From positions 3,844,001 to 3,908,000 of the forward strand of contig NZ_JAGVRK010000001.1 in assembly GCF_018283675.1 (NCBI RefSeq): a stretch of DNA of 64,000 nucleotides, in the 5' to 3' direction. The stretch comes from Metabacillus flavus. GTDB taxonomy: Bacteria; Bacillota; Bacilli; Bacillales; Bacillaceae. The notes below the pieces were generated by a model, which was given only the letters and a program-made list of their open reading frames with translations, had not been told where the DNA came from and searched no databases. Position numbers and translations under genes: made by a program. Shown in pieces: positions 1-64,000 of the stretch; position 1 is the stretch's first letter, and every line of letters starts with the position of its first letter.

Positions 1-1854
1 CATTTTTTCCTCTTCATCCGGAAGGAAGCTGACTCCGATCAGAGGAACCAATGCAAGGCTTCCGACCAGCAGCAGGATGGCGATACCTGACGTGATCCAT
101 TTATGATTCAGGGACCAGTTTAGTACTCTTCTGTAAAAGCCTGATAGTTTCCCTGGCTTTTCTTCTTCTTTGTGATGCTTCTCGTTTACTCCCTTTTTAA
201 AGAAGGAGTGTGCCAGCATTGGAACGATGGTGATTGCAACCAATAAAGATGCGAGCAGCGAGAACACAATGGTAAGCGCAAAAGGAAGGAATAGTTCACC
301 AATCATTCCTTTTACGAGACCCAGCGGCAGGAATACAGCAATGGTCACGATGGTGGAAGACATAATCGGAATAAACATTTCCTTGGTAGCTGATTTAATC
401 AGCTCCGCTCCTTTAAGCGGTTCTCCTTTAAGAGACATTCTTCTGAATATGTTTTCTATAACAACAATGGAATCATCGACTACCCGTCCGATTGCGACAG
501 TCATCGCACCGAGGGTCATAATGTTAAGGGTAATATCCATCTGATTTAAAATCAGGACCGCAATCAGCAAGGAAAGCGGAATGGAAATGACAGAAATAAT
601 CGTTGTCCGGACATTTCTTAGGAATAAGAGAATAATCAGGACCGCAAAACCAGCGCCAAACAATGCTTTGCTCAGCATCGTATTAACGGACTTTTCAATC
701 GGTTCTCCCTGGTCGAAGGTGGATGTAAAATGAACACCGGGATAATCTTTTTCCAATGTTTTCACTTGTTTTTCAACAGCATTAACGACATCTACCGTAT
801 TTGCATCCTCTGATTTAACAATCTGGAAGCCTATGGATTCCTGGCCATTTGTACGTGAAATCGATTCTGCCTTACCGACGATCTTGATGTCTGCCAGCTC
901 ACTAAGCTTAACTGTAGGAAGCTTTGCGGACTGAGCAGCTCCAGGCTGTGCCTGCTGAGGCTGTCCTGCTGCACCTTGCTGCGGCGGAGCTTGGCCGCTG
1001 CCCTGCTGAGGTGAAGTTTGTGCACTTCCCTGCTGAGGTGATGCCGGTGAAGTTCCCTGCTGCTGACCGGCTCCTTGCTGTGCAGGAGCCTGCTGGGCGG
1101 ACGAGCTTTGAGGAACAGCTGGTATCTCCATATTTTTCAAATCATCTATTGTTGATATATTTCCATCAACAACGACCGATTTTTCTGTATTTCCAAAAGT
1201 GTAAAGCCCAAGCGGGGATGTGACGTCCGAGCCTTTGATCATATTTTGAACGGTTTCTTCATTAAGACCGTATTTTTTAAGCTGATCCTGTTTGAAGACA
1301 AGCTGTGCTTCTTCTACCTGCTGGCCTGTCAGCTGGACAGAGCCGACGCCTTCTAAGCCTTCAAAGGATGGCAGCATTTCTTCCTCTGCCTTTTTCGTGA
1401 GCTCTTGCAGTGACTCTTTGTCGCTTGAAGCACTTAGAACAATTACAGGGAATGCGTTCAGACTAAGCCGGGAAACTTCAGGTTCTTCAACTCCATCCGG
1501 CAATTCCAATGAACTTAAAGCATCCTCTGCTTCCTGCTTTGCTTCGTCCATATCCTTTTCATACCCGTATTCGATTTGCAGGGATGAGACGTTTTGGAAG
1601 GAGGACGAGCTGACTGTGCTGACTCCATTTAAGTTCTGAAGCTTTTTCTCCATCGGCTCGGACAGTTTGTCAGCCACCTGCTGGGGAGTAGCTCCCGGAT
1701 AAACTGCAGTAACGGTTAAGAGCGGAGTATTAATGTTGGGGATTGTTTCAAGCTTCATATTCAGCCCGGAATACAGGCCTGCTGCGGTTACGATAATGGT
1801 AAGCAGCCATACGGCGAATTTATTCTTTAGTGAAAAGCCGATTATTCGATTCAT
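1..1854 (-). CDS. swrC: RND efflux transporter SwrC/YerP-like (3' end outside window)
   Basis: Proton-driven inner-membrane exporter of the AcrB/HAE1 RND family; the B. subtilis homologue SwrC exports surfactin and other antimicrobials. The ATG at 1854 follows a GGAGG site. Translation opens with MNRIIGFSLKNKFAVWL, the usual first membrane segment, then a porter domain (motif YPGATPQQV). Around residues 340-500 come membrane segments with the RND signature GRVVDDSIVVIENIFRR. The frame is open to base 1, so the C-terminal part (second porter domain and last helices) is missing here. Oddity: residues about 245-310 are an unusually long Gln/Pro/Gly/Ala/Ser-rich insert in the extracytoplasmic loop. 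The divergent tetR-type gene and shared operator suggest local repression. Family is certain; identity as SwrC rests on the yerO neighbour. Confidence 0.9.
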   Translation of the reverse strand, partial: MNRIIGFSLKNKFAVWLLTIIVTAAGLYSGLNMKLETIPNINTPLLTVTAVYPGATPQQVADKLSEPMEKKLQNLNGVSTVSSSSFQNVSSLQIEYGYEKDMDEAKQEAEDALSSLELPDGVEEPEVSRLSLNAFPVIVLSASSDKESLQELTKKAEEEMLPSFEGLEGVGSVQLTGQQVEEAQLVFKQDQLKKYGLNEETVQNMIKGSDVTSPLGLYTFGNTEKSVVVDGNISTIDDLKNMEIPAVPQSSSAQQAPAQQGAGQQQGTSPASPQQGSAQTSPQQGSGQAPPQQGAAGQPQQAQPGAAQSAKLPTVKLSELADIKIVGKAESISRTNGQESIGFQIVKSEDANTVDVVNAVEKQVKTLEKDYPGVHFTSTFDQGEPIEKSVNTMLSKALFGAGFAVLIILLFLRNVRTTIISVISIPLSLLIAVLILNQMDITLNIMTLGAMTVAIGRVVDDSIVVIENIFRRMSLKGEPLKGAELIKSATKEMFIPIMSSTIVTIAVFLPLGLVKGMIGELFLPFALTIVFSLLASLLVAITIVPMLAHSFFKKGVNEKHHKEEEKPGKLSGFYRRVLNWSLNHKWITSGIAILLLVGSLALVPLIGVSFLPDEEEKM

Positions 1855-1874
1855 TGCTGTCCTCCTATGTAAAT

Positions 1875-1921
1875 TGACTGGTCGGTCATAACCATTTATA
1901 ATATAACTGACCGAATAGTCA
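1875..1921. promoter_or_regulatory. Paired TetR-type operator between swrC and yerO
   Basis: Two 14-bp boxes, TGACTGGTCGGTCA at 1875-1888 and TGACCGAATAGTCA at 1908-1921, are inverted relative to each other (12 of 14 positions match) with 19 bp between. Each box also has the internal form TGAC-N6-GTCA. They lie between two divergent genes, one a TetR-family regulator, so repression of both promoters is the natural reading. Confidence 0.75.
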
Positions 1922-1985
1922 TAGTCAATGAATATGATGTGAACAAATGAACAAACTGCCAGATATACTCCGGGGAGCGACGAGC

Positions 1986-2858
1986 ATGAATGAAAAAGAA
2001 ATGATCATTATGGATGAAGCCATTAAATTATTTGCAGATAAAGGATTTCGTGCGGCTTCTATACAAGAGATTGCTACAGCAAGCGGCATTTCGAAAGGTG
2101 CTTTTTATCTGCATTTTAAATCAAAGGAAGCCCTGCTGCTCTCTATCCTGCAGCAGCATCACCAGCAATTTGAAGAACAGGTGGCGCTGATTGAAAAAAA
2201 GGAACTGAATTCAAGGGAGAAGTTTACTGAATGGATGTCGCTTACCTTTGATGAAATCTCCAAACACCGCGAATTTATTATTACCCAGATCAGGGAACAA
2301 ACTGTCCCGTTTAATAAAGAGATTGAAAACTTTTTCCGCCAGAAGGAGTGGGAAAGCTATTTAATGTTCGAAAAAAATCTGCTCGGAATGTATGGAGAAG
2401 AGATCCGTCCGTTTTTGGGAGACTTGATTATTCTTGCAAAAGGAATGCTGCGTTCTTATTTGGAGCTGATTATCTTTGACGTGCTGCATTTCGACCGGTC
2501 TCAATTAGCCTCCTTTCTGCTTGAGCGAATGGATCACCTTGTGGAAGGCTTTTATAAAAGCGAACTGGATCCGATCATTTCTGAACAATCCATGAAGGTA
2601 ATGTGGAAGTCCATCCGCACGGCAAAGCTAGGGTCTGCGGAATATGTCCTTGAACATCTGCAGGAGACAAGAAAACTGGCCAATGATAACGAGGACATCA
2701 TGGTAACCTTAGATGTACTGGAGGAAGAGCTTCAAAGTGAACAGCTGCGAAAGCCCGTTGTTAAAGGGATGCTGACGAACTTAGAGCAACAGGAAGCTTT
2801 TAAAGAATTTGCAGGAATTGTGAGAAAATACATTTTACAGGAAAAGGAGCCGCAATAG
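1986..2858 (+). CDS. yerO: TetR/AcrR-family regulator YerO-like
   Basis: DNA-binding repressor, probably of the divergent swrC gene. The N-terminal helix-turn-helix reads AIKLFADKGF ... ISKGAFYLHFKSKEALL, typical TetR; the rest is an all-helical ligand/dimer domain with no recognisable motif. An in-frame ATG at 1947 exists but has no ribosome site; the ATG at 1986 has GGGGAG eight bases upstream and gives 290 residues, close to the usual YerO length. The stop codon lies inside the loop of the following terminator. Family assignment is sure; the YerO name follows from pairing with a SwrC-type exporter, as in B. subtilis. Confidence 0.85.
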   Translation: MNEKEMIIMDEAIKLFADKGFRAASIQEIATASGISKGAFYLHFKSKEALLLSILQQHHQQFEEQVALIEKKELNSREKFTEWMSLTFDEISKHREFIITQIREQTVPFNKEIENFFRQKEWESYLMFEKNLLGMYGEEIRPFLGDLIILAKGMLRSYLELIIFDVLHFDRSQLASFLLERMDHLVEGFYKSELDPIISEQSMKVMWKSIRTAKLGSAEYVLEHLQETRKLANDNEDIMVTLDVLEEELQSEQLRKPVVKGMLTNLEQQEAFKEFAGIVRKYILQEKEPQ

Positions 2859-2871
2859 CAGGCTCCTTTTT
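2846..2871 (+). terminator. Rho-independent terminator of yerO
   Basis: Stem GGAGCC (2846-2851) / GGCTCC (2861-2866) followed by TTTTT. The yerO stop codon (2856-2858) is inside the loop. Confidence 0.8.
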
Positions 2872-2879
2872 CAATCTAG

Positions 2880-4070
2880 TTAGTTAAATACTGATGCCGC
2901 CCATTCAGGGTGGTCAATGAATGGATTGCGGTTATGCTGATAATCGCTGTAAATGACGTCATTGCGGTGGCGTTCCCAATCGCTGACAGGATCCTGCTGA
3001 TGCCATTGCAGAAGAACGGATTTTTTGCCCATGTAAGGAGCAGATCCATTGTTCACACTCTCATTCAGCTCAAGATTCGGTTCGCCGCTGTCGCCTTCAT
3101 AACGGACAGCCATGTAAAAGATCATACGTGCTACATCACCTTTAACTTCGTCGCGAGGCTCCCATGAGTCGCTGTCGAAATAGTTTCCAAGTGCTTCTGA
3201 GTGCTGGGATCCGCCGTTATCAAAATCCAGGTTTCCTCTTGAACTATTTACGGAAACGTCTGTCGGACGAAGATGATGAATATCTGTTCCCGGTCCCATT
3301 GCTGTTCCGAAATCACCATGTGATTTTGCCCAAACATGTTCCCGGTTCCAATCATCTGGATTTCCGCCGTTTGTCAGCTTGCTCTGTGAACGTCCTGTAT
3401 ATAATAGAATGACATTATTTGAGTTAAGCGGGTCTTCATCAGTATGGCGCAATGCATCCCATACTGCGTCGTAAGAAAGCTCCGTGTGGTCATCGATAAT
3501 ATTGTGCAAAGCAGATTTTAGTGAAGCTCCTGTTTTACCAATGGCCGGATTGTAGTATGTGCCGTCATAAGGAGACGGAGTCGTTGTTCCGCCGCCGTCA
3601 GAGCCGCCGCCATCATCTGGAGGGACGGTCCCGCCTGCTTTTTCCATTTGAACAGGGTTTTTTAATCCTGCATGGGAAAAATAAGCAGATAGGCTGCCTG
3701 TTGCTTTAATTGCCTGGCCTTTTAAAGAAGGATTAGACTGAAGGCCGAACGTACTGCGGTAAGAAGTGGAAAGCTGAACATAAATCATATTGGCCGGGTT
3801 TGTTTCGCTTGGAGAATCCGCCAATGCCACTGCATAATCATTTGGATAGCTGCTCGTTATAACAGTCGTAGCTGCAGTGGGCTGTCCCACTACATAACCT
3901 TGAACAGTTTTGGAAGAACCATTTTGATTGCTGATTGCCTGTGAAACAGAGAATGGGCTTGCCCAAGTACCGCTTCCAGTGACGGCTTCAGTTTGTGCAG
4001 GCGCCAGCATGGAAAGGATGAAAATTAAGACAAAAGATAGCGAGATGATTGGCTTTACTCTTTTTTTCAA
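2880..4070 (-). CDS. Secreted endonuclease I-family nuclease
   Basis: Extracellular DNA/RNA-degrading enzyme. The best start is TTG at 4070, with AGGAGG seven bases upstream; an ATG at 4115 lacks a site. The product begins with a Sec signal peptide (LKKR, hydrophobic stretch, likely cut after QTEA). Residues about 30-150 form an OB-fold-like nucleic-acid-binding module (motif GYVVGQ), then a Gly/Asp/Ser-rich linker (PPDDGGGSDGGG), then an endonuclease I domain. The catalytic segment shows NREHVWAKSHGDFG and DIHHLRPTD, matching the HNH/beta-beta-alpha metal centre of endonuclease I and of Bacillus YurI/BsnI-type nucleases. Stands alone, convergent with yerO. Confidence 0.85.
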   Translation of the reverse strand: MKKRVKPIISLSFVLIFILSMLAPAQTEAVTGSGTWASPFSVSQAISNQNGSSKTVQGYVVGQPTAATTVITSSYPNDYAVALADSPSETNPANMIYVQLSTSYRSTFGLQSNPSLKGQAIKATGSLSAYFSHAGLKNPVQMEKAGGTVPPDDGGGSDGGGTTTPSPYDGTYYNPAIGKTGASLKSALHNIIDDHTELSYDAVWDALRHTDEDPLNSNNVILLYTGRSQSKLTNGGNPDDWNREHVWAKSHGDFGTAMGPGTDIHHLRPTDVSVNSSRGNLDFDNGGSQHSEALGNYFDSDSWEPRDEVKGDVARMIFYMAVRYEGDSGEPNLELNESVNNGSAPYMGKKSVLLQWHQQDPVSDWERHRNDVIYSDYQHNRNPFIDHPEWAASVFN

Positions 4071-4265
4071 GGTCGTTCCTCCTGAGATTATGTTCTCCCT
4101 GTATCCAATCGCCAAAGTTTTTCTCTTTTTCTAGTATTTTTCATTTCTATTATTTCTCTTTTCTAAATGGAGCCACAAGTTCCAATAGTAGCAATCCACT
4201 CAAGGCTAATGTCCCGGATTTGCAGAGACTGTCGAAGATGATATGAAAATGAGGAAAAGACAGAA

Positions 4266-4294
4266 TTTACATATTTTTCTGAATTCATTATAAT
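4266..4294 (+). promoter_or_regulatory. Sigma-A promoter of ywcB-ywcA
   Basis: TTTACA at 4266-4271 and a perfect TATAAT at 4289-4294 with 17 bp between, about 40 bases before the ywcB start. Confidence 0.7.
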
Positions 4295-4335
4295 GGAAGG
4301 GATTTAAAACACTTGTCTTAAAAGGAGGAAATGGA

Positions 4336-4680
4336 TTGGACATAAAAGAAGAGGCTCAAGTACAAGCCGAAAGAAATAAGGGGGCACGCATTGACTATAC
4401 GGCCATTGCTGAATCACCAGCCTTCCGGAATCTGCTCGCTAAAAAGAAGAAGTTTATTTTGCCCTTATCTTTATTTTTCCTAGCATTTTATTTTACCCTG
4501 CCTGTTCTCACCGCTTATACAAAAGTTCTGAATAACCCTGCAATCGGAGCGATTAGCTGGGCATGGGTATTCGCTTTTGCCCAATTTATTATGACATGGG
4601 TTTTGTGCTCTCTCTATTCCAAAAAAGCTGCTTCATTTGACGTAATGGTTGAAGACATCCGCACGGAAGCAAAACAATAG
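4336..4680 (+). CDS. ywcB: DUF485 membrane protein YwcB-like
   Basis: Small partner protein of acetate-type symporters (DUF485, YjcH/YwcB group). Starts with TTG at 4336, seven bases after GGAGG; the nearby ATG at 4331 runs into a stop at once. 114 residues: a polar, charged N-terminus (about 45 residues), then two hydrophobic segments (about 48-70 and 80-100) separated by a short loop, then a charged tail. The gene lies 9 bp upstream of the symporter gene with the second ribosome site in the gap, so the two form an operon. The molecular function of DUF485 is not well defined; an accessory role for the transporter is inferred from the constant pairing. Confidence 0.85.
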   Translation: MDIKEEAQVQAERNKGARIDYTAIAESPAFRNLLAKKKKFILPLSLFFLAFYFTLPVLTAYTKVLNNPAIGAISWAWVFAFAQFIMTWVLCSLYSKKAASFDVMVEDIRTEAKQ

Positions 4681-4689
4681 GAGGATTAT

Positions 4690-6231
4690 ATGAATCTATT
4701 AGCCTTTTCTCTGTTTCTGGCGATTGTTGCCTTAACCTTGGTTATTACCTATGCTGCTTCCAAAAGGACAAAAACAACGAGTGATTTTTATACAGCGGAT
4801 GGATCGCTGACAGGCTGGCAAAACGGTCTTGCCATCGCAGGAGATTACATGTCTGCAGCTTCGTTTTTAGGAATCGCCGGAATGGTAGCGCTTTCAGGTT
4901 TCGGTGGTTTTTTCTACAGTATCGGATTCCTGGTCGCTTATCTCGTGGTGCTTTACCTTGTAGCCGAGCCATTAAGAAATCTCGGAAAATACACAATGGC
5001 AGACATGATCGCCGCCCGCTTTGATGATAAAAAAGTTAGGGGTGTAGCTGCGCTCAATACGATATCCATTTCCATTTTCTATATGATTGCCCAGCTGGTA
5101 GGCGCCGGAGCCCTGATTAAACTGCTTTTAGGAATCGACTACATATGGTCTGTATTAATTGTAGGAACCTTAATGACCGTGTATGTTGTGTTCGGAGGAA
5201 TGACTGCTACGAGCTGGGTGCAAATCGTAAAAGCACTTCTCCTGATGATTGGAACCTTTATTATTTCAGTTATTGTTTTCGCGAAGTTTGACTTTAATAT
5301 AATGAATATGTTTGAGGAGATGAAATCTGCCACTCCTCTTGGGGAAGCCTTTTTAAATCCCGGAAACAAATTCACAAACCCGCTCGACACCATCTCTCTT
5401 AATCTCGCATTGGTACTCGGGACAGCCGGGCTTCCTCATATCTTAATCAGGTTCTTCACAGTAAAGGATGCCATTACCGCCAGAAAATCAGTTGTTTATG
5501 CTACATGGATTATCGGAATCTTTTACGTAATGACCATTTTTCTTGGCTTCGGAGCTGCTGCTTTTGTAGGCTATGACCGGATTGTAGAAGCGAATGCAGC
5601 AGGAAATATGGCTGCGCCGCTGCTTGCTCAAGCCCTTGGGGGAGACTTCCTTTTCGCCTTTGTATCAGCCGTAGCGTTCGCTACGATTCTTGCCGTAGTA
5701 GCCGGACTTGTTCTATCAGCTGCTTCTGCATTTGCGCACGACTTCTACAGTCATATCCTGCGTAAGGGGAAGGCAACAGAAAAGGAACAGGTCGTCGCAG
5801 CGAGATGGGCATCCGTGGGAGTCGCGATTCTATCAATCATCCTTGCCTTATTTGCCCAGAAAATGAATGTGGCATTTCTTGTGGCCCTCGCCTTCGCTGT
5901 CGCAGCAAGTGCGAACCTGCCGATTATTCTGCTCACGATTTTCTGGAAAAGGTTTAATACGGCAGGAGCCGTTTCCGGGATGTTAACCGGGCTATTAAGC
6001 TCTCTCATTCTTGTAGCCGTCAGTCCGAATTTATGGTCACCGGAAGCAGGAGCGGCCATTTTCACCGGCACTCCGCTGATCACTCTGACGAATCCTGGTA
6101 TTATCTCGATTCCATTAGGCTTCATCGGCGCTTTCCTCGGAACCGTCATTTCGCGCAAAAAAGAATCGGAGCGGAAGTTCGATGAAATTGTCGTGAGGGC
6201 TAATACTGGTATTAAAGGAGACTATAATTAA
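4690..6231 (+). CDS. ywcA: Sodium/acetate-type symporter YwcA-like
   Basis: Cation:solute symporter of the SSS family, acetate-permease branch (ActP/YwcA). 513 residues with about 13 hydrophobic segments. Visible family features are TKTTSDFYTADGSLTGWQNG near the N-terminus, the first-helix region GDYMSAASFLGIAGM, and the central LILIRFFTVKDAITARKS-like loop (HILIRFFTVKDA). Second gene of the ywcBA operon, ribosome site AGGAGGATTAT before the ATG, followed by a strong terminator shared with the convergent liv operon. Substrate (acetate or another short monocarboxylate) is inferred from family only. Confidence 0.85.
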   Translation: MNLLAFSLFLAIVALTLVITYAASKRTKTTSDFYTADGSLTGWQNGLAIAGDYMSAASFLGIAGMVALSGFGGFFYSIGFLVAYLVVLYLVAEPLRNLGKYTMADMIAARFDDKKVRGVAALNTISISIFYMIAQLVGAGALIKLLLGIDYIWSVLIVGTLMTVYVVFGGMTATSWVQIVKALLLMIGTFIISVIVFAKFDFNIMNMFEEMKSATPLGEAFLNPGNKFTNPLDTISLNLALVLGTAGLPHILIRFFTVKDAITARKSVVYATWIIGIFYVMTIFLGFGAAAFVGYDRIVEANAAGNMAAPLLAQALGGDFLFAFVSAVAFATILAVVAGLVLSAASAFAHDFYSHILRKGKATEKEQVVAARWASVGVAILSIILALFAQKMNVAFLVALAFAVAASANLPIILLTIFWKRFNTAGAVSGMLTGLLSSLILVAVSPNLWSPEAGAAIFTGTPLITLTNPGIISIPLGFIGAFLGTVISRKKESERKFDEIVVRANTGIKGDYN

Positions 6232-6241
6232 CCGTCAAAAA

Positions 6242-6271
6242 CCCCCTCGCGCTCTTTCGCGAGGGGGTTTT
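6242..6271. terminator. Bidirectional terminator between ywcA and livF
   Basis: Perfect 10-bp stem CCCCCTCGCG (6242-6251) / CGCGAGGGGG (6258-6267) with TTTT on the + side and AAAAA preceding it, so it can end transcription from both convergent operons. Confidence 0.9.
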
Positions 6272-6295
6272 CTTGCTAATAGGGCTGCTCTTTTT

Positions 6296-7003
6296 CTAAT
6301 GGCCTCCTAAATACGCCATTTTCACCTGTTCGCTTGCATTCAGCTCATCCGGATGACCGGAAATCACGACTTTTCCTGTTTCCAATACATAAGCCATATT
6401 AGCAATAGAGAGGGCCATATTGGCGTTTTGCTCGACAAGCAGGATGGTCGTTCCGCTTTTATTAATCTCTTCAATGATCCGGAAAATCGTTTTGACAAGC
6501 AATGGCGCGAGACCCATGGAGGGTTCATCAAGAAGCAGGAGTCTTGGGCGGGCCATTAATGCCCGTCCCATAGCAAGCATTTGCTGCTCCCCTCCGGACA
6601 GTGTTCCGGCCTGCTGCTTAATCCGTTCCTGAAGACGGGGAAACAGGTCATAAACCATGTCAAAATCGTCTTTAATTCCCTTTTTATCTTTTCTAAGGTA
6701 AGCTCCAAGCTCGAGGTTTTCTTCAACAGACATGTTAGCAAAGATCCTTCTGCCTTCAGGAACATGGGATATTCCCTGTTTTACGATGGTCTGTGCGGCT
6801 TTTCCGTTAATATTCTTTCCTTCAAACTGGACCTCGCCATTTTTAGCTTTTAAAAGCCCTGAAATGGTTTTGAGAAGCGTGCTTTTTCCGGCTCCGTTTG
6901 CTCCGATCAGTGTCACAATCTCTCCCTGGCGGATTTCAAGCGAAACCTCCTTCAGAGCCTGAATGTGGCCATAATACACGTTGATTCCTTCTACCTTCAG
7001 CAT
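6296..7003 (-). CDS. livF: Branched-chain amino acid ABC importer, ATPase LivF
   Basis: One of two cytoplasmic ATPases energising uptake of leucine/isoleucine/valine or related substrates. 235 residues with Walker A GANGAGKST, signature LSGGEQQM, Walker B LLLLDEPSMGL and the LivF hallmark HVPEGRRIFANMSVEENL. Last gene of the liv operon; its ATG at 7003 overlaps the livG stop codon, implying translational coupling. Ends just before the bidirectional terminator. Confidence 0.93.
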   Translation of the reverse strand: MLKVEGINVYYGHIQALKEVSLEIRQGEIVTLIGANGAGKSTLLKTISGLLKAKNGEVQFEGKNINGKAAQTIVKQGISHVPEGRRIFANMSVEENLELGAYLRKDKKGIKDDFDMVYDLFPRLQERIKQQAGTLSGGEQQMLAMGRALMARPRLLLLDEPSMGLAPLLVKTIFRIIEEINKSGTTILLVEQNANMALSIANMAYVLETGKVVISGHPDELNASEQVKMAYLGGH

Positions 7004-7782
7004 TATGAAACCTCCTCGCCCAGATAAGCCTCGATGACTTTAGGATTGTTCCGAACTTCTTCCGGGCTTCCTGATGCAATCATTTGACCGTGATCCAGCA
7101 CGTAAATACGCTCGCAAACTCCCATTACAAGCGGCATATCATGCTCAATTAATAAAACAGTCAGGTTAAATTCTGTTCGGATAAACCGGATCAGCTCCAT
7201 CAAATCTCTCGTTTCCTGCGGATTCATTCCGGCAGCCGGCTCATCGAGCAAAAGAAGCTTTGGGCGGGCTGCAAGGGCTCTGGCAATCTCCAGCCTCCGC
7301 TGCTGTCCATATGGAAGGTTTTTAGCCTTTTCATCCCGGTAACCATCTAATTTAAATATCTTCAAAAACTCCAGTGCTTTTTCTTCCATTTCCTTCTCGC
7401 CGCTGAAATGGCGCGGCAGTCTGAATATCGATTCAGCAATGGAGTGCTTTGATAAAGAATGATAGGCCACCTTTACGTTATCAATTACAGATAGTTCCCC
7501 GAACAGACGGATGTTCTGGAAGGTACGGCTGATTCCTTTTTTCGTAATTTTATAAGGTGCCAGATTTTTCAGCACCTTTCCCTCTAAAGAAATGCTTCCC
7601 TCTGTCGGGACATATACACCTGTAAGCAGGTTGAAAAACGTCGTTTTCCCCGCTCCATTCGGACCGATTAAGCCTGCCAGCTCTCCTTCGTGAAGCTCCA
7701 TATTTACTCCTGACACCGCCTTCAGGCCTCCGAATTGGATGCTCACTGAATCTACCTTAAGCAGAGGTGTTGTGTTTTTCAT
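7003..7782 (-). CDS. livG: Branched-chain amino acid ABC importer, ATPase LivG
   Basis: Second ATPase of the importer, 259 residues. Walker A GPNGAGKTT, a LivG-type segment ISRTFQNIRLFGELSVIDNV, Walker B LLLLDEPAAGMNPQET and switch histidine (LLIEHDMPLVMGV) are all present. The classic LSGGQ is replaced by LPYGQQRRLEIARAL, which is normal for LivG. The ATG at 7782 follows AGGAGG and lies 26 bp inside the upstream livM gene. Confidence 0.93.
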   Translation of the reverse strand: MKNTTPLLKVDSVSIQFGGLKAVSGVNMELHEGELAGLIGPNGAGKTTFFNLLTGVYVPTEGSISLEGKVLKNLAPYKITKKGISRTFQNIRLFGELSVIDNVKVAYHSLSKHSIAESIFRLPRHFSGEKEMEEKALEFLKIFKLDGYRDEKAKNLPYGQQRRLEIARALAARPKLLLLDEPAAGMNPQETRDLMELIRFIRTEFNLTVLLIEHDMPLVMGVCERIYVLDHGQMIASGSPEEVRNNPKVIEAYLGEEVS

Positions 7783-8731
7783 CTGATTGGCCTCCTTGTG
7801 CAGGTTTCTGCTTTTTGAAGAAGGATGTAATTTCTTTTGTTCCCATTACTCCTTGCGGGCGATAGAGCATCATCACAATCAGCACAAGGCTGTAAATAAT
7901 CATCCTTGTTTCCGGATAATCCTGAAGGAAGGTCGATACAATCGTCAGAAGGATTGCGGCAATTACAGCCCCCGACATGCTTCCCAAGCCGCCAAGTACA
8001 ACAAAAATCAGAATATCAAAGGATTTCAGGAATCCGAAATTTGACGGCTGAATGATGTAGAAATTATGGGCAAACAAGCCCCCGGCGATTCCTGCGAAGA
8101 ATGACCCGATGACAAATGCCATTACTTTGTAATAAGTCGTGTTGATGCCCATTGCATCCGCGGCCGTTTCATCTTCCCTGATCGAAATACAGGCTCTTCC
8201 GTGAGTAGAATTTGTAAAATTGCGGATGACGATAATCGTTAGAAGGAGACAGCCGAAAATCCATGGCCAGGTCGTCAAATTGGAAACCTGCATCCCGCTT
8301 GCGCCGCCTACATAATCCATGTTCAAAAGCATGATTCTCACAATTTCCCCAAACCCGAGTGTCGCGATGGCCAGGTAATCCCCCCTTAGCCTCAGAGTCG
8401 GGATCCCGATAATTAAACCGGCAACAGCAGCGGCCAGTCCTCCAGCCAGCAGAGCTAAACCGAACGGAAGCTGCAAATTCATTGAAAAGATCGCGGATGC
8501 ATAAGCACCAACTGCGAGGAACCCGGCATGTCCAATGGAAAACTGTCCGGTAATCCCGATAATCAAGTGCAGGCTGACTGCAAGAATGATATTGATAGCA
8601 ATGGTGTAGATGGCATTCACGTAAAACGGATTTAATATTCCCCCGGAAATAAGAATTTGAAAGATGACAAAACCTGCGAGTGCACTTCCTATAGAAAGCC
8701 AGAAGCCTAATCTGTTTTTAAATTTAGCCAT
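7757..8731 (-). CDS. livM: Branched-chain amino acid ABC importer, permease LivM
   Basis: Membrane subunit, 324 residues with about ten hydrophobic segments. Family motifs include LHLIIGITGQFSIGHAGF near the N-terminus and the EAA-type loop GRACISIREDETAADAMGIN that contacts the ATPases. The C-terminus is charged (Lys/Gln-rich) and its coding sequence overlaps livG. The gap to livH is 9 bp. Confidence 0.92.
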   Translation of the reverse strand: MAKFKNRLGFWLSIGSALAGFVIFQILISGGILNPFYVNAIYTIAINIILAVSLHLIIGITGQFSIGHAGFLAVGAYASAIFSMNLQLPFGLALLAGGLAAAVAGLIIGIPTLRLRGDYLAIATLGFGEIVRIMLLNMDYVGGASGMQVSNLTTWPWIFGCLLLTIIVIRNFTNSTHGRACISIREDETAADAMGINTTYYKVMAFVIGSFFAGIAGGLFAHNFYIIQPSNFGFLKSFDILIFVVLGGLGSMSGAVIAAILLTIVSTFLQDYPETRMIIYSLVLIVMMLYRPQGVMGTKEITSFFKKQKPAQGGQSDEKHNTSA

Positions 8732-8740
8732 GGCTTACCC

Positions 8741-9619
8741 CTACACTTTCTCTCTCATATTTTTTCCGAACAATCCTGATGGACGGAAAATGAGAATCAG
8801 AATAAGAACGATAAAGGCTACTCCATCGCGCCAAAGCGAGAAGCCCATCGCACTGACTAAGGATTCAATAACCCCCAGAGCTAATCCGCCGACCATCGCC
8901 CCGGGAATAATGCCGATCCCCCCGAGAACAGCTGCCACGAATGCCTTAAGCCCAGGGATGATCCCCATTAATGGTTCGATCTTTATGTAATACACTCCAA
9001 AAATGACACCGGCTGCTCCCGCGAGTGCGGAGCCAATGGCAAAAGTGGCGGAAATCGTATTATCAACGTTGATCCCCATTAGCTTTGCTGCTTCCGCATC
9101 ATGGGACACGGCTCGCATCGCTTTGCCGATTTTCGTACGATGCACGATAAATTGAAGCAAAATCATCAAAAGAACGGAAATACCTAAAATAAACAATGAT
9201 TGCGAACTCACGTTTAACCCAAATAGATCAATTGTTTCCTTCGGCAGCACAGTACCGGGATAAGCTTCCGGCTGGGCACCTCGGACATAAATCATTCCAT
9301 ATTCAATAAATAGCGATACTCCAATAGCTGTAATCAGGGCCGCTATCCTGGTTGCATTTCTAAGAGGTTTGTACGCAATTCTTTCAATCATCATTCCGAA
9401 CAAGGCACATACCGTCATAGCGAGAATCAGAGCAGGGAAAAACGGAAGCTTTAAAACCGTAATCGAATAAAAACCGACAAACGCTCCAACCATGAAAACA
9501 TCACCATGCGCGAAGTTAATCAATTTAACAATTCCGTAAACCATCGTATAGCCTAAAGCGATTAAAGCGTATATACTGCCAAGCGATATGCCGTTGATCA
9601 GCTGCTGGATAAATTCCAT
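8741..9619 (-). CDS. livH: Branched-chain amino acid ABC importer, permease LivH
   Basis: Second membrane subunit, 292 residues. Diagnostic are the N-terminal GISLGSIYALIALGYTMVYG and INFAHGDVFMVGAF segments and the coupling loop GKAMRAVSHDAEAAKLMGIN. It is the first gene after the binding-protein gene; a partial terminator sits in the 91-bp gap between them. Confidence 0.92.
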   Translation of the reverse strand: MEFIQQLINGISLGSIYALIALGYTMVYGIVKLINFAHGDVFMVGAFVGFYSITVLKLPFFPALILAMTVCALFGMMIERIAYKPLRNATRIAALITAIGVSLFIEYGMIYVRGAQPEAYPGTVLPKETIDLFGLNVSSQSLFILGISVLLMILLQFIVHRTKIGKAMRAVSHDAEAAKLMGINVDNTISATFAIGSALAGAAGVIFGVYYIKIEPLMGIIPGLKAFVAAVLGGIGIIPGAMVGGLALGVIESLVSAMGFSLWRDGVAFIVLILILIFRPSGLFGKNMREKV

Positions 9620-9670
9620 CGCTAACTCTCCTTATCGTGCTTCTTATTTTGTTGGGATTAAAGCGAAAAA

Positions 9671-9707
9671 AGGAAAGGGGGAATAGCCCCCCGTTCCATA
9701 ATGGAAC
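9671..9707 (-). terminator. Intra-operon attenuating terminator between livJ and livH
   Basis: Read on the minus strand, a GTTCCAT/ATGGAAC hairpin (9693-9707) is followed by GGGGG/CCCCC (9677-9692) with a T-rich tail. Such structures after the first gene usually allow more binding protein than permease to be made. Confidence 0.6.
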
Positions 9708-9710
9708 TTT

Positions 9711-10880
9711 TTATTCCGGTTCTACGTTCGTTTTAAACTGCTGCTCTCCATTTTTGTATTCAAGGATAGCAGCCGATTTAACCGGATCATGATTTTTATC
9801 CAGCGTCAGTTTTCCGGAGATAAGCGCCAAATCTTTCGTTTCTGCCAGTGCCTTTTGAATTTTCACAGGATCACTGCTTCCGGCACGCTTAATGGCATCT
9901 GCCAGGTAGTAAGCTGTATCATATCCAAGTGCAGCAAATGCATCAGGAGATTTGTCGCTGTACTTCGCTTTAAATGCTTTAACGAATGCTTGAATTTTTT
10001 CATCCGGATCTCCAGCTGAGTAGTGATTTGTGATGAACGTATTGTTCAATGCATCGCCGCCCGCAATTTCAGCAAGCTTTGGTGAATCCCAGCCGTCGCC
10101 GCCCATAAATGGCACATCAATGCCGAGCTCACGGCCCTGCTTGATGATCAGACCCACTTCTTCGTAATAACCCGGCAGGAAAACAAAGTCCGGCTTCGAT
10201 GACTTTATTCTTGTAAGAGTAGCGCGGAAATCTGTATCTTTCGCAATGTACGCTTCCTCAATCACGATTTTTCCGCCCGCTTTTGTGAAGGATTCTTTAA
10301 ATGCAGCAGCCAATCCTTTAGAATAGTCACTGGCTGAATCGATGTATACTGCCGCTGTTTTCGCTTTCAGTTCATCTGCTGCGAAGTTAGCAGCCACCGT
10401 TCCTTGGAATGGGTCGATGAAACATGTTCTGAACGCGTATTCATTGACCTTGCCATCTTTATTTGTGATGGCCGGATTCGTACCGGTAGGAGTGATGAGA
10501 GGAACCTTATTTTTCGCAAGAATCTCTACCTGGGCCAGTGTATTTGTGCTTGTAGCAGCTCCTACCACAGCAGCTACCTTATCCTGGCTCACAAGTTTAA
10601 GGGCTCCTGAAGTTGCTTCTGCTGCTTCAGATTTATTATCAACTTTAACAAGCTCCAGTTTTTTCCCGTCAATGCCTTCTTTATTGATTTCTTCCAATGC
10701 GAGCTCCAGTCCCTCCGAAACAGACTGACCATAGGATGCCACCCCGCCTGAAAGCTCAAGATTCGCTCCAATCTTAATGGTATCCCCAGCAGATCCGCTG
10801 CTTTGCGCCCCGCATCCTGCTGCTATTCCAGTTAATAATGATAAAGATAGAAAAATTCCAGTTAATTTTTTCTTTTTCAT
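9711..10880 (-). CDS. livJ: Branched-chain amino acid ABC importer, substrate-binding lipoprotein
   Basis: Lipid-anchored extracellular binding protein (periplasmic-binding fold type I, Leu/Ile/Val group). Residues 1-23 form a lipoprotein signal peptide ending in the lipobox GIAAGC; the mature part begins at Cys 23. The ligand domain shows the family opening IKIGANLELSGGVASYGQS and the PLITPTGTNPAIT segment. 389 residues, typical length. First gene of livJHMGF. The ribosome site is a G-run before ATG 10880. Substrate inferred from family; a CodY-like box upstream agrees with branched-chain amino acids. Confidence 0.92.
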   Translation of the reverse strand: MKKKKLTGIFLSLSLLTGIAAGCGAQSSGSAGDTIKIGANLELSGGVASYGQSVSEGLELALEEINKEGIDGKKLELVKVDNKSEAAEATSGALKLVSQDKVAAVVGAATSTNTLAQVEILAKNKVPLITPTGTNPAITNKDGKVNEYAFRTCFIDPFQGTVAANFAADELKAKTAAVYIDSASDYSKGLAAAFKESFTKAGGKIVIEEAYIAKDTDFRATLTRIKSSKPDFVFLPGYYEEVGLIIKQGRELGIDVPFMGGDGWDSPKLAEIAGGDALNNTFITNHYSAGDPDEKIQAFVKAFKAKYSDKSPDAFAALGYDTAYYLADAIKRAGSSDPVKIQKALAETKDLALISGKLTLDKNHDPVKSAAILEYKNGEQQFKTNVEPE

Positions 10881-10912
10881 CAGTCATTGCCCCCCGTTTT
10901 TACTTGCTTAGT

Positions 10913-10939
10913 ATGATAGATTCTTTCCCTCTCTGTCAG
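10913..10939 (-). promoter_or_regulatory. Possible promoter of the liv operon
   Basis: On the minus strand CTGACA (10939-10934) and TATCAT (10918-10913) each match the sigma-A boxes at 5 of 6 positions, but the spacer is only 15 bp, so this is tentative. Confidence 0.35.
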
Positions 10940-10964
10940 TTTTTCGAATAATTACAATAAAATT

Positions 10965-10979
10965 AATATTCTGAAAATA
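10965..10979 (-). promoter_or_regulatory. CodY-box-like site upstream of livJ
   Basis: AATATTCTGAAAATA matches the known CodY consensus AATTTTCWGAAAATT at 13 of 15 positions. CodY is the branched-chain-amino-acid-sensing repressor of Firmicutes, so its position about 85 bp upstream of a branched-chain amino acid importer is functionally consistent. Confidence 0.6.
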
Positions 10980-11256
10980 TTTTACATAATAGATTCTATT
11001 CCGTCTAGTAGTTTTGGTCGCCTTTCCTCCACTTTATTACTACAAAATCCGACATAATATTTAGGTATAATTGCCTGTTTTGCACGTATTTTCACTTTAT
11101 TTCTACGAATATGACCTATTCTACTGGAAAAACATGTTATTAAAAGACCGTTTTTAGCACAATAAAATAGACGAAAATAAAGAATCCTTGTCTATATTTC
11201 ATAGAATTATAGATTTTTGAACTTTTTTGTCTTCTAATCGTATAGGAAGTATAGAG

Positions 11257-11554
11257 GTGGTTATCATTTACCTAGTATTTATTTCACTGCTCATGTCGGG
11301 GATTCTATTATTTGCTGCTGGATGCTCTTCATCCGTCTTCTGCATTTTAAGTTCCAGACGTCACCGCTATATTTACAGGACCCAATTCAAAGCATTGATT
11401 CTAAAGAAAACATTTATGATTCTAAAGCGATTGTCCTTTACGGAAAAAAGGAACTGCCGAAGTTTCAGGCGGTGGTAATTTTAACGAGGAAGGAGAGGTA
11501 ACTGGTATTTCATACAACGGGGATGGCGGATTATCAAAAGAGCTGAAAGATTAA
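11257..11554 (+). pseudogene. Decayed small lipoprotein gene (two frameshifts)
   Basis: A GTG at 11257, seven bases after AGGAAG, starts a clear lipoprotein signal (SLLMSGILLFAAGCSSS, lipobox FAAGC). After the signal the natural continuation moves to another frame (HFKFQTSPLYLQDPIQSID ... KAIVLYGKK), and then at an A-run near 11440-11450 to a third frame (GTAEVSGGGNFNEEGEVTG ... GLSKELKD, stop 11552-11554). Joined, the parts give a coherent secreted lipoprotein of about 98 residues of unknown function, followed by a proper terminator. Either a decayed gene or two sequencing errors in homopolymers; I cannot decide. Confidence 0.65.
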
Positions 11555-11561
11555 CTGGACA

Positions 11562-11591
11562 GGAAAAAGCCCGGAAAACCGAGCTTTTTCC
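11562..11591. terminator. Bidirectional terminator
   Basis: GGAAAAAGC (11562-11570) / GCTTTTTCC (11583-11591), serving the broken lipoprotein gene and the convergent DUF3231 gene. Confidence 0.75.
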
Positions 11592-11603
11592 TGCAGATTC
11601 TCT

Positions 11604-12587
11604 CTAGATTCTTCTTTGAGCCTGAGGCGGCTGTTCAAGCCAGCCCCGGTCAATCATGAGCTTAGCCCCTTCTTCCACAAACAGAAGGATGTCTTTCATG
11701 ATAAGCATATAGTGCGCAGTGAGGTCCTTTCTCATTGAAGCAGAGAGAGATCTTCCCATAAGCCATATGGCCGTTGAAGTAGATGTGGTAATCATAAACA
11801 TGTTAAGTTTGTCTGAAAACGGATTGACCGTTGTATCCGTCACCTCTAATGAAACAGGCAGCGTTCCTAAATGGCCTTCTTTTTTAAGCAAATCATTAAA
11901 GGTATCAATCTGTTTCTGGGCAAGCTTCCGGCCTTTTATGAAAAATTGCTTTACATCATGATCCTTGCACGTTTGGATAAGACCAATCAGATGAATCATT
12001 CCAATGTAATTACGCTCAATAATGAAGAATGCCTCTCCTAGCTCGAAAGCGTTTAACGGCCTTTCCTTCAGCCATCCGTTCATAAACGAATTCTTTTGAA
12101 CAAACTCAACCTGTTCAGGATACGGAATTTTGGGAGGGCGGTCATATATTCCCTTTGAAAGCATCAAGTCAACTGCTTTTCTGTAAATCTTTGTGGCAGC
12201 TTCTTTTGTTTGTTCAAAGAAATCAAGCAAATCCTTCCGGGCCACTGTAATAAATGAATACGCATACCCCATCATTCCAAGCTGGCTGACACGGTATACA
12301 TAGCTGAGGGCATATAGATCCGTAAACAGAGGAAGTGCCTGTTCATCCAAATCTCCCTCACCGAAACCAAATGGAATGGGGAAATTCTCTTTTTTGAACG
12401 TATTTTTCAATTTATTGATGGAGGAAACAGATAAATCATAGGCTTCCTGCACGATTGGCTTTACCTGTTCATCCTCCATATAACTCAGGAAATGCTTCAG
12501 CAAACAAGAGGAGGCAGTCTCCTGCATATAGGCCGTCCACAGAGCAGATATCTCCGGAGTGGTTAAATTGATATTATGCTGGACCAA
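11604..12587 (-). CDS. DUF3231 family protein
   Basis: 327-residue, mostly helical soluble protein made of two similar halves, as in the DUF3231 family common in spore-forming Bacillaceae. The first half starts LTTPEISALWTAYMQETASSC and the second LNAFELGEAFFIIERNYIGM; both look like four-helix-bundle (ferritin-like) units. Starts with TTG at 12587, nine bases after GGAGG. No signal peptide or membrane segment. Function unknown; no operon partner. The upstream flank carries a dispersed repeat. Confidence 0.75.
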   Translation of the reverse strand: MVQHNINLTTPEISALWTAYMQETASSCLLKHFLSYMEDEQVKPIVQEAYDLSVSSINKLKNTFKKENFPIPFGFGEGDLDEQALPLFTDLYALSYVYRVSQLGMMGYAYSFITVARKDLLDFFEQTKEAATKIYRKAVDLMLSKGIYDRPPKIPYPEQVEFVQKNSFMNGWLKERPLNAFELGEAFFIIERNYIGMIHLIGLIQTCKDHDVKQFFIKGRKLAQKQIDTFNDLLKKEGHLGTLPVSLEVTDTTVNPFSDKLNMFMITTSTSTAIWLMGRSLSASMRKDLTAHYMLIMKDILLFVEEGAKLMIDRGWLEQPPQAQRRI

Positions 12588-12707
12588 ACGAATGTACCTC
12601 CACCCAATTTTTTCTTACTATGTGCAATAGACCAATTTTTATACAGCAGCATAGGTGTTAATTGTGGATATCATTTTCATCTTTGTTTAGAATTTTACTC
12701 AAGAAAG

Positions 12708-12880
12708 GGCTCTGTCAAATTTGGCTGTTGATTGCAGCTAGCAGACACTCGCTTATCCTCGGGCTGGCGGTGAGCCTCCTCAGCGCCAGGCGCTTGCGGG
12801 GTCTCAATGTCCAACTGCTCACGCTGGAATCCGCTTCAATCAACAGGTGTTAAAAAACAACACCAGGCTTTAACATAGCT
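12708..12880 (+). repeat. Dispersed GC-rich inverted repeat, copy 1 (subtype A)
   Basis: Outer arms GGCTCTGTCAAA ... TTTAACATAGCT and inner arms GGCTGTTGATTG ... CAATCAACAG enclose a GC-rich core with GGTGAGCCTCCTC ... GCGGGGTCTCA. Homologous to copies at 16554, 28071, 41524, 46876, 49770 and 63516. More diverged core than the others. Confidence 0.85.
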
Positions 12881-12903
12881 TAAGAAAAAAGGAGGAAAGA
12901 CTG

Positions 12904-13611
12904 TTGAAGATTACGGTATTTGGAGCAAGCGGAGGAACCGGAAAAGAATTTGTGAGGCAGGCGGCAGAACAGGGACATGCCATCAAAGCTTTCGTAAGAA
13001 CACCTTCCAAATTCCCCTTTCAGGATACACCGAATATCACGATGATGACCGGGGATGCCCTGCAGTTTTCCAGTGTTGCGGAAGCCGTGAAGGGCAGTGA
13101 TGCGGTTGTATCCTGTCTTGGTGCGGATGGCTTGGGGAAAACCACCTTACTTTCAGAAATGACCGGTCATATCATTAGGGCAATGGAACAGAATGGAGTA
13201 AAACGCCTGGGGTACGTGGCATCGGCTGGAATACACAGGGAAATTCCCGGTTTAAGAGGGAAAATGGCTAACATGGTTCTTCGAAATGTTCTGGACGATC
13301 ACCTTAGAGCTGCCGAGCTCATGAAAGAGTCGGATTTGGAATGGACCATAGCCCGTCCGATGCGATTGATGGACGAACCGCTTACTGGAACGTACCGCAC
13401 ATCTATGGACAGCGTGCCGAAGAACGGCAAAAAGATCAGCCGGGCAGATGTCGCTCATTTCATCCTCTCCTCAATTGATAATCGTACCTGCATTCGTGAA
13501 TCAGCAGGGCTTGCTTATTTAAACGGGAATGTTTCACATGGAACAAAAAAAGAAGCGTATCATCGAACGCTTCTTTTTCGTTTATTCATCATTTTCTTTA
13601 CAATCGGGTAG
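12904..13611 (+). CDS. NAD(P)-binding Rossmann/SDR-type oxidoreductase
   Basis: Atypical short-chain dehydrogenase of the NAD(P)H-binding (NmrA-like) group. TTG start at 12904 after AAAGGAGGAAAGACTG. The N-terminus has the nucleotide motif MKITVFGASGGTGKEFVRQA; ERRP-type segment EWTIARPMRLMDEPLTGTY follows, as usual in the family. Expected end is near GLAY (about residue 206). Here the frame continues 30 residues through a terminator hairpin and an opposite-strand small gene; one T fewer in the TATTTAAAC run (about 13517-13525) would restore TAT TAA. So the last 30 residues are probably a recent extension or a sequence error. Substrate unknown. Confidence 0.8.
   Translation: MKITVFGASGGTGKEFVRQAAEQGHAIKAFVRTPSKFPFQDTPNITMMTGDALQFSSVAEAVKGSDAVVSCLGADGLGKTTLLSEMTGHIIRAMEQNGVKRLGYVASAGIHREIPGLRGKMANMVLRNVLDDHLRAAELMKESDLEWTIARPMRLMDEPLTGTYRTSMDSVPKNGKKISRADVAHFILSSIDNRTCIRESAGLAYLNGNVSHGTKKEAYHRTLLFRLFIIFFTIG
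13549..13579. terminator. Bidirectional terminator at the SDR 3' end
   Basis: AAAGAAGCG (13549-13557) / CGCTTCTTT (13568-13576) with T-runs on both sides. It lies inside the current SDR reading frame and inside the 3' end of the opposing 31-codon ORF. Confidence 0.75.
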
Positions 13612-13655
13612 ATAATGGGGGCCCATTTCATTAATCGTCTAATTAGTTTACCCAT
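13560..13655 (-). CDS. Small basic protein, 31 residues
   Basis: ATG at 13655 preceded by GAGGAGGGATCCAC, a strong ribosome site. The product reads MGKLIRRLMKWAPIIYPIVK followed by KMMNKRKRSVR: very basic, with one amphipathic/hydrophobic stretch (WAPIIYPIV). It converges on the SDR gene and its stop is in the terminator loop. I do not recognise it by name. The good ribosome site, sensible composition and own terminator favour a real gene, but 31 codons is short. Confidence 0.55.
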   Translation of the reverse strand: MGKLIRRLMKWAPIIYPIVKKMMNKRKRSVR

Positions 13656-13750
13656 GTGGATCCCTCCTCATTTATCTATACCATTCCCAACTGCTCTTCT
13701 CCATAAACTTGTGTGTTCATTTCGATACTCACATCATTATTTAACGATGC

Positions 13751-14617
13751 CTATTTTTTTATAATCGGGACCCATAACTCTGACCTGTAGTCAGCGGCAT
13801 AGGGATTTCCATCCTTAGGGTAAACTTCCATTTCAGGACCTGCTGCATGCTCGTATCCAGTGGAGGGGAACCATTCCGTGTAAATTCTCGACCAAACCTC
13901 CTGAATGGCCTCTGGCATCGGTCCGATCGATTCAAACACTGCCCATGTGAGAGAAGGAATCGTACGGACCTCTAAATCCTCCGCTACAGCATGCGACGGA
14001 TTCTCCGCTCCAATCATGTATCTCATTTCTTCTTTTTCCTGGTCAAAATCCATGCAAATACCTAGAAAGCCCATAGGACCGGTTAATGGAGCCAGTCTCT
14101 CACTCAGCCCGTTGATTTGATTGGATTCTTCCCAAAAGCGGCTGATAGCCCCATGCTGCTCTCCATTTACCATTGATGCCATTATTGATTTTCCAATTAC
14201 GGAAAAGCTGTCTTTGCTTACAATATGATAATTCATTTCTTTTTCTCCCTTCAGCTGAATTTGAAACGAAAGCCGGGGATAGGCTTTCAGGATACGGCCG
14301 GTCTGTCTAGCTTCAGTGGGACTCATTCCATGCGCTTTCCGGAACGCTTTTGAGAACGATTCTGGCGTTTCGTAGCCGTATTTCAAGGCAATATTTATGA
14401 CCTTCGCTTGAGAATGGGTAAGCTCCTGTGCAGCCAGTGTCAATCTTCGCTTTCTTACGTATTCACCCGGGGTAACCCCTGTAACCATTTGAAACATCCG
14501 GTGAAAATGAAATTTGGACATGCAGGCAGCAGCTGCCGCTTCTTCCATACTGATAACGGAATCCAATCTCTTTTCCAGATAATCGATACTGTCGTTCATT
14601 CGGCTCAATGCTTCCAT
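13751..14617 (-). CDS. AraC-family regulator with GyrI-like effector domain
   Basis: 288-residue transcription factor. The N-terminal third is a double helix-turn-helix of AraC type (MSKFHFHRMFQMVTGVTPGE; YGYETPESFSKAFRKAHGMS). Residues from about 125 form a GyrI/SOUL-like effector-binding domain (YHIVSKDSFSVIGKS ... LEVRTIPSLTWAVFES ... YEHAAGPEMEVY), as in Rob/BmrR-type multidrug sensors. Start ATG 14617 follows AAGGAGGTACGGGG. Stands alone; target genes unknown. Confidence 0.88.
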   Translation of the reverse strand: MEALSRMNDSIDYLEKRLDSVISMEEAAAAACMSKFHFHRMFQMVTGVTPGEYVRKRRLTLAAQELTHSQAKVINIALKYGYETPESFSKAFRKAHGMSPTEARQTGRILKAYPRLSFQIQLKGEKEMNYHIVSKDSFSVIGKSIMASMVNGEQHGAISRFWEESNQINGLSERLAPLTGPMGFLGICMDFDQEKEEMRYMIGAENPSHAVAEDLEVRTIPSLTWAVFESIGPMPEAIQEVWSRIYTEWFPSTGYEHAAGPEMEVYPKDGNPYAADYRSELWVPIIKK

Positions 14618-14771
14618 CCCCGTACCTCCTTCTCTCTATTGACTTTATCAGCCGGGAATTGTTCCTGCCTGTCATTTCTTGCTCTTTAGTAACCGATCCA
14701 GCTTCTTATACATTCGTTCTTTAAGAAAAAGACCCTTTCCTTCTCAAATGAAAAATTACAAACGCAAAAAA

Positions 14772-14791
14772 GACCAGCCTTTTCGCTGATC
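14772..14791 (-). terminator. Terminator of the GntR gene
   Basis: On the minus strand GATCAGC (14791-14785) pairs with GCTGGTC (14778-14772, one G-T pair), followed by TTTTTT. The gene's stop codon abuts the stem. Confidence 0.75.
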
Positions 14792-15480
14792 TATTTTTCG
14801 GCAGATAATATTTTTGATAATGGCTTAAACACTTCATCCTCCAGGCGCAGGTCATTTATGCTTCTCTTCATATGCTGATCGATCAGAATGTGAAGGTCTT
14901 CTGCATTTTTGTCTTCCATCGCCTGAACCATTTTTTCATGCTCGGCAGCCCGCGCATTGTGTTCCGTCTCAACCTGATAAAACACATCAAATAAAAATAA
15001 GTAAACGTTGTTTTGATTTAGCAGCTGTTCCATGTAGCGAATGAGAAACCTGTTTCCGCTTTTTCTTGCCAAATACAAATGAAACTCTTTATTTAAATGA
15101 ACATATCCGTTCAGGTCCTTGCTTTTATAAGTTTCTTGTTCTTTTTCAAGCAGACTTTTCAAATTTTCAATATCAGCAGCTTCCAGTTTATCGAGACCGT
15201 ACTTCACAGCCATATGCTCAAATTCTCTTCTCATATCAAAAAAAGACAGGATCTCATCCTTGGTTGGATGGACGACATAGGATCCTTTATTGGGGATGAT
15301 TTCAATTAACCCTTCTGCCTCGAGCTTTTGGAATGCCTGTCTGATAGGCGTTCTGCTTACTTTCAAAGTCTCCGAAATCGTCTGTTCCACAAGCTGGGTT
15401 CCGGGGGCAATTTTTCTGGCCAATAGCGCTTCTTTGAGATTGTTGTAAACTCGCTGCTCTGTTGTTTGTTTTTCTTTCAA
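14791..15480 (-). CDS. GntR-family regulator, FadR/FCD subfamily
   Basis: Metabolite-responsive repressor. N-terminal winged helix (VYNNLKEALLARKIAPGTQL ... LKVSRTPIRQAFQKLEAEGL) and a C-terminal all-helical FCD ligand domain with metal/ligand residues in EFEHMAVKYG, NKEFHLYLARKSGN and RAAEHEKMVQAM (D/N-x3-H ... H pattern). A GTG at 15489 is possible, but TTG at 15480 has better spacing from AAGGGTGAGG. No neighbouring catabolic operon; upstream is a YitT gene in the same direction, 100 bp away. Confidence 0.85.
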   Translation of the reverse strand: MKEKQTTEQRVYNNLKEALLARKIAPGTQLVEQTISETLKVSRTPIRQAFQKLEAEGLIEIIPNKGSYVVHPTKDEILSFFDMRREFEHMAVKYGLDKLEAADIENLKSLLEKEQETYKSKDLNGYVHLNKEFHLYLARKSGNRFLIRYMEQLLNQNNVYLFLFDVFYQVETEHNARAAEHEKMVQAMEDKNAEDLHILIDQHMKRSINDLRLEDEVFKPLSKILSAEK

Positions 15481-15577
15481 ATCCCTCACCCTTCAGCCAT
15501 AATTACCGCACATAGAATATTTTTCCTTCTTTTTATCATAAACGAAAAAACGATGCGGCAAAAGAGTTCCGTAAAAA

Positions 15578-16423
15578 TTAAGCAAACGATTTGAAATTCC
15601 GGCCCATGATTTCATTCATGTTATGGATCGTAACAAAAGCATCCTCGTCAACTGATTGAATATACACTTTCAAACGATGGAACTCTCTTCTGGCCAGGAT
15701 CGTCGTGATGACTTCCTTTTCATCGTTTGAGAAAGCCCCTTTTGCTGTATGCACAGTCGCTCCTTTGTTCAGGTTCAGGAGAATAAACTGCTTAATCTTT
15801 TCACTTTCCGCACTGATAATCACCACTTCTTTATTTTCGTTCATCATCTGCATGGCATAGTCGATTAAAAATCCTTTTATTAAAAGGCCCAGCAAGGCAT
15901 ACATCCCGGTCTGAATCCCAAAAACGGCCGCTGATGAGGCAACAATCGAAATATCTGCAAGCAGAACAGCCCTGCCCATCTCCATATAAGTAAATTTATT
16001 TATGATCCTGGCAACAATGTCTGTTCCCCCGGTGGATGCGTTTTGGCTGAAAACAAGAGCGCTTCCGAATGAACCGATAATCATGCCAATAATCAGCTCA
16101 ATCAAAGCATCATCGCTCATTGGCTGGCCCATCGGGAACAATATACTGAACCCCCAAACGAGCAGGCTCAAGGTAATACTGGAGTAAAGGGATACGGCTC
16201 CGAATGCAGACCCAATAATGAGAAACCCAATCACAAACAGAATGCCATCCAGCATCAGCATAATTTGGCCCACAGGAAGCGGCAGGAAGTGCTGAATGAC
16301 AATCGATAAACCGCCTGTCCCTCCAGCGGCAATATTGTTGGCAGACAAAAAGAAATGAATATTAATGGCTACAAAGATCAATCCGATATTTATTTTCAAA
16401 AATGATAAGATTTTTGGACTCAT
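15578..16423 (-). CDS. YitT family membrane protein
   Basis: Membrane protein of unknown transport role (YitT/YqfU/YxkD group). Five to six N-terminal hydrophobic segments (for example NIAAGGTGGLSIVIQHFLPL, ASTGGTDIVARIINKFT), then a cytosolic C-terminal DUF2179 domain (IISAESEKIKQFILLNLNKG ... GMG-like region replaced by TILARREFHRLKVYI). The frame extends to 16471, but the ATG at 16423 has AGGAGG seven bases upstream and gives the usual about 281 residues. Not in an evident operon; a dispersed repeat lies upstream. Confidence 0.88.
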   Translation of the reverse strand: MSPKILSFLKINIGLIFVAINIHFFLSANNIAAGGTGGLSIVIQHFLPLPVGQIMLMLDGILFVIGFLIIGSAFGAVSLYSSITLSLLVWGFSILFPMGQPMSDDALIELIIGMIIGSFGSALVFSQNASTGGTDIVARIINKFTYMEMGRAVLLADISIVASSAAVFGIQTGMYALLGLLIKGFLIDYAMQMMNENKEVVIISAESEKIKQFILLNLNKGATVHTAKGAFSNDEKEVITTILARREFHRLKVYIQSVDEDAFVTIHNMNEIMGRNFKSFA

Positions 16424-16553
16424 TCGGAGACCTCCTTTTCGAATATATTGTCGTTCAAAATTGTTCAACAATCCAGATTATATCGGCCTGAAACCAGGAT
16501 GTAAATGATAATTTCCCGGTTAAGCCCTTACATTTGGATTTTTTTTTGTAATC

Positions 16554-16734
16554 GCTCTGTTAAACTTTGCAGTTGATTTACGCTGCAGGCGTTCGCTTTC
16601 CGCGGGGCGGGCGGTGAGCCTCCTCGGCGCAAGCGCCTGCGGGGTCTCACCTGTCCCGCTGCTCCCGCAGGAGTCTCACGCCTTCCGCTCCAATCAACAG
16701 GTGTTAAAAATCAGCACCAGGATTTAACACAGCC
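16554..16734 (+). repeat. Dispersed GC-rich inverted repeat, copy 2 (subtype A)
   Basis: Begins GCTCTGTTAAACTTTG and ends AGGATTTAACACAGC; core with CGGTGAGCCTCCTCGGCGC, GCCTGCGGGGTCTCACC and CCGCTGCTCCCGCAGGAG. A fuller version of the element than copy 1, because it retains the second internal hairpin. Confidence 0.9.
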
Positions 16735-16773
16735 TTTGTAAAAGAAAAAAAGGAACCGTTCACCGCCTGACGA

Positions 16774-17576
16774 ATGGTACTAGTAGAAAATGGAGGCTAT
16801 ATTTTTATAAAAATAAATGCTGCAATGATTCAATTTGCCCCTTCCTTTGCTCCGGCAGAAAATTTAAATAAGATGACGGAGTTTATCCATTCCCTACATG
16901 AGGTTGAATTGGCGGTTATGCCCGAAGGCTGTTTATCCGGATTTGACCATGACCTATCATTTCTTCTCAAAAGGCTGTTGAAGTAGATGATGCATTAGTG
17001 AAGCTACAGGCCCTGGCAGCTAAGAAAAGTGTACATTTACTTTTTGGCACCTTGCTTTACGACCAGAATGAGTGGTACCACGCAGGAATTTACCTCTCTC
17101 CAGGCGGCGCTATGCACATCTATAAGAAAGTAAACTTAGCCTGGCATGAAAGAGGAATTTTGAAGCCCGGCAGCAAACTGGAATGCTTTTCGATTGAAAC
17201 AAATACAGGATCTTTCCTGGCTTCAATTCAGCTTTGCAGAGAGATCCGTTTCCCTGAACAATGGACAGCTTTGGCTGATGACGGTTCCCAGATTTTTTTT
17301 TATTTGACGAACACAATAAATGCAGATGCAAAGGCAGTCTGGGATGCACATCTAATAAGCAGAGCTGCAGAAAACCAGCGATTCGTCCTATCTTCCAATG
17401 TCGCACACCATGACCAAGGCTGCTCTACACTTGCCATTGATCCTGAAGAGAATGTTCTGCATGCAATCCCATCAGCCGATGAAGCCATGATCAAAGTTCA
17501 GTTTGATTTATCACAGAATTCCAGCTGGTATTTGAATCAGCGCAGGACAGACCTTATGGATTGCCGGCTGCGCTAA
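16774..17576 (+). pseudogene. Frameshifted carbon-nitrogen hydrolase (nitrilase superfamily)
   Basis: Amidase/nitrilase-type enzyme split by one frameshift. Part 1 (KINAAMIQFAPSF ... ELAVMPEGCLSGF) carries the catalytic Glu and ends at a stop at 16984-16986. Part 2 (SQKAVEVDDALVKLQ ... HIYKKVNL ... IQLCREIRFPEQW) carries the catalytic Lys and Cys and runs to 17576. The shift is between about 16945 and 16985. The start is also unclear: GGAGG at 16792-16796 precedes an ATA where an ATG would be expected, so ATG 16774 or 16825 would have to serve. All three catalytic residues survive, so decay is recent or the shift is a sequence error. Confidence 0.75.
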
Positions 17577-17604
17577 CATAACAGGCCAATATGAGGGGAT
17601 TAAT

Positions 17605-17781
17605 TTGCAGGATGACATCAATCAAGAAGTTTTAAGTGAATTAAAGAGTATGAATGAGAGGATTAAGAAGCTGGAAAGAGAAAAAGGATTATCCGCTCCT
17701 ATGAAAATACTCGCTCTCATTCTCGGTTTTATGATCATTGGCCCGCTGGCTGTTTCTTTTATTGGACTTTTATTTAATTAA
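17605..17781 (+). CDS. Small coiled-coil membrane protein, 58 residues
   Basis: TTG start at 17605 behind AGGGGA. The first 30 residues are polar and heptad-like (NQEVLSELKSMNERIKKLER), followed by one membrane helix (MKILALILGFMIIGPLAVSF) and a short tail. It starts 28 bp after the nitrilase frame, so co-transcription is likely. Not recognised by name; the topology resembles small membrane anchors. The stop codon runs straight into the interrupted terminator described for the mobile element. Confidence 0.65.
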   Translation: MQDDINQEVLSELKSMNERIKKLEREKGLSAPMKILALILGFMIIGPLAVSFIGLLFN

Positions 17782-17789
17782 AAAAGCCG

Positions 17790-17798
17790 CCCATCACA
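17790..17798 (+). repeat. Left 9-bp target-site duplication
   Basis: CCCATCACA, identical to 18669-18677 and directly abutting the left inverted terminus of the 870-bp element. Confidence 0.8.
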
Positions 17799-17891
17799 TA
17801 ACGGGTTCTGTTTTGAAGTACAAACTTCTAATAAACAAACAAAATAGTAGAGGTATTTGTAGCAGAAAAAACAATTATATTTGCATTAAAA

Positions 17892-17921
17892 ATGGTCAGT
17901 GGCTGATATGCCTCTGACCAT
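17892..17921. terminator. Terminator inside the insertion element
   Basis: ATGGTCAG (17892-17899) / CTGACCAT (17914-17921) with T-runs on both strands; it ends the minus-strand gene 17971-18336. Confidence 0.75.
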
Positions 17922-17970
17922 TTTTTATAGCGATTCTTCAATTAAAGCCCCCAATAATTGAATAAAGCAG

Positions 17971-18336
17971 TTAATAATCGGTTTCCCAAAATTTATCCTT
18001 TTTTATATCTCCAACTACCTTTTCAAACACATTCTCAAAACAAAAAATCATTCGAACAGGTGATTCAGTTCGACTTCCACCAAATTTAGAACAAGGAAAA
18101 ACTCGCACTTGAAAAACGTTATCAATTTTCCAATAATACACATCTAAAAACCAATGTGAAGCATTTGGATAGTCAAGAGTTATTTCATCGTTTGACAAAG
18201 CAATTTTATCACCTTTTCCCATTGGTAAAAGTTTATACTCTAGGCACCTTATTCCCTTTCGTTTATGATGCTGACGTTTTGCCTCTTTTAAAATATTATA
18301 TTTATTTTCTAATTTCTTTTTTAATCTTCTTTTCAA
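17971..18336 (-). CDS. Hypothetical protein carried by the insertion element
   Basis: 121 residues, TTG start at 18336 with AGGTG about nine bases upstream. The N-terminus is strongly basic (MKRRLKKKLENKYNILKEAK, QHHKRKG), followed by a beta-rich aromatic part (HWFLDVYYWKIDNVFQVRVF). No transposase, nuclease or toxin motif that I recognise. Base composition is more AT-rich than the neighbours, in line with foreign origin. It is the only gene of the element, so it is cargo or a diverged element protein; function unknown. Confidence 0.6.
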   Translation of the reverse strand: MKRRLKKKLENKYNILKEAKRQHHKRKGIRCLEYKLLPMGKGDKIALSNDEITLDYPNASHWFLDVYYWKIDNVFQVRVFPCSKFGGSRTESPVRMIFCFENVFEKVVGDIKKDKFWETDY

Positions 18337-18552
18337 TTTTAATCACACCTAAGAGTCATTTTTCAATTTATAAGTTCTTCCACTAACCTGCCCATTAATG
18401 GAATAACAGATATTTCTATTTTATCATTCCATACTGCCCTCAGTTCTTTTTTGTGTGCCTTAAAGTGTATAAGAAATCGCATCACATAATTTGAGGAACA
18501 GAAAGTTCTGTCATCTACATTTTAGGGTGCATTTTGTATTACAAATTATGAA

Positions 18553-18632
18553 GATTTATCGGCAAAAACGCCGGTAAATCAAGAAAGAAGGAGTTACAAA
18601 ATCAATACGATTTGGCTCTCCTTTTGATGTGT
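18553..18632 (+). other. Structured non-coding stretch near the right end of the element
   Basis: Two consecutive hairpins: GATTTATCGGC (18553-18563) / GCCGGTAAATC (18570-18580), then AAGGAG ... AAATC / GATTT ... CTCCTT (about 18588-18625). No reading frame follows the GGAG. Could be a terminator, a small RNA, or an end structure used in transposition. The rest of 18337-18552 is AT-rich with nothing evident. Confidence 0.45.
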
Positions 18633-18668
18633 AATTTTTAGTTTTGTATTCGAAAACCGAACCCGTTA

Positions 18669-18677
18669 CCCATCACA
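18669..18677 (+). repeat. Right 9-bp target-site duplication
   Basis: CCCATCACA, identical to 17790-17798, abutting the right inverted terminus. Confidence 0.8.
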
Positions 18678-18686
18678 GGCAGCTTC

Positions 18687-19346
18687 TTACGCTTGCATCT
18701 TTTTCAAAATGTACCCGATCAATTCCTCCATCGGTCCATCATCCATTGTCTGAATGATCTCCGGCTTAATCAGCTGGATTTTTTTCATTTCGTAATAATC
18801 ATACAAGGCTTTCTTGACGGATAATCCTTCTTCCATTAGAAAAACTGGATTGAGCAGGCGTTTAAAGGCTGTTTCATCCTGCATAATGAGAAGCGCAGGA
18901 TTGATGGAATGGAAAACACATTCCTTTATTCCCTCCTCGTAAAATTCCTTTATGTGCCCCTGTCTCCGTTTTCTTCCCGCTGTAATCTCCTCATAAATAT
19001 CCGGACAGCTTTGTCTTAAATCCCTCATGAAGATTCCGGAAGTATAAATAGCAGAAAGTGCTCCCTGCTGAAATACTTTCTGAAACCGGTATGTGTAGCT
19101 GAACTCTATATTTAGAAGGGTTTCATCCACCTCTTGCATATAATCGGTGAACACTTCCCCTACCTTTTGAATAATTTCTTCCTTTGATGAGAAATAATTG
19201 TACAAAGTGGCTTTGCTGACATTCATGAGCTGAGCCATATCCTGGATGGTCATCTTGCTGAAGCCTTGTGTCCGCATCACGTTCATCAGCTTCTTTGCAT
19301 AAGACGTTCTCATTACATCGCGCTGTTCGTCATCTATTTTTCGCAT
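18687..19346 (-). CDS. TetR-family regulator
   Basis: 219 residues. The N-terminal helix-turn-helix reads AKKLMNVMRTQGFSKMTIQD ... VSKATLYNYFSSKEEIIQKV; the C-terminal part is helical and not assignable. Divergent from an aldehyde dehydrogenase gene, with TAGAC-type repeats in the 163-bp gap, so it likely represses that gene and itself, with an aldehyde or related compound as inducer (inference). The stop codon TAA is ten bases from the right target duplication of the inserted element, so its original terminator has been interrupted. Confidence 0.85.
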   Translation of the reverse strand: MRKIDDEQRDVMRTSYAKKLMNVMRTQGFSKMTIQDMAQLMNVSKATLYNYFSSKEEIIQKVGEVFTDYMQEVDETLLNIEFSYTYRFQKVFQQGALSAIYTSGIFMRDLRQSCPDIYEEITAGRKRRQGHIKEFYEEGIKECVFHSINPALLIMQDETAFKRLLNPVFLMEEGLSVKKALYDYYEMKKIQLIKPEIIQTMDDGPMEELIGYILKKMQA

Positions 19347-19388
19347 TCTTCCTCACGCCTTTCTGTAAAAGTGAGCTGTTCCTATTAC

Positions 19389-19468
19389 AACATTTTAGAC
19401 CATATAAGTCTAGTTAGTTTACAATGTTTCCTCATCAATGGTAGAGTGAGGGCATCAACATTTTAGAC
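19389..19468. promoter_or_regulatory. Candidate TetR operator region upstream of the aldehyde dehydrogenase
   Basis: AACATTTTAGAC occurs at 19389-19400 and again at 19457-19468. The first copy is part of an inverted repeat TAGAC-N7-GTCTA (19396-19412). Location between the divergent regulator and dehydrogenase suggests operator function. Confidence 0.55.
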
Positions 19469-19509
19469 TAGTTTCAAAAAAATAGTACAAAATAAAGGAG
19501 CGGTTTTAG

Positions 19510-20973
19510 ATGAATACAGATTTCAGCAAAATTTATATCAATGGAGCATGGAAATCAGGTTCCGGCGACCGGTCGATTAAAAATATAAATCCTTTCAATC
19601 AAGAGGACATTTTAGAGATTAAGCCAGCTTTAAAACAGGATTTGGACGATGCGTATAAAGCGGCAGAGCAGGCTCAAGTAAAATGGGCTAAAGAATTGCC
19701 GCAAGTGAAACGGGCTTTGCTTGAAAAGGCTGTCCAAATTATGGATGAACAAAAGGAGATCTTCACAGATTGGCTTGTTAAAGAATCCGGCAGCACTGTT
19801 TTTAAAGCAGAAGCAGAATACCGTGCAGCCATGAACGTACTGAAGGAAGCCGCGACCTTCCCTTACAGAATGGAAGGCAAAATTCTCCCTTCACAAACGC
19901 CTGGCAAGGAGAACCGGGTGTATCGCGAACCGCTTGGTGTAGTCGGAGTGATCAGCCCTTGGAATTTCCCGCTTCACTTAGCGATGAGATCCATCGCTTC
20001 TGCCATTGCTACTGGCAATAGTGTGGTCATTAAACCGGCTACTGAAACCCCCGTTACAGGAGGGCTTATATTCGCAAGTCTCTTTGAAGCGGCTGGTGCG
20101 CCTAAAGGATTGGTTAACACGGTTGTTGGACGCGGATCAGAAATCGGGGATGATATGGTGACACATAAAACACCCCGCCTCATTTCATTCACCGGTTCCA
20201 CAGAAGTAGGGCGCCGGATCGGCAAGCTTGCTGGCGGAGAATTGAAAAAAACAGCTCTTGAGCTTGGCGGAAACAACGTATTTATCGTGCTTGAAGATGC
20301 GGACATTGAACAGGCAGCAGAGTCGGCTGTCTTCGGAAAATTTTATCACCAAGGTCAGATTTGCATGGCCATCAACCGCATTTTTGTTCACAGCAGCATT
20401 TATGATCAATTTGCTGAGCGTTTCATTGAAAAAGCAAAAGAATTAAAATATGGAAACCCTGCTGAAGCCGATACAAAAGTAGGTCCGCTGATTAACCGCG
20501 GCCAGGTTGACCGCATTTTAGAAGATGTAAACGAGAGCGTGAAACAAGGTGCAGAATTGCGTCTTGGCGGTAAAGCGGAAGGAAATGTTCTTGAACCTAC
20601 CGTTTTGACCGGCGTTACAAATGATATGCCGATTGCCGTGAACGAAATTTTCGGACCGGCAGCCGCATTAATTTCCTTTGATTCCGAGGAGGAAGTAATC
20701 GAAATGGCAAATGCGATGCCATACGGATTAAGCGGTGCTGTGCACTCTGCTTCCATCGAGCATGCAACACTTGTTGCCCATGAAATTCACACTGGCATGA
20801 TTCACGTCAATGACCAGCCTGTAAATGAAGAACCGCACATGCCGTTCGGAGGAGAGAAGGATTCCGGGATTGGCCGATTCAATGGCGAATGGGCTTTGGA
20901 AGAATTCACAACGGTTAAATGGGTATCCGTGCAGCATAACCGCAGAAACTATGGTCCATTCTTTAAATCATAA
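19510..20973 (+). CDS. Aldehyde dehydrogenase (aryl-aldehyde type)
   Basis: NAD(P)-dependent oxidation of an aldehyde to the acid. 487 residues of the ALDH superfamily: cofactor segment GVISPWNFPLHL, glycine motif FTGSTEVGRRIG, catalytic Glu 251 (ALELGGNN) and nucleophile Cys 285 (HQGQICMA), all intact. Closest in feel to the benzaldehyde/vanillin dehydrogenase branch (B. subtilis YfmT-like), which is from memory and not certain. Ribosome site AAAGGAG. Followed by its own terminator; regulated by the divergent TetR gene (inference). Confidence 0.9.
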   Translation: MNTDFSKIYINGAWKSGSGDRSIKNINPFNQEDILEIKPALKQDLDDAYKAAEQAQVKWAKELPQVKRALLEKAVQIMDEQKEIFTDWLVKESGSTVFKAEAEYRAAMNVLKEAATFPYRMEGKILPSQTPGKENRVYREPLGVVGVISPWNFPLHLAMRSIASAIATGNSVVIKPATETPVTGGLIFASLFEAAGAPKGLVNTVVGRGSEIGDDMVTHKTPRLISFTGSTEVGRRIGKLAGGELKKTALELGGNNVFIVLEDADIEQAAESAVFGKFYHQGQICMAINRIFVHSSIYDQFAERFIEKAKELKYGNPAEADTKVGPLINRGQVDRILEDVNESVKQGAELRLGGKAEGNVLEPTVLTGVTNDMPIAVNEIFGPAAALISFDSEEEVIEMANAMPYGLSGAVHSASIEHATLVAHEIHTGMIHVNDQPVNEEPHMPFGGEKDSGIGRFNGEWALEEFTTVKWVSVQHNRRNYGPFFKS

Positions 20974-20989
20974 TAGAAATGAACCGGGT

Positions 20990-21018
20990 ACCGGCTCCTT
21001 AGTGGAGCCGGTATTTTC
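20990..21018 (+). terminator. Terminator of the first aldehyde dehydrogenase
   Basis: Perfect 9-bp stem ACCGGCTCC (20990-20998) / GGAGCCGGT (21004-21012), tail ATTTTC. Confidence 0.8.
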
Positions 21019-21071
21019 TATAAGTCTAATAATTGACAATTTTCCAAATACATGTTTCTCTAAAGTTAGAT

Positions 21072-21085
21072 TGTAAGCGATTACA
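21072..21085 (+). promoter_or_regulatory. cre site (CcpA) upstream of the second aldehyde dehydrogenase
   Basis: TGTAAGCGATTACA matches the cre consensus TGWAARCGYTWNCW at 13 of 14 positions and is a TGTAA/TTACA palindrome. It lies 37 bp before the start codon, where CcpA binding would act as carbon catabolite control. Confidence 0.65.
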
Positions 21086-21122
21086 GTCTGTTGAACTACA
21101 TACACGGGAGGAGAAATGAAGC

Positions 21123-22640
21123 ATGTACAAATTTCCAAATTCGGAAGGCTCCATTATTCAGTTCAAAGACCGTTATGACAACTTTATCGGAGGAAAATGG
21201 ACACCTCCTGTAAAGGGGGAGTACTTTGAAAATATTACTCCTGTAACCGGCAAGGTATTTTGTCAGGTTGCCCGGTCAACGGAAGAGGATATTGAACTTG
21301 CTCTCGACGCCGCCCACAAAGCCAAGGATTCATGGGGCAGAACGTCTGTAACAGAGCGCTCTCTCATTCTTAACCGGATTGCAGACCGCATGGAAGAAAA
21401 TCTTGAAAAACTTGCCCTTGCGGAAACGTGGGAAAACGGAAAAGCGGTTAGAGAAACATTAAACGCCGACATTCCATTAGCCGTGGACCACTTCCGTTAT
21501 TTCGCTTCCGTCATCCGAGCCCAGGAAGGCAGCATCGGCCAGATTGATCAGGATACGGTTGCCTATCATTTTTACGAGCCGCTCGGTGTTGTCGGACAAA
21601 TTATCCCCTGGAACTTCCCTATTCTAATGGCTGCTTGGAAGATTGCTCCTGCACTTGCTGCCGGAAACACCATTGTCTTAAAACCTGCCGAACAAACTCC
21701 TGCCTCACTCATGTTTATGCTGGACCTGATCGGTGATCTTCTGCCTGATGGAGTATTGAACGTTGTGAACGGCTATGGACTGGAAGCAGGCAAGCCGCTT
21801 GCATCTAACCCCAGAATCAGCAAAATCGCCTTTACCGGTGAAACCACTACAGGCCGCTTAATCATGCAGTACGCTTCCCAAAATATTATTCCGGTTACAC
21901 TCGAGCTTGGAGGAAAGTCTCCAAACATCTTCTTTGAAGACGTCATGAGGGAAGATGATGCTTTCCTCGATAAAGCCGTAGAGGGCTTCGTCATGTTTGC
22001 CCTGAATCAGGGTGAAGTGTGTACATGCCCTTCACGCGCCCTCATACAGGAATCGATCTATGATCAATTCATTGAACGCGCCATTGAGCGGGTTAAAGCG
22101 ATTAAAACGGGCAACCCTCTCGATCCAAACGTTATGATGGGAGCCCAGGCCTCATCAGAACAAATGGAAAAAATCCTTTCTTATTTGGAAATCGGGAAGT
22201 CGGAGGGAGCCAAGTGCCTGGTCGGGGGCGAACGGAATCAGTTGGATGGCGACCTTTCTGAGGGGTACTATATTCAGCCGACAATTTTTGAAGGAAATAA
22301 TAAAATGAGAATTTTTCAGGAAGAGATCTTCGGACCGGTCCTATCCGTCACTACGTTTAAGGACGCAGATGATGCCCTGTCCATGGCGAACGACACATTA
22401 TACGGCCTTGGGGCTGGTGTCTGGACCCGGGATATGAACACTGCCTTCCATTTTGGCCGTTCCATTGAAGCCGGCCGCGTTTGGACAAACTGCTACCATC
22501 AGTATCCGGCACATGCTGCCTTCGGAGGGTACAAGATGTCCGGAATCGGACGGGAAAATCACAAAATGATGCTCAGCCACTACCAGCAGGTTAAAAATCT
22601 GCTCGTCAGCTACAGCACAAACAAACTTGGTTTCTTTTAA
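21123..22640 (+). CDS. Acetaldehyde-type aldehyde dehydrogenase (AldB/ExaC/AcoD group)
   Basis: 505 residues, NAD-dependent ALDH of the acetaldehyde/chloroacetaldehyde group. Motifs: [16 protein letters not shown], catalytic Glu 261 ([10 protein letters not shown]), FTGETTTGR, nucleophile Cys 300 in [11 protein letters not shown] (the Cys-x-Cys form usual for this subgroup), and C-terminal [16 protein letters not shown]. Ribosome site GGGAGGAG nine bases before the ATG. Followed after 20 bp by a DUF779 gene, a constant partner of this subgroup. A cre site upstream points to glucose repression, fitting ethanol/acetoin/acetaldehyde metabolism. Confidence 0.92.
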
Positions 22641-22660
22641 AAACGGAGGTGCATAACAAA

Positions 22661-23038
22661 ATGGCCGACCGCGTTACTGCGACAGAAACGGCGATCGCAT
22701 TAATCGAAAAGCTGAAGGAGAAGCACGGTCAAATCATGTTTCACCAATCAGGCGGCTGCTGTGACGGCAGTTCGCCGATGTGCTACCCCGAGGGGGATCT
22801 TCTCATCGGAAGCCAGGACATTCTGCTTGGAGAAATTGGCGGCAGCCCCTTCTATATTCATAAAAAACAATACGAATACTGGAAGCATACTCAGGTCATC
22901 ATTGACGTGGTCGATGGCAGAGGCGGCATGTTCTCGCTCGAAGGAGTGGAAGGAGTTCGATTCCTGAGCCGGTCCCGCCCGTTTACAGCGGAGGAAATCC
23001 GGGAGCTGGATGCTGAGGAAGAAGCTGGCCGGCGGTAA
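22661..23038 (+). CDS. DUF779 family protein
   Basis: 125-residue soluble protein always found beside acetaldehyde-type dehydrogenases. Conserved look: MFHQSGGCCDGSSPMCYPEG with a Cys-Cys pair and a third Cys that could bind metal, then GDLLIGSQDILLGEIGG. A GTG at 22649 overlaps the GGAGG site, so the ATG at 22661 is the start. Biochemical role unknown to me; probably accessory to the dehydrogenase. Same transcription unit as the upstream gene. Confidence 0.88.
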   Translation: MADRVTATETAIALIEKLKEKHGQIMFHQSGGCCDGSSPMCYPEGDLLIGSQDILLGEIGGSPFYIHKKQYEYWKHTQVIIDVVDGRGGMFSLEGVEGVRFLSRSRPFTAEEIRELDAEEEAGRR

Positions 23039-23105
23039 GTGCTGATAAATGGTATATGTGGTTCGCCCGTTCGTTTCTGGTGAGGGTCGAATTCAGTCGA
23101 AAAGT

Positions 23106-23230
23106 CGATATAATTTTATTTCGGTCGATATATCCCAATAATAGCCGATATATCCCTATTTCGGTCGATTTATCCAAATAACAGCCGATATATCCCTATT
23201 TCGGTCGATATATACTAATTGGCCACCGAT
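23106..23230 (+). repeat. 20-bp-period tandem repeat (about six units)
   Basis: CGATA/CGATT recurs at 23106, 23126, 23146, 23166, 23186 and 23206, exactly 20 bp apart, with a shifted seventh near 23227. Two alternating unit types (CGATATATCCCAATAATAGC and CGATATATCCCTATTTCGGT) make a 40-bp higher-order period. Lies in the non-coding gap after DUF779. Confidence 0.85.
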
Positions 23231-23295
23231 TTACTCTCTTTTCAACACGAACTAACCGGATGTCAAAAACACAAAACTGCTAAACCACCAAAAAA

Positions 23296-23327
23296 CCCAG
23301 CTCCTTATCGCCAGGAGCTGGGTTTTT
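23296..23327. terminator. Bidirectional terminator before yvbH-like gene
   Basis: CCCAGCTCC (23296-23304) / GGAGCTGGG (23314-23322) with A-run before and TTTTT after. Confidence 0.85.
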
Positions 23328-23329
23328 CA

Positions 23330-23944
23330 TTAATTATTTATATATTTCTCAAACACATAGCCAAAATCTCTGATGCTGTATTGCTTTTTCGTATCCATGA
23401 GCCAGTTGAAGGCGGTTTGGTTTACTTTTTTGAACTCTTCGGACAGGCTGCCTTCTGTGCTTCTCATATTGCCTAGGGTAGAGGATGCCATTTGAAGGCT
23501 TTGCTTTGCATACTCCAGCGCCTGGTGGCTTTCGCGGTTGATTTCAGCAATCTTGATTAAGACTTTGTATAAATCTTTCAGCTCTTCCAGATGCTTTTTA
23601 TGTACATCGATTGAGAACGCGGTATTCCCCAGCTTAAATTTAATCTCTACATCCAAATCTACCGTTCCTGCCGTTTCGAGAAAGACCTCTGAGATTTTAT
23701 TTGCACGGTATTCATATCTCTTCAGTGTCCGCTTTTTGCTTGCAGCGCTTGCTCCGTCCAAATGAACAAGGGCGCGGTTTGTGAAGCAATACTCATCGGC
23801 TTTGGATTTGATCAGAAAAAAGATCCGTTCGTTCTCTTCGTGCAGGATGTAATCATCTGCGTCCACCTTGTCATAATCGGCAGGCTTGATGACGCTCCCA
23901 ATATCACTGAGTCCCAGCATATCTGATGCTACTTTTCCAAACAT
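23330..23944 (-). CDS. PH-domain protein, YvbH-like
   Basis: About 204-residue soluble protein with a bacterial pleckstrin-homology domain in the first two thirds (EENERIFFLIKSKADEYCFT, RALVHLDGAS, KRTLKRYEYRANKISEVFLE) and a helical C-terminal oligomerisation part (ALEYAKQSLQMASSTLGNMR). The ATG at 23950 touches its GGAAG, so the second ATG at 23944, six bases further, is preferred. Matches the YvbH family of Bacillus by layout; function unknown. Monocistronic with its own terminator. Confidence 0.75.
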   Translation of the reverse strand: MFGKVASDMLGLSDIGSVIKPADYDKVDADDYILHEENERIFFLIKSKADEYCFTNRALVHLDGASAASKKRTLKRYEYRANKISEVFLETAGTVDLDVEIKFKLGNTAFSIDVHKKHLEELKDLYKVLIKIAEINRESHQALEYAKQSLQMASSTLGNMRSTEGSLSEEFKKVNQTAFNWLMDTKKQYSIRDFGYVFEKYINN

Positions 23945-23995
23945 GTACATCTTCCTTTCAACTGTTTATGGTTCTATTTTAACATAGAGGGTCTG

Positions 23996-24544
23996 CTATT
24001 CTGCTAGATGAGTTTCCAAAAATTTTGTAATTTCCAGATCTCCTTTTGCCATCCGATCGGCAACGTCCTTCTTCCATTTTTCCGGATCGTCTGCATACTT
24101 GGATAAATCTTCACCAAAAAGGGACTGAAGCTCATCTTTTGTCACTTTTAATAACATAGGCTTCTTGGTTTCGATTTTCAATTCAGCCCATTCTGCATTT
24201 TCAATTAAAATGAGCAGGGAGGCTGCGTTGTTCAGCAGAACCTTTTCACTGTTTTCCGCATCCCAGCTGCTTTCAAATGAAGTTTCATTTTGACCATTAT
24301 TCAGCCCGTAGGTGACCGTCAGACCATAAGGCTTTTCCTTCGTATGAAGCTGCAGTGTTTTTACATACTGGCTGCCTGGAAGCTGGCTTAACATCCCGCC
24401 TACTGCGCTATTGTCTCCAACGAATGTGTGTCTCCCATCTGCAAGAACTCTCTGGGCTGCGGCTTCCCCAGATTCTCCAGATTGGCAGCCTGCAGAAAGA
24501 GTTACAGCACCTGTTAAAAATAAAAACGCCAGCCATCTTTTCAA
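23996..24544 (-). CDS. DUF4825 lipoprotein
   Basis: 182-residue membrane-anchored lipoprotein. TTG at 24544 is seven bases after GGAGG and directly starts the signal peptide (LKRWLAFLFLTGAVTLSAGC, lipobox LSAGC); the ATG at 24559 has no site. The mature part has the DUF4825 pattern KHTFVGDN-like (HTFVGDNSAVGGMLSQLPGS ... KPYGLTVTYG), also seen in extracellular parts of BlaR1-type sensors. A helical charged C-terminus follows. Function unknown. Confidence 0.75.
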   Translation of the reverse strand: MKRWLAFLFLTGAVTLSAGCQSGESGEAAAQRVLADGRHTFVGDNSAVGGMLSQLPGSQYVKTLQLHTKEKPYGLTVTYGLNNGQNETSFESSWDAENSEKVLLNNAASLLILIENAEWAELKIETKKPMLLKVTKDELQSLFGEDLSKYADDPEKWKKDVADRMAKGDLEITKFLETHLAE

Positions 24545-24593
24545 AAAACCGCCTCCCATATGCTATACGATCCAAAAGGAAATAAGTTCCCAT

Positions 24594-25634
24594 TCAGCGC
24601 GGTTTTGCCACAATCCCATTATGAACTTTAATGAAGCCATGACGGAGAATCTCAAAGCCTCCTTCATACACATAGAGCCCCATCTGCCGGATATCCATGA
24701 GCTCGCGGTACGTATGGTTCATTACATCGGCCATGATGGTGTAGAACAGCTTGGATTTCATTTGCAGCCTCGGTGTTGTCATAATGACATAGCCTCCCGG
24801 CTTTAAAAATTTGCGGTGCCAATCCAGCGCCTCATGCTTCAGCTCATCCGGAAAATGCTCTAACAAACCGACGCTTAAGACAATGTCGAATTCTTTTCCG
24901 AAATGTAAATTCCTGATATCTTCAACTAAATAGGTGATATTCATCTGATCCTTATACCATACCTTCATGTAACCGGTCTCAGGATTTGTTCCCAGGAAGG
25001 GATATGTATCAGGAAAATGGCCGAATCGGTCGGTTTTGCAGAATTCATCATAGTCGGCCATCACAATCTCACCGCCCGGGTACATAGCATACAGCTGCAT
25101 CGCCTCATACCCTTCTGCAGCGCCAAGAAAGAGGATTCTCGGTTTATGGACGGCCAGTCCTTCAAACAGCGCGCGCTTGCCACGTGGATCCCAGACCCCA
25201 TCCTCGATTCGGTGTGCATAGTTCCATAAGGACAAGCGAACCGTTTCGCCCAATGCTTCTTTAACTTCTGAAAAACGGAATCTGGAAAGATGCTGCTTCA
25301 GCTCGCGTTTGCTTTGAGTCAATTCATCCGGCACATCCTTCACAAACCATTCGTGAAAGGACCGGTTGAAGAATTCCCAGGAAGCTTTTACGGACATCTC
25401 CCCGTTCTCACGTTCATACTCGCGTTTGGATTTGGCGGCGGTTTTCACTTCATACGGCTTCCCGGCTTCTTTCCAGGTCAAATTTGACCAATCGCTAACA
25501 AGCCCCGCATTAAAAAACTTTTCATTTTCCTTTGCATGTCGCATATCCACCCGGTAGCTTGGCAGCAGCTCCGTTATACCTGCATCATCTTCCGTATACC
25601 GTAAAGAATTTCGAACAGGATTGACCAATTCCAT
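24594..25634 (-). CDS. Class I SAM-dependent methyltransferase
   Basis: About 346 residues. A variable N-terminal half (charged, helical) precedes a Rossmann methyltransferase fold: motif I RILFLGAAEGYEAMQL, acidic residue in IVMADYDEF, motif near FDIVLSVGLLEHFPDEL and a post-motif LKPGGYVIMTTPR. Substrate unknown; the C-terminal section is typical of small-molecule or lipid methyltransferases. The frame extends to 25655, but the ATG at 25634 lies about ten bases after GGAAGGGAG. The gap to the downstream lipoprotein gene is 49 bp, so an operon is possible. Confidence 0.75.
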   Translation of the reverse strand: MELVNPVRNSLRYTEDDAGITELLPSYRVDMRHAKENEKFFNAGLVSDWSNLTWKEAGKPYEVKTAAKSKREYERENGEMSVKASWEFFNRSFHEWFVKDVPDELTQSKRELKQHLSRFRFSEVKEALGETVRLSLWNYAHRIEDGVWDPRGKRALFEGLAVHKPRILFLGAAEGYEAMQLYAMYPGGEIVMADYDEFCKTDRFGHFPDTYPFLGTNPETGYMKVWYKDQMNITYLVEDIRNLHFGKEFDIVLSVGLLEHFPDELKHEALDWHRKFLKPGGYVIMTTPRLQMKSKLFYTIMADVMNHTYRELMDIRQMGLYVYEGGFEILRHGFIKVHNGIVAKPR

Positions 25635-25830
25635 ACAAACAACGCTCCCTTCCAATTTACGCGTAGCAGAATAATTGCTGACAAAAGGGGGAATAGTTAG
25701 CAGATGCGTTTTCTATATACTAGTTCCACAATTTTTTTTCATACCCTCCTAAAAAAAACACTTTTGATATTCGAGAAACAGTGGTAACATTATAAATGTT
25801 TTTTTACTATAACTATAGGTGGCGAGTAAA

Positions 25831-27723
25831 TTGTCAGATGATTCGAAACAACGTGATAAATTTGTCCCTTACGTTCCTTCTTCTAAATCTTTGCCCGAAC
25901 TGACTGTAACCGCTATTGTTCTTGGTATTATTTTAGCGGTCGTGTTTGGTGCAGCGAATGCTTACTTGGGACTTCGGATTGGCTTAACGGTATCAGCATC
26001 TATTCCTGCTGCGGTTATTTCAATGGCGATTCTAAGAGGGTTATTCAGAAGGAATTCGATTCTGGAAAACAACATCGTACAAACGATGACCACAGCAGGA
26101 GAGGCTGTTGGAGCCGGAGCGGTATTCACCCTCCCTGCATTATTTCTTTGGGATGTGGATGTCAGCCAGGGGCTGATTATCTTTGTTGTCCTTACCGGGG
26201 GATTTCTTGGTGTATTTATGATGGTGCCTCTTCGCCAGCTTTTAATTGTCAGAGAGCATGAAATCCTGCCTTATCCGGAAGGGACAGCCTGTGCTGAAGT
26301 GCTTAAATCCGGTGAAGAAGGCGGAAACAGTGCGAAGCTGATTGGAATCGGCCTGTTAATCGGCGGAGGGTTTAAAGCACTTGGCGATGGGTTTAAACTG
26401 TTCAAAACGGAAGTGGAAACCGGCATTACAAACTTTAAAAATGCCGTAGTCGGGATTGATACACTTCCTGCCCTTCTCGGTGTCGGCTATATTATCGGAC
26501 CGAGAGTTGCCGGGCAAATGCTTGGCGGCGGACTTCTTGCCTGGATCGTTCTGATTCCGGCAATCGGCTTCTTCGGAGGCGGTTCTGACGCCGCGATCTT
26601 CCCTGCTGATGCCCCGATCAGCGAATTGGATGCATGGGGTATTTGGGAAGGCTATATCCGCTATATTGGTGCAGGAGCAGTTGCAGTAGCCGGTTTGATT
26701 ACCTTGGTTAAATCTATTCCAACCCTTTTCGGTTCTGCATTCGCAACCTTCAAAGGCGTTCGTGATAACAAAGGACAGCTCCAGGCTGCGCCAATCCGGA
26801 CAGAGCAGGACATTCCGATGAAATATGTATTGATCGGTATCCTTGCCCTTGTTTTGATTATCGCGTTCGTTCCTGTTACTCAAATCGGAATCATTGGCGC
26901 CATTGCCATTGCGATTTTCGGATTTCTATTTGTTTCCGTTGCTTCCCGTATTGTCGGTGTCGTTGGAAGCTCTTCTTCTCCTGTTTCAGGAATGACGATC
27001 GCGACACTGCTTATCGTTACGGTTGTGTATAAAGCGACCGGATTCTCCGGCATGGAAGGAATGGTTGCTGCCCTGCTCGTAGCTGCAATCATCTGTACAG
27101 CCCTTGCTGTTGCAGGGGATATTTCTCAGGATTTAAAAACCGGCTACATTGTCGGAGGAACCCCTTGGAAGCAGCAAGTTGCGATGATGATTGGTGTCGT
27201 TGCATCCGGTTCCCTGATCGGATTTATTCTGATCTTGATGGATAATGCGTACACAATGGGTTCAGCGGATCTTCCAGCACCAAAAGCAGCCCTGATGAAA
27301 ATTTTGGCTGAAGGGGTTCTTGGCGGAGATCTTCCATGGGATCTGATTTTTATCGGTGCGGCAATTGCCGTAACACTTGAGTTCTTTGGAATGAATTCTC
27401 TTGTCGTAGCGGTTGGTATTTACCTGCCTGTTCACGTAAGCACACCGATTATGATTGGCGGATTTGTCCGCTTCTTCATTGAGAAATTCTCGAAAACCAA
27501 AGAAGCTCTTGCTGAACGTACAGACCGCGGAACCCTGTTTGCATCCGGTCTGATTGCAGGAGAGGCTCTTATTGGAGTTGTCATTGCGATCCTGCTGTAT
27601 TTCGAAGTAAACATTCCGGAAAATGCCTTATTCCCTAGTGCATTGCTTCCGTTTATCCTCTTCCTTCTTTTAGCGGTACTGCTTGGGTATGTATCTTTTA
27701 AAGGCAGCAAAAAACGTGTTTAA
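25831..27723 (+). CDS. OPT family oligopeptide transporter
   Basis: 630-residue integral membrane protein of the OPT superfamily, prokaryotic branch (peptides or metal-peptide chelates). About 15-16 hydrophobic segments; motifs FGAANAYLGLRIGLTVSASI, IVQTMTTAGEAVGAGAVFTL, EILPYPEGTACAEVLKSGE and GDISQDLKTGYIVGGTPWKQ are typical. TTG at 25831 has AGGTGG eight bases upstream; the GTG at 25819 overlaps that site. Overlaps the following PqqD-like gene by 8 bp, implying coupled translation. Substrate not deducible. Confidence 0.9.
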   Translation: MSDDSKQRDKFVPYVPSSKSLPELTVTAIVLGIILAVVFGAANAYLGLRIGLTVSASIPAAVISMAILRGLFRRNSILENNIVQTMTTAGEAVGAGAVFTLPALFLWDVDVSQGLIIFVVLTGGFLGVFMMVPLRQLLIVREHEILPYPEGTACAEVLKSGEEGGNSAKLIGIGLLIGGGFKALGDGFKLFKTEVETGITNFKNAVVGIDTLPALLGVGYIIGPRVAGQMLGGGLLAWIVLIPAIGFFGGGSDAAIFPADAPISELDAWGIWEGYIRYIGAGAVAVAGLITLVKSIPTLFGSAFATFKGVRDNKGQLQAAPIRTEQDIPMKYVLIGILALVLIIAFVPVTQIGIIGAIAIAIFGFLFVSVASRIVGVVGSSSSPVSGMTIATLLIVTVVYKATGFSGMEGMVAALLVAAIICTALAVAGDISQDLKTGYIVGGTPWKQQVAMMIGVVASGSLIGFILILMDNAYTMGSADLPAPKAALMKILAEGVLGGDLPWDLIFIGAAIAVTLEFFGMNSLVVAVGIYLPVHVSTPIMIGGFVRFFIEKFSKTKEALAERTDRGTLFASGLIAGEALIGVVIAILLYFEVNIPENALFPSALLPFILFLLLAVLLGYVSFKGSKKRV

Positions 27724-28066
27724 TAAGAAAAAAGAGAGGAACCTGCTTGAACTGGTTCCTCTTCTTGCTAATCATGTTGAACTGCAGATGAAGGACGGCG
27801 GTAAAGGGGTTCTAATCGTTCAGCGGACGAACTGGGCTGAACGATTCTCGATCCGTTTCCTGAAACAGCCTGCCTTCAGAACGATTCAGATGGACGAGTA
27901 TGGAACATATGTCCTCTCACAAATGAAGGATGATTCCACCGTGGCGGATCTGGCCGAGAGCATGAGTACCCATTTCGGAGAAGATGCCGAGCCAGTTCTA
28001 CCCCGGCTTACAAAATTCATTCAAATCCTGGAATCGCAGGAATGGCTAATTTGGAAAAATGAATGA
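27716..28066 (+). CDS. PqqD-like (RRE-fold) protein coupled to the OPT transporter
   Basis: 116-residue soluble protein with the PqqD/RRE winged-helix pattern: FLKQPAFRTIQMDEYGTYVL (beta strands and Leu/Tyr anchor) and DSTVADLAESMSTHFGEDAE (helix pair). GTG 27716 is the likeliest start and gives VFNKKKERNLLELVP; ATG 27689 is possible but has no clear site. PqqD domains bind peptides in peptide-modification pathways, yet no radical-SAM, precursor peptide or protease gene is nearby. The partner is the OPT transporter, with which it overlaps. A role in peptide recognition is inference. Confidence 0.75.
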   Translation: MFNKKKERNLLELVPLLANHVELQMKDGGKGVLIVQRTNWAERFSIRFLKQPAFRTIQMDEYGTYVLSQMKDDSTVADLAESMSTHFGEDAEPVLPRLTKFIQILESQEWLIWKNE

Positions 28067-28070
28067 ACAA

Positions 28071-28262
28071 GAGGCTGTCCAAAAAGCATCTTAGATATAC
28101 CACTTGCTATTTAACTTAGATTTGTTTGGGCTGATTTCCGCTGCAGGACTCCCTCATCCAGGGGCGGGCGGTGAGCCTCCTCCTCGCTTCGCGACTGCGG
28201 GGTCTCACCTGTCCCGCTGCTCCCGCCGGAGTGTCGCCCTTCCGCTTCAATCAGCCTGACTC
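28071..28262 (+). repeat. Dispersed GC-rich inverted repeat, copy 3 (subtype B)
   Basis: Starts AGGCTGTCC, inner arms GGGCTGATTTCCGCTGCAGG ... CCGCTTCAATCAGCC, core with GGTGAGCCTCCTC and CTGCGGGGTCTCACC. Shares the core with subtype A but has different ends. Confidence 0.85.
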
Positions 28263-28277
28263 AAATTTTAAAATAAA

Positions 28278-28312
28278 ACAGGGGAACGCTAAAATGCGTC
28301 ACCCTGTTTTTG
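28278..28312. terminator. Bidirectional terminator between PqqD-like gene and rluF
   Basis: ACAGGGGAACGC (from 28278) pairs with GCGTCACCCTGT (to 28307), followed by TTTTT; A/T runs occur on both sides. Confidence 0.75.
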
Positions 28313-28318
28313 TTAATG

Positions 28319-29038
28319 TTACTTTCCTGACGTAATTTCCCTTGTTTCACCATATAGCTTCTCAAATAAAGTAAGCATCTCATTGTCCGTAAGCTGCCTC
28401 CATGCCCCAAGCTCAATCCCTTCAAGATTTATGTTCATAATCCGGATTCTTTCAAGCCTGGTTACATAGAAGCCGAGCTCCTTGCACATTCTTCTGATTT
28501 GTCTGTTCAGCCCTTGAGTTAAAATAATCCGGAACGTGTCAGAGGATACTCGGCTTACTTGGCACGGATTGGTCACCGTCCCAAGAATGGCAACACCCGC
28601 TCCCATCATTTCCAGAAATTCATCCCCGAAAGGATTGCTGACGGTCACCACATATTCCTTCTCGTGACTGTTCTCAGAGCGAAGGATCCGATTCGAAATA
28701 TCGCCATCGTTTGTCATGATCAAAAGTCCCTGGGAATCCTTATCCAGACGTCCGACAGGAAAAATCCTTACCGGATAATTCATGTATTCGATAAGGTTAT
28801 TGCGCACGTCCCTTACAGCTGTGCACACAATGCCTGGAGGCTTATTTAAAGCGATATAGACGGGCTTGGGTTTTTCAGGAATGGGCTTCCCCTTCACAAG
28901 AACAACATCTTCCTCTGAAATGTCCTGACCGGGCATACAAACACTGCCATTTACCGTAATACAGCCTTCTTCAATGAAATGGTCTATTTCTCTTCTGGAC
29001 CAGTGCCCTGGGAGACTCATATATTTATTAATTCTCAA
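28319..29038 (-). CDS. rluF: 23S rRNA pseudouridine synthase RluF-like
   Basis: RNA-modifying enzyme converting uridine to pseudouridine (RluF acts on U2604 of 23S rRNA). An N-terminal S4 RNA-binding domain (MRINKYMSLPGHWSRREIDH) is followed by the RsuA/RluB/E/F catalytic core with catalytic Asp in GRLDKDSQGLLIMTND and the RluF-type C-terminal LTQGLNRQIRRMCKELGFYV, RLERIRIMNI. Start is TTG at 29038 with a weak GGCGGAA site. 239 residues, slightly shorter than E. coli RluF, which has a longer tail. Stands downstream of the ABC operon after a 73-bp gap. Confidence 0.88.
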   Translation of the reverse strand: MRINKYMSLPGHWSRREIDHFIEEGCITVNGSVCMPGQDISEEDVVLVKGKPIPEKPKPVYIALNKPPGIVCTAVRDVRNNLIEYMNYPVRIFPVGRLDKDSQGLLIMTNDGDISNRILRSENSHEKEYVVTVSNPFGDEFLEMMGAGVAILGTVTNPCQVSRVSSDTFRIILTQGLNRQIRRMCKELGFYVTRLERIRIMNINLEGIELGAWRQLTDNEMLTLFEKLYGETREITSGK

Positions 29039-29111
29039 ACTTCCGCCTGCTTTCGTTTTCTTCCATTCTCTTATTAAACGATTTTTTCAGTGGAAGGGCA
29101 ACGCTCATTTG

Positions 29112-29825
29112 TTACCTGTTCAGAAGATTATAGATCCACTCTTCCTGTGAGGCTTCGCCGGCGTATTCCTCTTTCGCCTCAAGCGCCGTTCCAATAAAAG
29201 AAAACTGCCCATCCTTTAAAACGCCAATTCTGCTGAACAAAGTCATAATTTCGTTTAGATCATGGGTCGTATAAACGATTGTTTTTCCTTCATCAGCAAG
29301 CCTTTTAACGAGACGGTTAATCTCAAGCTTCGATTGAAGGTCGATTCCGACAGTCGGCTCATCCATCAGTAAAATATCCGGCTGATGAATGAGCGCTGCG
29401 GCAATATTGAGCTTTCGTTTCATGCCCCCAGAGAGTCTGCTTACCTTCTCATCCCACTGATCCTCGAGCTGAACATCCGAACAGAGCTTCTTTAAGCTCT
29501 CTTCTGATGCCTTGATTTTGGCCAGCTTGCTGAATACGATCATGTTTTCCTTCACGGTATTTTGCTCCCAAAGAGCAATTTCCTGTGGTACATAGCCGAT
29601 GCATTCCCTGACCTTTCTTTTCTGTTTCCTGCTGTCCATGCCGTTAATATGAGCCGTTCCGGAATCCGGATAAGCAATCGCCGCGAGAATGGAGAGTAGT
29701 GTAGACTTACCAGCTCCGTTCTTGCCAAGGAGTCCAAATACCTCGCCTTTGGAGATCGTGAGAGACACCTCTTTAAGGGGATGCTTTTTTCCATATGTTT
29801 TCGTGACCTTATCAATATCAATCAT
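29112..29825 (-). CDS. ABC transporter ATPase (ABC-2 exporter)
   Basis: 237-residue nucleotide-binding subunit: Walker A GKNGAGKSTL, Q-loop GYVPQEIALW, signature LSGGMKRKLNI, Walker B ILLMDEPTVGID, switch His TTHDLNE. The CcmA/NatA/LnrL class works with ABC-2 permeases. Last of four minus-strand genes; its ATG overlaps the stop of the preceding permease gene (ATGA, 29822-29825). Exported substrate unknown; similar operons give resistance to polyene or peptide antibiotics (family knowledge). Confidence 0.9.
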   Translation of the reverse strand: MIDIDKVTKTYGKKHPLKEVSLTISKGEVFGLLGKNGAGKSTLLSILAAIAYPDSGTAHINGMDSRKQKRKVRECIGYVPQEIALWEQNTVKENMIVFSKLAKIKASEESLKKLCSDVQLEDQWDEKVSRLSGGMKRKLNIAAALIHQPDILLMDEPTVGIDLQSKLEINRLVKRLADEGKTIVYTTHDLNEIMTLFSRIGVLKDGQFSFIGTALEAKEEYAGEASQEEWIYNLLNR

Positions 29826-30988
29826 CGGGTACTCCTTAAGCGAGACATTGAAATAAAGATGAGCAGACTGCTCAGGGCTGCTGTTAGAACCAGCTTCAGC
29901 CAGATAGAGGCATTTTTAAGCTCCCAGTTCAGCACGGGTTCCTGCGGCAGCCATTCCTGCAGGGTTTTCAGCTGCGGCAGAATTTCACCAGCAGGGACCA
30001 CGCTTCCTCCAAGCAGACTGACTGTAAAAATCCACACGGTACTTGCCGTGTAATAATTACCTGTATGCGGTGAGATGCTTGCGAGAAAAAAACTGACAGA
30101 TAAGCCAAGCATCATAAAGAATACCATTGGAATGAGCAGCGTAATCGAAGTTCCGCTTTCAAGTCTGCTGATCATCCACCAGCTGACTGCAGCCTGGATC
30201 ACGTTCAGAGCCAGGTACGCGATGAAGGATTGCAAAATATAAGCATTAAGCCCTGCCGGTGTAGTCTGGATGCGTTTATAAAGAACGTCCTTTTCCTTTG
30301 GAATCCAGTCACACGTGAACATGCATAAGAGCAAGGCTGCTATCGTCCATATTCTAGCTGGAGATTCAAGCATCCCCGATCCGGAATCGGACTCCCTGTC
30401 TGCATTCTTTTTCTCTTCTGCAGGGACATAACGGATCGTCATGAGCGGCTTTGGCTCCCATTGCTGATCTGCGTAATGATAAGCCTCCTGCCAGATTTCC
30501 TCCGGAGATCTAAAATTTCCTTTGTATTTCTCTGCGATTTTTTCCACCCGTTTTGCAGCCTTAGCGCTGGATGTGAAACGGATCACTTCACTTGCAGCTA
30601 CCTCCCTAACCACACCTGAAGCTACCGATAAAGGGGAGGTCCGCATTTCAATAATGCCTTCCCTCTCACCTTCCGTAATTGATTGTTTGAAGCCGTGTTT
30701 AATAATGAAAACCGTATCCGTTTCTTCTCTTAGCAATAAGTCCTTAGCAACCGATTCGGTCGTTTGAGAAACCTTGATCCGTTCCTGTTTTTTCAGCCTG
30801 CTTATAAAGGTTTTTGAAAAATCAGTCCGGTCCTGATCCACAATAGCTACCGGTACACTCAAATCCTTCTCCACATTTCCTGTAAATTCACTCAAACCGT
30901 ATATTGCGGCAGCCGGCAAAAAGAGAAGGAGAAGAAGCAGGAATGGCTTTTTCAGTAGTTGCATGAATGTATGCTGCGCTATTCTCAT
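29822..30988 (-). CDS. ABC-2 type permease, second subunit
   Basis: 388-residue permease of the YhaP/NatB/LnrN type: an N-terminal helix (LLLLLLFLPAAAIYGL), a large extracytoplasmic domain (about residues 45-230), then about five membrane segments in the C-terminal half (IWTIAALLLCMF; TVSLLGGSVVPAG). The frame opens further upstream, but ATG 30988 follows GGAGGCGAGGGG and forms a 4-bp ATGA overlap with the upstream gene's stop, so it is the start. Confidence 0.87.
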   Translation of the reverse strand: MRIAQHTFMQLLKKPFLLLLLLFLPAAAIYGLSEFTGNVEKDLSVPVAIVDQDRTDFSKTFISRLKKQERIKVSQTTESVAKDLLLREETDTVFIIKHGFKQSITEGEREGIIEMRTSPLSVASGVVREVAASEVIRFTSSAKAAKRVEKIAEKYKGNFRSPEEIWQEAYHYADQQWEPKPLMTIRYVPAEEKKNADRESDSGSGMLESPARIWTIAALLLCMFTCDWIPKEKDVLYKRIQTTPAGLNAYILQSFIAYLALNVIQAAVSWWMISRLESGTSITLLIPMVFFMMLGLSVSFFLASISPHTGNYYTASTVWIFTVSLLGGSVVPAGEILPQLKTLQEWLPQEPVLNWELKNASIWLKLVLTAALSSLLIFISMSRLRSTR

Positions 30989-32199
30989 CCCCTCGCCTCC
31001 AATCTCTTTTCTCTTAGAATCGCACCCATTCCAATCAGAGCGATTAAGGCGCATAACAGAAAAAGGAGAGGGCTGAAATCAGTATTTCCGCCACTGAAAA
31101 GAGAGTAAGCCAGATCCAGGGTGTAGGTATTGATTGAGAATAAGGAGTATGGCTCAAGCCAGGCTGGCAAATAGAAGGATGGAATAAAATGCCCGCCCAG
31201 TACACACCCGGTGGAGATGAATACGGTGGATACAACTTGAAACAGCCGGTCGCTTGTGAAAATTGATGATATAAAACCGAATAGCGCCGTAAAAATCAGT
31301 AAAATAAGGATCGTTCCTGCCCCCGTTTCAAGCAGGCGTTCTCCGTCCCAAATATGACCTGCTTTTAAGGCATACACCCCTGCCGCAAGCAAAGGAATCA
31401 GGAAAACGCTCGCAGCCAGCCATTCTGAAAGGCTCAATCTCCAAGCACTCATTTTGTAAAGCAGCAAACGCGTCCGTATTCCGGAAGTAATCTGCCCCCG
31501 CATAAACAATAAGATTTGATAGGCCCAAACCATAAGCAGCAGTGTGAAAATTGATATTCCGTAGTAGGAAAGGATATTTTCAAGAAACAAACTGCCTTCT
31601 TCCGTTTCCTCGAATACTTCATTTCTTCCAAGAGCATGCAAGGAAAAGGATAGGACATCCTTTTTATATTCTGTCTTCCTGACTTCATTTGAAAGATCCG
31701 CCTGAAGCATAAAATCATAGACGGTGTTAATTCCGCTTTGAGCAGCCGATGTATAATCTGCCGCACTTTCCATGACCTGGCGGAATAAATAGGCCTGAAG
31801 AGGCTTATTTTCGTTTCCAATCACCGTAAGCGGAACATTTTCGCCATTCATAATAGTTTGGCTGAAGTTTTCAGGCAAAATAGCCATGCCGGCGATTTTA
31901 TTTTCTTTCAGCAGCTTTCTTGCGTTCGCTTCCGTTGTTACAACCGGCTTTACTACACGAGTCAGTTCCTCATTGTCCGTCAGCTGTTTGATCACATATC
32001 CTGTCTGAAAGGTCTCATCCTGGTCCACTATCGCGGCTTTAAACGGGTCAAGGCGTTCCTTATCCGTGAACGCCTTTGCCGCAATATAAGCTGAACCGCC
32101 CATAAGGATGAGCGGGACAGCGAACAGAAGAATAAGAGTTTTCCATTTTCGGACGACGCCTTTCAGAAAGAACAGCGCCATATAAAGGAAAGATCGCAT
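30985..32199 (-). CDS. ABC-2 type permease, first subunit
   Basis: 404 residues with the same architecture as its downstream neighbour: first helix TLILLFAVPLILMGGSAYI, extracytoplasmic domain with VDQDETFQTGYVIKQL (compare VDQDRTDFSKTFI in the other subunit), and C-terminal membrane segments including GCVLGGHFIPSFYLPAWLEP. The two permeases are paralogues and probably form a heterodimer. Starts 8 bp after the stop of the upstream gene. Confidence 0.87.
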   Translation of the reverse strand: MRSFLYMALFFLKGVVRKWKTLILLFAVPLILMGGSAYIAAKAFTDKERLDPFKAAIVDQDETFQTGYVIKQLTDNEELTRVVKPVVTTEANARKLLKENKIAGMAILPENFSQTIMNGENVPLTVIGNENKPLQAYLFRQVMESAADYTSAAQSGINTVYDFMLQADLSNEVRKTEYKKDVLSFSLHALGRNEVFEETEEGSLFLENILSYYGISIFTLLLMVWAYQILLFMRGQITSGIRTRLLLYKMSAWRLSLSEWLAASVFLIPLLAAGVYALKAGHIWDGERLLETGAGTILILLIFTALFGFISSIFTSDRLFQVVSTVFISTGCVLGGHFIPSFYLPAWLEPYSLFSINTYTLDLAYSLFSGGNTDFSPLLFLLCALIALIGMGAILREKRLEARG

Positions 32200-32207
32200 T
32201 GCTTAAC

Positions 32208-33896
32208 TTAAATGACTCCAAGCTGCAGCATAAGATCCTGCAGTTTAGTGCCGGCTTTTATTTGGATGTCTGTCATTTGAGCAGGTGTGATGTTATTGAT
32301 ATTGACTTCACTGTCCAGATTCACTTCAGGGATATCGGCATTTTTCTTAAGCTTTGTCTTCGTATCAATCTTTAAAGAAACGGATCCTTCTGCCATATCT
32401 GCACCACCATTGAGTTTAATTTCAAAAAGCTGGTTGCTGTAGTTGTCCTTCACACTTACATCCTGCTTTTGTGTTACATTACCCTCAATTTTCAGCGGAG
32501 AATCCAATCCTTCTTCAGAACCTAATGAAAAGTCGCGTGAAATGGTTTGCTTTGCAGGATCTTTTCCGGAAAAATCAGATTTCATGGAGAAATCAAAGGA
32601 TCCTTCAGCTGCAGGATCGTTGCTGCTGATTTTGCCTTTCAGTCTCTCTGTCCGGTTTGCATCATCTGTTTTTGAAATCTTGTTCGTTAACAGGATCGAC
32701 GCGCCCTCATCCTCATTATCAGAGACTAAATCCAGTTTAAATTCCTGGTCTCTTTTCTTATCCCCATCATAAGGGACGTCCATCGTGTGAATGGATATAG
32801 TATTTTCCGATCCGCTTTCCGTGTCCGTTACGGCCAGGTCCATTTTGCGGTCAATGACCAGTTCATCGCCGTTTACCATCAGCACGGATGTAAATCCTTT
32901 AGGGATTTTTGCATCCTTCAAGCCCTCTTTTGCATCTTTCAACGCATCCACGAAATCAGATTTTACTGTTTCAGGGTCCATCATATCCATTTGGCTGGCG
33001 CCCGTATTCCCGATTTTCACTACTCTGTTCGCTATAATAGTATGAAGCTCTTTATCTTTAATCATCTGATCCAGTAAACGAGTAATCAGCGTTTTCGTTT
33101 CTTTTTCTGATAGCTTCATAGTAACCTGGGTTACACTCAGCTTTTCGCCGTTATGCTCATAAGAAACATTATCCTTTTTCGTGAAAAATTCATCCTTCAG
33201 CTGTTCATTTAAGAAGGATGCATAGGTATCCTGAAGGTGTTTCTGTTCCTTTTCATTCAGTTCAAAATCTTTGATCGTAAGCGGCTGGAAGTTCAGCTTT
33301 TCAGGTCCGGCATATGCTGGGTCTACCTGCCTCATGAACTGGCCGTATTCATCTGAATTCAGATAGAGGTACTTTTCATAAATTGAAGGTATTTTTGCAG
33401 CAACCTGTTCAGGCGATTGGTAAATTTCCATATCAAGAAGATTTTCTCCCTGAATGGCAATGCCTGCTTTAGTGAAGCTCTTATCTGATTTTGGATCCTG
33501 CTCAACATCCGTTGTAATGGCAGCCTCATTTATAATTTCCTGGATCATTTCAAATTCGGGAGGCAATACTCCTTCGGCCTCAACACCGCCTGTTACTTTT
33601 GTTTTTGTGCTGGAGGCCATTTCTGCAAACTTTTCCTGAAAATCAGCAAGTTCGCCATTCTGATCTTCAAAATCCTCTGCTGCCTTTTGGAAAGTCTTTA
33701 ATTCCGAGAATAAATAAAGCTGTTTAGGTGACTTGCTAAAAATTAGTGCGTAGGCCGCTGTTCCTCCGATAACTAAAAAAGCGACGATTCCCGCAATGAC
33801 CCATTTCAGCGGAAATTTCCCCATTTGTCTGCTTGTAACGGTCTCAGTTGCAGCAGCGGTTTCAGATCTTCCTGTTCGATTATCATTGTTATTCAT
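32208..33896 (-). CDS. Large membrane-anchored extracytoplasmic protein (DUF6583-like)
   Basis: About 562 residues: a Thr/Ala-rich cytosolic start, one membrane helix (LKWVIAGIVAFLVIGGTAAY), then about 500 residues outside the membrane. That part has KSPKQLYLFSELKTFQKAAE just after the helix, coiled-coil-like helices, and a beta-rich half with repeated short strands. It resembles DUF6583 proteins as I remember them; not certain. ATG 33896 lies 11 bases after AGGGGG; a TTG at 33905 is too close to that site. First gene of the exporter operon (8 bp before the first permease), so it is probably an accessory substrate-capture or assembly factor (inference). Confidence 0.7.
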   Translation of the reverse strand: MNNNDNRTGRSETAAATETVTSRQMGKFPLKWVIAGIVAFLVIGGTAAYALIFSKSPKQLYLFSELKTFQKAAEDFEDQNGELADFQEKFAEMASSTKTKVTGGVEAEGVLPPEFEMIQEIINEAAITTDVEQDPKSDKSFTKAGIAIQGENLLDMEIYQSPEQVAAKIPSIYEKYLYLNSDEYGQFMRQVDPAYAGPEKLNFQPLTIKDFELNEKEQKHLQDTYASFLNEQLKDEFFTKKDNVSYEHNGEKLSVTQVTMKLSEKETKTLITRLLDQMIKDKELHTIIANRVVKIGNTGASQMDMMDPETVKSDFVDALKDAKEGLKDAKIPKGFTSVLMVNGDELVIDRKMDLAVTDTESGSENTISIHTMDVPYDGDKKRDQEFKLDLVSDNEDEGASILLTNKISKTDDANRTERLKGKISSNDPAAEGSFDFSMKSDFSGKDPAKQTISRDFSLGSEEGLDSPLKIEGNVTQKQDVSVKDNYSNQLFEIKLNGGADMAEGSVSLKIDTKTKLKKNADIPEVNLDSEVNINNITPAQMTDIQIKAGTKLQDLMLQLGVI

Positions 33897-33905
33897 GAAA
33901 CTCAA

Positions 33906-34192
33906 TACCCCCTGTATTATGTAAGTTTTTACTAAATCGTGGAAATCACCTAACCATCATAAGTAAACACAAAGATGAATACTATACGTTCGACAATCTT
34001 TGCTAACAATAAGCAATTAGTGCTGCAACTTTAGTTCTGTTTATGAAGGCGGATGAGGTCTGATATACCTATACCCAGGAAAAGGGAAATAAAACTAAAA
34101 TAACCTTCTTTTTACATATTTTTTTACCGCAGCCCATGAGTGTTCAATAACCTTCGAGCCGTTATCAATCATACCAGTGTGTGAAAATTAAC
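33906..34192. other. Intergenic stretch upstream of the ABC operon
   Basis: AT-rich, no convincing reading frame or hairpin; it should hold the operon promoter, but I cannot point to clear -35/-10 boxes. Confidence 0.5.
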
Positions 34193-34219
34193 AAAAAAAA
34201 GACAGGCAATATGCCAGTC
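34193..34219 (-). terminator. Terminator of the RlmI-like gene
   Basis: Minus strand GACTGGCA / TGCCTGTC (34219-34201) with loop TAT, followed by eight T residues. Confidence 0.8.
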
Positions 34220-34224
34220 TAAAC

Positions 34225-35418
34225 TTACTTCGCAGTTACTTTTATAAAATAAACCTTTAAATAATTTCCCTGCTTGTATTGAGGACTAGTCCGAAAGTCT
34301 TTTGGAAGCTTATAGTTTTCCAGAATGCTGTACTTTGCATTTGATTCTTTAAAGGCTTGATCGATAAAACCTTTGAATTTCTCATCACTCACATTGCTGG
34401 CATTTGTTGAGGCAACAATCACACCATTTCGTGCAGTCAGGCTGATTGTATCCTTTAGCAGGTTTTTATAATCCTTCGCTGCACTGAATGTATGCTTTTT
34501 GGATTTTGCAAAGCTTGGAGGGTCAAGGATGACCAGATCATAGATTTTTTCTTTCTTGGCTGCGTATTTAAAATATTTAAAAACATCCTCTACGATTATC
34601 TCCTGTGCTTCATGGTCAATTCCATTGATGCTGAATTGCTCAATAGTTTTTGGAAGGCTGCGATTTGCCACATCGACACTCACCGTCCTAGAAGCCCCTC
34701 CCAGCGCAGCAAACACAGAGAATGCTCCAGTGTAGGAAAACATATTCAAAACCGTCTTATCCTTCGAATAGGCATCTCTAATGGCCTTGCGAACGTCGCG
34801 CTGATCCAAAAACACGCCGACCATTGCACCTTCGTTCAAATAAACCGCAAATTTTGCCCCGTTTTCTTTCACCAGAAGAGGATATGGTGCCTCCTCGCCG
34901 GTGACAAAATCATCCTCTTCAATGTATTGGCCTTTTTCGTCAAACCGTTTCTTTTGATAAATTCCCTTTGGATTGATTGATTTCTGAAGAGCGGCCAGCA
35001 CCTGCTCTTTAAACGCGTAAATTCCCTTGCTGTACCAATTGATGAGGCAGTAGCCTTCAAAATAATCTATGGTTAGACCGCCAATTCCGTCCCCTTCGCC
35101 GTTAAACAGGCGAAAAGCTGTAGTATCTTCACTCTTCAGCATGGAAGACCTATAGTCTGAAGCAGCCTTTATTTTTTTATCAAAGAAAGACTGATCGATT
35201 GATTCATCTCTCCTGAAGGACAAAATCCAGCCGATTCCTTTATTTTGTTTACCATAATAGCCTGTCCCTATAAATGTCCCTTTTGGGTCCGTCAGCGTAA
35301 AAATCTCCCCTTCTTCCTGCAGGACGCCCGGATTCGCCACTGCTTCTTTTTCAACAAGGGGATACCCTTTTTGGAAGAGCTTGGCTGAAGCAGGTTTTGT
35401 TTGAAGTTTTATTTGCAA
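34225..35418 (-). CDS. Class I rRNA methyltransferase RlmI/YwbD-like
   Basis: SAM-dependent 23S rRNA methyltransferase (RlmI makes m5C1962 in E. coli). 397 residues: N-terminal PUA-like part (KLFQKGYPLVEKEAV ... GTFIGTGYYGKQNKGIGW), a linking beta domain (RLFNGEGDGIGGLTIDYFEG), then the methyltransferase fold with VLNMFSYTGAFSVFAALGGA, VSVDVANRSL and YDLVILDPPSFAKSKK. The frame opens at 35427, but TTG 35418 has GGAGTG six bases upstream and matches the family N-terminus. Monocistronic; divergent from the dehydrogenase gene. Confidence 0.87.
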   Translation of the reverse strand: MQIKLQTKPASAKLFQKGYPLVEKEAVANPGVLQEEGEIFTLTDPKGTFIGTGYYGKQNKGIGWILSFRRDESIDQSFFDKKIKAASDYRSSMLKSEDTTAFRLFNGEGDGIGGLTIDYFEGYCLINWYSKGIYAFKEQVLAALQKSINPKGIYQKKRFDEKGQYIEEDDFVTGEEAPYPLLVKENGAKFAVYLNEGAMVGVFLDQRDVRKAIRDAYSKDKTVLNMFSYTGAFSVFAALGGASRTVSVDVANRSLPKTIEQFSINGIDHEAQEIIVEDVFKYFKYAAKKEKIYDLVILDPPSFAKSKKHTFSAAKDYKNLLKDTISLTARNGVIVASTNASNVSDEKFKGFIDQAFKESNAKYSILENYKLPKDFRTSPQYKQGNYLKVYFIKVTAK

Positions 35419-35513
35419 TGAAATCACTCCGTGTCATGTAATAGCTTTTTCAGCTTCTCTAATTGCAAAGTATAACATATTATCCTGTGTCCGCTCTTTC
35501 TGCTACACTATTG

Positions 35514-35528
35514 CTGTAAACGTTTTAC
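35514..35528 (+). promoter_or_regulatory. Possible cre site upstream of the Gfo/Idh/MocA gene
   Basis: TGTAAACGTTTTACC fits the cre pattern at 12 of 14 positions and is nearly palindromic. It ends only 7 bp before the ribosome site, a roadblock-like position. Tentative. Confidence 0.4.
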
Positions 35529-35548
35529 CACTAGACGGAGGGCTGAAT

Positions 35549-36607
35549 ATGACGCTTAAAATGGGTTTTATCGGATTCGGGAAAAGCACCACGATTTTTC
35601 ATTTGCCATATGTATTAATCCGAAATCAGTATGAAGTAAAAAAAATTTACAGCCGTACAGCAAAACCGGATATGGAGAAGCCATATAGAGAAAAAAACAT
35701 TGAGTTTGTTTATGAACTGGCCCAGCTTCTAGATGATAAAGAAATCTCCCTTATCACTATTTGCACTTCACATGATACCCATTATGAGTTTGCAAAAGCA
35801 TGCCTTCAGCACGGAAAAAATGTGCTGGTTGAAAAGCCATTCTGTTTTACAGGGGATGCAGCCAAAGAGCTGCTGGAACTTGCCGCAGTCAAAGGCCTTG
35901 TTATCATGCCATATCAGAACAGGAGATTTGATTCGGACTTCCTTGCACTCCAGGAAGTCATGGACAGCGGCCGATTAGGGAAAGTGACAGAGATTGAATC
36001 CCACTTTGATTATTATAATCCCGATGCACCTGATGCAAACAGCAGCAGCCGCTATAATGGAGCGGTCTATGGTCTCGGCGTCCACCTTATTGATCAGGCA
36101 GTATCATTATTCGGGAGACCTGAAAAGGTCTATTATGATATCCGGTCTGTCCGGAATTCTAATAATGCCGATGATTACTTTCACATTGAATTGTTTTATA
36201 GCCAACTAAAATTCATTTTAAAAATGAGCCATCTTGTGAAAGCCCCATACCCTAAATTTTTGGCGCATGGGACAAACGGAAGCTTTATGAAATACGGCAT
36301 TGACCAGCAGGAAAAAGACCTTTTCGCCGGAAGAACCCCTGATGAATCCGGATTTGGAGAAGACCCGCAAAATGCTTACGCTAAAATTGCATATTCCGAA
36401 AATGGGAATGATCATCAAGAATCATGGACAACACCTAAAGGGGATTACGGCAGAATTTACGATTTGCTTTACGAGACAATCGTTCACCACCAGCCAAAAC
36501 CTGTTACAGACGAAGAGATCCTCACTGTAATCGAAATAATGGAACGCGGTGTAAACGGGGAAAATCCTAAGGTTCTGAATTTGCAGAGGGAATTTCCTAG
36601 GCAATAA
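35549..36607 (+). CDS. Gfo/Idh/MocA family oxidoreductase
   Basis: NAD(P)-dependent dehydrogenase, 352 residues. Rossmann domain with MGFIGFGKSTTIFHLPYVL, the family motif VLVEKPFC with the catalytic Lys, and the second domain with GAVYGLGVHLIDQAVSLFG (active-site Gly-x-x-x-x-His/Asp segment). The FGKSTTIFHLP opening is typical of the YhhX/YdgJ branch, which handles sugars or inositols. Ribosome site GACGGAGGG. Substrate unknown; the possible cre box would suit a carbohydrate role. Ends with its own terminator. Confidence 0.87.
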   Translation: MTLKMGFIGFGKSTTIFHLPYVLIRNQYEVKKIYSRTAKPDMEKPYREKNIEFVYELAQLLDDKEISLITICTSHDTHYEFAKACLQHGKNVLVEKPFCFTGDAAKELLELAAVKGLVIMPYQNRRFDSDFLALQEVMDSGRLGKVTEIESHFDYYNPDAPDANSSSRYNGAVYGLGVHLIDQAVSLFGRPEKVYYDIRSVRNSNNADDYFHIELFYSQLKFILKMSHLVKAPYPKFLAHGTNGSFMKYGIDQQEKDLFAGRTPDESGFGEDPQNAYAKIAYSENGNDHQESWTTPKGDYGRIYDLLYETIVHHQPKPVTDEEILTVIEIMERGVNGENPKVLNLQREFPRQ

Positions 36608-36632
36608 TGAGTTGAAATCTCTAAATTAAAAA

Positions 36633-36656
36633 GGCTCCCATCATGGGAGCCTTATT
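36633..36656. terminator. Bidirectional terminator between dehydrogenase and parR-like gene
   Basis: Perfect stem GGCTCCCA (36633-36640) / TGGGAGCC (36644-36651), A-run before and T-rich after; it ends both convergent units. Confidence 0.85.
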
Positions 36657-37242
36657 TATTCATACTCGACAGGAAATCTCCAAGAAGATCCTCTGCGCTC
36701 TCTTCCTTTTCTTCCTCAGGTTCTTGATTTCGAATCTGGTCTTGCATTTGATCGAAGCTGAAGCTTTCCAGATCATCATCTCCGGAATCTGCATCTTCAA
36801 AGGAATATTCTTCAGCAGGAACGGCCTTAATTTCAGGCTCCTCCTGTTCCAGCGCTGCCCCTGTCTGATCCTCAAACATAATCAGTTCATCAGGATCCAG
36901 CGTATGGCTGTTCATTGAGGCAAGAAGCGCAGTCGCTCTCACCGGATTGGCAAGCAGCTGATGAATCATACTTCCGAGAAGAGCTTCTGAATGCTCATGC
37001 TTCAGCCAGTTTCTTTGTTCCTTCGTAAGCTGGCGGGGAAGGGGGATTGTAAGAGTTTGCCTTTCTTTAGAGAGGGATTCGCTCACTCCCTTCATGACAA
37101 ACTCTCCAATTCTGCTGGAAAAATTGCGCTTTTCCATTTCCTTCAGCTTTGATAGCTGTTTCAGAAGGTGATCGGGAGTATCAGAGGGGACCCTGAACGT
37201 GATCGCCTGGCCCCGCTCAATACGTTTATCCGACGGTTTCAT
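36652..37242 (-). CDS. ParR-like DNA-binding adaptor (RHH fold)
   Basis: 196 residues, probably the centromere-binding adaptor of a type II partition system. Residues about 12-52 (QAITFRVPSD, LLKQLSKLKEMEKRNFSSRI) fit a ribbon-helix-helix DNA-binding unit. The middle region is helical (LTKEQRNWLKHEHSEALLGS). The last 60 residues are very acidic (SFEDADSGDDDLESF, EPEEEKEESAEDLL), as expected of a tail contacting a filament. Starts 12 bp after the ParM-like gene with AAGGTGATG upstream, so the two are one operon. The name rests on fold reading and context, not on recognisable identity. Confidence 0.65.
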   Translation of the reverse strand: MKPSDKRIERGQAITFRVPSDTPDHLLKQLSKLKEMEKRNFSSRIGEFVMKGVSESLSKERQTLTIPLPRQLTKEQRNWLKHEHSEALLGSMIHQLLANPVRATALLASMNSHTLDPDELIMFEDQTGAALEQEEPEIKAVPAEEYSFEDADSGDDDLESFSFDQMQDQIRNQEPEEEKEESAEDLLGDFLSSMNK

Positions 37243-37254
37243 CTAGTCATCACC

Positions 37255-38439
37255 TTATTTGGATGAGGAAGCCGGCTGCTTTTCATCCTTTTTTTCTGGT
37301 TTAGCTGTTTTGCGGACAAAATCCGAAATCAGTTTGTAGTAAGCATTGGACATCATCCAGATGCTTTCTTTTTCATCTTCAAAAAACTCAATATTATAGC
37401 CATCAAGATTGTTATTGAGCGCTTTGAGGTAATCCTTCAATACAGATGCCCCGCCTCCTACAAAGTAGCAGATCTCCGTTTGAGAATTGCGCTGCCAAAC
37501 ATTGCGCAGGAAGCGATATTGTTTCTTCGCTAATTCTAAAAGAATACGGTCTGTAATATCATGTACGCTTGTACGGCTTCCTTTTACCATGATGTGGTTG
37601 CGGTCATTCTTGCGGGTGATGATTTCAACCACGTCTCTGCGGCTATCAAGCTCCACACCATGCTTCGTAAGAATTTCTTCTCTGATTGCCTCAAGAGATT
37701 CTGAAACTCCCAAGTTAAAACCTTGCGCTTTATCATCATCCACATTACGGTTGCGGATTACAGCGATATCTGTCGAAAGCCCGCCGATGTCCTGGATGAG
37801 GATCCGCTTATCAATCAAATCTTTATTAATAATGTTCAAGTCATTATCCATGACAAGATTAACGTACGCTGCAAATCCCTCCGGATAAACTTTCACTTCA
37901 TCAAACTTGATATTAACTTTCAGTCCTTGATACTTCGGTGTTACCAGGAATTCTACTTGATGAACAGAACCAAGCAGCTGGGAGCGGTACCCGACATCTT
38001 TTCCTTCTTTTACTTCTCTCAAAGGAAGACCGGTTCCAAGCGTATAATTTGCATCAATTACCTGATTGTTTTTCTTAAAGCCTTTTTCCACTGTGCCGTT
38101 AACTGCATCAAGAGCTAATGAAGCAAACAGCATAACAAGCGTCTGATCCTCTTCGGATTTGCTGCTTCCAGGGTCCAGCTCCGTGGAATTATTGCTCTTC
38201 GCAGCAAGGCTTCCTACTCGATAAATTACGTTGTTTTCTTTCAGGGCAGGGGAGTGCACACGGATGTGAATGTTCTCCAGAGGGTCTTTTTCGTTTAATT
38301 CTTCAATTCCAATAACCGGACGATCTTCTAAATCTCTTGCAATCACATTTGGTATGTATAGTTCTGAGTCTAGTTTTCCGAACAATGCTTTAACTGCGTC
38401 ATTCCCGACATCGACTGCTGCAATTCTAGAAAGATTCAT
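37255..38439 (-). CDS. ParM-like actin-family ATPase
   Basis: 394-residue actin-like ATPase of the ParM/StbA/Alp group, which forms dynamic filaments that push plasmid copies apart. The actin motifs are present: phosphate 1 (IAAVDVGNDAVKALF, Asp 10), phosphate 2 (ILIQDIGGLSTDIAVI, Asp 217) and adenosine motif (CYFVGGGASVLKDYL, about 328-331). A charged tail (KPEKKDEKQPASSSK) ends the protein. The frame extends to 38478, but ATG 38439 follows GAAGGGAAAG and starts the family N-terminus. Downstream is a ParR-like gene; upstream are iterons. No plasmid replication gene lies within the window. Confidence 0.85.
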   Translation of the reverse strand: MNLSRIAAVDVGNDAVKALFGKLDSELYIPNVIARDLEDRPVIGIEELNEKDPLENIHIRVHSPALKENNVIYRVGSLAAKSNNSTELDPGSSKSEEDQTLVMLFASLALDAVNGTVEKGFKKNNQVIDANYTLGTGLPLREVKEGKDVGYRSQLLGSVHQVEFLVTPKYQGLKVNIKFDEVKVYPEGFAAYVNLVMDNDLNIINKDLIDKRILIQDIGGLSTDIAVIRNRNVDDDKAQGFNLGVSESLEAIREEILTKHGVELDSRRDVVEIITRKNDRNHIMVKGSRTSVHDITDRILLELAKKQYRFLRNVWQRNSQTEICYFVGGGASVLKDYLKALNNNLDGYNIEFFEDEKESIWMMSNAYYKLISDFVRKTAKPEKKDEKQPASSSK

Positions 38440-38552
38440 AGTCAACTTTCCCTTCTTCATTAAAGTTCCATATACCATTCGCTTACATGGTCTACTTTAA
38501 AGGTAATACATAAAAGGCTTTCTTTCAATACAGGTTTTAACGTTTTCATTTT

Positions 38553-38705
38553 TGTGTACATGCATACTTTTCCGTATACAATTCTACTTATTTTGTAAAC
38601 AAGTATACTTTATTGTACACATACTGTTAAATCAACATGTATACCTCTTTGTTTACATGTATACAATAAAGTACACAAAAGAAAACACTTTGTATACAAG
38701 TAAAC
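38553..38705. repeat. parC-like iteron array upstream of the ParM-like gene
   Basis: Four 15-bp copies of TGTNNACAWGYAWAC: TGTGTACATGCATAC (38553), TGTAAACAAGTATAC (38594), TGTTTACATGTATAC (38650) and TGTATACAAGTAAAC (38691), spaced 41, 56 and 41 bp. Half-sites occur at 38635-38644 and 38711-38718. The array covers the probable parM promoter, so it could serve both as centromere and as operator for autoregulation. Confidence 0.75.
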
Positions 38706-38718
38706 AATAGTGTAAACA

Positions 38719-39001
38719 TCGTGTTTTTTCCAAAAATAATGAATAAAAAAATCTTTTTATCCACTATTTATCTATGCCAATAAGAGAGAAGTGTATATTT
38801 TTGGAATGTGACAAAATATAAAATGCATCAAGATATGGAAATTCCGATTGATCGAAAACGCATCTGAATGAGAAGGGAAAATAGAAGATAAAGAGGAAGG
38901 AAAAAGAAGAGAACCCTCACAATGGGCAAAACTTGAAAGATATGAAAGAAAACTGTCGAAAATGAGGGAGAAGATTTGGCAGTAGCAGGAAAACATTAAA
39001 A
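38719..39001. other. Non-coding stretch between iterons and DUF2252 gene
   Basis: AT- and purine-rich; only very short reading frames without ribosome sites. I see no feature except the DUF2252 terminator that follows. Confidence 0.5.
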
Positions 39002-39003
39002 GA

Positions 39004-39028
39004 AACGAAGGCCCTAACAGCCTTCGTT
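39004..39028 (-). terminator. Terminator of the DUF2252 gene
   Basis: AACGAAGGC (39004-39012) / GCCTTCGTT (39020-39028); T-rich on the minus-strand 3' side. Confidence 0.75.
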
Positions 39029-39035
39029 CCTACAA

Positions 39036-40370
39036 TTAGAATGAATTTACCCATTCGCAAAAGAGGGCATAATCCGCATTCACCCGTCGCTTATACGTCA
39101 TCGCTGCAAATGAAAGCTGATCCGTAAACCGGCCGGTATCAGGTCCAATCGCTTTAGCAATCTCGATTTCACTGTGGTGACAAATAAACGAATCTTCTAA
39201 ATCTGCATCCGCTCTGGCGTGGATTTTTGCTGTTATTTTTCCCATCGTATCTAGCGCTTCATCCATAGCCTGAGGGCCCTCAATATGCTTAGCTTTCAGC
39301 TTCTTTTTAACAGGAGACCGTTCACGAATATAGAAATGGCGGCCATCCATCGTAACATACCCTAGAAACGGATCCTCATGATGATGCATCGCCTTTTGTG
39401 TAGCAATAACTCTTTCTCCTTGATGGAAATGTTCTTCCCAAAAATCATTCCCTGCAGGAAGGAAGAAGCCTGGGATCGGAGCACGAACCTCTTTTACTTC
39501 TAAAACCAGGTCATCCAGATCCTGCTCCCCCTTTTCCCCTTCAATCAATACATAGAAGCGGTCAAGTCCGATCGAAGCTGTACCTGATCCCTGTTTTCTT
39601 GCTATATCTTTGATGTGATAAAATGCTAAATCTTTTTGGTCTGCTTCATCAAGGGTCCGGATGTAATCCTCCCACACATTCTGAATCATTACCCGTTCTG
39701 CTTCATCTGCTGACAAAATCTCCTCAGACCACTTAAATCGTCTGATGCCATCCACATTCATTTCTGTAAAATCATCAAGCAATTTATTCATTCTTCTTTT
39801 CTTCAGCTTTTTCAGCAATTTACGAACCGGATTTTTCGTGTTATCTGCCGTAAAATAGAGGGTCACAGGGTCATCTTTGCCTTTTGCAAAGCGTTTCATC
39901 TGCTGACAGTATGCATTTAAGTAAGTTCGTATCCGCTCTTCCTGCTCCTGATCATCGTATCCCTCTGCTTGACAAAACAAGGCTATGCTGACCGACATCC
40001 GAAGCACGTCATATAGATAGGAACCCATTGTCCCTTCATCAAAATCGTTTACATCGTAGACAAAGTCACCCTTCTCATTCTGAAAGGCACCGAAATTCTC
40101 AATATGCAGATCTCCCTGAATCCAAATTGGTTTGTCTTCCGGGGTGTGAAAAGAAAAAGGGATTTTCGTTACATCAAAATAAAATAAATAAGCGCTGCCC
40201 CTGTAAAAACGAAATGGACTCTCTGCCATTTTTCGATATTTTTCGGCTCTCATTTCACGGTTAAGGCCCATTATTTCCCCGTCAAATTCATTTAAAATCG
40301 TGTCGATTGTTTGATAGCGCAGCTTTCTTCTCGTAGTATTTGCACGGTCTGCGATATTTTCCATGTTCAT
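39036..40370 (-). CDS. DUF2252 domain protein
   Basis: 444-residue soluble protein with a protein-kinase-like (aminoglycoside-phosphotransferase-like) fold family signature: ESPFRFYRGSAYLFYFDV, GDLHIENFGAFQNEKGDFVY (resembles the HGDLHxxN catalytic loop), DVNDFDEGTMGSYLYDVLRM (resembles the Asp metal motif). Substrate and role unknown. ATG 40370 is preferred, five bases after GAGG; the upstream start at 40391 has no site. Stands alone with its own terminator. Confidence 0.85.
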   Translation of the reverse strand: MNMENIADRANTTRRKLRYQTIDTILNEFDGEIMGLNREMRAEKYRKMAESPFRFYRGSAYLFYFDVTKIPFSFHTPEDKPIWIQGDLHIENFGAFQNEKGDFVYDVNDFDEGTMGSYLYDVLRMSVSIALFCQAEGYDDQEQEERIRTYLNAYCQQMKRFAKGKDDPVTLYFTADNTKNPVRKLLKKLKKRRMNKLLDDFTEMNVDGIRRFKWSEEILSADEAERVMIQNVWEDYIRTLDEADQKDLAFYHIKDIARKQGSGTASIGLDRFYVLIEGEKGEQDLDDLVLEVKEVRAPIPGFFLPAGNDFWEEHFHQGERVIATQKAMHHHEDPFLGYVTMDGRHFYIRERSPVKKKLKAKHIEGPQAMDEALDTMGKITAKIHARADADLEDSFICHHSEIEIAKAIGPDTGRFTDQLSFAAMTYKRRVNADYALFCEWVNSF

Positions 40371-40566
40371 TTTTTCCTCACCGCTTTCCAATCATTATGA
40401 AGCGAAACTTTTAATAGCAAATTTCATTGAGCACCTGAACGAATCGAGGTTTCCAGTGCAGGACAAAATTAGTATATTCCTATTTTTTCAATCCTGCAAA
40501 AACCTTTGTGAAGAAGGAAGCAATCTTTGCTAAGATTAAAGAAGAACGGAAAAGAGGGTGAAGAAC

Positions 40567-41451
40567 ATGGATATCAAGCATCTGCAATATTTTATTGAAG
40601 TCGTTAAATTCAAAAGCTTTACACGAGCGGCCAATCACTTGTTCATCACCCAGCCAACCATCAGCAAGATGATCAAAAATCTTGAGGAGGATTTGGGAGT
40701 AACGCTATTTGAGCGTTCCCGCAAAAAACTCGTTTTGACGGATGCCGGTCAGGTCATTTATGAGCAGGCGAAGTCGATTGATCAAGCTTTCCGCAATCTT
40801 CAGCTGGAGCTTGACGATTTGCTCAACCTGAAAAAAGGAGTCATCCGGCTCGGCCTTCCACCCATTATTGACACTGGCTTTTTCCCTAAAATGATCGGAT
40901 CTTTTCATGAAAAATACCCGAATATCACCTTCCACCTTGTGGAGGATGGCTCTAAAAAAATCGAAGAAGAGGTAGCAGCCGGAGGTCTCCATGCAGGGGT
41001 CGTTGTCCTGCCGGCAAATGAAGATGAATTTGAGTGTCTATCCTATATGAAAGAGGATTTCCGGGTCGTTCTGCACCCTGATCACCCGCTTGCTGCCCGG
41101 GATGAAATTGAGCTTTCAGAGCTTGCAATTGAACCCTTTATACTTTTTAATAAGGATTTTGTTCTTCATGACCGCATCCTTTCTGCATGCAATCGTGCGG
41201 GCTTCCATCCAAAGGTTGTATCGGAGAGCTCCCAGTGGGAGTTTATTGAGGAGATGGCTGCCTGCAAGCTTGGAGTTGCCTTATTTCCCGAGAGTATTTG
41301 CTGTCACCTCTCAGACAAAGTACGTTCTGTAAAAATCGTAAACCCATCAATGGGCTGGCACCTTGCAGTTATTTGGAGAAAAGACCACTATCTTCCCTAT
41401 GCAGCAAGAGAATGGCTGCAATACGCCCAGAAGCAATTAAATCAGCATTAA
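40567..41451 (+). CDS. LysR-family regulator
   Basis: 294 residues. N-terminal winged helix typical of LysR (MDIKHLQYFIEVVKFKSFTR, ITQPTISKMIKNLEEDLGV), then a two-lobed substrate-binding domain starting GVIRLGLPPIIDTGFFPKMI. Closest in feel to the CidR/YwbI group that regulates holin-like murein hydrolase exporters, but no cidAB genes lie beside it. The GTG at 40558 sits within the ribosome site, so ATG 40567 is used. Followed by its own terminator. Confidence 0.87.
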   Translation: MDIKHLQYFIEVVKFKSFTRAANHLFITQPTISKMIKNLEEDLGVTLFERSRKKLVLTDAGQVIYEQAKSIDQAFRNLQLELDDLLNLKKGVIRLGLPPIIDTGFFPKMIGSFHEKYPNITFHLVEDGSKKIEEEVAAGGLHAGVVVLPANEDEFECLSYMKEDFRVVLHPDHPLAARDEIELSELAIEPFILFNKDFVLHDRILSACNRAGFHPKVVSESSQWEFIEEMAACKLGVALFPESICCHLSDKVRSVKIVNPSMGWHLAVIWRKDHYLPYAAREWLQYAQKQLNQH

Positions 41452-41455
41452 ATTT

Positions 41456-41489
41456 GCGGTTCCTCGACAATAAAAGAGGGCCGCTTTTT
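41456..41489 (+). terminator. Terminator of the LysR gene
   Basis: GCGGTTCCTC (41456-41465) / GAGGGCCGC (41476-41484) with one bulge, followed by TTTTT. Confidence 0.7.
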
Positions 41490-41523
41490 GACGTTAATAT
41501 CCATACAAATCAACTTATATAAA

Positions 41524-41680
41524 GGCTATGTTAAAGCATGGTGTTGATTATTAACACCTGTTGATTGGTGCGGAAGGAGTGAGACTCCGCAGTGGCGAAG
41601 CCATGAGGAGGCCCACCGCCCGCCCAAGGATAAGCGAGCGACTGCTAGCTGCAATCAACAGCCAAGTTTAATAGAGCTTA
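41524..41680 (-). repeat. Dispersed GC-rich inverted repeat, copy 4 (subtype A, reverse)
   Basis: Outer arms GGCTATGTTAAAGC ... GTTTAATAGAGCTT, inner arms CACCTGTTGATTGG ... GCAATCAACAGCC. About 30 bp shorter in the core than copy 6: the CCCGCTGCTCCC hairpin is missing. Confidence 0.85.
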
Positions 41681-41707
41681 TATAAAAAAAGAGGATCAGA
41701 TAAAAAA

Positions 41708-41721
41708 TCGAAGCGTTTACA
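41708..41721 (+). promoter_or_regulatory. Weak cre-like sequence upstream of ykhA
   Basis: TCGAAGCGTTTACA matches the cre consensus at 12 of 14 positions, 111 bp before the thioesterase start. Could be chance. Confidence 0.25.
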
Positions 41722-41832
41722 TAGACAAACTGAATAGTCAGAATAAAAAATAACCATTTTACTTACAATTTTTCTCATACTACACTAGCCGTATAAACAA
41801 CAGAGTGCTTTAGAAGGAAAGGATCTGACGAC

Positions 41833-42351
41833 ATGGAAGCAAAACGAGCGAAAGAAAGCCGCATCGTAAATACAGATCAAGTATTAACGTGCGATTTAAA
41901 TAACTACAACACGTTATTCGGCGGTGTACTGATGAAAAAGCTGGATAGCTGTGCCACCTTATCAGCAAGACGGCACGCACGGGCAAAAGAGTGTGTGACC
42001 GCCTCAACAGACTCGATCGATTTTCTGTGCCCTATTCATCAAACCGATTCGGTCTGCATTGAGTCTTTTGTTTCCTATACAGGAAAAACATCAATGGAAA
42101 TCTTCTGCAAGGTGATCGCCGAGGATATGATTAAAGGAGAACGCCGTATCGCAGCGACTGCGTTTCTAACCTTCGTTGCTTTGGATGAAAACAAGCGGCC
42201 CCTTGAAGTACCCGCTGTTATTCCGGAAACAGAAGAAGAGACTTTCCTTTATGAAACCGCGAATGAACGGGCTGAAATGAGAAAGCTAAGAAGAACGAAG
42301 AGCAGGGAGCTTGCCAAAAATATTACCCTTAGCAAGCCATGGGATCATTAA
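41833..42351 (+). CDS. ykhA: Acyl-CoA thioesterase YkhA-like
   Basis: 172-residue hotdog-fold hydrolase of acyl-CoA esters. Family features: NTDQVLTCDLNNYNTLFGGV (motif N-x-x-G-x-x-G-G type with the catalytic Asn/Asp region), LMKKLDSCATLSARRHA, SIDFLCPIHQTDSVCIESFV and TGKTSMEIFCKVIAED, then RRIAATAFLTFVALDENKRP. Length and sequence look match the YkhA/YciA subgroup. Start ATG 41833 follows AAGGAAAGG. A second short gene follows after 22 bp, probably in the same transcript. Confidence 0.87.
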   Translation: MEAKRAKESRIVNTDQVLTCDLNNYNTLFGGVLMKKLDSCATLSARRHARAKECVTASTDSIDFLCPIHQTDSVCIESFVSYTGKTSMEIFCKVIAEDMIKGERRIAATAFLTFVALDENKRPLEVPAVIPETEEETFLYETANERAEMRKLRRTKSRELAKNITLSKPWDH

Positions 42352-42373
42352 TTTCAGAAAGGCAGGGATTCAA

Positions 42374-42742
42374 ATGGTAGCCATCTCGAGCATAGAACAA
42401 TTAAAGACACTGCAGGCAGATCTTGAAAAGATGAAAGAGGAGCACCCGGGCCTATTCACGCAGTGGATTCATCTTGTGAACTTAACTAGGCAGCTTCAAT
42501 TTAAGCACCATTTTATGGGCAGCCTTCTGCTTGATGAAGAACCAGGCAGATATTTTCCGAGCAGTGCCAAAAAATCAGTCATTCTTCTTTATCAAAAAGA
42601 AGCCGAGAAGCTAAAGGATGATCCTGATTTTCCAGAATTGAAAAGAATTCTGTCTCATTATCATGATACTGGCTTTTCAAAAATAAGCCGCTTATCTTTA
42701 GGCCATCCGCCAGAATCACTTGTCGGCGTTTCAATCGCATAA
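42374..42742 (+). CDS. Hypothetical protein, 122 residues
   Basis: Soluble, mostly helical, mildly charged protein (MVAISSIEQLKTLQADLEKM, KHHFMGSLLLDEEPGRYFPS, SRLSLGHPPESLVGVSIA). The frame opens earlier, inside ykhA, but ATG 42374 with GGCAGGGATTCAA upstream is the sensible start. Lies 22 bp after ykhA and ahead of a good terminator, so it probably shares its transcript. No family recognised. Confidence 0.65.
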   Translation: MVAISSIEQLKTLQADLEKMKEEHPGLFTQWIHLVNLTRQLQFKHHFMGSLLLDEEPGRYFPSSAKKSVILLYQKEAEKLKDDPDFPELKRILSHYHDTGFSKISRLSLGHPPESLVGVSIA

Positions 42743-42747
42743 GCCAG

Positions 42748-42779
42748 AATCCTGTGTTTTTAAGGCACAGGATTTTTTC
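42748..42779. terminator. Terminator of the ykhA unit
   Basis: AATCCTGTG (42748-42756) / CACAGGATT (42766-42774) followed by TTTT. Confidence 0.85.
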
Positions 42780-42857
42780 TTTTGATTTCCTATTGATTTT
42801 CATTGTAAATCCAGATATTCTTCACCTATATGGTAATAAATTGATGGAGGAATTACA

Positions 42858-43001
42858 GTGGAAAGAACTTTTCGCACAGCTGCAGATTTAGTATACAGAC
42901 AGCCTGAATTTATTCGATATAGCCTATTTATCTTCCTTGGAGCAGCAATCTTAATGAGCGGATATGGCCTTGGATGCTTAGCGGGAATTCTCCTTTTCTA
43001 A
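42858..43001 (+). CDS. Small single-helix membrane protein, 47 residues
   Basis: GTG start at 42858 after TGGAGGAATTACA. The first 20 residues are polar with basic residues (VERTFRTAADLVYRQPEFIR), followed by one membrane helix (YSLFIFLGAAILMSGYGLGC, LAGILLF) to the C-terminus. Its stop is 5 bp before the DinB-type pseudogene. Not recognised by name; strong ribosome site and clean topology support it. Confidence 0.6.
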   Translation: MERTFRTAADLVYRQPEFIRYSLFIFLGAAILMSGYGLGCLAGILLF

Positions 43002-43006
43002 ATTAG

Positions 43007-43479
43007 ATGGAGAGTGATGGAATTCTTGAGCTTGAGCGTATCGCAGATCAGCTTGAGAGGGCGTACAAAGGAAGCGCCTGGCACGGGCCTTCCTTGTTGG
43101 AATCACTGGAAGATGTTGATTTTGCTAAAGCTTATGAACACCCTTTGCCTGATGCACTCTCGATTTGGGAAATTGTTCTTCATGTGGCTGCAACAAATGA
43201 AACCGTCACGAAGAGATTGCATGGAGTCCCTGCCACTATGACACCTGAGGAGGACTGGGCGTCTATTGAAACCGCCGATGCCGGCAGCTGGCAAACTGCC
43301 CCTTGACCTGCTAAGCCAGTCTCATGAGAAACTCGGCAGATGCACTTAAGACAGTGAGTGGAGATCGCTTGGATGATCCCATTATAGAGGATTTTTCACC
43401 TATCTATATTACGGTTCATGGCAAAATCCAGCATGTAATCTATCATGCTGGTCAAATCATGCTCCTTAAAAAGCAATAG
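43007..43479 (+). pseudogene. Broken DinB-superfamily gene
   Basis: A DinB/YfiT-type four-helix metal-binding protein of about 155 residues, disrupted by two frameshifts. First segment: ELERIADQLERAYKGSAWHG ... ALSIWEIVLHVAATNETVTK with the first metal His. It stops after GSWQTAP; the continuation DLLSQSHEKL is in a second frame (shift near 43300) and SADALKTVSGDRLDD ... HGKIQHVIYHAGQIMLLKKQ in a third (shift near 43335). The His-x-x-x-His pair of the C-terminal helix is preserved. The start is unclear (ATG 43007 or a later codon). Recent inactivation or sequence errors. Confidence 0.75.
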
Positions 43480-43513
43480 AGCCCCTTCCGGTATCGGAAG
43501 GAGCTCTTTTTTT
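43479..43513. terminator. Terminator after the DinB pseudogene
   Basis: GAGCCCCTTCC (43479-43489) / GGAAGGAGCTC (43496-43506) followed by seven T residues; it touches the end of the convergent permease gene. Confidence 0.85.
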
Positions 43514-44909
43514 AGCTGACTTGTTTATGAGGATTCGGATGATTCCGCTTGTGGAAGCCTTTTGCGTAATAGACGGCAAGCAGGATTCCAAACCAAATTG
43601 GTCCGACAATCAATGCGATTCTTGTGTCGGCACTAAATGCCATCAGGACAATTACGAGTCCAAGGAATGCCAATGCCAGATAGTTTGCATATGGGAAAAG
43701 CGGCATTTTGTACTTCAGATTTTTTATTTGCTCCAGGTTTAAGCTTCTGCGGTAGCGCATTTGTGAAAGCAGGATGATTCCCCATGTCCAGATTGCTCCG
43801 AATGTAGAAATACTCGTAACATAGACAAAAGCTTTTTCAGGAACGAAATAATTGAGCACAACACCAATCAGCAAAGCCGCTGCAGATGTTAGGATGGCTA
43901 CCCCCGGCACTCCGTTTTTCGTCACTTTTCCATAGGATTTTGGTGCTTCATCCTGCTGGGCAAGGTTGAAAAGCATCCGGCCGGTACTGAAAATTCCGCT
44001 GTTGCATGATGATAAGGCTGCCGTCAGAACAACAAAGTTAATAATTCCTGCGGCACCAGGTATTCCAAGCTTCTCAAAGGTAAGAACGAATGGACTTCCT
44101 TGCGTTCCGATTTGATCCCAAGGATAAATGGACATGATGACAAACAGGGCGCCGACGTAGAATATCAAGATACGCCAGAATACGGTATCAATCGCTTTCG
44201 CGAGTGTTTTTTCAGGATTTTTCACTTCTCCTGCCGTTACCCCGATTAATTCAATTCCAAGGAAAGCGAACATAACCATGGATAGGGAAAGAAGCACCCC
44301 TTCAATTCCATTCGGGAAGAAGCCGCCGTTGCTCCATAGGTTTGAGATTCCTGTTGCAATCCCTCCATTGCCGATTCCGAAGAAAATAATTCCGGCCCCG
44401 ATAATGATCATTCCGATAATGGTTACGATTTTAATGAGGGCGAACCAAAACTCCAATTCTCCGTATGCTTTAACTGCGAGAAAGTTCACGAGTGTCATAA
44501 TGATGAGAGCGAGAAGTGCCCAAATCCATGGTGCGACCTGCTCTGCAGGCACCCACATCGTCATATATTTCGCGACGGCTGTAATTTCAGCCATACAGGT
44601 TACAACCCACAAAAACCAATAATTCCAGCCTGTTAAAAAGCCAGGCAGAGGACCAAGATAATCTCTTGCATAGCGGCTGAAGGAACCGGCTACCGGTTTT
44701 TGTATCGCCATTTCGCCAAGTGCTCTCATAATGAAGAACATGATCATTCCTGCAAACGCGTAAGCAAGCAGGATTCCAGGTCCGGCTAGGTCAATCGCCG
44801 CAGCCGAGCCCAGAAACAGGCCTACTCCGATGGCAGCACCCAGTGACATGAGCGTTATATGACGCTGCTCCAGTCCGCGTTTCAGTTCATTGTTCTGCTG
44901 ATTTTGCAT
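43512..44909 (-). CDS. Amino acid permease (APC superfamily, AAT family)
   Basis: 465 residues, 12 membrane segments. Proton-coupled amino acid uptake. Consensus amphipathic region LKRGLEQRHITLMSLGAAIG and GLFLGSAAAIDLAGPGILLA; further AAT features GWNYWFLWVVTCMAEITAV and GVTAGEVKNPEKTLAKAID. Similar to ProY/AnsP/AapA-type carriers; the substrate cannot be read from sequence. Ribosome site GAAGGGAGAAAT before ATG 44909. Divergent from the alpha-amylase gene. Confidence 0.88.
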   Translation of the reverse strand: MQNQQNNELKRGLEQRHITLMSLGAAIGVGLFLGSAAAIDLAGPGILLAYAFAGMIMFFIMRALGEMAIQKPVAGSFSRYARDYLGPLPGFLTGWNYWFLWVVTCMAEITAVAKYMTMWVPAEQVAPWIWALLALIIMTLVNFLAVKAYGELEFWFALIKIVTIIGMIIIGAGIIFFGIGNGGIATGISNLWSNGGFFPNGIEGVLLSLSMVMFAFLGIELIGVTAGEVKNPEKTLAKAIDTVFWRILIFYVGALFVIMSIYPWDQIGTQGSPFVLTFEKLGIPGAAGIINFVVLTAALSSCNSGIFSTGRMLFNLAQQDEAPKSYGKVTKNGVPGVAILTSAAALLIGVVLNYFVPEKAFVYVTSISTFGAIWTWGIILLSQMRYRRSLNLEQIKNLKYKMPLFPYANYLALAFLGLVIVLMAFSADTRIALIVGPIWFGILLAVYYAKGFHKRNHPNPHKQVS

Positions 44910-45302
44910 AAATATTTCTCCCTTCCTGAGACAGACATTTCCTGGACATTTGCTCCTGTATATCCCTATACTGACAGAATGATTGAGTGAGATGCATCCA
45001 AATGGAACAAAATCTCACAAACTTACGATAAATTGTGCCATTAGTAGGGTGTTTATACAATAGCCGTCAAAACTGATACCGCTTACAATAGAAATTAGCT
45101 AAAAAATTTCTTTTTTACTAATAGTCAGATATTATCTCACTATGAAATCCTACCATGATTTATTAGTGAAAGCCAGTGTCAGTTTTTGGTCCTTTTGATC
45201 GAAATAGGACACCTGTGCATGAAAAACTTCCCAGTGGAAGGTTTACCCACCCCCCTTTATGGCTATTTATCTTTAGATGAGCTAAATACAGGAGGAATGG
45301 AT
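44910..45302. other. Intergenic stretch between permease and amylase
   Basis: AT-rich. Contains a weak cre-like sequence TGATACCGCTTACA at 45074-45087 (12 of 14 positions) that could serve either gene. A reading frame from 45186 runs into the amylase, but its first 39 codons have no ribosome site and look unlike protein, so they are treated as leader. Confidence 0.45.
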
Positions 45303-46769
45303 ATGCCGCAGAATCACACAATGATGCAATTTTTCGAATGGCATCTGAAAGCAGATGGGGAGCACTGGAAGAACCTAAGCAAAATGGCTCCTAAATTAAA
45401 AGAAATGTGCATTGATTCAGTTTGGATTCCCCCTGTTACGAAAGGACAGTCAGCTGAAGATACTGGCTATGGAATATATGATCTATATGATTTAGGAGAG
45501 TTTGATCAAAAGGGAACCGTCCGCACGAAATATGGCACGAAGGATGAGCTTCTTGCAGCCATCAAGGTTTGCCAAGACAATGGCATTCAGGTTTATGCTG
45601 ACATCGTTATGAATCATAAAGCTGCAGCGGATGAGACGGAAACATTTAAAGTAGTGGAGGTCGATCCGGAAAACCGCGAAAACGTCATTTCCGAGCCATT
45701 TGATATTGAAGGCTGGACGAAATTCACCTTCCCGGGACGCGGAGACAAATATTCGGCATTCAAATGGAATTTCGGACATTTTAATGGAACAGACTACGAC
45801 GCAAAAACCGGGAAATCAGGGATTTTCCGTATACTCGGCAAAAATAAAGACTGGAACGAAAATGTGGATGACGAATTTGGAAACTACGATTATCTCATGT
45901 TTGCCAATATTGATTACGACCATCCAGATGTACAGCAGGAAATGATTGAATGGGGCAAGTGGCTTGCCGATACGCTGAATTGCGATGGGTACAGATTGGA
46001 TGCGATTAAGCATATCAACCATGAATTCATCAAAAACTTTGCGAAGGAAGCTTCCAGCCATCGCGGAGATAACTTCTACATGGTTGGAGAATTCTGGAAC
46101 TCCGAGCTGGCCGCCTGCCAGGAATTTTTGGATCAGATTGATTATCAAATGGACCTGTTTGACGTTTCCCTCCATTACAAGCTTCATGAAGCATCTTTGG
46201 CGGGACGCGACTTTGACCTTACAACGATTTTTGACGACACGCTTGTCCAATCCCATCCGATGAATGCTGTTACCTTTGTCGATAACCATGATTCACAGCC
46301 GAACGAAGCCCTTGAATCATGGGTTGGTGATTGGTTTAAGCAGAGCGCCTATGCATTAATTCTGCTTAGAAAAGACGGGTATCCTTGTGTATTCTATGGA
46401 GATTACTTCGGCATTGGCGGAGAAGAACCGGTTGATGGCAAGCAAATCGCCATTGATCCTTTGCTTAAAGCGCGCTGCAACAAAGCATACGGCGAGCAGG
46501 ATGACTATTTTGACCATCCGAATACCATTGGCTGGGTCCGCAAGGGCGTCGATGAAATTGAACGCTCCGGCTTGGCTGTTGTGATCTCCAATGGAGATGA
46601 AGGAGAGAAAAGAATGTTCGTCGGCGAACACCGGGCCGGCGAGGTTTGGGTGGATTTAACCAATACTAGAGAAGATTCGGTCGAAATTGAAGAGGACGGG
46701 TTCGGGGTATTTCCTGTAAACGGAGAAAGTGTTTCCGTTTGGGCTCTGCCGGATGAAGATACGAATTAA
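45303..46769 (+). CDS. Cytoplasmic alpha-amylase (GH13, AmyA/AmyS type)
   Basis: 488-residue endo-acting alpha-1,4-glucanase. No signal peptide: the protein starts MPQNHTMMQFFEWHLKADGE after GGAGGAATGGAT, so it acts inside the cell on glycogen or imported maltodextrins, like E. coli AmyA. TIM barrel with the four GH13 regions: DIVMNHKA, GYRLDAIKH (nucleophile Asp 233), MVGEFWN (acid/base Glu 263) and FVDNHDSQP (Asp 330); numbering is close to liquefying Bacillus amylases. A small C-terminal beta domain follows. Just downstream, in the opposite direction, is another GH13 enzyme. Confidence 0.92.
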   Translation: MPQNHTMMQFFEWHLKADGEHWKNLSKMAPKLKEMCIDSVWIPPVTKGQSAEDTGYGIYDLYDLGEFDQKGTVRTKYGTKDELLAAIKVCQDNGIQVYADIVMNHKAAADETETFKVVEVDPENRENVISEPFDIEGWTKFTFPGRGDKYSAFKWNFGHFNGTDYDAKTGKSGIFRILGKNKDWNENVDDEFGNYDYLMFANIDYDHPDVQQEMIEWGKWLADTLNCDGYRLDAIKHINHEFIKNFAKEASSHRGDNFYMVGEFWNSELAACQEFLDQIDYQMDLFDVSLHYKLHEASLAGRDFDLTTIFDDTLVQSHPMNAVTFVDNHDSQPNEALESWVGDWFKQSAYALILLRKDGYPCVFYGDYFGIGGEEPVDGKQIAIDPLLKARCNKAYGEQDDYFDHPNTIGWVRKGVDEIERSGLAVVISNGDEGEKRMFVGEHRAGEVWVDLTNTREDSVEIEEDGFGVFPVNGESVSVWALPDEDTN

Positions 46770-46806
46770 CTTGAAACAGCCTTTCTGAAAGGAAAGGTAT
46801 TCTTTA

Positions 46807-46842
46807 AAACCCCCGAAATGCACAGCGTTTCGGGGTTTTTTT
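46807..46842 (+). terminator. Terminator of the alpha-amylase gene
   Basis: AACCCCCGAAA / TTTCGGGGTTT with a 9-base loop, followed by T residues (about 46807-46842). Confidence 0.85.
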
Positions 46843-46848
46843 GGCTAA

Positions 46849-46869
46849 GCTGATTGGGGCGGAAATCAG
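46849..46869 (-). repeat. Collapsed remnant of the subtype B repeat
   Basis: GCTGATTGGGGCGGAAATCA plus G is, read on the other strand, the two ends of the subtype B element joined without its core. It lies 7 bp before the full copy 5, in opposite orientation. Confidence 0.5.
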
Positions 46870-46875
46870 TAGCGG

Positions 46876-47073
46876 AGGGGCTGTCCAGTAAGTCCGATTT
46901 AAAGTTTCTCGCCCTTTTACTTATGTTTGTTTTGCTGATTTCCGCTCCAGGTTGCTCAGCGACCAGCGGGGCAGGCGGTGAGCCTCCTCATGGCTGCGCC
47001 ACTGCGGGGTCTCACCTGTCCCGCTGCTCTCAGCACGGAGTCAAGCACCTTCCGCTCCAATCAGCCATACCAG
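46876..47073 (+). repeat. Dispersed GC-rich inverted repeat, copy 5 (subtype B)
   Basis: Starts AGGGGCTGTCC as in copy 3; inner arms TGCTGATTTCCGCTCCAGG ... TTCCGCTCCAATCAGCC; core GCGGTGAGCCTCCTC ... CTGCGGGGTCTCACC and CCCGCTGCTCTCAGC. Confidence 0.85.
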
Positions 47074-47093
47074 GATTTTTTAGAAATACATGT

Positions 47094-47136
47094 AAAAAAA
47101 CCCCTTGGATGCTCCATTAACGAAGCACTCAGGGGG
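47094..47136 (-). terminator. Terminator of the GH13 neopullulanase-like gene
   Basis: Minus strand: CCCCCTGAGTGCT pairs with AGCATCCAAGGGG (47136-47101) and is followed by eight T residues. Confidence 0.8.
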
Positions 47137-47163
47137 CTTTTGGTTTCCATTATTTCCTCTCTT

Positions 47164-48885
47164 CTATTCCGCTCTAATCCATTTAAAAGACATCGGCTCC
47201 ATTGTAAGAGTGTGACCTCCGGAGATTTTTTCTCCAGTGAACAGTTCTGTACCTGAAATCGGGATTGTTACTTCCGCTGCGGAATCTCCATTATTAAAGG
47301 CGGCTGCAAAACGTTCCTTCCCCCATTCCCGGATGAGCATGTAGACATTTTCTTTTGCATAAAGCGTTTTATAGCTTCCCTGAGTAAGAGCCTTGCTTGA
47401 TTTACGAATGGAAATCAGCTTTTTAAAGAATTCAAGCAGGCTGTTATTCCATTCTTTTTTGTCCCAAACCATGCAATTCCTTGATTGCGGCTCTTCACCG
47501 CCACTTAAGCCGATTTCGTCTCCGTAATAAATATAAGGAACACCAATGTACGCAAATTGAAAAGCAGCAGCAAGCCTTACCGCTTCTTCCCTCTCACCGC
47601 ACTCCGTCAGGAACCGTTTCGTATCGTGGCTGCCCACAAGGTTCCACATTTGTCTTGTTACAGGCTCCATATAAATCGTCCGGTTAAAGGTTAAAATATC
47701 GTCAAATTGTTCAGCCGTTATTTCCTGCTTAGCAAAAAAGTCCGCCACCGCGCCTTTAAAAGGATAATTCATGATACTGTCCATTTGATCTCCCTTTAAA
47801 AAGGCGCTGGCCTCGTGCATGATTTCCCCGATAATAACCGCATCGGGATTAGCTGCTTTGACCGTTTTCTTAAATGCCCGCCAAAATTCATGATCGACCT
47901 CATCACTGACATCCAGTCTCCACCCGTCAATACCTGCTTCCTTGATCCAGAATTCAGCTACCTTCAGCAAGTATTCACGCACTTCCGGATTTGACGTATT
48001 CAGCTTGGGCATTTCCATGATGTTGTCTGCGAATGTATAATAATTTACCTTTTCTTCGCTTACAGGATAGCTATCTGCAAAATACCAATCTTTATATTTT
48101 GATTGCTCCTGATTTTTCAGCAGATCCTGAAAAGCAAAGAAGTCATTTCCCGTGTGATTGAAAACCGCATCAAAAATAACCTTAATTCCTTTTTCATGAC
48201 ACTTCCTGATCAGTTCCTTGGCTGTATCCAGTGTGCCAAACTGCTGATCTATCGAGAAGTAGTCTGCTGTGTTGTATTTATGATTGGAGGAAGACGGGAA
48301 AACAGGTGTCATATAAATCACATTTACCCCCAGTTCTTCAATATAGCCGAGTTTATCCAGGATTCCCTTAAGGTCTCCGCCAAACATGGAGGAAGCGCTA
48401 ATTTCCGTTCCCCATTCCTTTGTGCCAGGGGGATTAATAGACGGATTTCCATTGCAGAAACGATCGGGGAAAATCTGATAGACAATCGCTTCCTTATGCC
48501 ACTCTGCCAGCTCATACACATCTGCTTCTGCTATGTACGCATACTGAAAGGCTGTCGCCTCGTTTTGTCTCAAATCGCTCTCTCTAAATCCTCTTTCATC
48601 ATAAAAGACTGAAGCGCCCTTCTGATCAATCAGCTCAAAATAATAGCGATAGCGGTTCCGGTTCAGTGAAAGGCCCGTTTCATAGAAAGAGAACAGCTCC
48701 GTTTCCTCGTTCTTTTCCATCTCCTTCACATGGAAGGGAGAAGTCCAATCATACCGGTCTTTGTAATAAATTTTGCATGTTCCCAAGTCTTGGTTTGCTG
48801 CTCTAAGCCTTACAGTTAAGGTCTCGTTATTTTTTGGATACGCATATGGCACATCCGGTATATGATAGATTGCATGTTTGTTCAA
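47164..48885 (-). CDS. Neopullulanase/cyclomaltodextrinase-like GH13 enzyme
   Basis: 573-residue intracellular glycosidase that hydrolyses cyclodextrins, pullulan fragments or maltodextrins. An N-terminal beta domain (about residues 1-120; TVRLRAANQDLGTCKIYYKD) as in maltogenic amylases is followed by the barrel: DAVFNHTG, GWRLDVSDEVDH (nucleophile Asp), IIGEIMHEA (acid/base Glu), LVGSHDTKR (Asp), and the QIFPDRFCNG segment typical of this group. No signal peptide. Ends convergently towards the alpha-amylase gene; together they suit breakdown of internal alpha-glucans. An AraC-type regulator is divergent from it. Confidence 0.9.
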   Translation of the reverse strand: MNKHAIYHIPDVPYAYPKNNETLTVRLRAANQDLGTCKIYYKDRYDWTSPFHVKEMEKNEETELFSFYETGLSLNRNRYRYYFELIDQKGASVFYDERGFRESDLRQNEATAFQYAYIAEADVYELAEWHKEAIVYQIFPDRFCNGNPSINPPGTKEWGTEISASSMFGGDLKGILDKLGYIEELGVNVIYMTPVFPSSSNHKYNTADYFSIDQQFGTLDTAKELIRKCHEKGIKVIFDAVFNHTGNDFFAFQDLLKNQEQSKYKDWYFADSYPVSEEKVNYYTFADNIMEMPKLNTSNPEVREYLLKVAEFWIKEAGIDGWRLDVSDEVDHEFWRAFKKTVKAANPDAVIIGEIMHEASAFLKGDQMDSIMNYPFKGAVADFFAKQEITAEQFDDILTFNRTIYMEPVTRQMWNLVGSHDTKRFLTECGEREEAVRLAAAFQFAYIGVPYIYYGDEIGLSGGEEPQSRNCMVWDKKEWNNSLLEFFKKLISIRKSSKALTQGSYKTLYAKENVYMLIREWGKERFAAAFNNGDSAAEVTIPISGTELFTGEKISGGHTLTMEPMSFKWIRAE

Positions 48886-48980
48886 TGAACTCTCTCCTTA
48901 TTAAACATTTTTTTCTTGCACTTCCATAGAATGGACTATAATAGAGGTAGATCGATCATGATTTCCGAGGTGTATGTGCT

Positions 48981-49661
48981 ATGCATGAAACGTATCAATC
49001 CGATTCCTACCTGTTTACCTTTGACGCCGCGTACCTCATTGAATCAAGGGACAAGCCGAAGATGCTGGAGATTATCACAGCCAAGCACAAAGAAGAAAAC
49101 GAACAATTTCATCCCCCTGCTGCAAAGAAAATCGACCTCTATATCTGGAATGCCGTCTACACAAGGGAAATCATGAAGCTTGGCGTCACAAAGCACTACC
49201 TTCACAGCCTGTACAACCGGTTTTACACATCCATTCCAAGGCAGCCCAGTCTCTTAGCCCTTCAATCGCTTGAAGTAGAAATGACCTCCGCTTACTTTGA
49301 TCTGGTGATTTACGACATGGAAGTGACGGAAAGCTTTGTAACCAACAAAATACTTCCTTACCTGCACATGAACATTGAAAACCATCTTTCCATTAAAAAA
49401 CTCTCCGAAGATCTTGAGATCTCGGCAGGCTATGCCTCCTCCTGCTTTAAAAAGGAGATGGGCGTCAGCATTATGAAATACGCGAAAAAGATTAAAATTG
49501 AACGGGCAAAAATTCTTCTTTCCACTACAAACAAAAGCATCTTTGAAATCAGCATGATTCTCTGCTTTCATGATCAGGGACATTTCAGCAAAACGTTTAA
49601 ATCATTAACCGGCATGTCTCCAACTCAATACCGGAGAAAGCTGCCAGCATCGCAATTATAA
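48981..49661 (+). CDS. AraC-family regulator
   Basis: 226 residues. The C-terminal about 100 residues form the double helix-turn-helix (LSIKKLSEDLEISAGYASSC FK; IFEISMILCFHDQGHFSKTF followed by TGMSPTQYRRK). The N-terminal about 120 residues are an unassigned helical sensing domain. ATG 48981 has GAGGTG about nine bases upstream. Divergent from the neopullulanase-like gene (95-bp gap), so it may control starch/maltodextrin use (inference). Confidence 0.82.
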   Translation: MHETYQSDSYLFTFDAAYLIESRDKPKMLEIITAKHKEENEQFHPPAAKKIDLYIWNAVYTREIMKLGVTKHYLHSLYNRFYTSIPRQPSLLALQSLEVEMTSAYFDLVIYDMEVTESFVTNKILPYLHMNIENHLSIKKLSEDLEISAGYASSCFKKEMGVSIMKYAKKIKIERAKILLSTTNKSIFEISMILCFHDQGHFSKTFKSLTGMSPTQYRRKLPASQL

Positions 49662-49740
49662 TTTTAATTATAAGAAAAATGGATATCCTAATTTGTACAT
49701 TTATATGATTATATGTATATACCAACTGTTAATTTAGTTA

Positions 49741-49767
49741 AGGCCCTAAAACCGGGGCCTTTTTTTA
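49741..49767 (+). terminator. Terminator of the AraC gene
   Basis: AGGCCC / GGGCCT stem (about 49741-49760) followed by seven T residues. Confidence 0.8.
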
Positions 49768-49769
49768 AT

Positions 49770-49956
49770 GGCTCTGTTAAAGCCTGATGTTGATTTTTAA
49801 CACCTGTTGATTGGAGTGGAAGGCGCGAGACTTGAGCTTTAGAGCAGCGGGCCAGGTGAGACCCCGCAGGCGCAAAGCGGCGAGGAGGCTCACCGCCCGC
49901 CCAAGGATAAGCGAGCGCCTGCTAACTGCAATCAACAGCCAAGTTTAACAGAGCCT
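49770..49956 (-). repeat. Dispersed GC-rich inverted repeat, copy 6 (subtype A, reverse)
   Basis: Best-preserved ends: GGCTCTGTTAAA at 49770 and its exact inverse TTTAACAGAGCC ending at 49956. Inner arms CACCTGTTGATTGG ... GCAATCAACAGCC; core GGTGAGACCCCGCAGGCGC ... GAGGAGGCTCACC. Confidence 0.92.
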
Positions 49957-50036
49957 TTTTAATAGAATCAGATTGTTTTCATAAGACTCCAAGGCTTGTT
50001 ATGATGAAAGCAGACTTACAAGAGGAGTTGAAAAAA

Positions 50037-50969
50037 TTGACTAATAGAATCGCGCTTGGAAAATCTGACTTGCTTGTACATCCAATAGGACTCGGCACGA
50101 ATGCAGTAGGCGGGCATAACCTGTATCCGAATTTGAATGAGGAAACAGGAAAAGAATTAGTTCGGACTGCACTCGATTCCGGCATGAATTTTCTAGATAC
50201 CGCTTTTATCTATGGGCCGGAGCGCTCAGAGGAACTGATCGGCGAAGTATTGAAGGAACGCGGAAGCCGCGATGATATCGTGATTGCAACAAAAGGCGCA
50301 CACAAATTTGTCAATGGCGAAGTGAAACTCGATAACTCCCCGGCTTTTTTAAGAGAGGCAGTTGAAGGCAGTCTAAAAAGGCTCCAAACGGATTATATCG
50401 ACCTGTACTATATTCATTTTCCTGATGAACAAACGCCTAAGGACGAGGCGGTTGGGGAATTAAAGAGGCTGAAGGATGAAGGAAAAATCAAAGCAATCGG
50501 CGTTTCCAACTTTTCAATTGATCAGCTGAAGGAAGCCAACATTGACGGCTATGTAGATGTCCTTCAATCAGAATACAACCTGTTTCAGCGCGACGCAGAA
50601 AAGGATCTCCTTCCCTACACAGCTGAAAATCAAATTTCATTCATCCCTTACTTCCCGCTAGCATCCGGACTGCTCGCAGGGAAGTACTCGAAGGATACGA
50701 AGTTCGATGACATCCGTGCGGAAAATCCTTTATTCAAGGGAGAAGCGTTCGAGCGGAATTTGGAGAAGGTGGAAAAACTCCGCGAAATCGCAGATTCTCA
50801 TCACGCAGACTTGGCCCACATCGTATTGGCGTGGTATTTGACCCGCGACTCGATTGACGCTCTCATACCAGGGGCAAAAAGACCGGATCAGGTACTGGAC
50901 AATCTTAAAACACTGGATGTAAAGCTGACGACAGGAGAAATTGAGCGGATTGACTCGATTTTCAGATAG
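50037..50969 (+). CDS. Aldo/keto reductase
   Basis: 310-residue NADPH-dependent carbonyl reductase, (beta/alpha)8 barrel. Motifs: [40 protein letters not shown] with catalytic Asp and Tyr, [11 protein letters not shown] with catalytic Lys, the [10 protein letters not shown] signature and a C-terminal cofactor segment ([18 protein letters not shown]). TTG 50037 lies eight bases after AGAGGAG and matches the family N-terminus; ATG 50001/50004 upstream lack a site. Substrate unknown. Confidence 0.88.
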
Positions 50970-50979
50970 CAAATATACC

Positions 50980-51008
50980 CCCGGCTATTATTTAAGCCGG
51001 GTTCCCTT
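50980..51008 (+). terminator. Terminator of the aldo/keto reductase gene
   Basis: CCCGGCT (50980-50986) / AGCCGGG (50995-51001); the tail is only moderately T-rich. Confidence 0.65.
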
Positions 51009-51050
51009 ATTAAGGACCATTCCCTTTGGCCTATCTCCTTGTTTCTGCAT

Positions 51051-51098
51051 TTACAAACAATATACGACACTTTAACATGTTCGTAATAAAGAATACAC
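51051..51098 (+). promoter_or_regulatory. Possible Pho box upstream of alkaline phosphatase
   Basis: Hexamers TTACAA (51051), ATACGA (51062), TTAACA (51072), GTAATA (51083) and ATACAC (51093) recur every 10-11 bp, the phasing of PhoP sites. Only the central one matches the TTAACA-type consensus fully. Location before an alkaline phosphatase gene supports it. Confidence 0.4.
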
Positions 51099-51152
51099 AT
51101 TTTCCTCTTATCATGTAATTAGATACATATTTTAATTTAGGAGGAATAAAAA

Positions 51153-52559
51153 ATGAAGTTTCCTGCAATTATTAAATCCAAATTTGTCCCGATCGCTGCC
51201 ATCTCCGCACTTGCTCTTGGTACGCTAATTGGTGCATCTGCCATTCCTCAAGGTGTACAAGCTGAGAAGACCCCTTCCAAAGAAGAACTGGCAAAAATGA
51301 TTAAAGAAAAGAATCCTGAAATAAAAAATGTTATTTTCCTGATCGGAGACGGAATGGGTGTTCCTTACACATCCGCCCATCGTTATATGAAGGACAATCC
51401 CCGCACGAAAGATATTGAGCTAACTGAATTTGATAAGCATCTTGTTGGAATGCAAACCACTCACCCGGATGATCCTGCACAGAACATTACAGATTCTGCT
51501 TCCGCGGCTACTGCCATGTCAGGCGGAGTTAAGACATACAATAACGCAATCGCTGTAGACAATGACCTTACAGAAGTGAAAACAGTCCTGGAGCAAGCAA
51601 AATCACAAGGCAAATCGACTGGTCTTGTTGCTACTTCCGAAATTACACATGCAACGCCTGCTTCATTCGGTGCACATGATGAATCCCGCAAGAATATGAA
51701 CCAGATTGCTGATGACTATTACGATGAAATGGTTAAAGGCAGTCATAAAATTGACGTTATGCTGGGTGGAGGAAAATCGAACTTCGTCCGCAGCGACCGC
51801 GATTTAACCAAACTGTTTACAAAGGACGGATATAGCTACGTAACTAACCGTGATGATCTTATGAAAAACAGAAACTCTAAAGTTCTTGGTCTATTTGCGG
51901 ACGGCGGAATGGATAAAATGATTGACCGAAAGAAAGAAACACCTTCACTTGAAGAGATGACGAAGGTTGCTTTAAACAAATTGAACAGCAACAAGAACGG
52001 TTTCTTCCTTATGGTTGAAGGAAGCCAAATTGACTGGGCAGGCCACGACAACGACGTCGTTGCAGCGATGAGCGAAATGGAAGATTTCGAAATGGCTTTC
52101 AAAGCAGCTATTGATTTTGCTAAAAAAGACAAGCATACATTGGTCGTTGCTACGGCTGACCACTCCACTGGCGGATTTTCAATGGGTGCCGGCGGAGAGT
52201 ACAATTTCAAAGTAGAACCAATCCTTGCTGCAAAGAAAACTCCTGACTACATGGCTGCAAGAATCATGGAAGGCATGGACACAGAAAAAGTATTAAAAGA
52301 CAACATTAAGCTTGATCTAACTCAAGCAGAGATTGATAGTGTCAAAGCGGCGGCAGCTAAAAAGAATCTAACTGAAATTGATAATGCAATCGAACAAATT
52401 TTTAACAAGCGCTCCTTTACTGGCTGGACAACCTCTGGCCACACTGGAGAAGAAGTACAGGTTTATGCCTTCGGACCGGGTAAAGAAAATTTCTCAGGAT
52501 TGATTGACAACACAGATCAAGCGAAGAAAATGTTTAAGATTTTGAAGGAAAATAAATAA
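51153..52559 (+). CDS. Secreted alkaline phosphatase
   Basis: 468-residue phosphomonoesterase releasing phosphate outside the cell. Sec signal peptide (KSKFVPIAAISALALGTLIG, likely cut at VQA-EK). Active-site elements: NVIFLIGDGMG (metal Asp), TDSASAATAMSGG with the nucleophile Ser, DWAGHDND and TADHSTGGF metal ligands, and C-terminal WTTSGHTGEEV (metal His). Matches the PhoA/PhoB-type Bacillus enzymes in length. Ribosome site TTAGGAGGAAT. A possible Pho box lies about 55-100 bp upstream; own terminator downstream. Confidence 0.93.
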   Translation: MKFPAIIKSKFVPIAAISALALGTLIGASAIPQGVQAEKTPSKEELAKMIKEKNPEIKNVIFLIGDGMGVPYTSAHRYMKDNPRTKDIELTEFDKHLVGMQTTHPDDPAQNITDSASAATAMSGGVKTYNNAIAVDNDLTEVKTVLEQAKSQGKSTGLVATSEITHATPASFGAHDESRKNMNQIADDYYDEMVKGSHKIDVMLGGGKSNFVRSDRDLTKLFTKDGYSYVTNRDDLMKNRNSKVLGLFADGGMDKMIDRKKETPSLEEMTKVALNKLNSNKNGFFLMVEGSQIDWAGHDNDVVAAMSEMEDFEMAFKAAIDFAKKDKHTLVVATADHSTGGFSMGAGGEYNFKVEPILAAKKTPDYMAARIMEGMDTEKVLKDNIKLDLTQAEIDSVKAAAAKKNLTEIDNAIEQIFNKRSFTGWTTSGHTGEEVQVYAFGPGKENFSGLIDNTDQAKKMFKILKENK

Positions 52560-52569
52560 TCATATGAAA

Positions 52570-52597
52570 AAGGGCCAGAAATTTGGCCCTTTTTTTA
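52570..52597 (+). terminator. Terminator of the alkaline phosphatase gene
   Basis: AAGGGCCA (52570-52577) / TGGCCCTT (52584-52591), then TTTTTT. Confidence 0.9.
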
Positions 52598-52690
52598 ATA
52601 GGTTTACGACTGGTAAAGGTTTCTTCAACACGGCCTGTTTACAGACATAACCCCTCAGTTTCACTCACCGGGACCAATCCGCATCTGATT

Positions 52691-53680
52691 TTATCCGATT
52701 TCTTCTGTTTTGATTCCTTTTTTCTGCTGTTGTAATCCTCTGCCAGCAGGTCCGTCGCCTGCTCTTCCCGCCCAATAGCTCGCGAGCAGCGGTCCGGAAA
52801 CGTTGTGCCAGAAGCTGAAAATCGCACTCGGCACGGCAGCAACTGGACTAAAATGGCTGATGGCGAGTGAAGCTCCAAGTCCCGAGTTTTGCATACCGAC
52901 CTCGAACGTAATCGCTTTTTGCGCCTCGAAGCTGAGACCCAGCAGCCTCGCTGCCAGAAAACCGAGCCCAAATCCTGCCAGGTTGTGAAGCACCACGACA
53001 AGAAGCACGATCCAGCCAGATTCCACAATTAAATCCCGGCTTGCTGCTATGACCGTGGATAAAATCGCGGTGATGGCCACAACGGAAACGAGCGGCATTG
53101 CTTTGGCCGCGCCTTCAGCCTGCTTTTTAAAAAAGAACTGGACGAGTATTCCAAGGATAACCGGTATCAGGATGACGAGCATGACATCAGCAAACATTTT
53201 TCCTGCATCGACCTCAATCCAGGAGCTGGCTAGAAGATAAATAATGGCCGGTGTCAAAAGAGGGGCCAGCAAGGTTGAAACGGAGGCCACTGCCACAGCT
53301 AATGCTGTGTCTCCCTTAGCTAAAAAGGTCATTACGTTGGATGCGCTCCCGCTCGGACAGCATCCCACTAAGATGACTCCTACTGCAAGCTCAGGCGGCA
53401 GTTTAAAAATTAAAACAAGCAAGTACGCAAGCCCCGGCATGATGACGTAGTGTGCAGCGACCCCTGCTAATACACTTTTCGGTTTTCTCCCAACTTCCTG
53501 GAAATCCTTTATCGATAACGTCATTCCCATACCGAACATAACCACTCCAAGCAAAATAGATACATAGGGCTTAATCCACAAAAAGCCCTGTGGAGCTGTA
53601 AAGCTTATTACGCCGAATAAGAGAATCCAAATAATGAATGTCTTCCCTGCAAAGTCGCTGATTTTATTTAAAACATTCAT
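52691..53680 (-). CDS. Bile acid:sodium symporter (BASS) family transporter, YocS-like
   Basis: 329-residue membrane protein with nine to ten helices. Signature segments are SILLGVVMFGMGMTLSIKDF, VGVILVGCCPSGSASNVMTF (sodium-site cross-over motif) and ITFEVGMQNSGLGASLA. In bacteria these move organic anions such as pantoate or keto acids; bile acid transport is unlikely here. The frame extends far upstream, but ATG 53680 follows GGGAGAGGATCAT and starts the typical N-terminus. C-terminus Gln/Lys-rich. Divergent from pepT. Confidence 0.88.
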   Translation of the reverse strand: MNVLNKISDFAGKTFIIWILLFGVISFTAPQGFLWIKPYVSILLGVVMFGMGMTLSIKDFQEVGRKPKSVLAGVAAHYVIMPGLAYLLVLIFKLPPELAVGVILVGCCPSGSASNVMTFLAKGDTALAVAVASVSTLLAPLLTPAIIYLLASSWIEVDAGKMFADVMLVILIPVILGILVQFFFKKQAEGAAKAMPLVSVVAITAILSTVIAASRDLIVESGWIVLLVVVLHNLAGFGLGFLAARLLGLSFEAQKAITFEVGMQNSGLGASLAISHFSPVAAVPSAIFSFWHNVSGPLLASYWAGRAGDGPAGRGLQQQKKGIKTEEIG

Positions 53681-53837
53681 ATGATCCTCTCCCTTGTCAG
53701 ATAATGTTCCGATTATAACGCTGACGCACAAATTTTTCAATAGATTCTGACAATTAAGAGTATTCCGTACTGTTATAGGAATCCTTCCATGAATGGTGGT
53801 AAAATAGATATATGAAATATAGAGGGGGCTTCCACAC

Positions 53838-55070
53838 ATGAAACAGGAATTGATTAATCGGTTTGTCTCATATGTAAAAGTAGAAACTCAATCCAATGAA
53901 GAAAGCGAAACTTGCCCTTCCACACCCGGCCAGCTCGTCCTTGCCCGGATGCTAACGGAGGAATTAAGAAAAATCGGTATGAAAGACGTTACGATGGATG
54001 AGAATGGGTACGTAATGGCTACATTGCCCGCTAATACGGATAAAGAGGTCCCTGTTATCGGATTCCTCGCCCATGTTGACACGGCCACTGACTTTACCGG
54101 AACCGATGTAAAACCTCAAATCCGCGAAAACTATGATGGAGAAGATATTCTATTAAATAAAGAATTGAACATTATTCTGTCTCCATCTGATTTTCCCAAT
54201 TTAAAGAACTACATAGGACACACCTTGATTACAACAGACGGCACTACACTTCTAGGTGCAGATAATAAAGCCGGTGTTGCAGAAATAATGACAGCAATGG
54301 ATTATTTAATTAATCATCCTGAAATCAAACACGGCAAAATCCGCGTAGCCTTCACTCCTGATGAAGAAATCGGCCGCGGACCTCATCGCTTTGATGTGGA
54401 AGCCTTTGGCGCCTCCTATGCTTATACGGTGGACGGCGGTCCCCTTGGAGAATTGGAGTATGAAAGCTTTAATGCTGCAGGCGCAAAGATTACCATTAAA
54501 GGGAAAAACGTTCATCCTGGTACAGCGAAAAACAAAATGATTCACTCTGCGAAAATTGCGATGGAATTCAACAGCTTGCTTCCGGCAGAGGAAGCACCTG
54601 AATCAACCGAAGGGTATGAAGGATTTTTTCACCTTACCTCTATGACTGGAGATGTGGAGGAAACGAAGCTTTCATACATCATCCGTGATCATGACAAAAA
54701 CAAGTTTTCTGATCGAAAAGTACTCATGGAACAGACGGTTGCCGAGCTTCAGAAAAAATATGGAGAAGACCGCATTCATCTCGAAATGAACGATCAGTAT
54801 TACAACATGCGCGAGAAAATCGAGCCAGTAAAAGAAATCGTTGATATTGCCTATGACGCTATGAAAAGTTTAGAAATTGAGCCCCTCGTATCCCCAATCC
54901 GCGGCGGAACGGACGGCTCCCAGCTTTCCTACATGGGACTGCCAACACCAAATATCTTCACCGGGGGCGAGAATTTCCACGGCCGCTATGAATTTGCATC
55001 TGTTGATAATATGCTGAAATCGGTTCAGGTGATTGCTAAGATTACGGAACTGTTTGAAGAACGGGCTTAA
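53838..55070 (+). CDS. pepT: Peptidase T (tripeptide aminopeptidase)
   Basis: 410-residue zinc metallopeptidase of the M20B family that removes the N-terminal residue of tripeptides in the cytosol. Metal and catalytic segments: [67 protein letters not shown] and C-terminal [20 protein letters not shown]. Full length. Start ATG 53838 follows AGAGGGGGC. Single gene with a hairpin terminator. Confidence 0.95.
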
Positions 55071-55124
55071 GCATAAAGATTCTCATCTTAAAAACAGGAT
55101 TTCTGCATCAGTCTTGTTAAAGCG

Positions 55125-55161
55125 AACCCAAGAAGCTGTTGATCAGCATCTTGGGTTTTTG
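55125..55161. terminator. Terminator between pepT and cydC
   Basis: AACCCAAGA (55125-55133) / TCTTGGGTT (55149-55157) with an inner CTG/CAG pair; TTTTT on the + side, weaker tail on the minus side. Confidence 0.8.
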
Positions 55162-55178
55162 ACGTTAAAATAGTTTTT

Positions 55179-56957
55179 TTAGACAGCACTTTTTTCCTGG
55201 CCCCAGCCAAGCGCCCTTCTGCCATTCCGTTCTTTTAAAAATGGCCGGTCCAGTTCAAACAAACGCCGGTACCTCACTTCTTTATCCAGAAGCTCTCTAT
55301 GCGTCCCTTCCATCACAATCCTGCCTTCATCCAGGAACAGGATCTGGTCCGCTGCTTCTGCTCCCGTTACGTGATGGGTAATCCATAAAACGGTTTTTCC
55401 TTTTAACACCTTGAAAATCGTGTCCAGAAGATCGCGTTCTGTCCGCGGGTCGAGTCCCACCGTTGGTTCATCGAGGACGATAATCGGGGTATCCTGCAGA
55501 AGGATCCGCGCCAGAGCGATCCGCTGGCGTTCTCCCCCCGAGAAACGCATGCCAGTTTCATGCATAGAAGTGCTGAATCCATTTGGCAGTGTATCAATAT
55601 AATCATGGAGCTGAACCATTTTCGCTGCTTCCATCACCTCTTCATCCGCTGCATCAGGCCGCCCGAGCCGGATATTGTTTAAGACAGATGTATCAAAAAG
55701 GTGAGGCTGCTGGTTCAGGACGGCTAGATACTTCGGGATTTCTTCTCCAAAAAGAAAGCTATCTGCACCGTTAATGGTTACTCTTCCTTCAGATGGGAGC
55801 TGTACCCCTTCCAGCAGCTTCATAATTGTAGATTTTCCTGAGCCGCTCGGACCGAGAAGAGCGGTAATCCGGCCTGGTTTCAGTGTAAACGACAGCTGCT
55901 GCAAAACTTGTTCCTGCTGGGCGTAAGCAAAAGAAACATTCTCAAAGCAAACGGCCGTTTTTTCCAAAATAGGGAGGGACTTTTTACTGCCTGCTAATTT
56001 AATAGATTCTGTGTCCAGGGATTCCAGCCGTTTCACTGAATCCCGGTATCCCGGAATACTTCCAGCTGAATCTGATAGAGGGAGCAGGGCTTCAGTCAGA
56101 GGAAAGAGGACGAGTACAAATGCTGCAATCATCGTCCTCGCCATATCGCCGTCCGCGTTTTCTCCGCCCGCCCATACAAGCATGCTGACTATCATAACCC
56201 CGGCAACAAGCTGAGCCGCAAAGTCCCGGTTTCTTTTGAATCTTTGCTCCTGGCGTTCCAGTTCTAAAAGCTTCTTCTCCTGTTCTTCATACTCTTTTAC
56301 AAATTCTTTCTGACGGCCGCTGAACATCCAATCACTGATTCCCATGACGGCATCGGTCAACTTCCCATACAGATGGCTGCGGCCTGCTTTAAGACGGGTA
56401 ATCCGCCCTTTTGCAGCGAGAAGTGAAACAAGAGGAAGCAGCACCGTTAGAATCAATCCGTAAAAACCCATTAATCCTGCAAACGGCACAGAAAAGAAAC
56501 CAAGAGCTGAAACGGACACCCCATATAGCAGAAGCGCTGCCGCTCCCGGGAAAACGGTTTTCAAATAGACATCCTGAAGGTGTTCAATGTCTTCAGCCAG
56601 CAGGCCGAGAATATCTCCTGTTTTACTGCGTGCCGGCTGTTTTAATATGGATTGATCCATGATTCCGTAAAGTCTGAGTCTCATTTCGGAGAGGATCTTC
56701 AGGATGGCGTGGTGGCCGGCCAATCTCTCGATGTACCGTGAAACCGACCTCGCCACCCCGAATGTCCGTACAGCCACAATCGGCACATAAATCATCAGGA
56801 TATTCTCAGGTCTTGTTGCCGCCTTGGAAATAAGGAATCCGGAGGTGAACATAAGAAAGGCAGCAGAAAAAACCGTTACAGATCCGAGAAGGATGACCGC
56901 CGCAAATAACCGGCGATTTTCTTTTATATACGGCATGATCCATCCTTGTTTTTTCAT
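55179..56957 (-). CDS. cydC: Heterodimeric ABC exporter subunit CydC
   Basis: 592-residue fused membrane/ATPase half of the CydDC exporter, needed to assemble cytochrome bd (exports cysteine/glutathione-type thiols or handles heme in E. coli). CydC traits: AAFLMFTSGFLISKAATRPE, RTFGVARSVSRYIERLAGHH. ATPase: Walker A LLGPSGSGKSTIM, signature RFSGGERQRIALARIL, Walker B PIIVLDEPTVGLD. ATG 56957 overlaps the cydD stop (ATGA). In B. subtilis naming the third and fourth genes are called cydC and cydD; I use the family names. Confidence 0.9.
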   Translation of the reverse strand: MKKQGWIMPYIKENRRLFAAVILLGSVTVFSAAFLMFTSGFLISKAATRPENILMIYVPIVAVRTFGVARSVSRYIERLAGHHAILKILSEMRLRLYGIMDQSILKQPARSKTGDILGLLAEDIEHLQDVYLKTVFPGAAALLLYGVSVSALGFFSVPFAGLMGFYGLILTVLLPLVSLLAAKGRITRLKAGRSHLYGKLTDAVMGISDWMFSGRQKEFVKEYEEQEKKLLELERQEQRFKRNRDFAAQLVAGVMIVSMLVWAGGENADGDMARTMIAAFVLVLFPLTEALLPLSDSAGSIPGYRDSVKRLESLDTESIKLAGSKKSLPILEKTAVCFENVSFAYAQQEQVLQQLSFTLKPGRITALLGPSGSGKSTIMKLLEGVQLPSEGRVTINGADSFLFGEEIPKYLAVLNQQPHLFDTSVLNNIRLGRPDAADEEVMEAAKMVQLHDYIDTLPNGFSTSMHETGMRFSGGERQRIALARILLQDTPIIVLDEPTVGLDPRTERDLLDTIFKVLKGKTVLWITHHVTGAEAADQILFLDEGRIVMEGTHRELLDKEVRYRRLFELDRPFLKERNGRRALGWGQEKSAV

Positions 56958-58669
56958 GATACCTGTTCCCCCCATTGAATGCTGACGAGTTTATAATATT
57001 CGCCCTTAGCCTCCATCAATTCCTGATGAGTGCCTGTCTCCGCGATTTCCCCATCCTTTATAACCATAACCAAGTCCATTTCCTGCATCCAGTGAAGACG
57101 ATGAGTAGCCAAAAATACGAGTTTATTTTTAAATAACGCCGTCATGGTTTGCTTTAAATAAAACTCTGTTTCTACGTCCAGATGACTGGCGGGTTCATCC
57201 AGCAAGAGGATTGGCCGGTTTTCCAAAAAGGCACGCGCGAGCGCAACACGCTGGCTTTGCCCGCCGCTTAGATTCCTTCCGCCTTCGCCGATCATTGCAT
57301 CAAATCCGATCGCCTCTTCTAAATCAGACAATCCTGCTTTTTCAGCTGCTTCTTTAACCTCGCTCATAGAAGCTTCGGGATGATAAAATCGAATATTCTC
57401 CGCAAGCGTATCCGCAAAAATATAAGGATGCTGGGGAATGTAAAGAAGCTGCTTTTGCCACCCTGGCAGCTGGAGATGGGAAACAACCGTACCATCAAGA
57501 CTGGCTGTTCCTTCAGAGGGTTCAAGAAACCCTCCCAGTATATCGATTAAAGTTGATTTTCCTGAGCCGCTTTCTCCGACAATCCCGATTTTCTGATAGC
57601 CCATTGCGGATAAATGAATGTGCTTTAAGCCCCCGGGTCCATGTTCGTCATGCCTTATAGACACATTCTCTAACTCAAGCGTACTGTTTTCGTTCCATGT
57701 GTGAATTTCTGCTGCCTGAGGTTTGAACTCCTGCTCGTCAAGGAGCATTTTCATCGTCTTTCCCGCTTCCTGTCCATTGAGCGTTGCATGATAGTCACTT
57801 CCGGCTTCACGCACCGGCAGAAAAAATTCAGGTGCGAGAATGAGAGCTGTAAGGGCCGGACCAAGCATCATGTCCCCTTCAATCAGTCTTAGTCCAAGAA
57901 ATACAGCCACCGTTGCAATCGAAAGCATGGTGAAAAAGTCCAGCGCAAACGAAGAAAGAAATGCAACCTTCAGCGTACTCAGGGTTGCTTTCCGGTATCG
58001 TTCACTGACGCCTTTAATATTCATGGTGTGAGATTGGCTGAGTCCCAAATATTTCAGGGTTTCAAGACCTCTTAATGAATCGGTAAAATGATTGGAAAGC
58101 ACCCGATAGGTACTCCACTGACGATCCGCCTTTCCTTTCGCTGCCAATCCAAGAATAATCATAAACACAATCAAAATCGGAAAGGTTACAGCTAAAATGA
58201 CGGCAGAGGTCCGGTCGATAAAAAATACATAAAGCAAAACAGCCGGTGTGATAACGGCCATATTCATCATTTTCGGCAAGAAAAGCTCTAAATAGCTCCT
58301 TAGCTGGGCGACCCCTTCCGCCACAAGGGTTACCGTGTGCCCTGTTCCCGCTTTCGCGGCAAAGCGGGGCCCCAGCAAAAACAGCTTATCAAGCACTTTT
58401 TTACGCATAGATGCACCTGTTTCTTGCGCAAAACGCTGCGCCTTTTTTTGCTTCAGCGCTCCCATAAGATGGCGGAGAGCAAGAGCTAGGAAAAACAAAG
58501 CCGCCGCCTGCATAAAAGAACGGTCCATCTTCCCATTAAAGAGACGAACTGCCGATTCGGCCAGCATAACCGCCTGCAAAATAATTGCTGCAGACTGCAC
58601 AACGGTCATAAATCCAAGACCAGCAAGAACCCTTCGGACACCACGGTATTGAAGAAGGTCTTTTCCCAT
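56954..58669 (-). CDS. cydD: Heterodimeric ABC exporter subunit CydD
   Basis: 571 residues, membrane domain of five to six helices (AAIILQAVMLAESAVRLFNG) plus ATPase domain with Walker A GESGSGKSTLIDIL, signature NLSGGQSQRVALARAF and Walker B PILLLDEPASHLD. The start overlaps the cydB stop (TAATG), and the stop overlaps cydC. Third gene of cydABCD. Confidence 0.9.
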   Translation of the reverse strand: MGKDLLQYRGVRRVLAGLGFMTVVQSAAIILQAVMLAESAVRLFNGKMDRSFMQAAALFFLALALRHLMGALKQKKAQRFAQETGASMRKKVLDKLFLLGPRFAAKAGTGHTVTLVAEGVAQLRSYLELFLPKMMNMAVITPAVLLYVFFIDRTSAVILAVTFPILIVFMIILGLAAKGKADRQWSTYRVLSNHFTDSLRGLETLKYLGLSQSHTMNIKGVSERYRKATLSTLKVAFLSSFALDFFTMLSIATVAVFLGLRLIEGDMMLGPALTALILAPEFFLPVREAGSDYHATLNGQEAGKTMKMLLDEQEFKPQAAEIHTWNENSTLELENVSIRHDEHGPGGLKHIHLSAMGYQKIGIVGESGSGKSTLIDILGGFLEPSEGTASLDGTVVSHLQLPGWQKQLLYIPQHPYIFADTLAENIRFYHPEASMSEVKEAAEKAGLSDLEEAIGFDAMIGEGGRNLSGGQSQRVALARAFLENRPILLLDEPASHLDVETEFYLKQTMTALFKNKLVFLATHRLHWMQEMDLVMVIKDGEIAETGTHQELMEAKGEYYKLVSIQWGEQVS

Positions 58670-59682
58670 TAGTACGTCAAATCCTTTTCATCCACACGTT
58701 TGCGGAATACATAATAGCTCCAAATCTGATAGCCGATCACAAACGGAAGCAGCGAGACTGCCACGATCGTCATCACTTTCATTGAATAATCTCCTGATGA
58801 TGCATTATAAACCGTAAGATCGTATGCACTTTGAATGGAGCTGACCATGACACGCGGGAATAATGCTGTGAAAATCATACCGATGGTAAGCGCGATTCCT
58901 GCTCCTGTCATCGCAAAAGACCACCCATCCCGTTTTTTTGATATAAAAAATACGGCTAATCCATATGATGCTACAATCAATCCGACAAGAGGAAGGGTGA
59001 TGTTTCCCCTTACTGTAAACAAATCGGTTTCAAAAGCAGACAGCGAAACAAACGCCGTCAGCGAAGCAAGAACAACCCATATGAGTCTACCGGCAAATCC
59101 ACGGGCGCGCTTTCTTATTTCCGATGTCGTTTTCAGGGTGAGAAACAACGCGCCATGGAGCAGACAGAGCAGGGTAACCGTAATCCCGCCTGTCACCGAA
59201 TAGACGTTTACAAAATCGGAAAAACCTGCAGATAGGTTCATATTCTTATCGATTGGCATTCCTCTCAGAATACTTGAAAATAATACCCCGAACAGAAACG
59301 GCGGAAGGAGGCTGCCGAAGAAAATAACCCAGTCCCATGTTTTTGCCCACTTCCTACTGTCAACTTTCCCCCGAAACTCAAAAGCGACTCCACGGCCGAT
59401 CAACGCAATCAGGACGAAGACAAAAGGGATGTAATAGCCGCTGAACATGGTCGCATACCAATGAGGAAAAGCTGCAAAAATGGCTCCTCCCGCTGTAATC
59501 AGCCACACTTCATTCGCATCCCAGAAAGGGCCAATTGTGTTAATCATAATTCTGCGTTCCACATCATCTCTTGCCAGCAAGCGTACCGACATACCTACTC
59601 CAAAATCAAAGCCCTCCAGGAAAAAGAATCCGATAAACAGAACTGCCACCAGGACAAACCATAATTCGCTTAGCACGATCAT
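58669..59682 (-). CDS. cydB: Cytochrome bd quinol oxidase subunit II
   Basis: 337-residue membrane subunit of the oxygen-reducing bd oxidase. Typical N-terminus LSELWFVLVAVLFIGFFFLE followed by GFDFGVGM; further NEVWLITAGGAIFAAFPHWY and RGVAFEFRGK. About eight membrane helices. Start ATG 59682 overlaps the cydA stop by 4 bp. Confidence 0.94.
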   Translation of the reverse strand: MIVLSELWFVLVAVLFIGFFFLEGFDFGVGMSVRLLARDDVERRIMINTIGPFWDANEVWLITAGGAIFAAFPHWYATMFSGYYIPFVFVLIALIGRGVAFEFRGKVDSRKWAKTWDWVIFFGSLLPPFLFGVLFSSILRGMPIDKNMNLSAGFSDFVNVYSVTGGITVTLLCLLHGALFLTLKTTSEIRKRARGFAGRLIWVVLASLTAFVSLSAFETDLFTVRGNITLPLVGLIVASYGLAVFFISKKRDGWSFAMTGAGIALTIGMIFTALFPRVMVSSIQSAYDLTVYNASSGDYSMKVMTIVAVSLLPFVIGYQIWSYYVFRKRVDEKDLTY

Positions 59683-61076
59683 AGATTGTACGCCTCCTTA
59701 TCAAACGGATCGACGGAGGCCGAATGCCCGATGACCGAATCGTGATCCGCTCCTTTTTTAATTTCCTTCACGAAAAGATAAATCAAGACACCGGCTAAAA
59801 CAGCATACATCGTGGTGAAGATGATGAGCGAGAAGAGAAGAGAGCCTTTTGAAACATTAGGCGATACAGAAGCGGCTGTTGTCATCAATCCAAACACTGT
59901 CCACGGCTGGCGCCCAATCTCCGTCATAATCCATCCAGCCGTGTTAGCCAAAAACGGAAAGGCAATCAAAACCGTCATTCCTTTTAAAAACCATCGATTT
60001 GCATCCAATTTTTCTCTAAAGCTGTAAAACAAACCAAGTGCAGCGGCAAAGATCATCGCTATTCCCGTTCCTGCCATAATCCGAAAGCTCCAGAACGTTG
60101 TGTTTACAGGGGGGATATAGTTTCCCTCTCCGTATTTTTCTTCGTATTGAGCTTGAAGTGTATTCATACCCGGCACCTCTCCCTTGAATTTTTCATAGGC
60201 AAGGTAACTTAGGGCGTACGGAATTTTTATTTCAAAGGAATTTTCCTTGTTTTCCGAATCAATAAGAGCAAACATGGTCCAGGCAGCCGGATCTCCGCTG
60301 TCTTCCCATAACCCTTCGCTTGCGGCCATTTTCATCGGCTGTGATTCCATTAAGTGCTTTGCCTGAGCATGACCGCTGAATGCTACACCCATTCCAGCAA
60401 TAAGTGCAACCACCATCGCAATATCAAATGATTTTTTAAAAATATGAACCTCTTGTTTTTTCATGATTTTATAAGTGCTTACTCCCCCAATAAAAAAGGC
60501 ACCTGTAGCCAATGCTCCAAAAATAGTGTGAGGAAATTCAACAAGCAGCTGCGGATTCGTCAGCAAAGCGAACAAATCATTCATTTCAGCTCTTCCATTA
60601 TTGATTACAAACCCCACGGGCTCCTGCATAAAAGAGTTCGCAGCCAAAATCCAGAATGCGGAGAGAACGGTTCCGAGAGACACAAGCCAAATGCATGCAA
60701 GATGAACCTTTTTGGATAAACGATCCCACCCGAAGATCCAGATCCCAAGGAAGGTTGATTCCATAAAAAATGCGAGCAGTGCTTCAATAGCAAGCGGCGC
60801 TCCGAATACATCTCCGACAAACCGGGAGTACTCTGACCAGTTCATCCCAAATTGAAATTCCTGAAGAATTCCGGTTACGACCCCAATCGCGAAGTTAATT
60901 AAAAATAAATGCCCCCAAAATTTCGCCATCTTTTTGTAGACTTCCTGATTTTTCACTACGTACATCGTTTCCATTACGGCTACCATGAAAACAAGGCCGA
61001 TGGAAAGAGGCACAAACAGGAAATGAAAAATTGTGGTTGAACCAAATTGCAGCCTTGCCAATACTAGTTCACTCAT
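59679..61076 (-). CDS. cydA: Cytochrome bd quinol oxidase subunit I
   Basis: 465-residue heme-bearing subunit that oxidises quinol and reduces oxygen at low oxygen tension. Starts MSELVLARLQFGSTTIFHFL (His ligand of heme d/b595 region), contains EFQFGMNWSEYSRFVGDVFG and the GRQPWTVFGLM quinol-oxidase segment. Short Q-loop form usual for Firmicutes. The frame extends to 61139, but ATG 61076 follows AAAGGGGGAGAG. First gene of cydABCD; Rex-like sequences lie upstream. Confidence 0.94.
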   Translation of the reverse strand: MSELVLARLQFGSTTIFHFLFVPLSIGLVFMVAVMETMYVVKNQEVYKKMAKFWGHLFLINFAIGVVTGILQEFQFGMNWSEYSRFVGDVFGAPLAIEALLAFFMESTFLGIWIFGWDRLSKKVHLACIWLVSLGTVLSAFWILAANSFMQEPVGFVINNGRAEMNDLFALLTNPQLLVEFPHTIFGALATGAFFIGGVSTYKIMKKQEVHIFKKSFDIAMVVALIAGMGVAFSGHAQAKHLMESQPMKMAASEGLWEDSGDPAAWTMFALIDSENKENSFEIKIPYALSYLAYEKFKGEVPGMNTLQAQYEEKYGEGNYIPPVNTTFWSFRIMAGTGIAMIFAAALGLFYSFREKLDANRWFLKGMTVLIAFPFLANTAGWIMTEIGRQPWTVFGLMTTAASVSPNVSKGSLLFSLIIFTTMYAVLAGVLIYLFVKEIKKGADHDSVIGHSASVDPFDKEAYNL

Positions 61077-61131
61077 TCCAAACTCTCCCCCTTTAAACGA
61101 TTTAAATGGTTCTGGAAGAAAAGGCGATAGT

Positions 61132-61149
61132 TTGCTCAATGTTTCACAA
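61132..61149 (-). promoter_or_regulatory. Rex-like site proximal to cydA
   Basis: Minus strand TTGTGAAACATTGAGCAA matches the Rex consensus TTGTGAA-N4-TTCACAA at 11 of 14 fixed positions, 56 bp upstream of the cydA start. Confidence 0.4.
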
Positions 61150-61277
61150 TATAAGCAAAATTTTTTTTGACCCTTTCCTTCTGTACTTTATCTGTTCCTT
61201 ACATTCATAGTTTACGCCTCTAAAAGTTTAGGGAGTAAGGCTTTCGTTGACTGTTTTGTGACGGCCTTTTGAACTAT

Positions 61278-61295
61278 TTGTGACATTGTTTACAT
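61278..61295. promoter_or_regulatory. Rex-like site distal to cydA
   Basis: TTGTGACATTGTTTACAT matches the Rex consensus at 11 of 14 fixed positions. A further TTGTGA half-site is at 61256. Rex, the NADH-sensing repressor, controls cyd operons in Gram-positives through several sites. Confidence 0.45.
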
Positions 61296-61320
61296 ATTGA
61301 ATGTTACTTGTAAAACAAAA

Positions 61321-61343
61321 AGCCTCGACATTAAGTCGAGGCT
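61321..61343 (-). terminator. Terminator of the AlkD-like gene
   Basis: AGCCTCGAC (61321-61329) / GTCGAGGCT (61335-61343), T-rich on the minus-strand 3' side. Confidence 0.85.
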
Positions 61344-61347
61344 GCAC

Positions 61348-62061
61348 TCAGCATATACACGTCTTCCTCTTCTTCCCAACCGAATCCCGCTGTTCCATTT
61401 TTTCAATATAGGCTTCTGCGAGCGGAACCTTACATGCTGTGTTTCCGACATTCACATGAACCTTCCCAATCGCCGCAGCCACTCGTTTTACTTCCTCATG
61501 AAGCGGCAGGTAATAGCCGCCGACTGAAATAACAAAGCCGTTCATGACATAACGGACGCGGTTCCGTTCCTGATGGATCCCTGTTTCCACTTTATGGAGC
61601 AGTTCTTTGACCTCTTGCTTATCAATGGATTCATCGGGAGCGATCGAAAGAAAATTGGAATAAGTACTCCATCCAGCGCAAGCTGTCATTTCCTGCTCTG
61701 ACCCGATCCATTCGCGGGCAAGCTCAAGTGCATACGGAGACTCCGCTGCAACCTGCGCCACCGTATATTCACTTAGCATGGACCAGTATGCTCCCTGCGC
61801 CCATTTATGCAGCTGCTCCTTTGTCATTAGCTTTGGATTGACAGAAAGACCAGCTAAATACATCGCATCGCTATTTCCTGAATCATACAGTTTAAGAGCC
61901 AGATCCTGATCCTTTTTCACCGTTTTCACTAAGTGCTTTTTCATGTCGCCTACTTTTACTCCATACAATGGCTCCTGTGCTCCGTGGTTAAAAAAGGTCT
62001 TTTTTGTCTGCTCTGATCCGAGCTCTTCCAGTTTTTCCATGACTTCCTGATACGTTGCCAT
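61348..62061 (-). CDS. DNA alkylation repair protein, AlkD-like
   Basis: 237-residue all-helical HEAT-repeat protein of the DNA_alkylation family; AlkD is a glycosylase excising 3- and 7-alkylpurines without base flipping. Features: NHGAQEPLYGVKVGDMKKHL, SGNSDAMYLAGLSVNPKLMT, CAGWSTYSNFLS and ERNRVRYVMNGFVISVGGYY. The length is the same as B. cereus AlkD as I recall it. ATG 62061 has GGAAGGTGATGAA upstream; the frame opening at 62097 lacks a site. The C-terminus ends KKRKTCIC. Confidence 0.85.
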   Translation of the reverse strand: MATYQEVMEKLEELGSEQTKKTFFNHGAQEPLYGVKVGDMKKHLVKTVKKDQDLALKLYDSGNSDAMYLAGLSVNPKLMTKEQLHKWAQGAYWSMLSEYTVAQVAAESPYALELAREWIGSEQEMTACAGWSTYSNFLSIAPDESIDKQEVKELLHKVETGIHQERNRVRYVMNGFVISVGGYYLPLHEEVKRVAAAIGKVHVNVGNTACKVPLAEAYIEKMEQRDSVGKKRKTCIC

Positions 62062-62110
62062 TTCATCACCTTCCGCATGAGTTCTTTCTTTTTCCATTCT
62101 GCGCTATGTA

Positions 62111-62854
62111 TTAAATCTCCTGTTTTCCCTGCAGAAATTCGGCATACATCCTCCTAAAGGCAAAAGGGCGGAACATATTGGCCGCATGCCCGGTATGGGG
62201 AATTTCTTTATAGAAAGCATGCGGAATGACCTCATCCAAGTCTGTAATACTGGATTTAAACAAGTTATCATGGTCCCCCATAATCCATAAAACAGGGACA
62301 CCCACTTGTTTCAGGTCTGCTTTTAAATCGTAATCGAGTCTATGTTCAATGGCTTTTTTGAGCACATCCTCGTGCAATTCCAATCCGTATTTGTAATAAA
62401 GCTTTGTTGAGATGAGAGCGTAGGGATCCACGACTCCGCTTTTCGGAAACAAATCTTTTGAATAGCGCCTAAGCCAATCTGGATAATCATTGTAGCGGTT
62501 GTCATGAAAATGCTGAAGTACATAGGTGAGCGGGGAGTCTGAGTTATAATGGCCGCCGATATAGCAAAGGCTTGAAACCTTTTCTTTATACTTGCTTGCA
62601 AAGATTGTGCTCGGATAACATCCGTAGCTGATGGAGCAGAGGTGTGCTTTTTCAATTCCTTCCCGCTCATACAGCTCCTCCAGCTGTGCAACTAGCCCAT
62701 CCAGAGAAAAATCTGTTTTTTTGCCTCGGTCCTCGCCATGGCCAAGCAGATCGTAGGCATATGTATTGTACTTGCGGCTAAAATAGTCTATTTGTTTTTT
62801 GAACGCTCTTCTTGAACCCGTCAAACCATGGATAAAAACGATGTTTTCCATCAT
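62111..62854 (-). CDS. Alpha/beta hydrolase
   Basis: 247-residue serine-hydrolase-fold enzyme. Opening VFIHGLTGSRRAFKKQIDYF (oxyanion HG), YAYDLLGHGEDRG, nucleophile elbow SISYGCYPS (G-x-S-x-G in variant form S-x-S-x-G), Asp in WIMGDHDNLF and His in PHTGHAANMF. No signal peptide. GGAGGGCCT precedes two adjacent ATG codons (62854 and 62851); either may start. Lies 49 bp upstream of the AlkD-like gene. Substrate unknown. Confidence 0.85.
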   Translation of the reverse strand: MMENIVFIHGLTGSRRAFKKQIDYFSRKYNTYAYDLLGHGEDRGKKTDFSLDGLVAQLEELYEREGIEKAHLCSISYGCYPSTIFASKYKEKVSSLCYIGGHYNSDSPLTYVLQHFHDNRYNDYPDWLRRYSKDLFPKSGVVDPYALISTKLYYKYGLELHEDVLKKAIEHRLDYDLKADLKQVGVPVLWIMGDHDNLFKSSITDLDEVIPHAFYKEIPHTGHAANMFRPFAFRRMYAEFLQGKQEI

Positions 62855-62900
62855 AGGCCCTCCAGTTGAAGATAGATGATACGTTTAGAATAGCATAAAA

Positions 62901-62923
62901 AACCTCATCTTCGTGATGAGGTT
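62901..62923 (-). terminator. Terminator of the small lipoprotein gene
   Basis: AACCTCATC (62901-62909) / GATGAGGTT (62915-62923), followed on the minus strand by TTTTTT. Confidence 0.85.
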
Positions 62924-63406
62924 TTAGTCCTTAGGTTCTTCCACTTCTAAATCATTTTCCACTGCGTAAGCCTCTAAATCCTTATGAAAGGATTCCATTT
63001 CGGTGTAGTTTTTATCGAGCAGGTCACTTGCTTCATTAAACATTTCATCGTTTTGCTGAGCAATGGAATCTGCAACCATTGTAAATCCCTCAATTTGCTG
63101 ATTTACCGCATCGGTGTAGCGTTTATGCAATTTTTGAAGTTCTTCGTCCGTAATGGATATACCGTCTGCTTCTTCAGCAATTTTCGTGTAAGCTGGAATT
63201 ACGCTGCTTTTTATGGCATCTGCAATCTTTTGCTCATCATTCGTATTCGCAGCTTCTTCATATTTCTTCATTGCGCTCTCTTCCATTTCCCCAAGCTTTG
63301 GAAGCTTTTCGTTGGCATATGTCAGAAGTTCCTCTTGAAGAGGACTCGAGCAGGCAGCCAGAAAAACTATTAAAACCAGTGACAAAACACCTAACATTTT
63401 TTTCAT
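62924..63406 (-). CDS. Small lipoprotein, helical
   Basis: 160 residues. Lipoprotein signal MKKMLGVLSLVLIVFLAACS with lipobox LAAC, lipidated at about Cys 19. The mature part is almost entirely helical and acidic (EKLPKLGEMEESAMKKYEEA ... DLLDKNYTEMESFHKDLEAY), likely a helical bundle or coiled coil on the outer membrane face. Function unknown. Ribosome site AAGGAGACGTACGA before ATG 63406. Confidence 0.78.
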   Translation of the reverse strand: MKKMLGVLSLVLIVFLAACSSPLQEELLTYANEKLPKLGEMEESAMKKYEEAANTNDEQKIADAIKSSVIPAYTKIAEEADGISITDEELQKLHKRYTDAVNQQIEGFTMVADSIAQQNDEMFNEASDLLDKNYTEMESFHKDLEAYAVENDLEVEEPKD

Positions 63407-63515
63407 TCGTACGTCTCCTTAGACTTTATCATTTTCTAATTCCTAGTTCTTTTACCACATATCCAAATTTCCAAAACTTTATTTTTACATAATTGGTAAA
63501 AACTTTAAAAACCCC

Positions 63516-63694
63516 ACTAAACCTAGCTGTTGATTGCAGCTAGCAGGCGATCGCTTTCCGCGGGGCGGGCTGTGAGCCTCCTCTGCGCTTTGCGCCTGCG
63601 GGGTCTCACATGTCCCGCTGCTCCCGCAGGAGTCTCTCGCCTTACGCTCCAATCAACAGGTGTAAAAAAATTTCATCACGTCTTTAACATAGTG
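63516..63694 (+). repeat. Dispersed GC-rich inverted repeat, copy 7 (subtype A)
   Basis: Arms CTAGCTGTTGATTGCAGC ... GCTCCAATCAACAGGTG, outer end TTTAACATAG; core GCTGTGAGCCTCCTC ... CTGCGGGGTCTCACA and CCCGCTGCTCCCGCAGGAG. Confidence 0.9.
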
Positions 63695-63809
63695 AAAAAT
63701 AAGGTAAAATTAATTTACGATTTTTGATATTAGATCCCCTTATTCAGCAGATGCTGTCGTTTTACCAAATATGGTTTTACCAAATCGCACAAAACGAATT
63801 TAGACATAA

Positions 63810-63840
63810 AAAAGACTCACCCTACGGCAAGTCTCTTTTC
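63810..63840 (-). terminator. Terminator of the dbpA gene
   Basis: Minus strand GACTTGCC / GGGTGAGTC around loop GTA, followed by TTTTTT; the stem has a mismatch. Confidence 0.6.
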
Positions 63841-63844
63841 CTGT

Positions 63845-64000
63845 TTATTTATTTGCCACATGAACTTTAAGCTGCTTCCCTTTAATCGTTGTATTTTTCA
63901 TCGATTTTAGGACGAGCGGGCCTTTTCCGTTTAGAATTTCCACATAAGAAACATTTTCCTGAATCGTAATAATCCCAATGTCAGCTGCTGTTACGCCTTC
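63845..64000 (-). CDS. dbpA: DEAD-box RNA helicase DbpA/YxiN, C-terminal end only
   Basis: The last 51 codons of a gene that enters from the right edge. Translation [20 protein letters not shown] ... [20 protein letters not shown] ending KVHVANK matches the C-terminal RNA-recognition domain of DbpA/YxiN, which binds hairpin 92 of 23S rRNA and brings the helicase to assembling 50S subunits. The helicase core is outside the window. Confidence 0.85.

Follow-up and report, generated by a model that had tools for sequence, protein, structure and literature searches.

A chromosomal ParMRC-like module with a centromere-like array on the left side of the replication origin in Bacillales

The window, which is the whole stretch of 64,000 nucleotides of Metabacillus flavus DNA analysed here, lies within a 4,026,853-bp contig that bears dnaA, and the chromosomal setting proposed by the first-pass annotation was thus confirmed. 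The module in this study consists of the following features:

36631..36653, no strand, bidirectional terminator-like hairpin 3' of the ParR-like gene (pattern match only)
36652..37242, minus strand, ParR-like partner of 196 aa, named by its operon position (family match none)
37255..38439, minus strand, ParM/Alp7A-type actin-like ATPase of 394 aa (Pfam, PHROG 691, PDB ParM profile, invariant residues)
38554..38717, no strand, parC-like array of 12 GTNNAC palindromes upstream of the ATPase (site count)
38621..38638, minus strand, asymmetric 18-bp centre of the array, ATGTTGATTTAACAGTAT on the minus strand, a weaker feature (consensus of relatives)

The coordinates of the two genes and the 12-bp spacing between them agreed with those first proposed, and homologues of the ATPase also begin at the chosen start, 38439, while the frame itself opens at 38478. 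The neighbours (DUF2252, a Gfo/Idh-type oxidoreductase, pepT, and cyd genes) were all found as annotated. The first-pass annotation had seen no rep, mobilisation, or integrase gene. The family scan, which took in 23 of the 32 ORFs that reach 280 aa in the window (the ATPase among them) and a few shorter ones, matched none either. The scan also showed a DUF6359 domain fused to an Endonuclease I domain at 2880-4115 of the window.

The type II partition systems ParMRC of plasmid R1 and Alp7AR of Bacillus consist of an actin-type ATPase, a small adaptor, and iterated sites upstream of the operon. The ATPase of the window matched the Pfam family Alp7A_like_C (PF22128) at 8.5e-38, and its matches to ALP_N (PF17989) and MreB-like_C (PF21522) were also above the Pfam cut-offs, while the match to ParM_N (PF21523) was exactly at the cut-off. 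PHROG 691, 'partition protein', matched it at 5.9e-40, and the profile of its alignment matched the ParM sequences of the PDB, at best at 6.9e-29. By Pfam and the PDB ParM profile, it belongs to the ParM-clan actin-like ATPases, as does the ATPase of ParMRC type II systems. In 27 aligned chromosomal and plasmid sequences, the residues D10, G12, N13, D217-I218-G219-G220, D224, and G328-G329-G330 were invariant. Structure prediction of both proteins, which had been proposed as a check, gave weak models, and that of the ATPase (pLDDT 46, shallow alignment) was set aside. The median identity of ParM was 83% in 26 genomes, compared with 73% for the neighbouring PepT (15 genomes) and 63.5% for the RlmI-like protein (20 genomes), although some of the control matches spilled slightly into the adjoining part of the joined query, so that their identity may be lowered. 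ParM was the more conserved protein in every common genome (15/15 against PepT and 20/20 against the RlmI-like protein). This indicates that the ATPase is under strong constraint.

The module is widely distributed in the order. Among 60 relatives, the ATPase was matched in 30 genomes and the partner in 27; 27 of the 30 ATPase matches were orthologues at 79-100% identity and 3 were distant only. Of the 299 genomes that made up the sample of the order, 150 had an ATPase orthologue, with listed identities of 75-100%. The search of 398 genomes across the phylum gave 5 ATPase matches at 1e-30, all from the window's own order, which is seemingly sparse in that sample. The loci used for comparison were the named ones that matched best, 80 of 419 relatives, and the ATPase and partner occurred together in all 80. 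The partner gene began 5-19 bp downstream of the ATPase in 80/80, and the two genes putatively form a common operon. Synteny across relatives had also been suggested as a check: the gene pair was kept throughout, but the immediate neighbours were not. The pair itself aside, no neighbour cluster in the flanks of 8 kb, some of which were shorter, was shared by more than 20 of the 80 loci. Judging from this distribution, the module is not a local plasmid relic. Since half of the sampled species do not have it, it is dispensable. In a midpoint-rooted gene tree of 53 of the best 80 loci, in which some organism names may be wrong, seven multi-member genera were monophyletic (Halobacillus with support of 40 only), whereas six genus labels, including Metabacillus, were not, and clean vertical inheritance was not borne out.

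The partner had been described as a ribbon-helix-helix protein with a very acidic tail. The tail was clear, with 29 D/E versus 4 K/R in residues 116-196. The fold is putative: in the AlphaFold model (mean pLDDT 62), an extended stretch is followed by two helices, at 24-36 and 41-59, and this helix order fits, but the strand was absent in the monomer, a Foldseek search with this model found nothing, and there was no convincing family match in Pfam, NCBIfam, PHROGs, or the PDB sequences. The ribbon-helix-helix assignment of the N-terminal region, residues about 10-59, is therefore a reading of the model and not a result. An alignment of 35 sequences showed N-terminal invariants R10-G11-Q12, F16-R17, P19-S20-D21, and R39-N40-F41-S42. 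The second conserved region, about 62-111, contained a conserved block from P69 to R102 in the same alignment, and it was followed by the acidic variable tail and then by a conserved C-terminal motif, G.F...MN, which was found in 76 of the 80 best-matching named loci.

The first-pass annotation had proposed four 15-bp iterons upstream of the ATPase. The repeats are real, but they were parsed wrongly: the four direct repeats of 31 nt, spaced 41/56/41, reflect a higher-order periodicity within a denser array, in which 12 GTNNAC palindromes lie within about 165 bp (38554-38717) with start-to-start spacings of 20, 21, 8, 12, 24, 12, 8, 12, 21, 8, and 12. Away from the array, no 170-bp stretch had more than 3 GTNNAC. 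In the 180 bp upstream of the ATPase, 79 of the 80 best-matching named loci had at least 5 GTNNAC and 65 had at least 8 (median 10), compared with 2 of 1600 shuffled sequences with at least 5. The commonest spacings in the relatives were 8 and 12, followed by 20, 11, 21, 13, and 24. The iterated upstream centromere of ParMRC type II systems thus has a counterpart here in the putative parC-like array. The exception was Halobacillus hunanensis (L082), in which the gene pair is kept and the array is almost absent. Several other Halobacillus loci likewise kept the gene pair with a thin GTNNAC array, and the recognition motif may have shifted in these loci and L082.

The array has a non-palindromic 18-bp centre between two hexamers, with the majority sequence ATGTTGNTNTANAGGGAT in the relatives. 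Candidates for it were present in 74 of the 80 loci, picked by similarity to a trial consensus. At least 14 of 18 positions matched the consensus, which was itself derived from these loci, in 36 of the 80 loci, compared with 3 of 800 shuffles; the centre in the window itself scored 13/18. Five of the 80 loci (L076, L077, L084, L097, and L103), mostly from Cytobacillus-type genomes, plus Metabacillus bambusae, have a further GTNNAC array, which lies 1.2-1.5 kb upstream and so not next to the start codon of the ATPase. The idea that these duplicate arrays keep the 18-bp centre was not supported, as their best scores, 11-13/18, were within the reach of shuffles.

The composite motif GTNNACN2GTNNACN6GTNNAC was used to search whole genomes. 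In the genome of the window, it had four matches, all inside the array. In 37 further module-bearing genomes, 85 of 87 matches were within 1.2 kb upstream of the ATPase, and the two strays were in G044 and G086. At least one match at the locus was found in 33 of the 37 genomes; of the other four, G135, G198, and G236 had no match and G044 only its stray. There was no match in 7 genomes without the module. The control, the composite pattern read backwards, gave 44 matches in 44 genomes; since about one chance match per genome is unsurprising, the two strays mean little. The array motif is almost restricted to the locus.

The position of the module in the chromosome was then compared. We placed dnaA in 12 + 27 genomes, and all of these 39 except G018 have the module. 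The 38 are near-complete, comprising the module-bearing genomes with at most 3 contigs plus G026 with 4, and they span 15 family labels. In 38 of 38, the module was on the dnaA contig, the ATPase was 34-258 kb to the left of dnaA (median 91 kb), and it was on the strand opposite to dnaA, transcribed away from the origin. A conserved gene pair of some other function might simply keep its ancestral place, without a functional link to the origin. As position controls, we looked for five other proteins encoded in the window in 26 of the 38 genomes. Two were usable. Orthologues of the RlmI-like protein were found in 20 genomes (59-85% identity) and those of PepT in 15 (67-93% identity), and 11/20 and 9/15, respectively, were within 300 kb to the left of dnaA. 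The other three were left out of the count: DUF2252 had one close match and another at 45%, the best Gfo/Idh match (47%) was of unclear orthology, and most CydA matches were paralogues at about 30%, with five at 44-62%. With a limit of 500 kb, the counts were 11/20 and 11/15, together 22/35, so that the zone is fairly stable, which speaks for mere inertia. However, within 300 kb ParM was found in 26/26 genomes and the two controls together in 20/35 (Fisher P 5e-5, for related genomes without phylogenetic correction, a limit chosen after the range of ParM was seen, and two usable controls). The module was in place in 38/38 overall despite exchanged flanking genes, and the position was kept even though the gene tree would allow for some replacement from one genus to another. 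We consider it quite unlikely that inertia is the whole explanation.

The nearest relatives of the module outside chromosomes are on plasmids. The ATPase matched 84 of 72,556 plasmid records, all at less than 60% identity and at best about 44% for a near-complete match, and the partner matched 16, within residues 4-106; there was no match of the ATPase in phage records. The sister parMR operons are carried by, for example, Bacillus methanolicus pBM69 and plasmids of Paenibacillus polymyxa, Peribacillus, Niallia, and B. subtilis. They share with the module the order parM-parR and an ATPase that is 41-43% identical by alignment and up to 44% by tblastn, and in 6 of the 7 operons inspected by eye they have GTATAC- or GCATAC-type hexamers near parM. 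In contrast, their partners in the seven operons, encoded directly behind parM, are of 134-151 aa and do not have the long acidic tail of the chromosomal partner, which resembles the short ParR of the sisters over residues 4-106 only. Their hexamers are few, and most of them lie no more than about 200 bp from the start codon, compared with about ten sites in the chromosomal array. By eye, the plasmid loci L145, L146, L148, L150, and L151 had apparent GCATAC/GTATGC variants, and L150 had a TTTGCAAA-like motif; these variants suggest diverging ParR specificities. In two genomes, a plasmid-type parM (44%) and short parR homologues were on separate contigs (G017:C14:5748-7195 and G028:C3:8274-9721). 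Because both genomes also hold the orthologue, the chromosomal and plasmid-like forms of ParM can coexist.

The gene order, the Alp7A-type ATPase, the array, and the plasmid sisters at 41-44% identity all support the proposal of the first-pass annotation that this is a ParMRC-like chromosomal module domesticated from a plasmid-type one. This kinship raises another explanation, that the cargo is extrachromosomal, either a resident plasmid or incoming plasmids on which the module acts in trans. The closest non-chromosomal relatives are indeed plasmid operons, 3 of the 7 inspected with a replication or primase gene nearby, and the plasmid arrays use related hexamers near parM. However, the full array is on the chromosome, the plasmid records gave only the distant matches above and the phage records none for the ATPase, and selection would have to last across genera without a common plasmid. 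We regard this explanation as very unlikely. Whereas ParMRC type II systems are carried by plasmids, the location on the dnaA contig in 38/38 genomes makes this module a chromosomal variant.

The array directly adjoins its own operon, and cis-autoregulation is thus possible, which counts against a role in partition. On this account, the partner would bind the array just to regulate its own operon, and the role of the filaments would lie in shape, polarity, or some other process. Strict sigma-A-like matches were found in 27 of the 80 best-matching upstream regions (shuffle mean 7.9), all at -100 to -61, just downstream of the array, as would suit such control in the loci that have them. A promoter in the array centre had one 10/12 match in the window and was inconsistent by eye across eight relatives. 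On the other hand, a median of 10 sites per 180 bp with recurring spacings seems, in our judgement, beyond the need of an operator, five loci have the second array 1.2-1.5 kb upstream, and the position to the left of the origin is left unexplained. We believe that autoregulation alone is unlikely. As to sporulation promoters, there was no SigH-type match in the 80 upstream regions. Spo0A-box matches occurred in 9 of them (shuffle mean 2.7; with a loose box 16, mean 7.4) and SigF/G-like matches in 49 (shuffle mean 5.8), and this excess is taken as a putative by-product of the GTNNAC array. The sigma-A-like matches argue against purely sporulation-specific expression.

The first-pass annotation had named a chromosome region, an unseen extrachromosomal element, and a non-partition process as candidate targets. 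The conservation across the lineage, the fixed position to the left of the origin, and the near-restriction of the array to the locus favour the chromosome as the target. We believe that the module is probably a chromosomal type II, actin-based partition system, whose putative centromere marks the region to the left of the origin. The ParR-like protein would bind the parC-like GTNNAC array, and its conserved C-terminus, carried on the long acidic linker, would hold the ends of ParM-type filaments. In plasmid ParMRC, array-bound adaptors present C-terminal motifs to the ends of ParM filaments. Filament growth or capture driven by ATP may then shift the array or keep it in place. Given that the array is found 34-258 kb to the left of the origin and hardly anywhere else, the predicted cargo is the origin-left region of each sister chromosome; in this respect, the module differs from R1 ParMRC and Alp7AR, whose cargo is the plasmid, and it has one origin-left site on the chromosome. 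The module would work beside the ParABS/RacA machinery of the host, not replacing either. Several results count against this reading: the structure models were weak, the partner matched no DNA-binding family, half of the sampled species do without the module, the gene tree is not cleanly vertical, and the composite motif or the array is missing at the locus in a few cases (four of 37 genomes, and L082).

We speculated that the filaments capture or push the origin-left region through the origin-proximal centromere, chiefly to place this region at the pole for sporulation, and we hold this more specific proposal only tentatively. RacA is not known to be an actin system, and it uses multiple sites, whereas the present module has one array to the left of the origin. 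The RacA sites of B. subtilis are mainly in the 250 kbp to the left of oriC, and the centre of the DNA segment trapped in the prespore is slightly to the left of oriC (PMC4949633). Polar anchoring by RacA and ram resembles the present case in having a DNA-binding protein with sites to the left of oriC, in a zone that overlaps the position of the module (PMC4949633, PMC9564211). It is chiefly because of this overlap that we tentatively prefer origin capture or separation to other roles.

The distribution of the module gives only a hint of a link to sporulation. spoIVA was found in 287 of 299 genomes, and the module was in 150 of the 287 genomes with spoIVA and in 0 of the 12 without. Within families, the counts with and without spoIVA were 9/9 and 0/2 (f7), 6/10 and 0/1 (f14), 3/4 and 0/6 (f26), and 0/8 and 0/3 (f36). 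The association had a crude P of 2e-4 and a family-stratified P of 3e-4 at the level of genomes, and a P of about 0.04 by genera in the three informative families. Because the independent lineages are few and spoIVA is absent only from small genomes of 2.5-3.8 Mb, the link is suggestive only. The RacA model likewise matched 0 of these 12 genomes, as expected for a sporulation gene. The possibility that the module replaces RacA was not supported: in a rough test with one of four subfamily models and matches of all strengths down to 1e-5, RacA-model matches and ParM were uncorrelated (100/50/95/54, P 0.63), and the genome of the window has both. Its RacA-like gene is outside the window, at G000:C1:3765068-3765367. 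The eight genomes above the cut-off of the RacA model, all of one genus, do not have the module.

Actin-like ParM systems move plasmids, and a 2009 survey of actin-like proteins may list the present family. Chromosome-encoded ParMs (cParMR) have already been published for Desulfitobacterium, Clostridium botulinum, Moorella, and Bacillus tropicus, and according to that paper Bt-cParM is kept on several Bacillus chromosomes and such ParMs may do more than partition plasmids (PMC12270681). The present module resembles them in having a chromosomal actin-like ParM with an adjoining ParR. In its main text, searched for 'origin' and 'oriC', an origin-proximal position is not reported, and in the sections consulted an order-wide distribution, an acidic-tailed ParR, or a GTNNAC array is not described, the comparison being with the published description of Bt-cParM1/2 (PMC12270681). 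A literature search of titles and abstract openings, with thin coverage of subscription papers, brought up no chromosomal parMRC described as close to the origin in Bacillales. What is new here, as far as this search goes, is the position to the left of the origin.

We conclude that the module is, as far as its sequence tells, real and conserved, and that it is a variant of the type II partition systems that resides on the chromosome, with a centromere-like site to the left of the origin; the mechanism proposed for it is well posed. Such a module, conserved and with its array close to the origin, occurs in about half of the sampled Bacillales and is a direct and testable candidate. Should the partition reading hold, an actin-type spindle would serve the chromosome of bacteria themselves, and the accepted view of how the origin is placed in this order, based on RacA and Soj/Spo0J, would miss a component that is present in many species. 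If the sporulation reading is also true, about half of the Bacillales species sampled would have in the module a third route of origin capture next to RacA and Soj/Spo0J.
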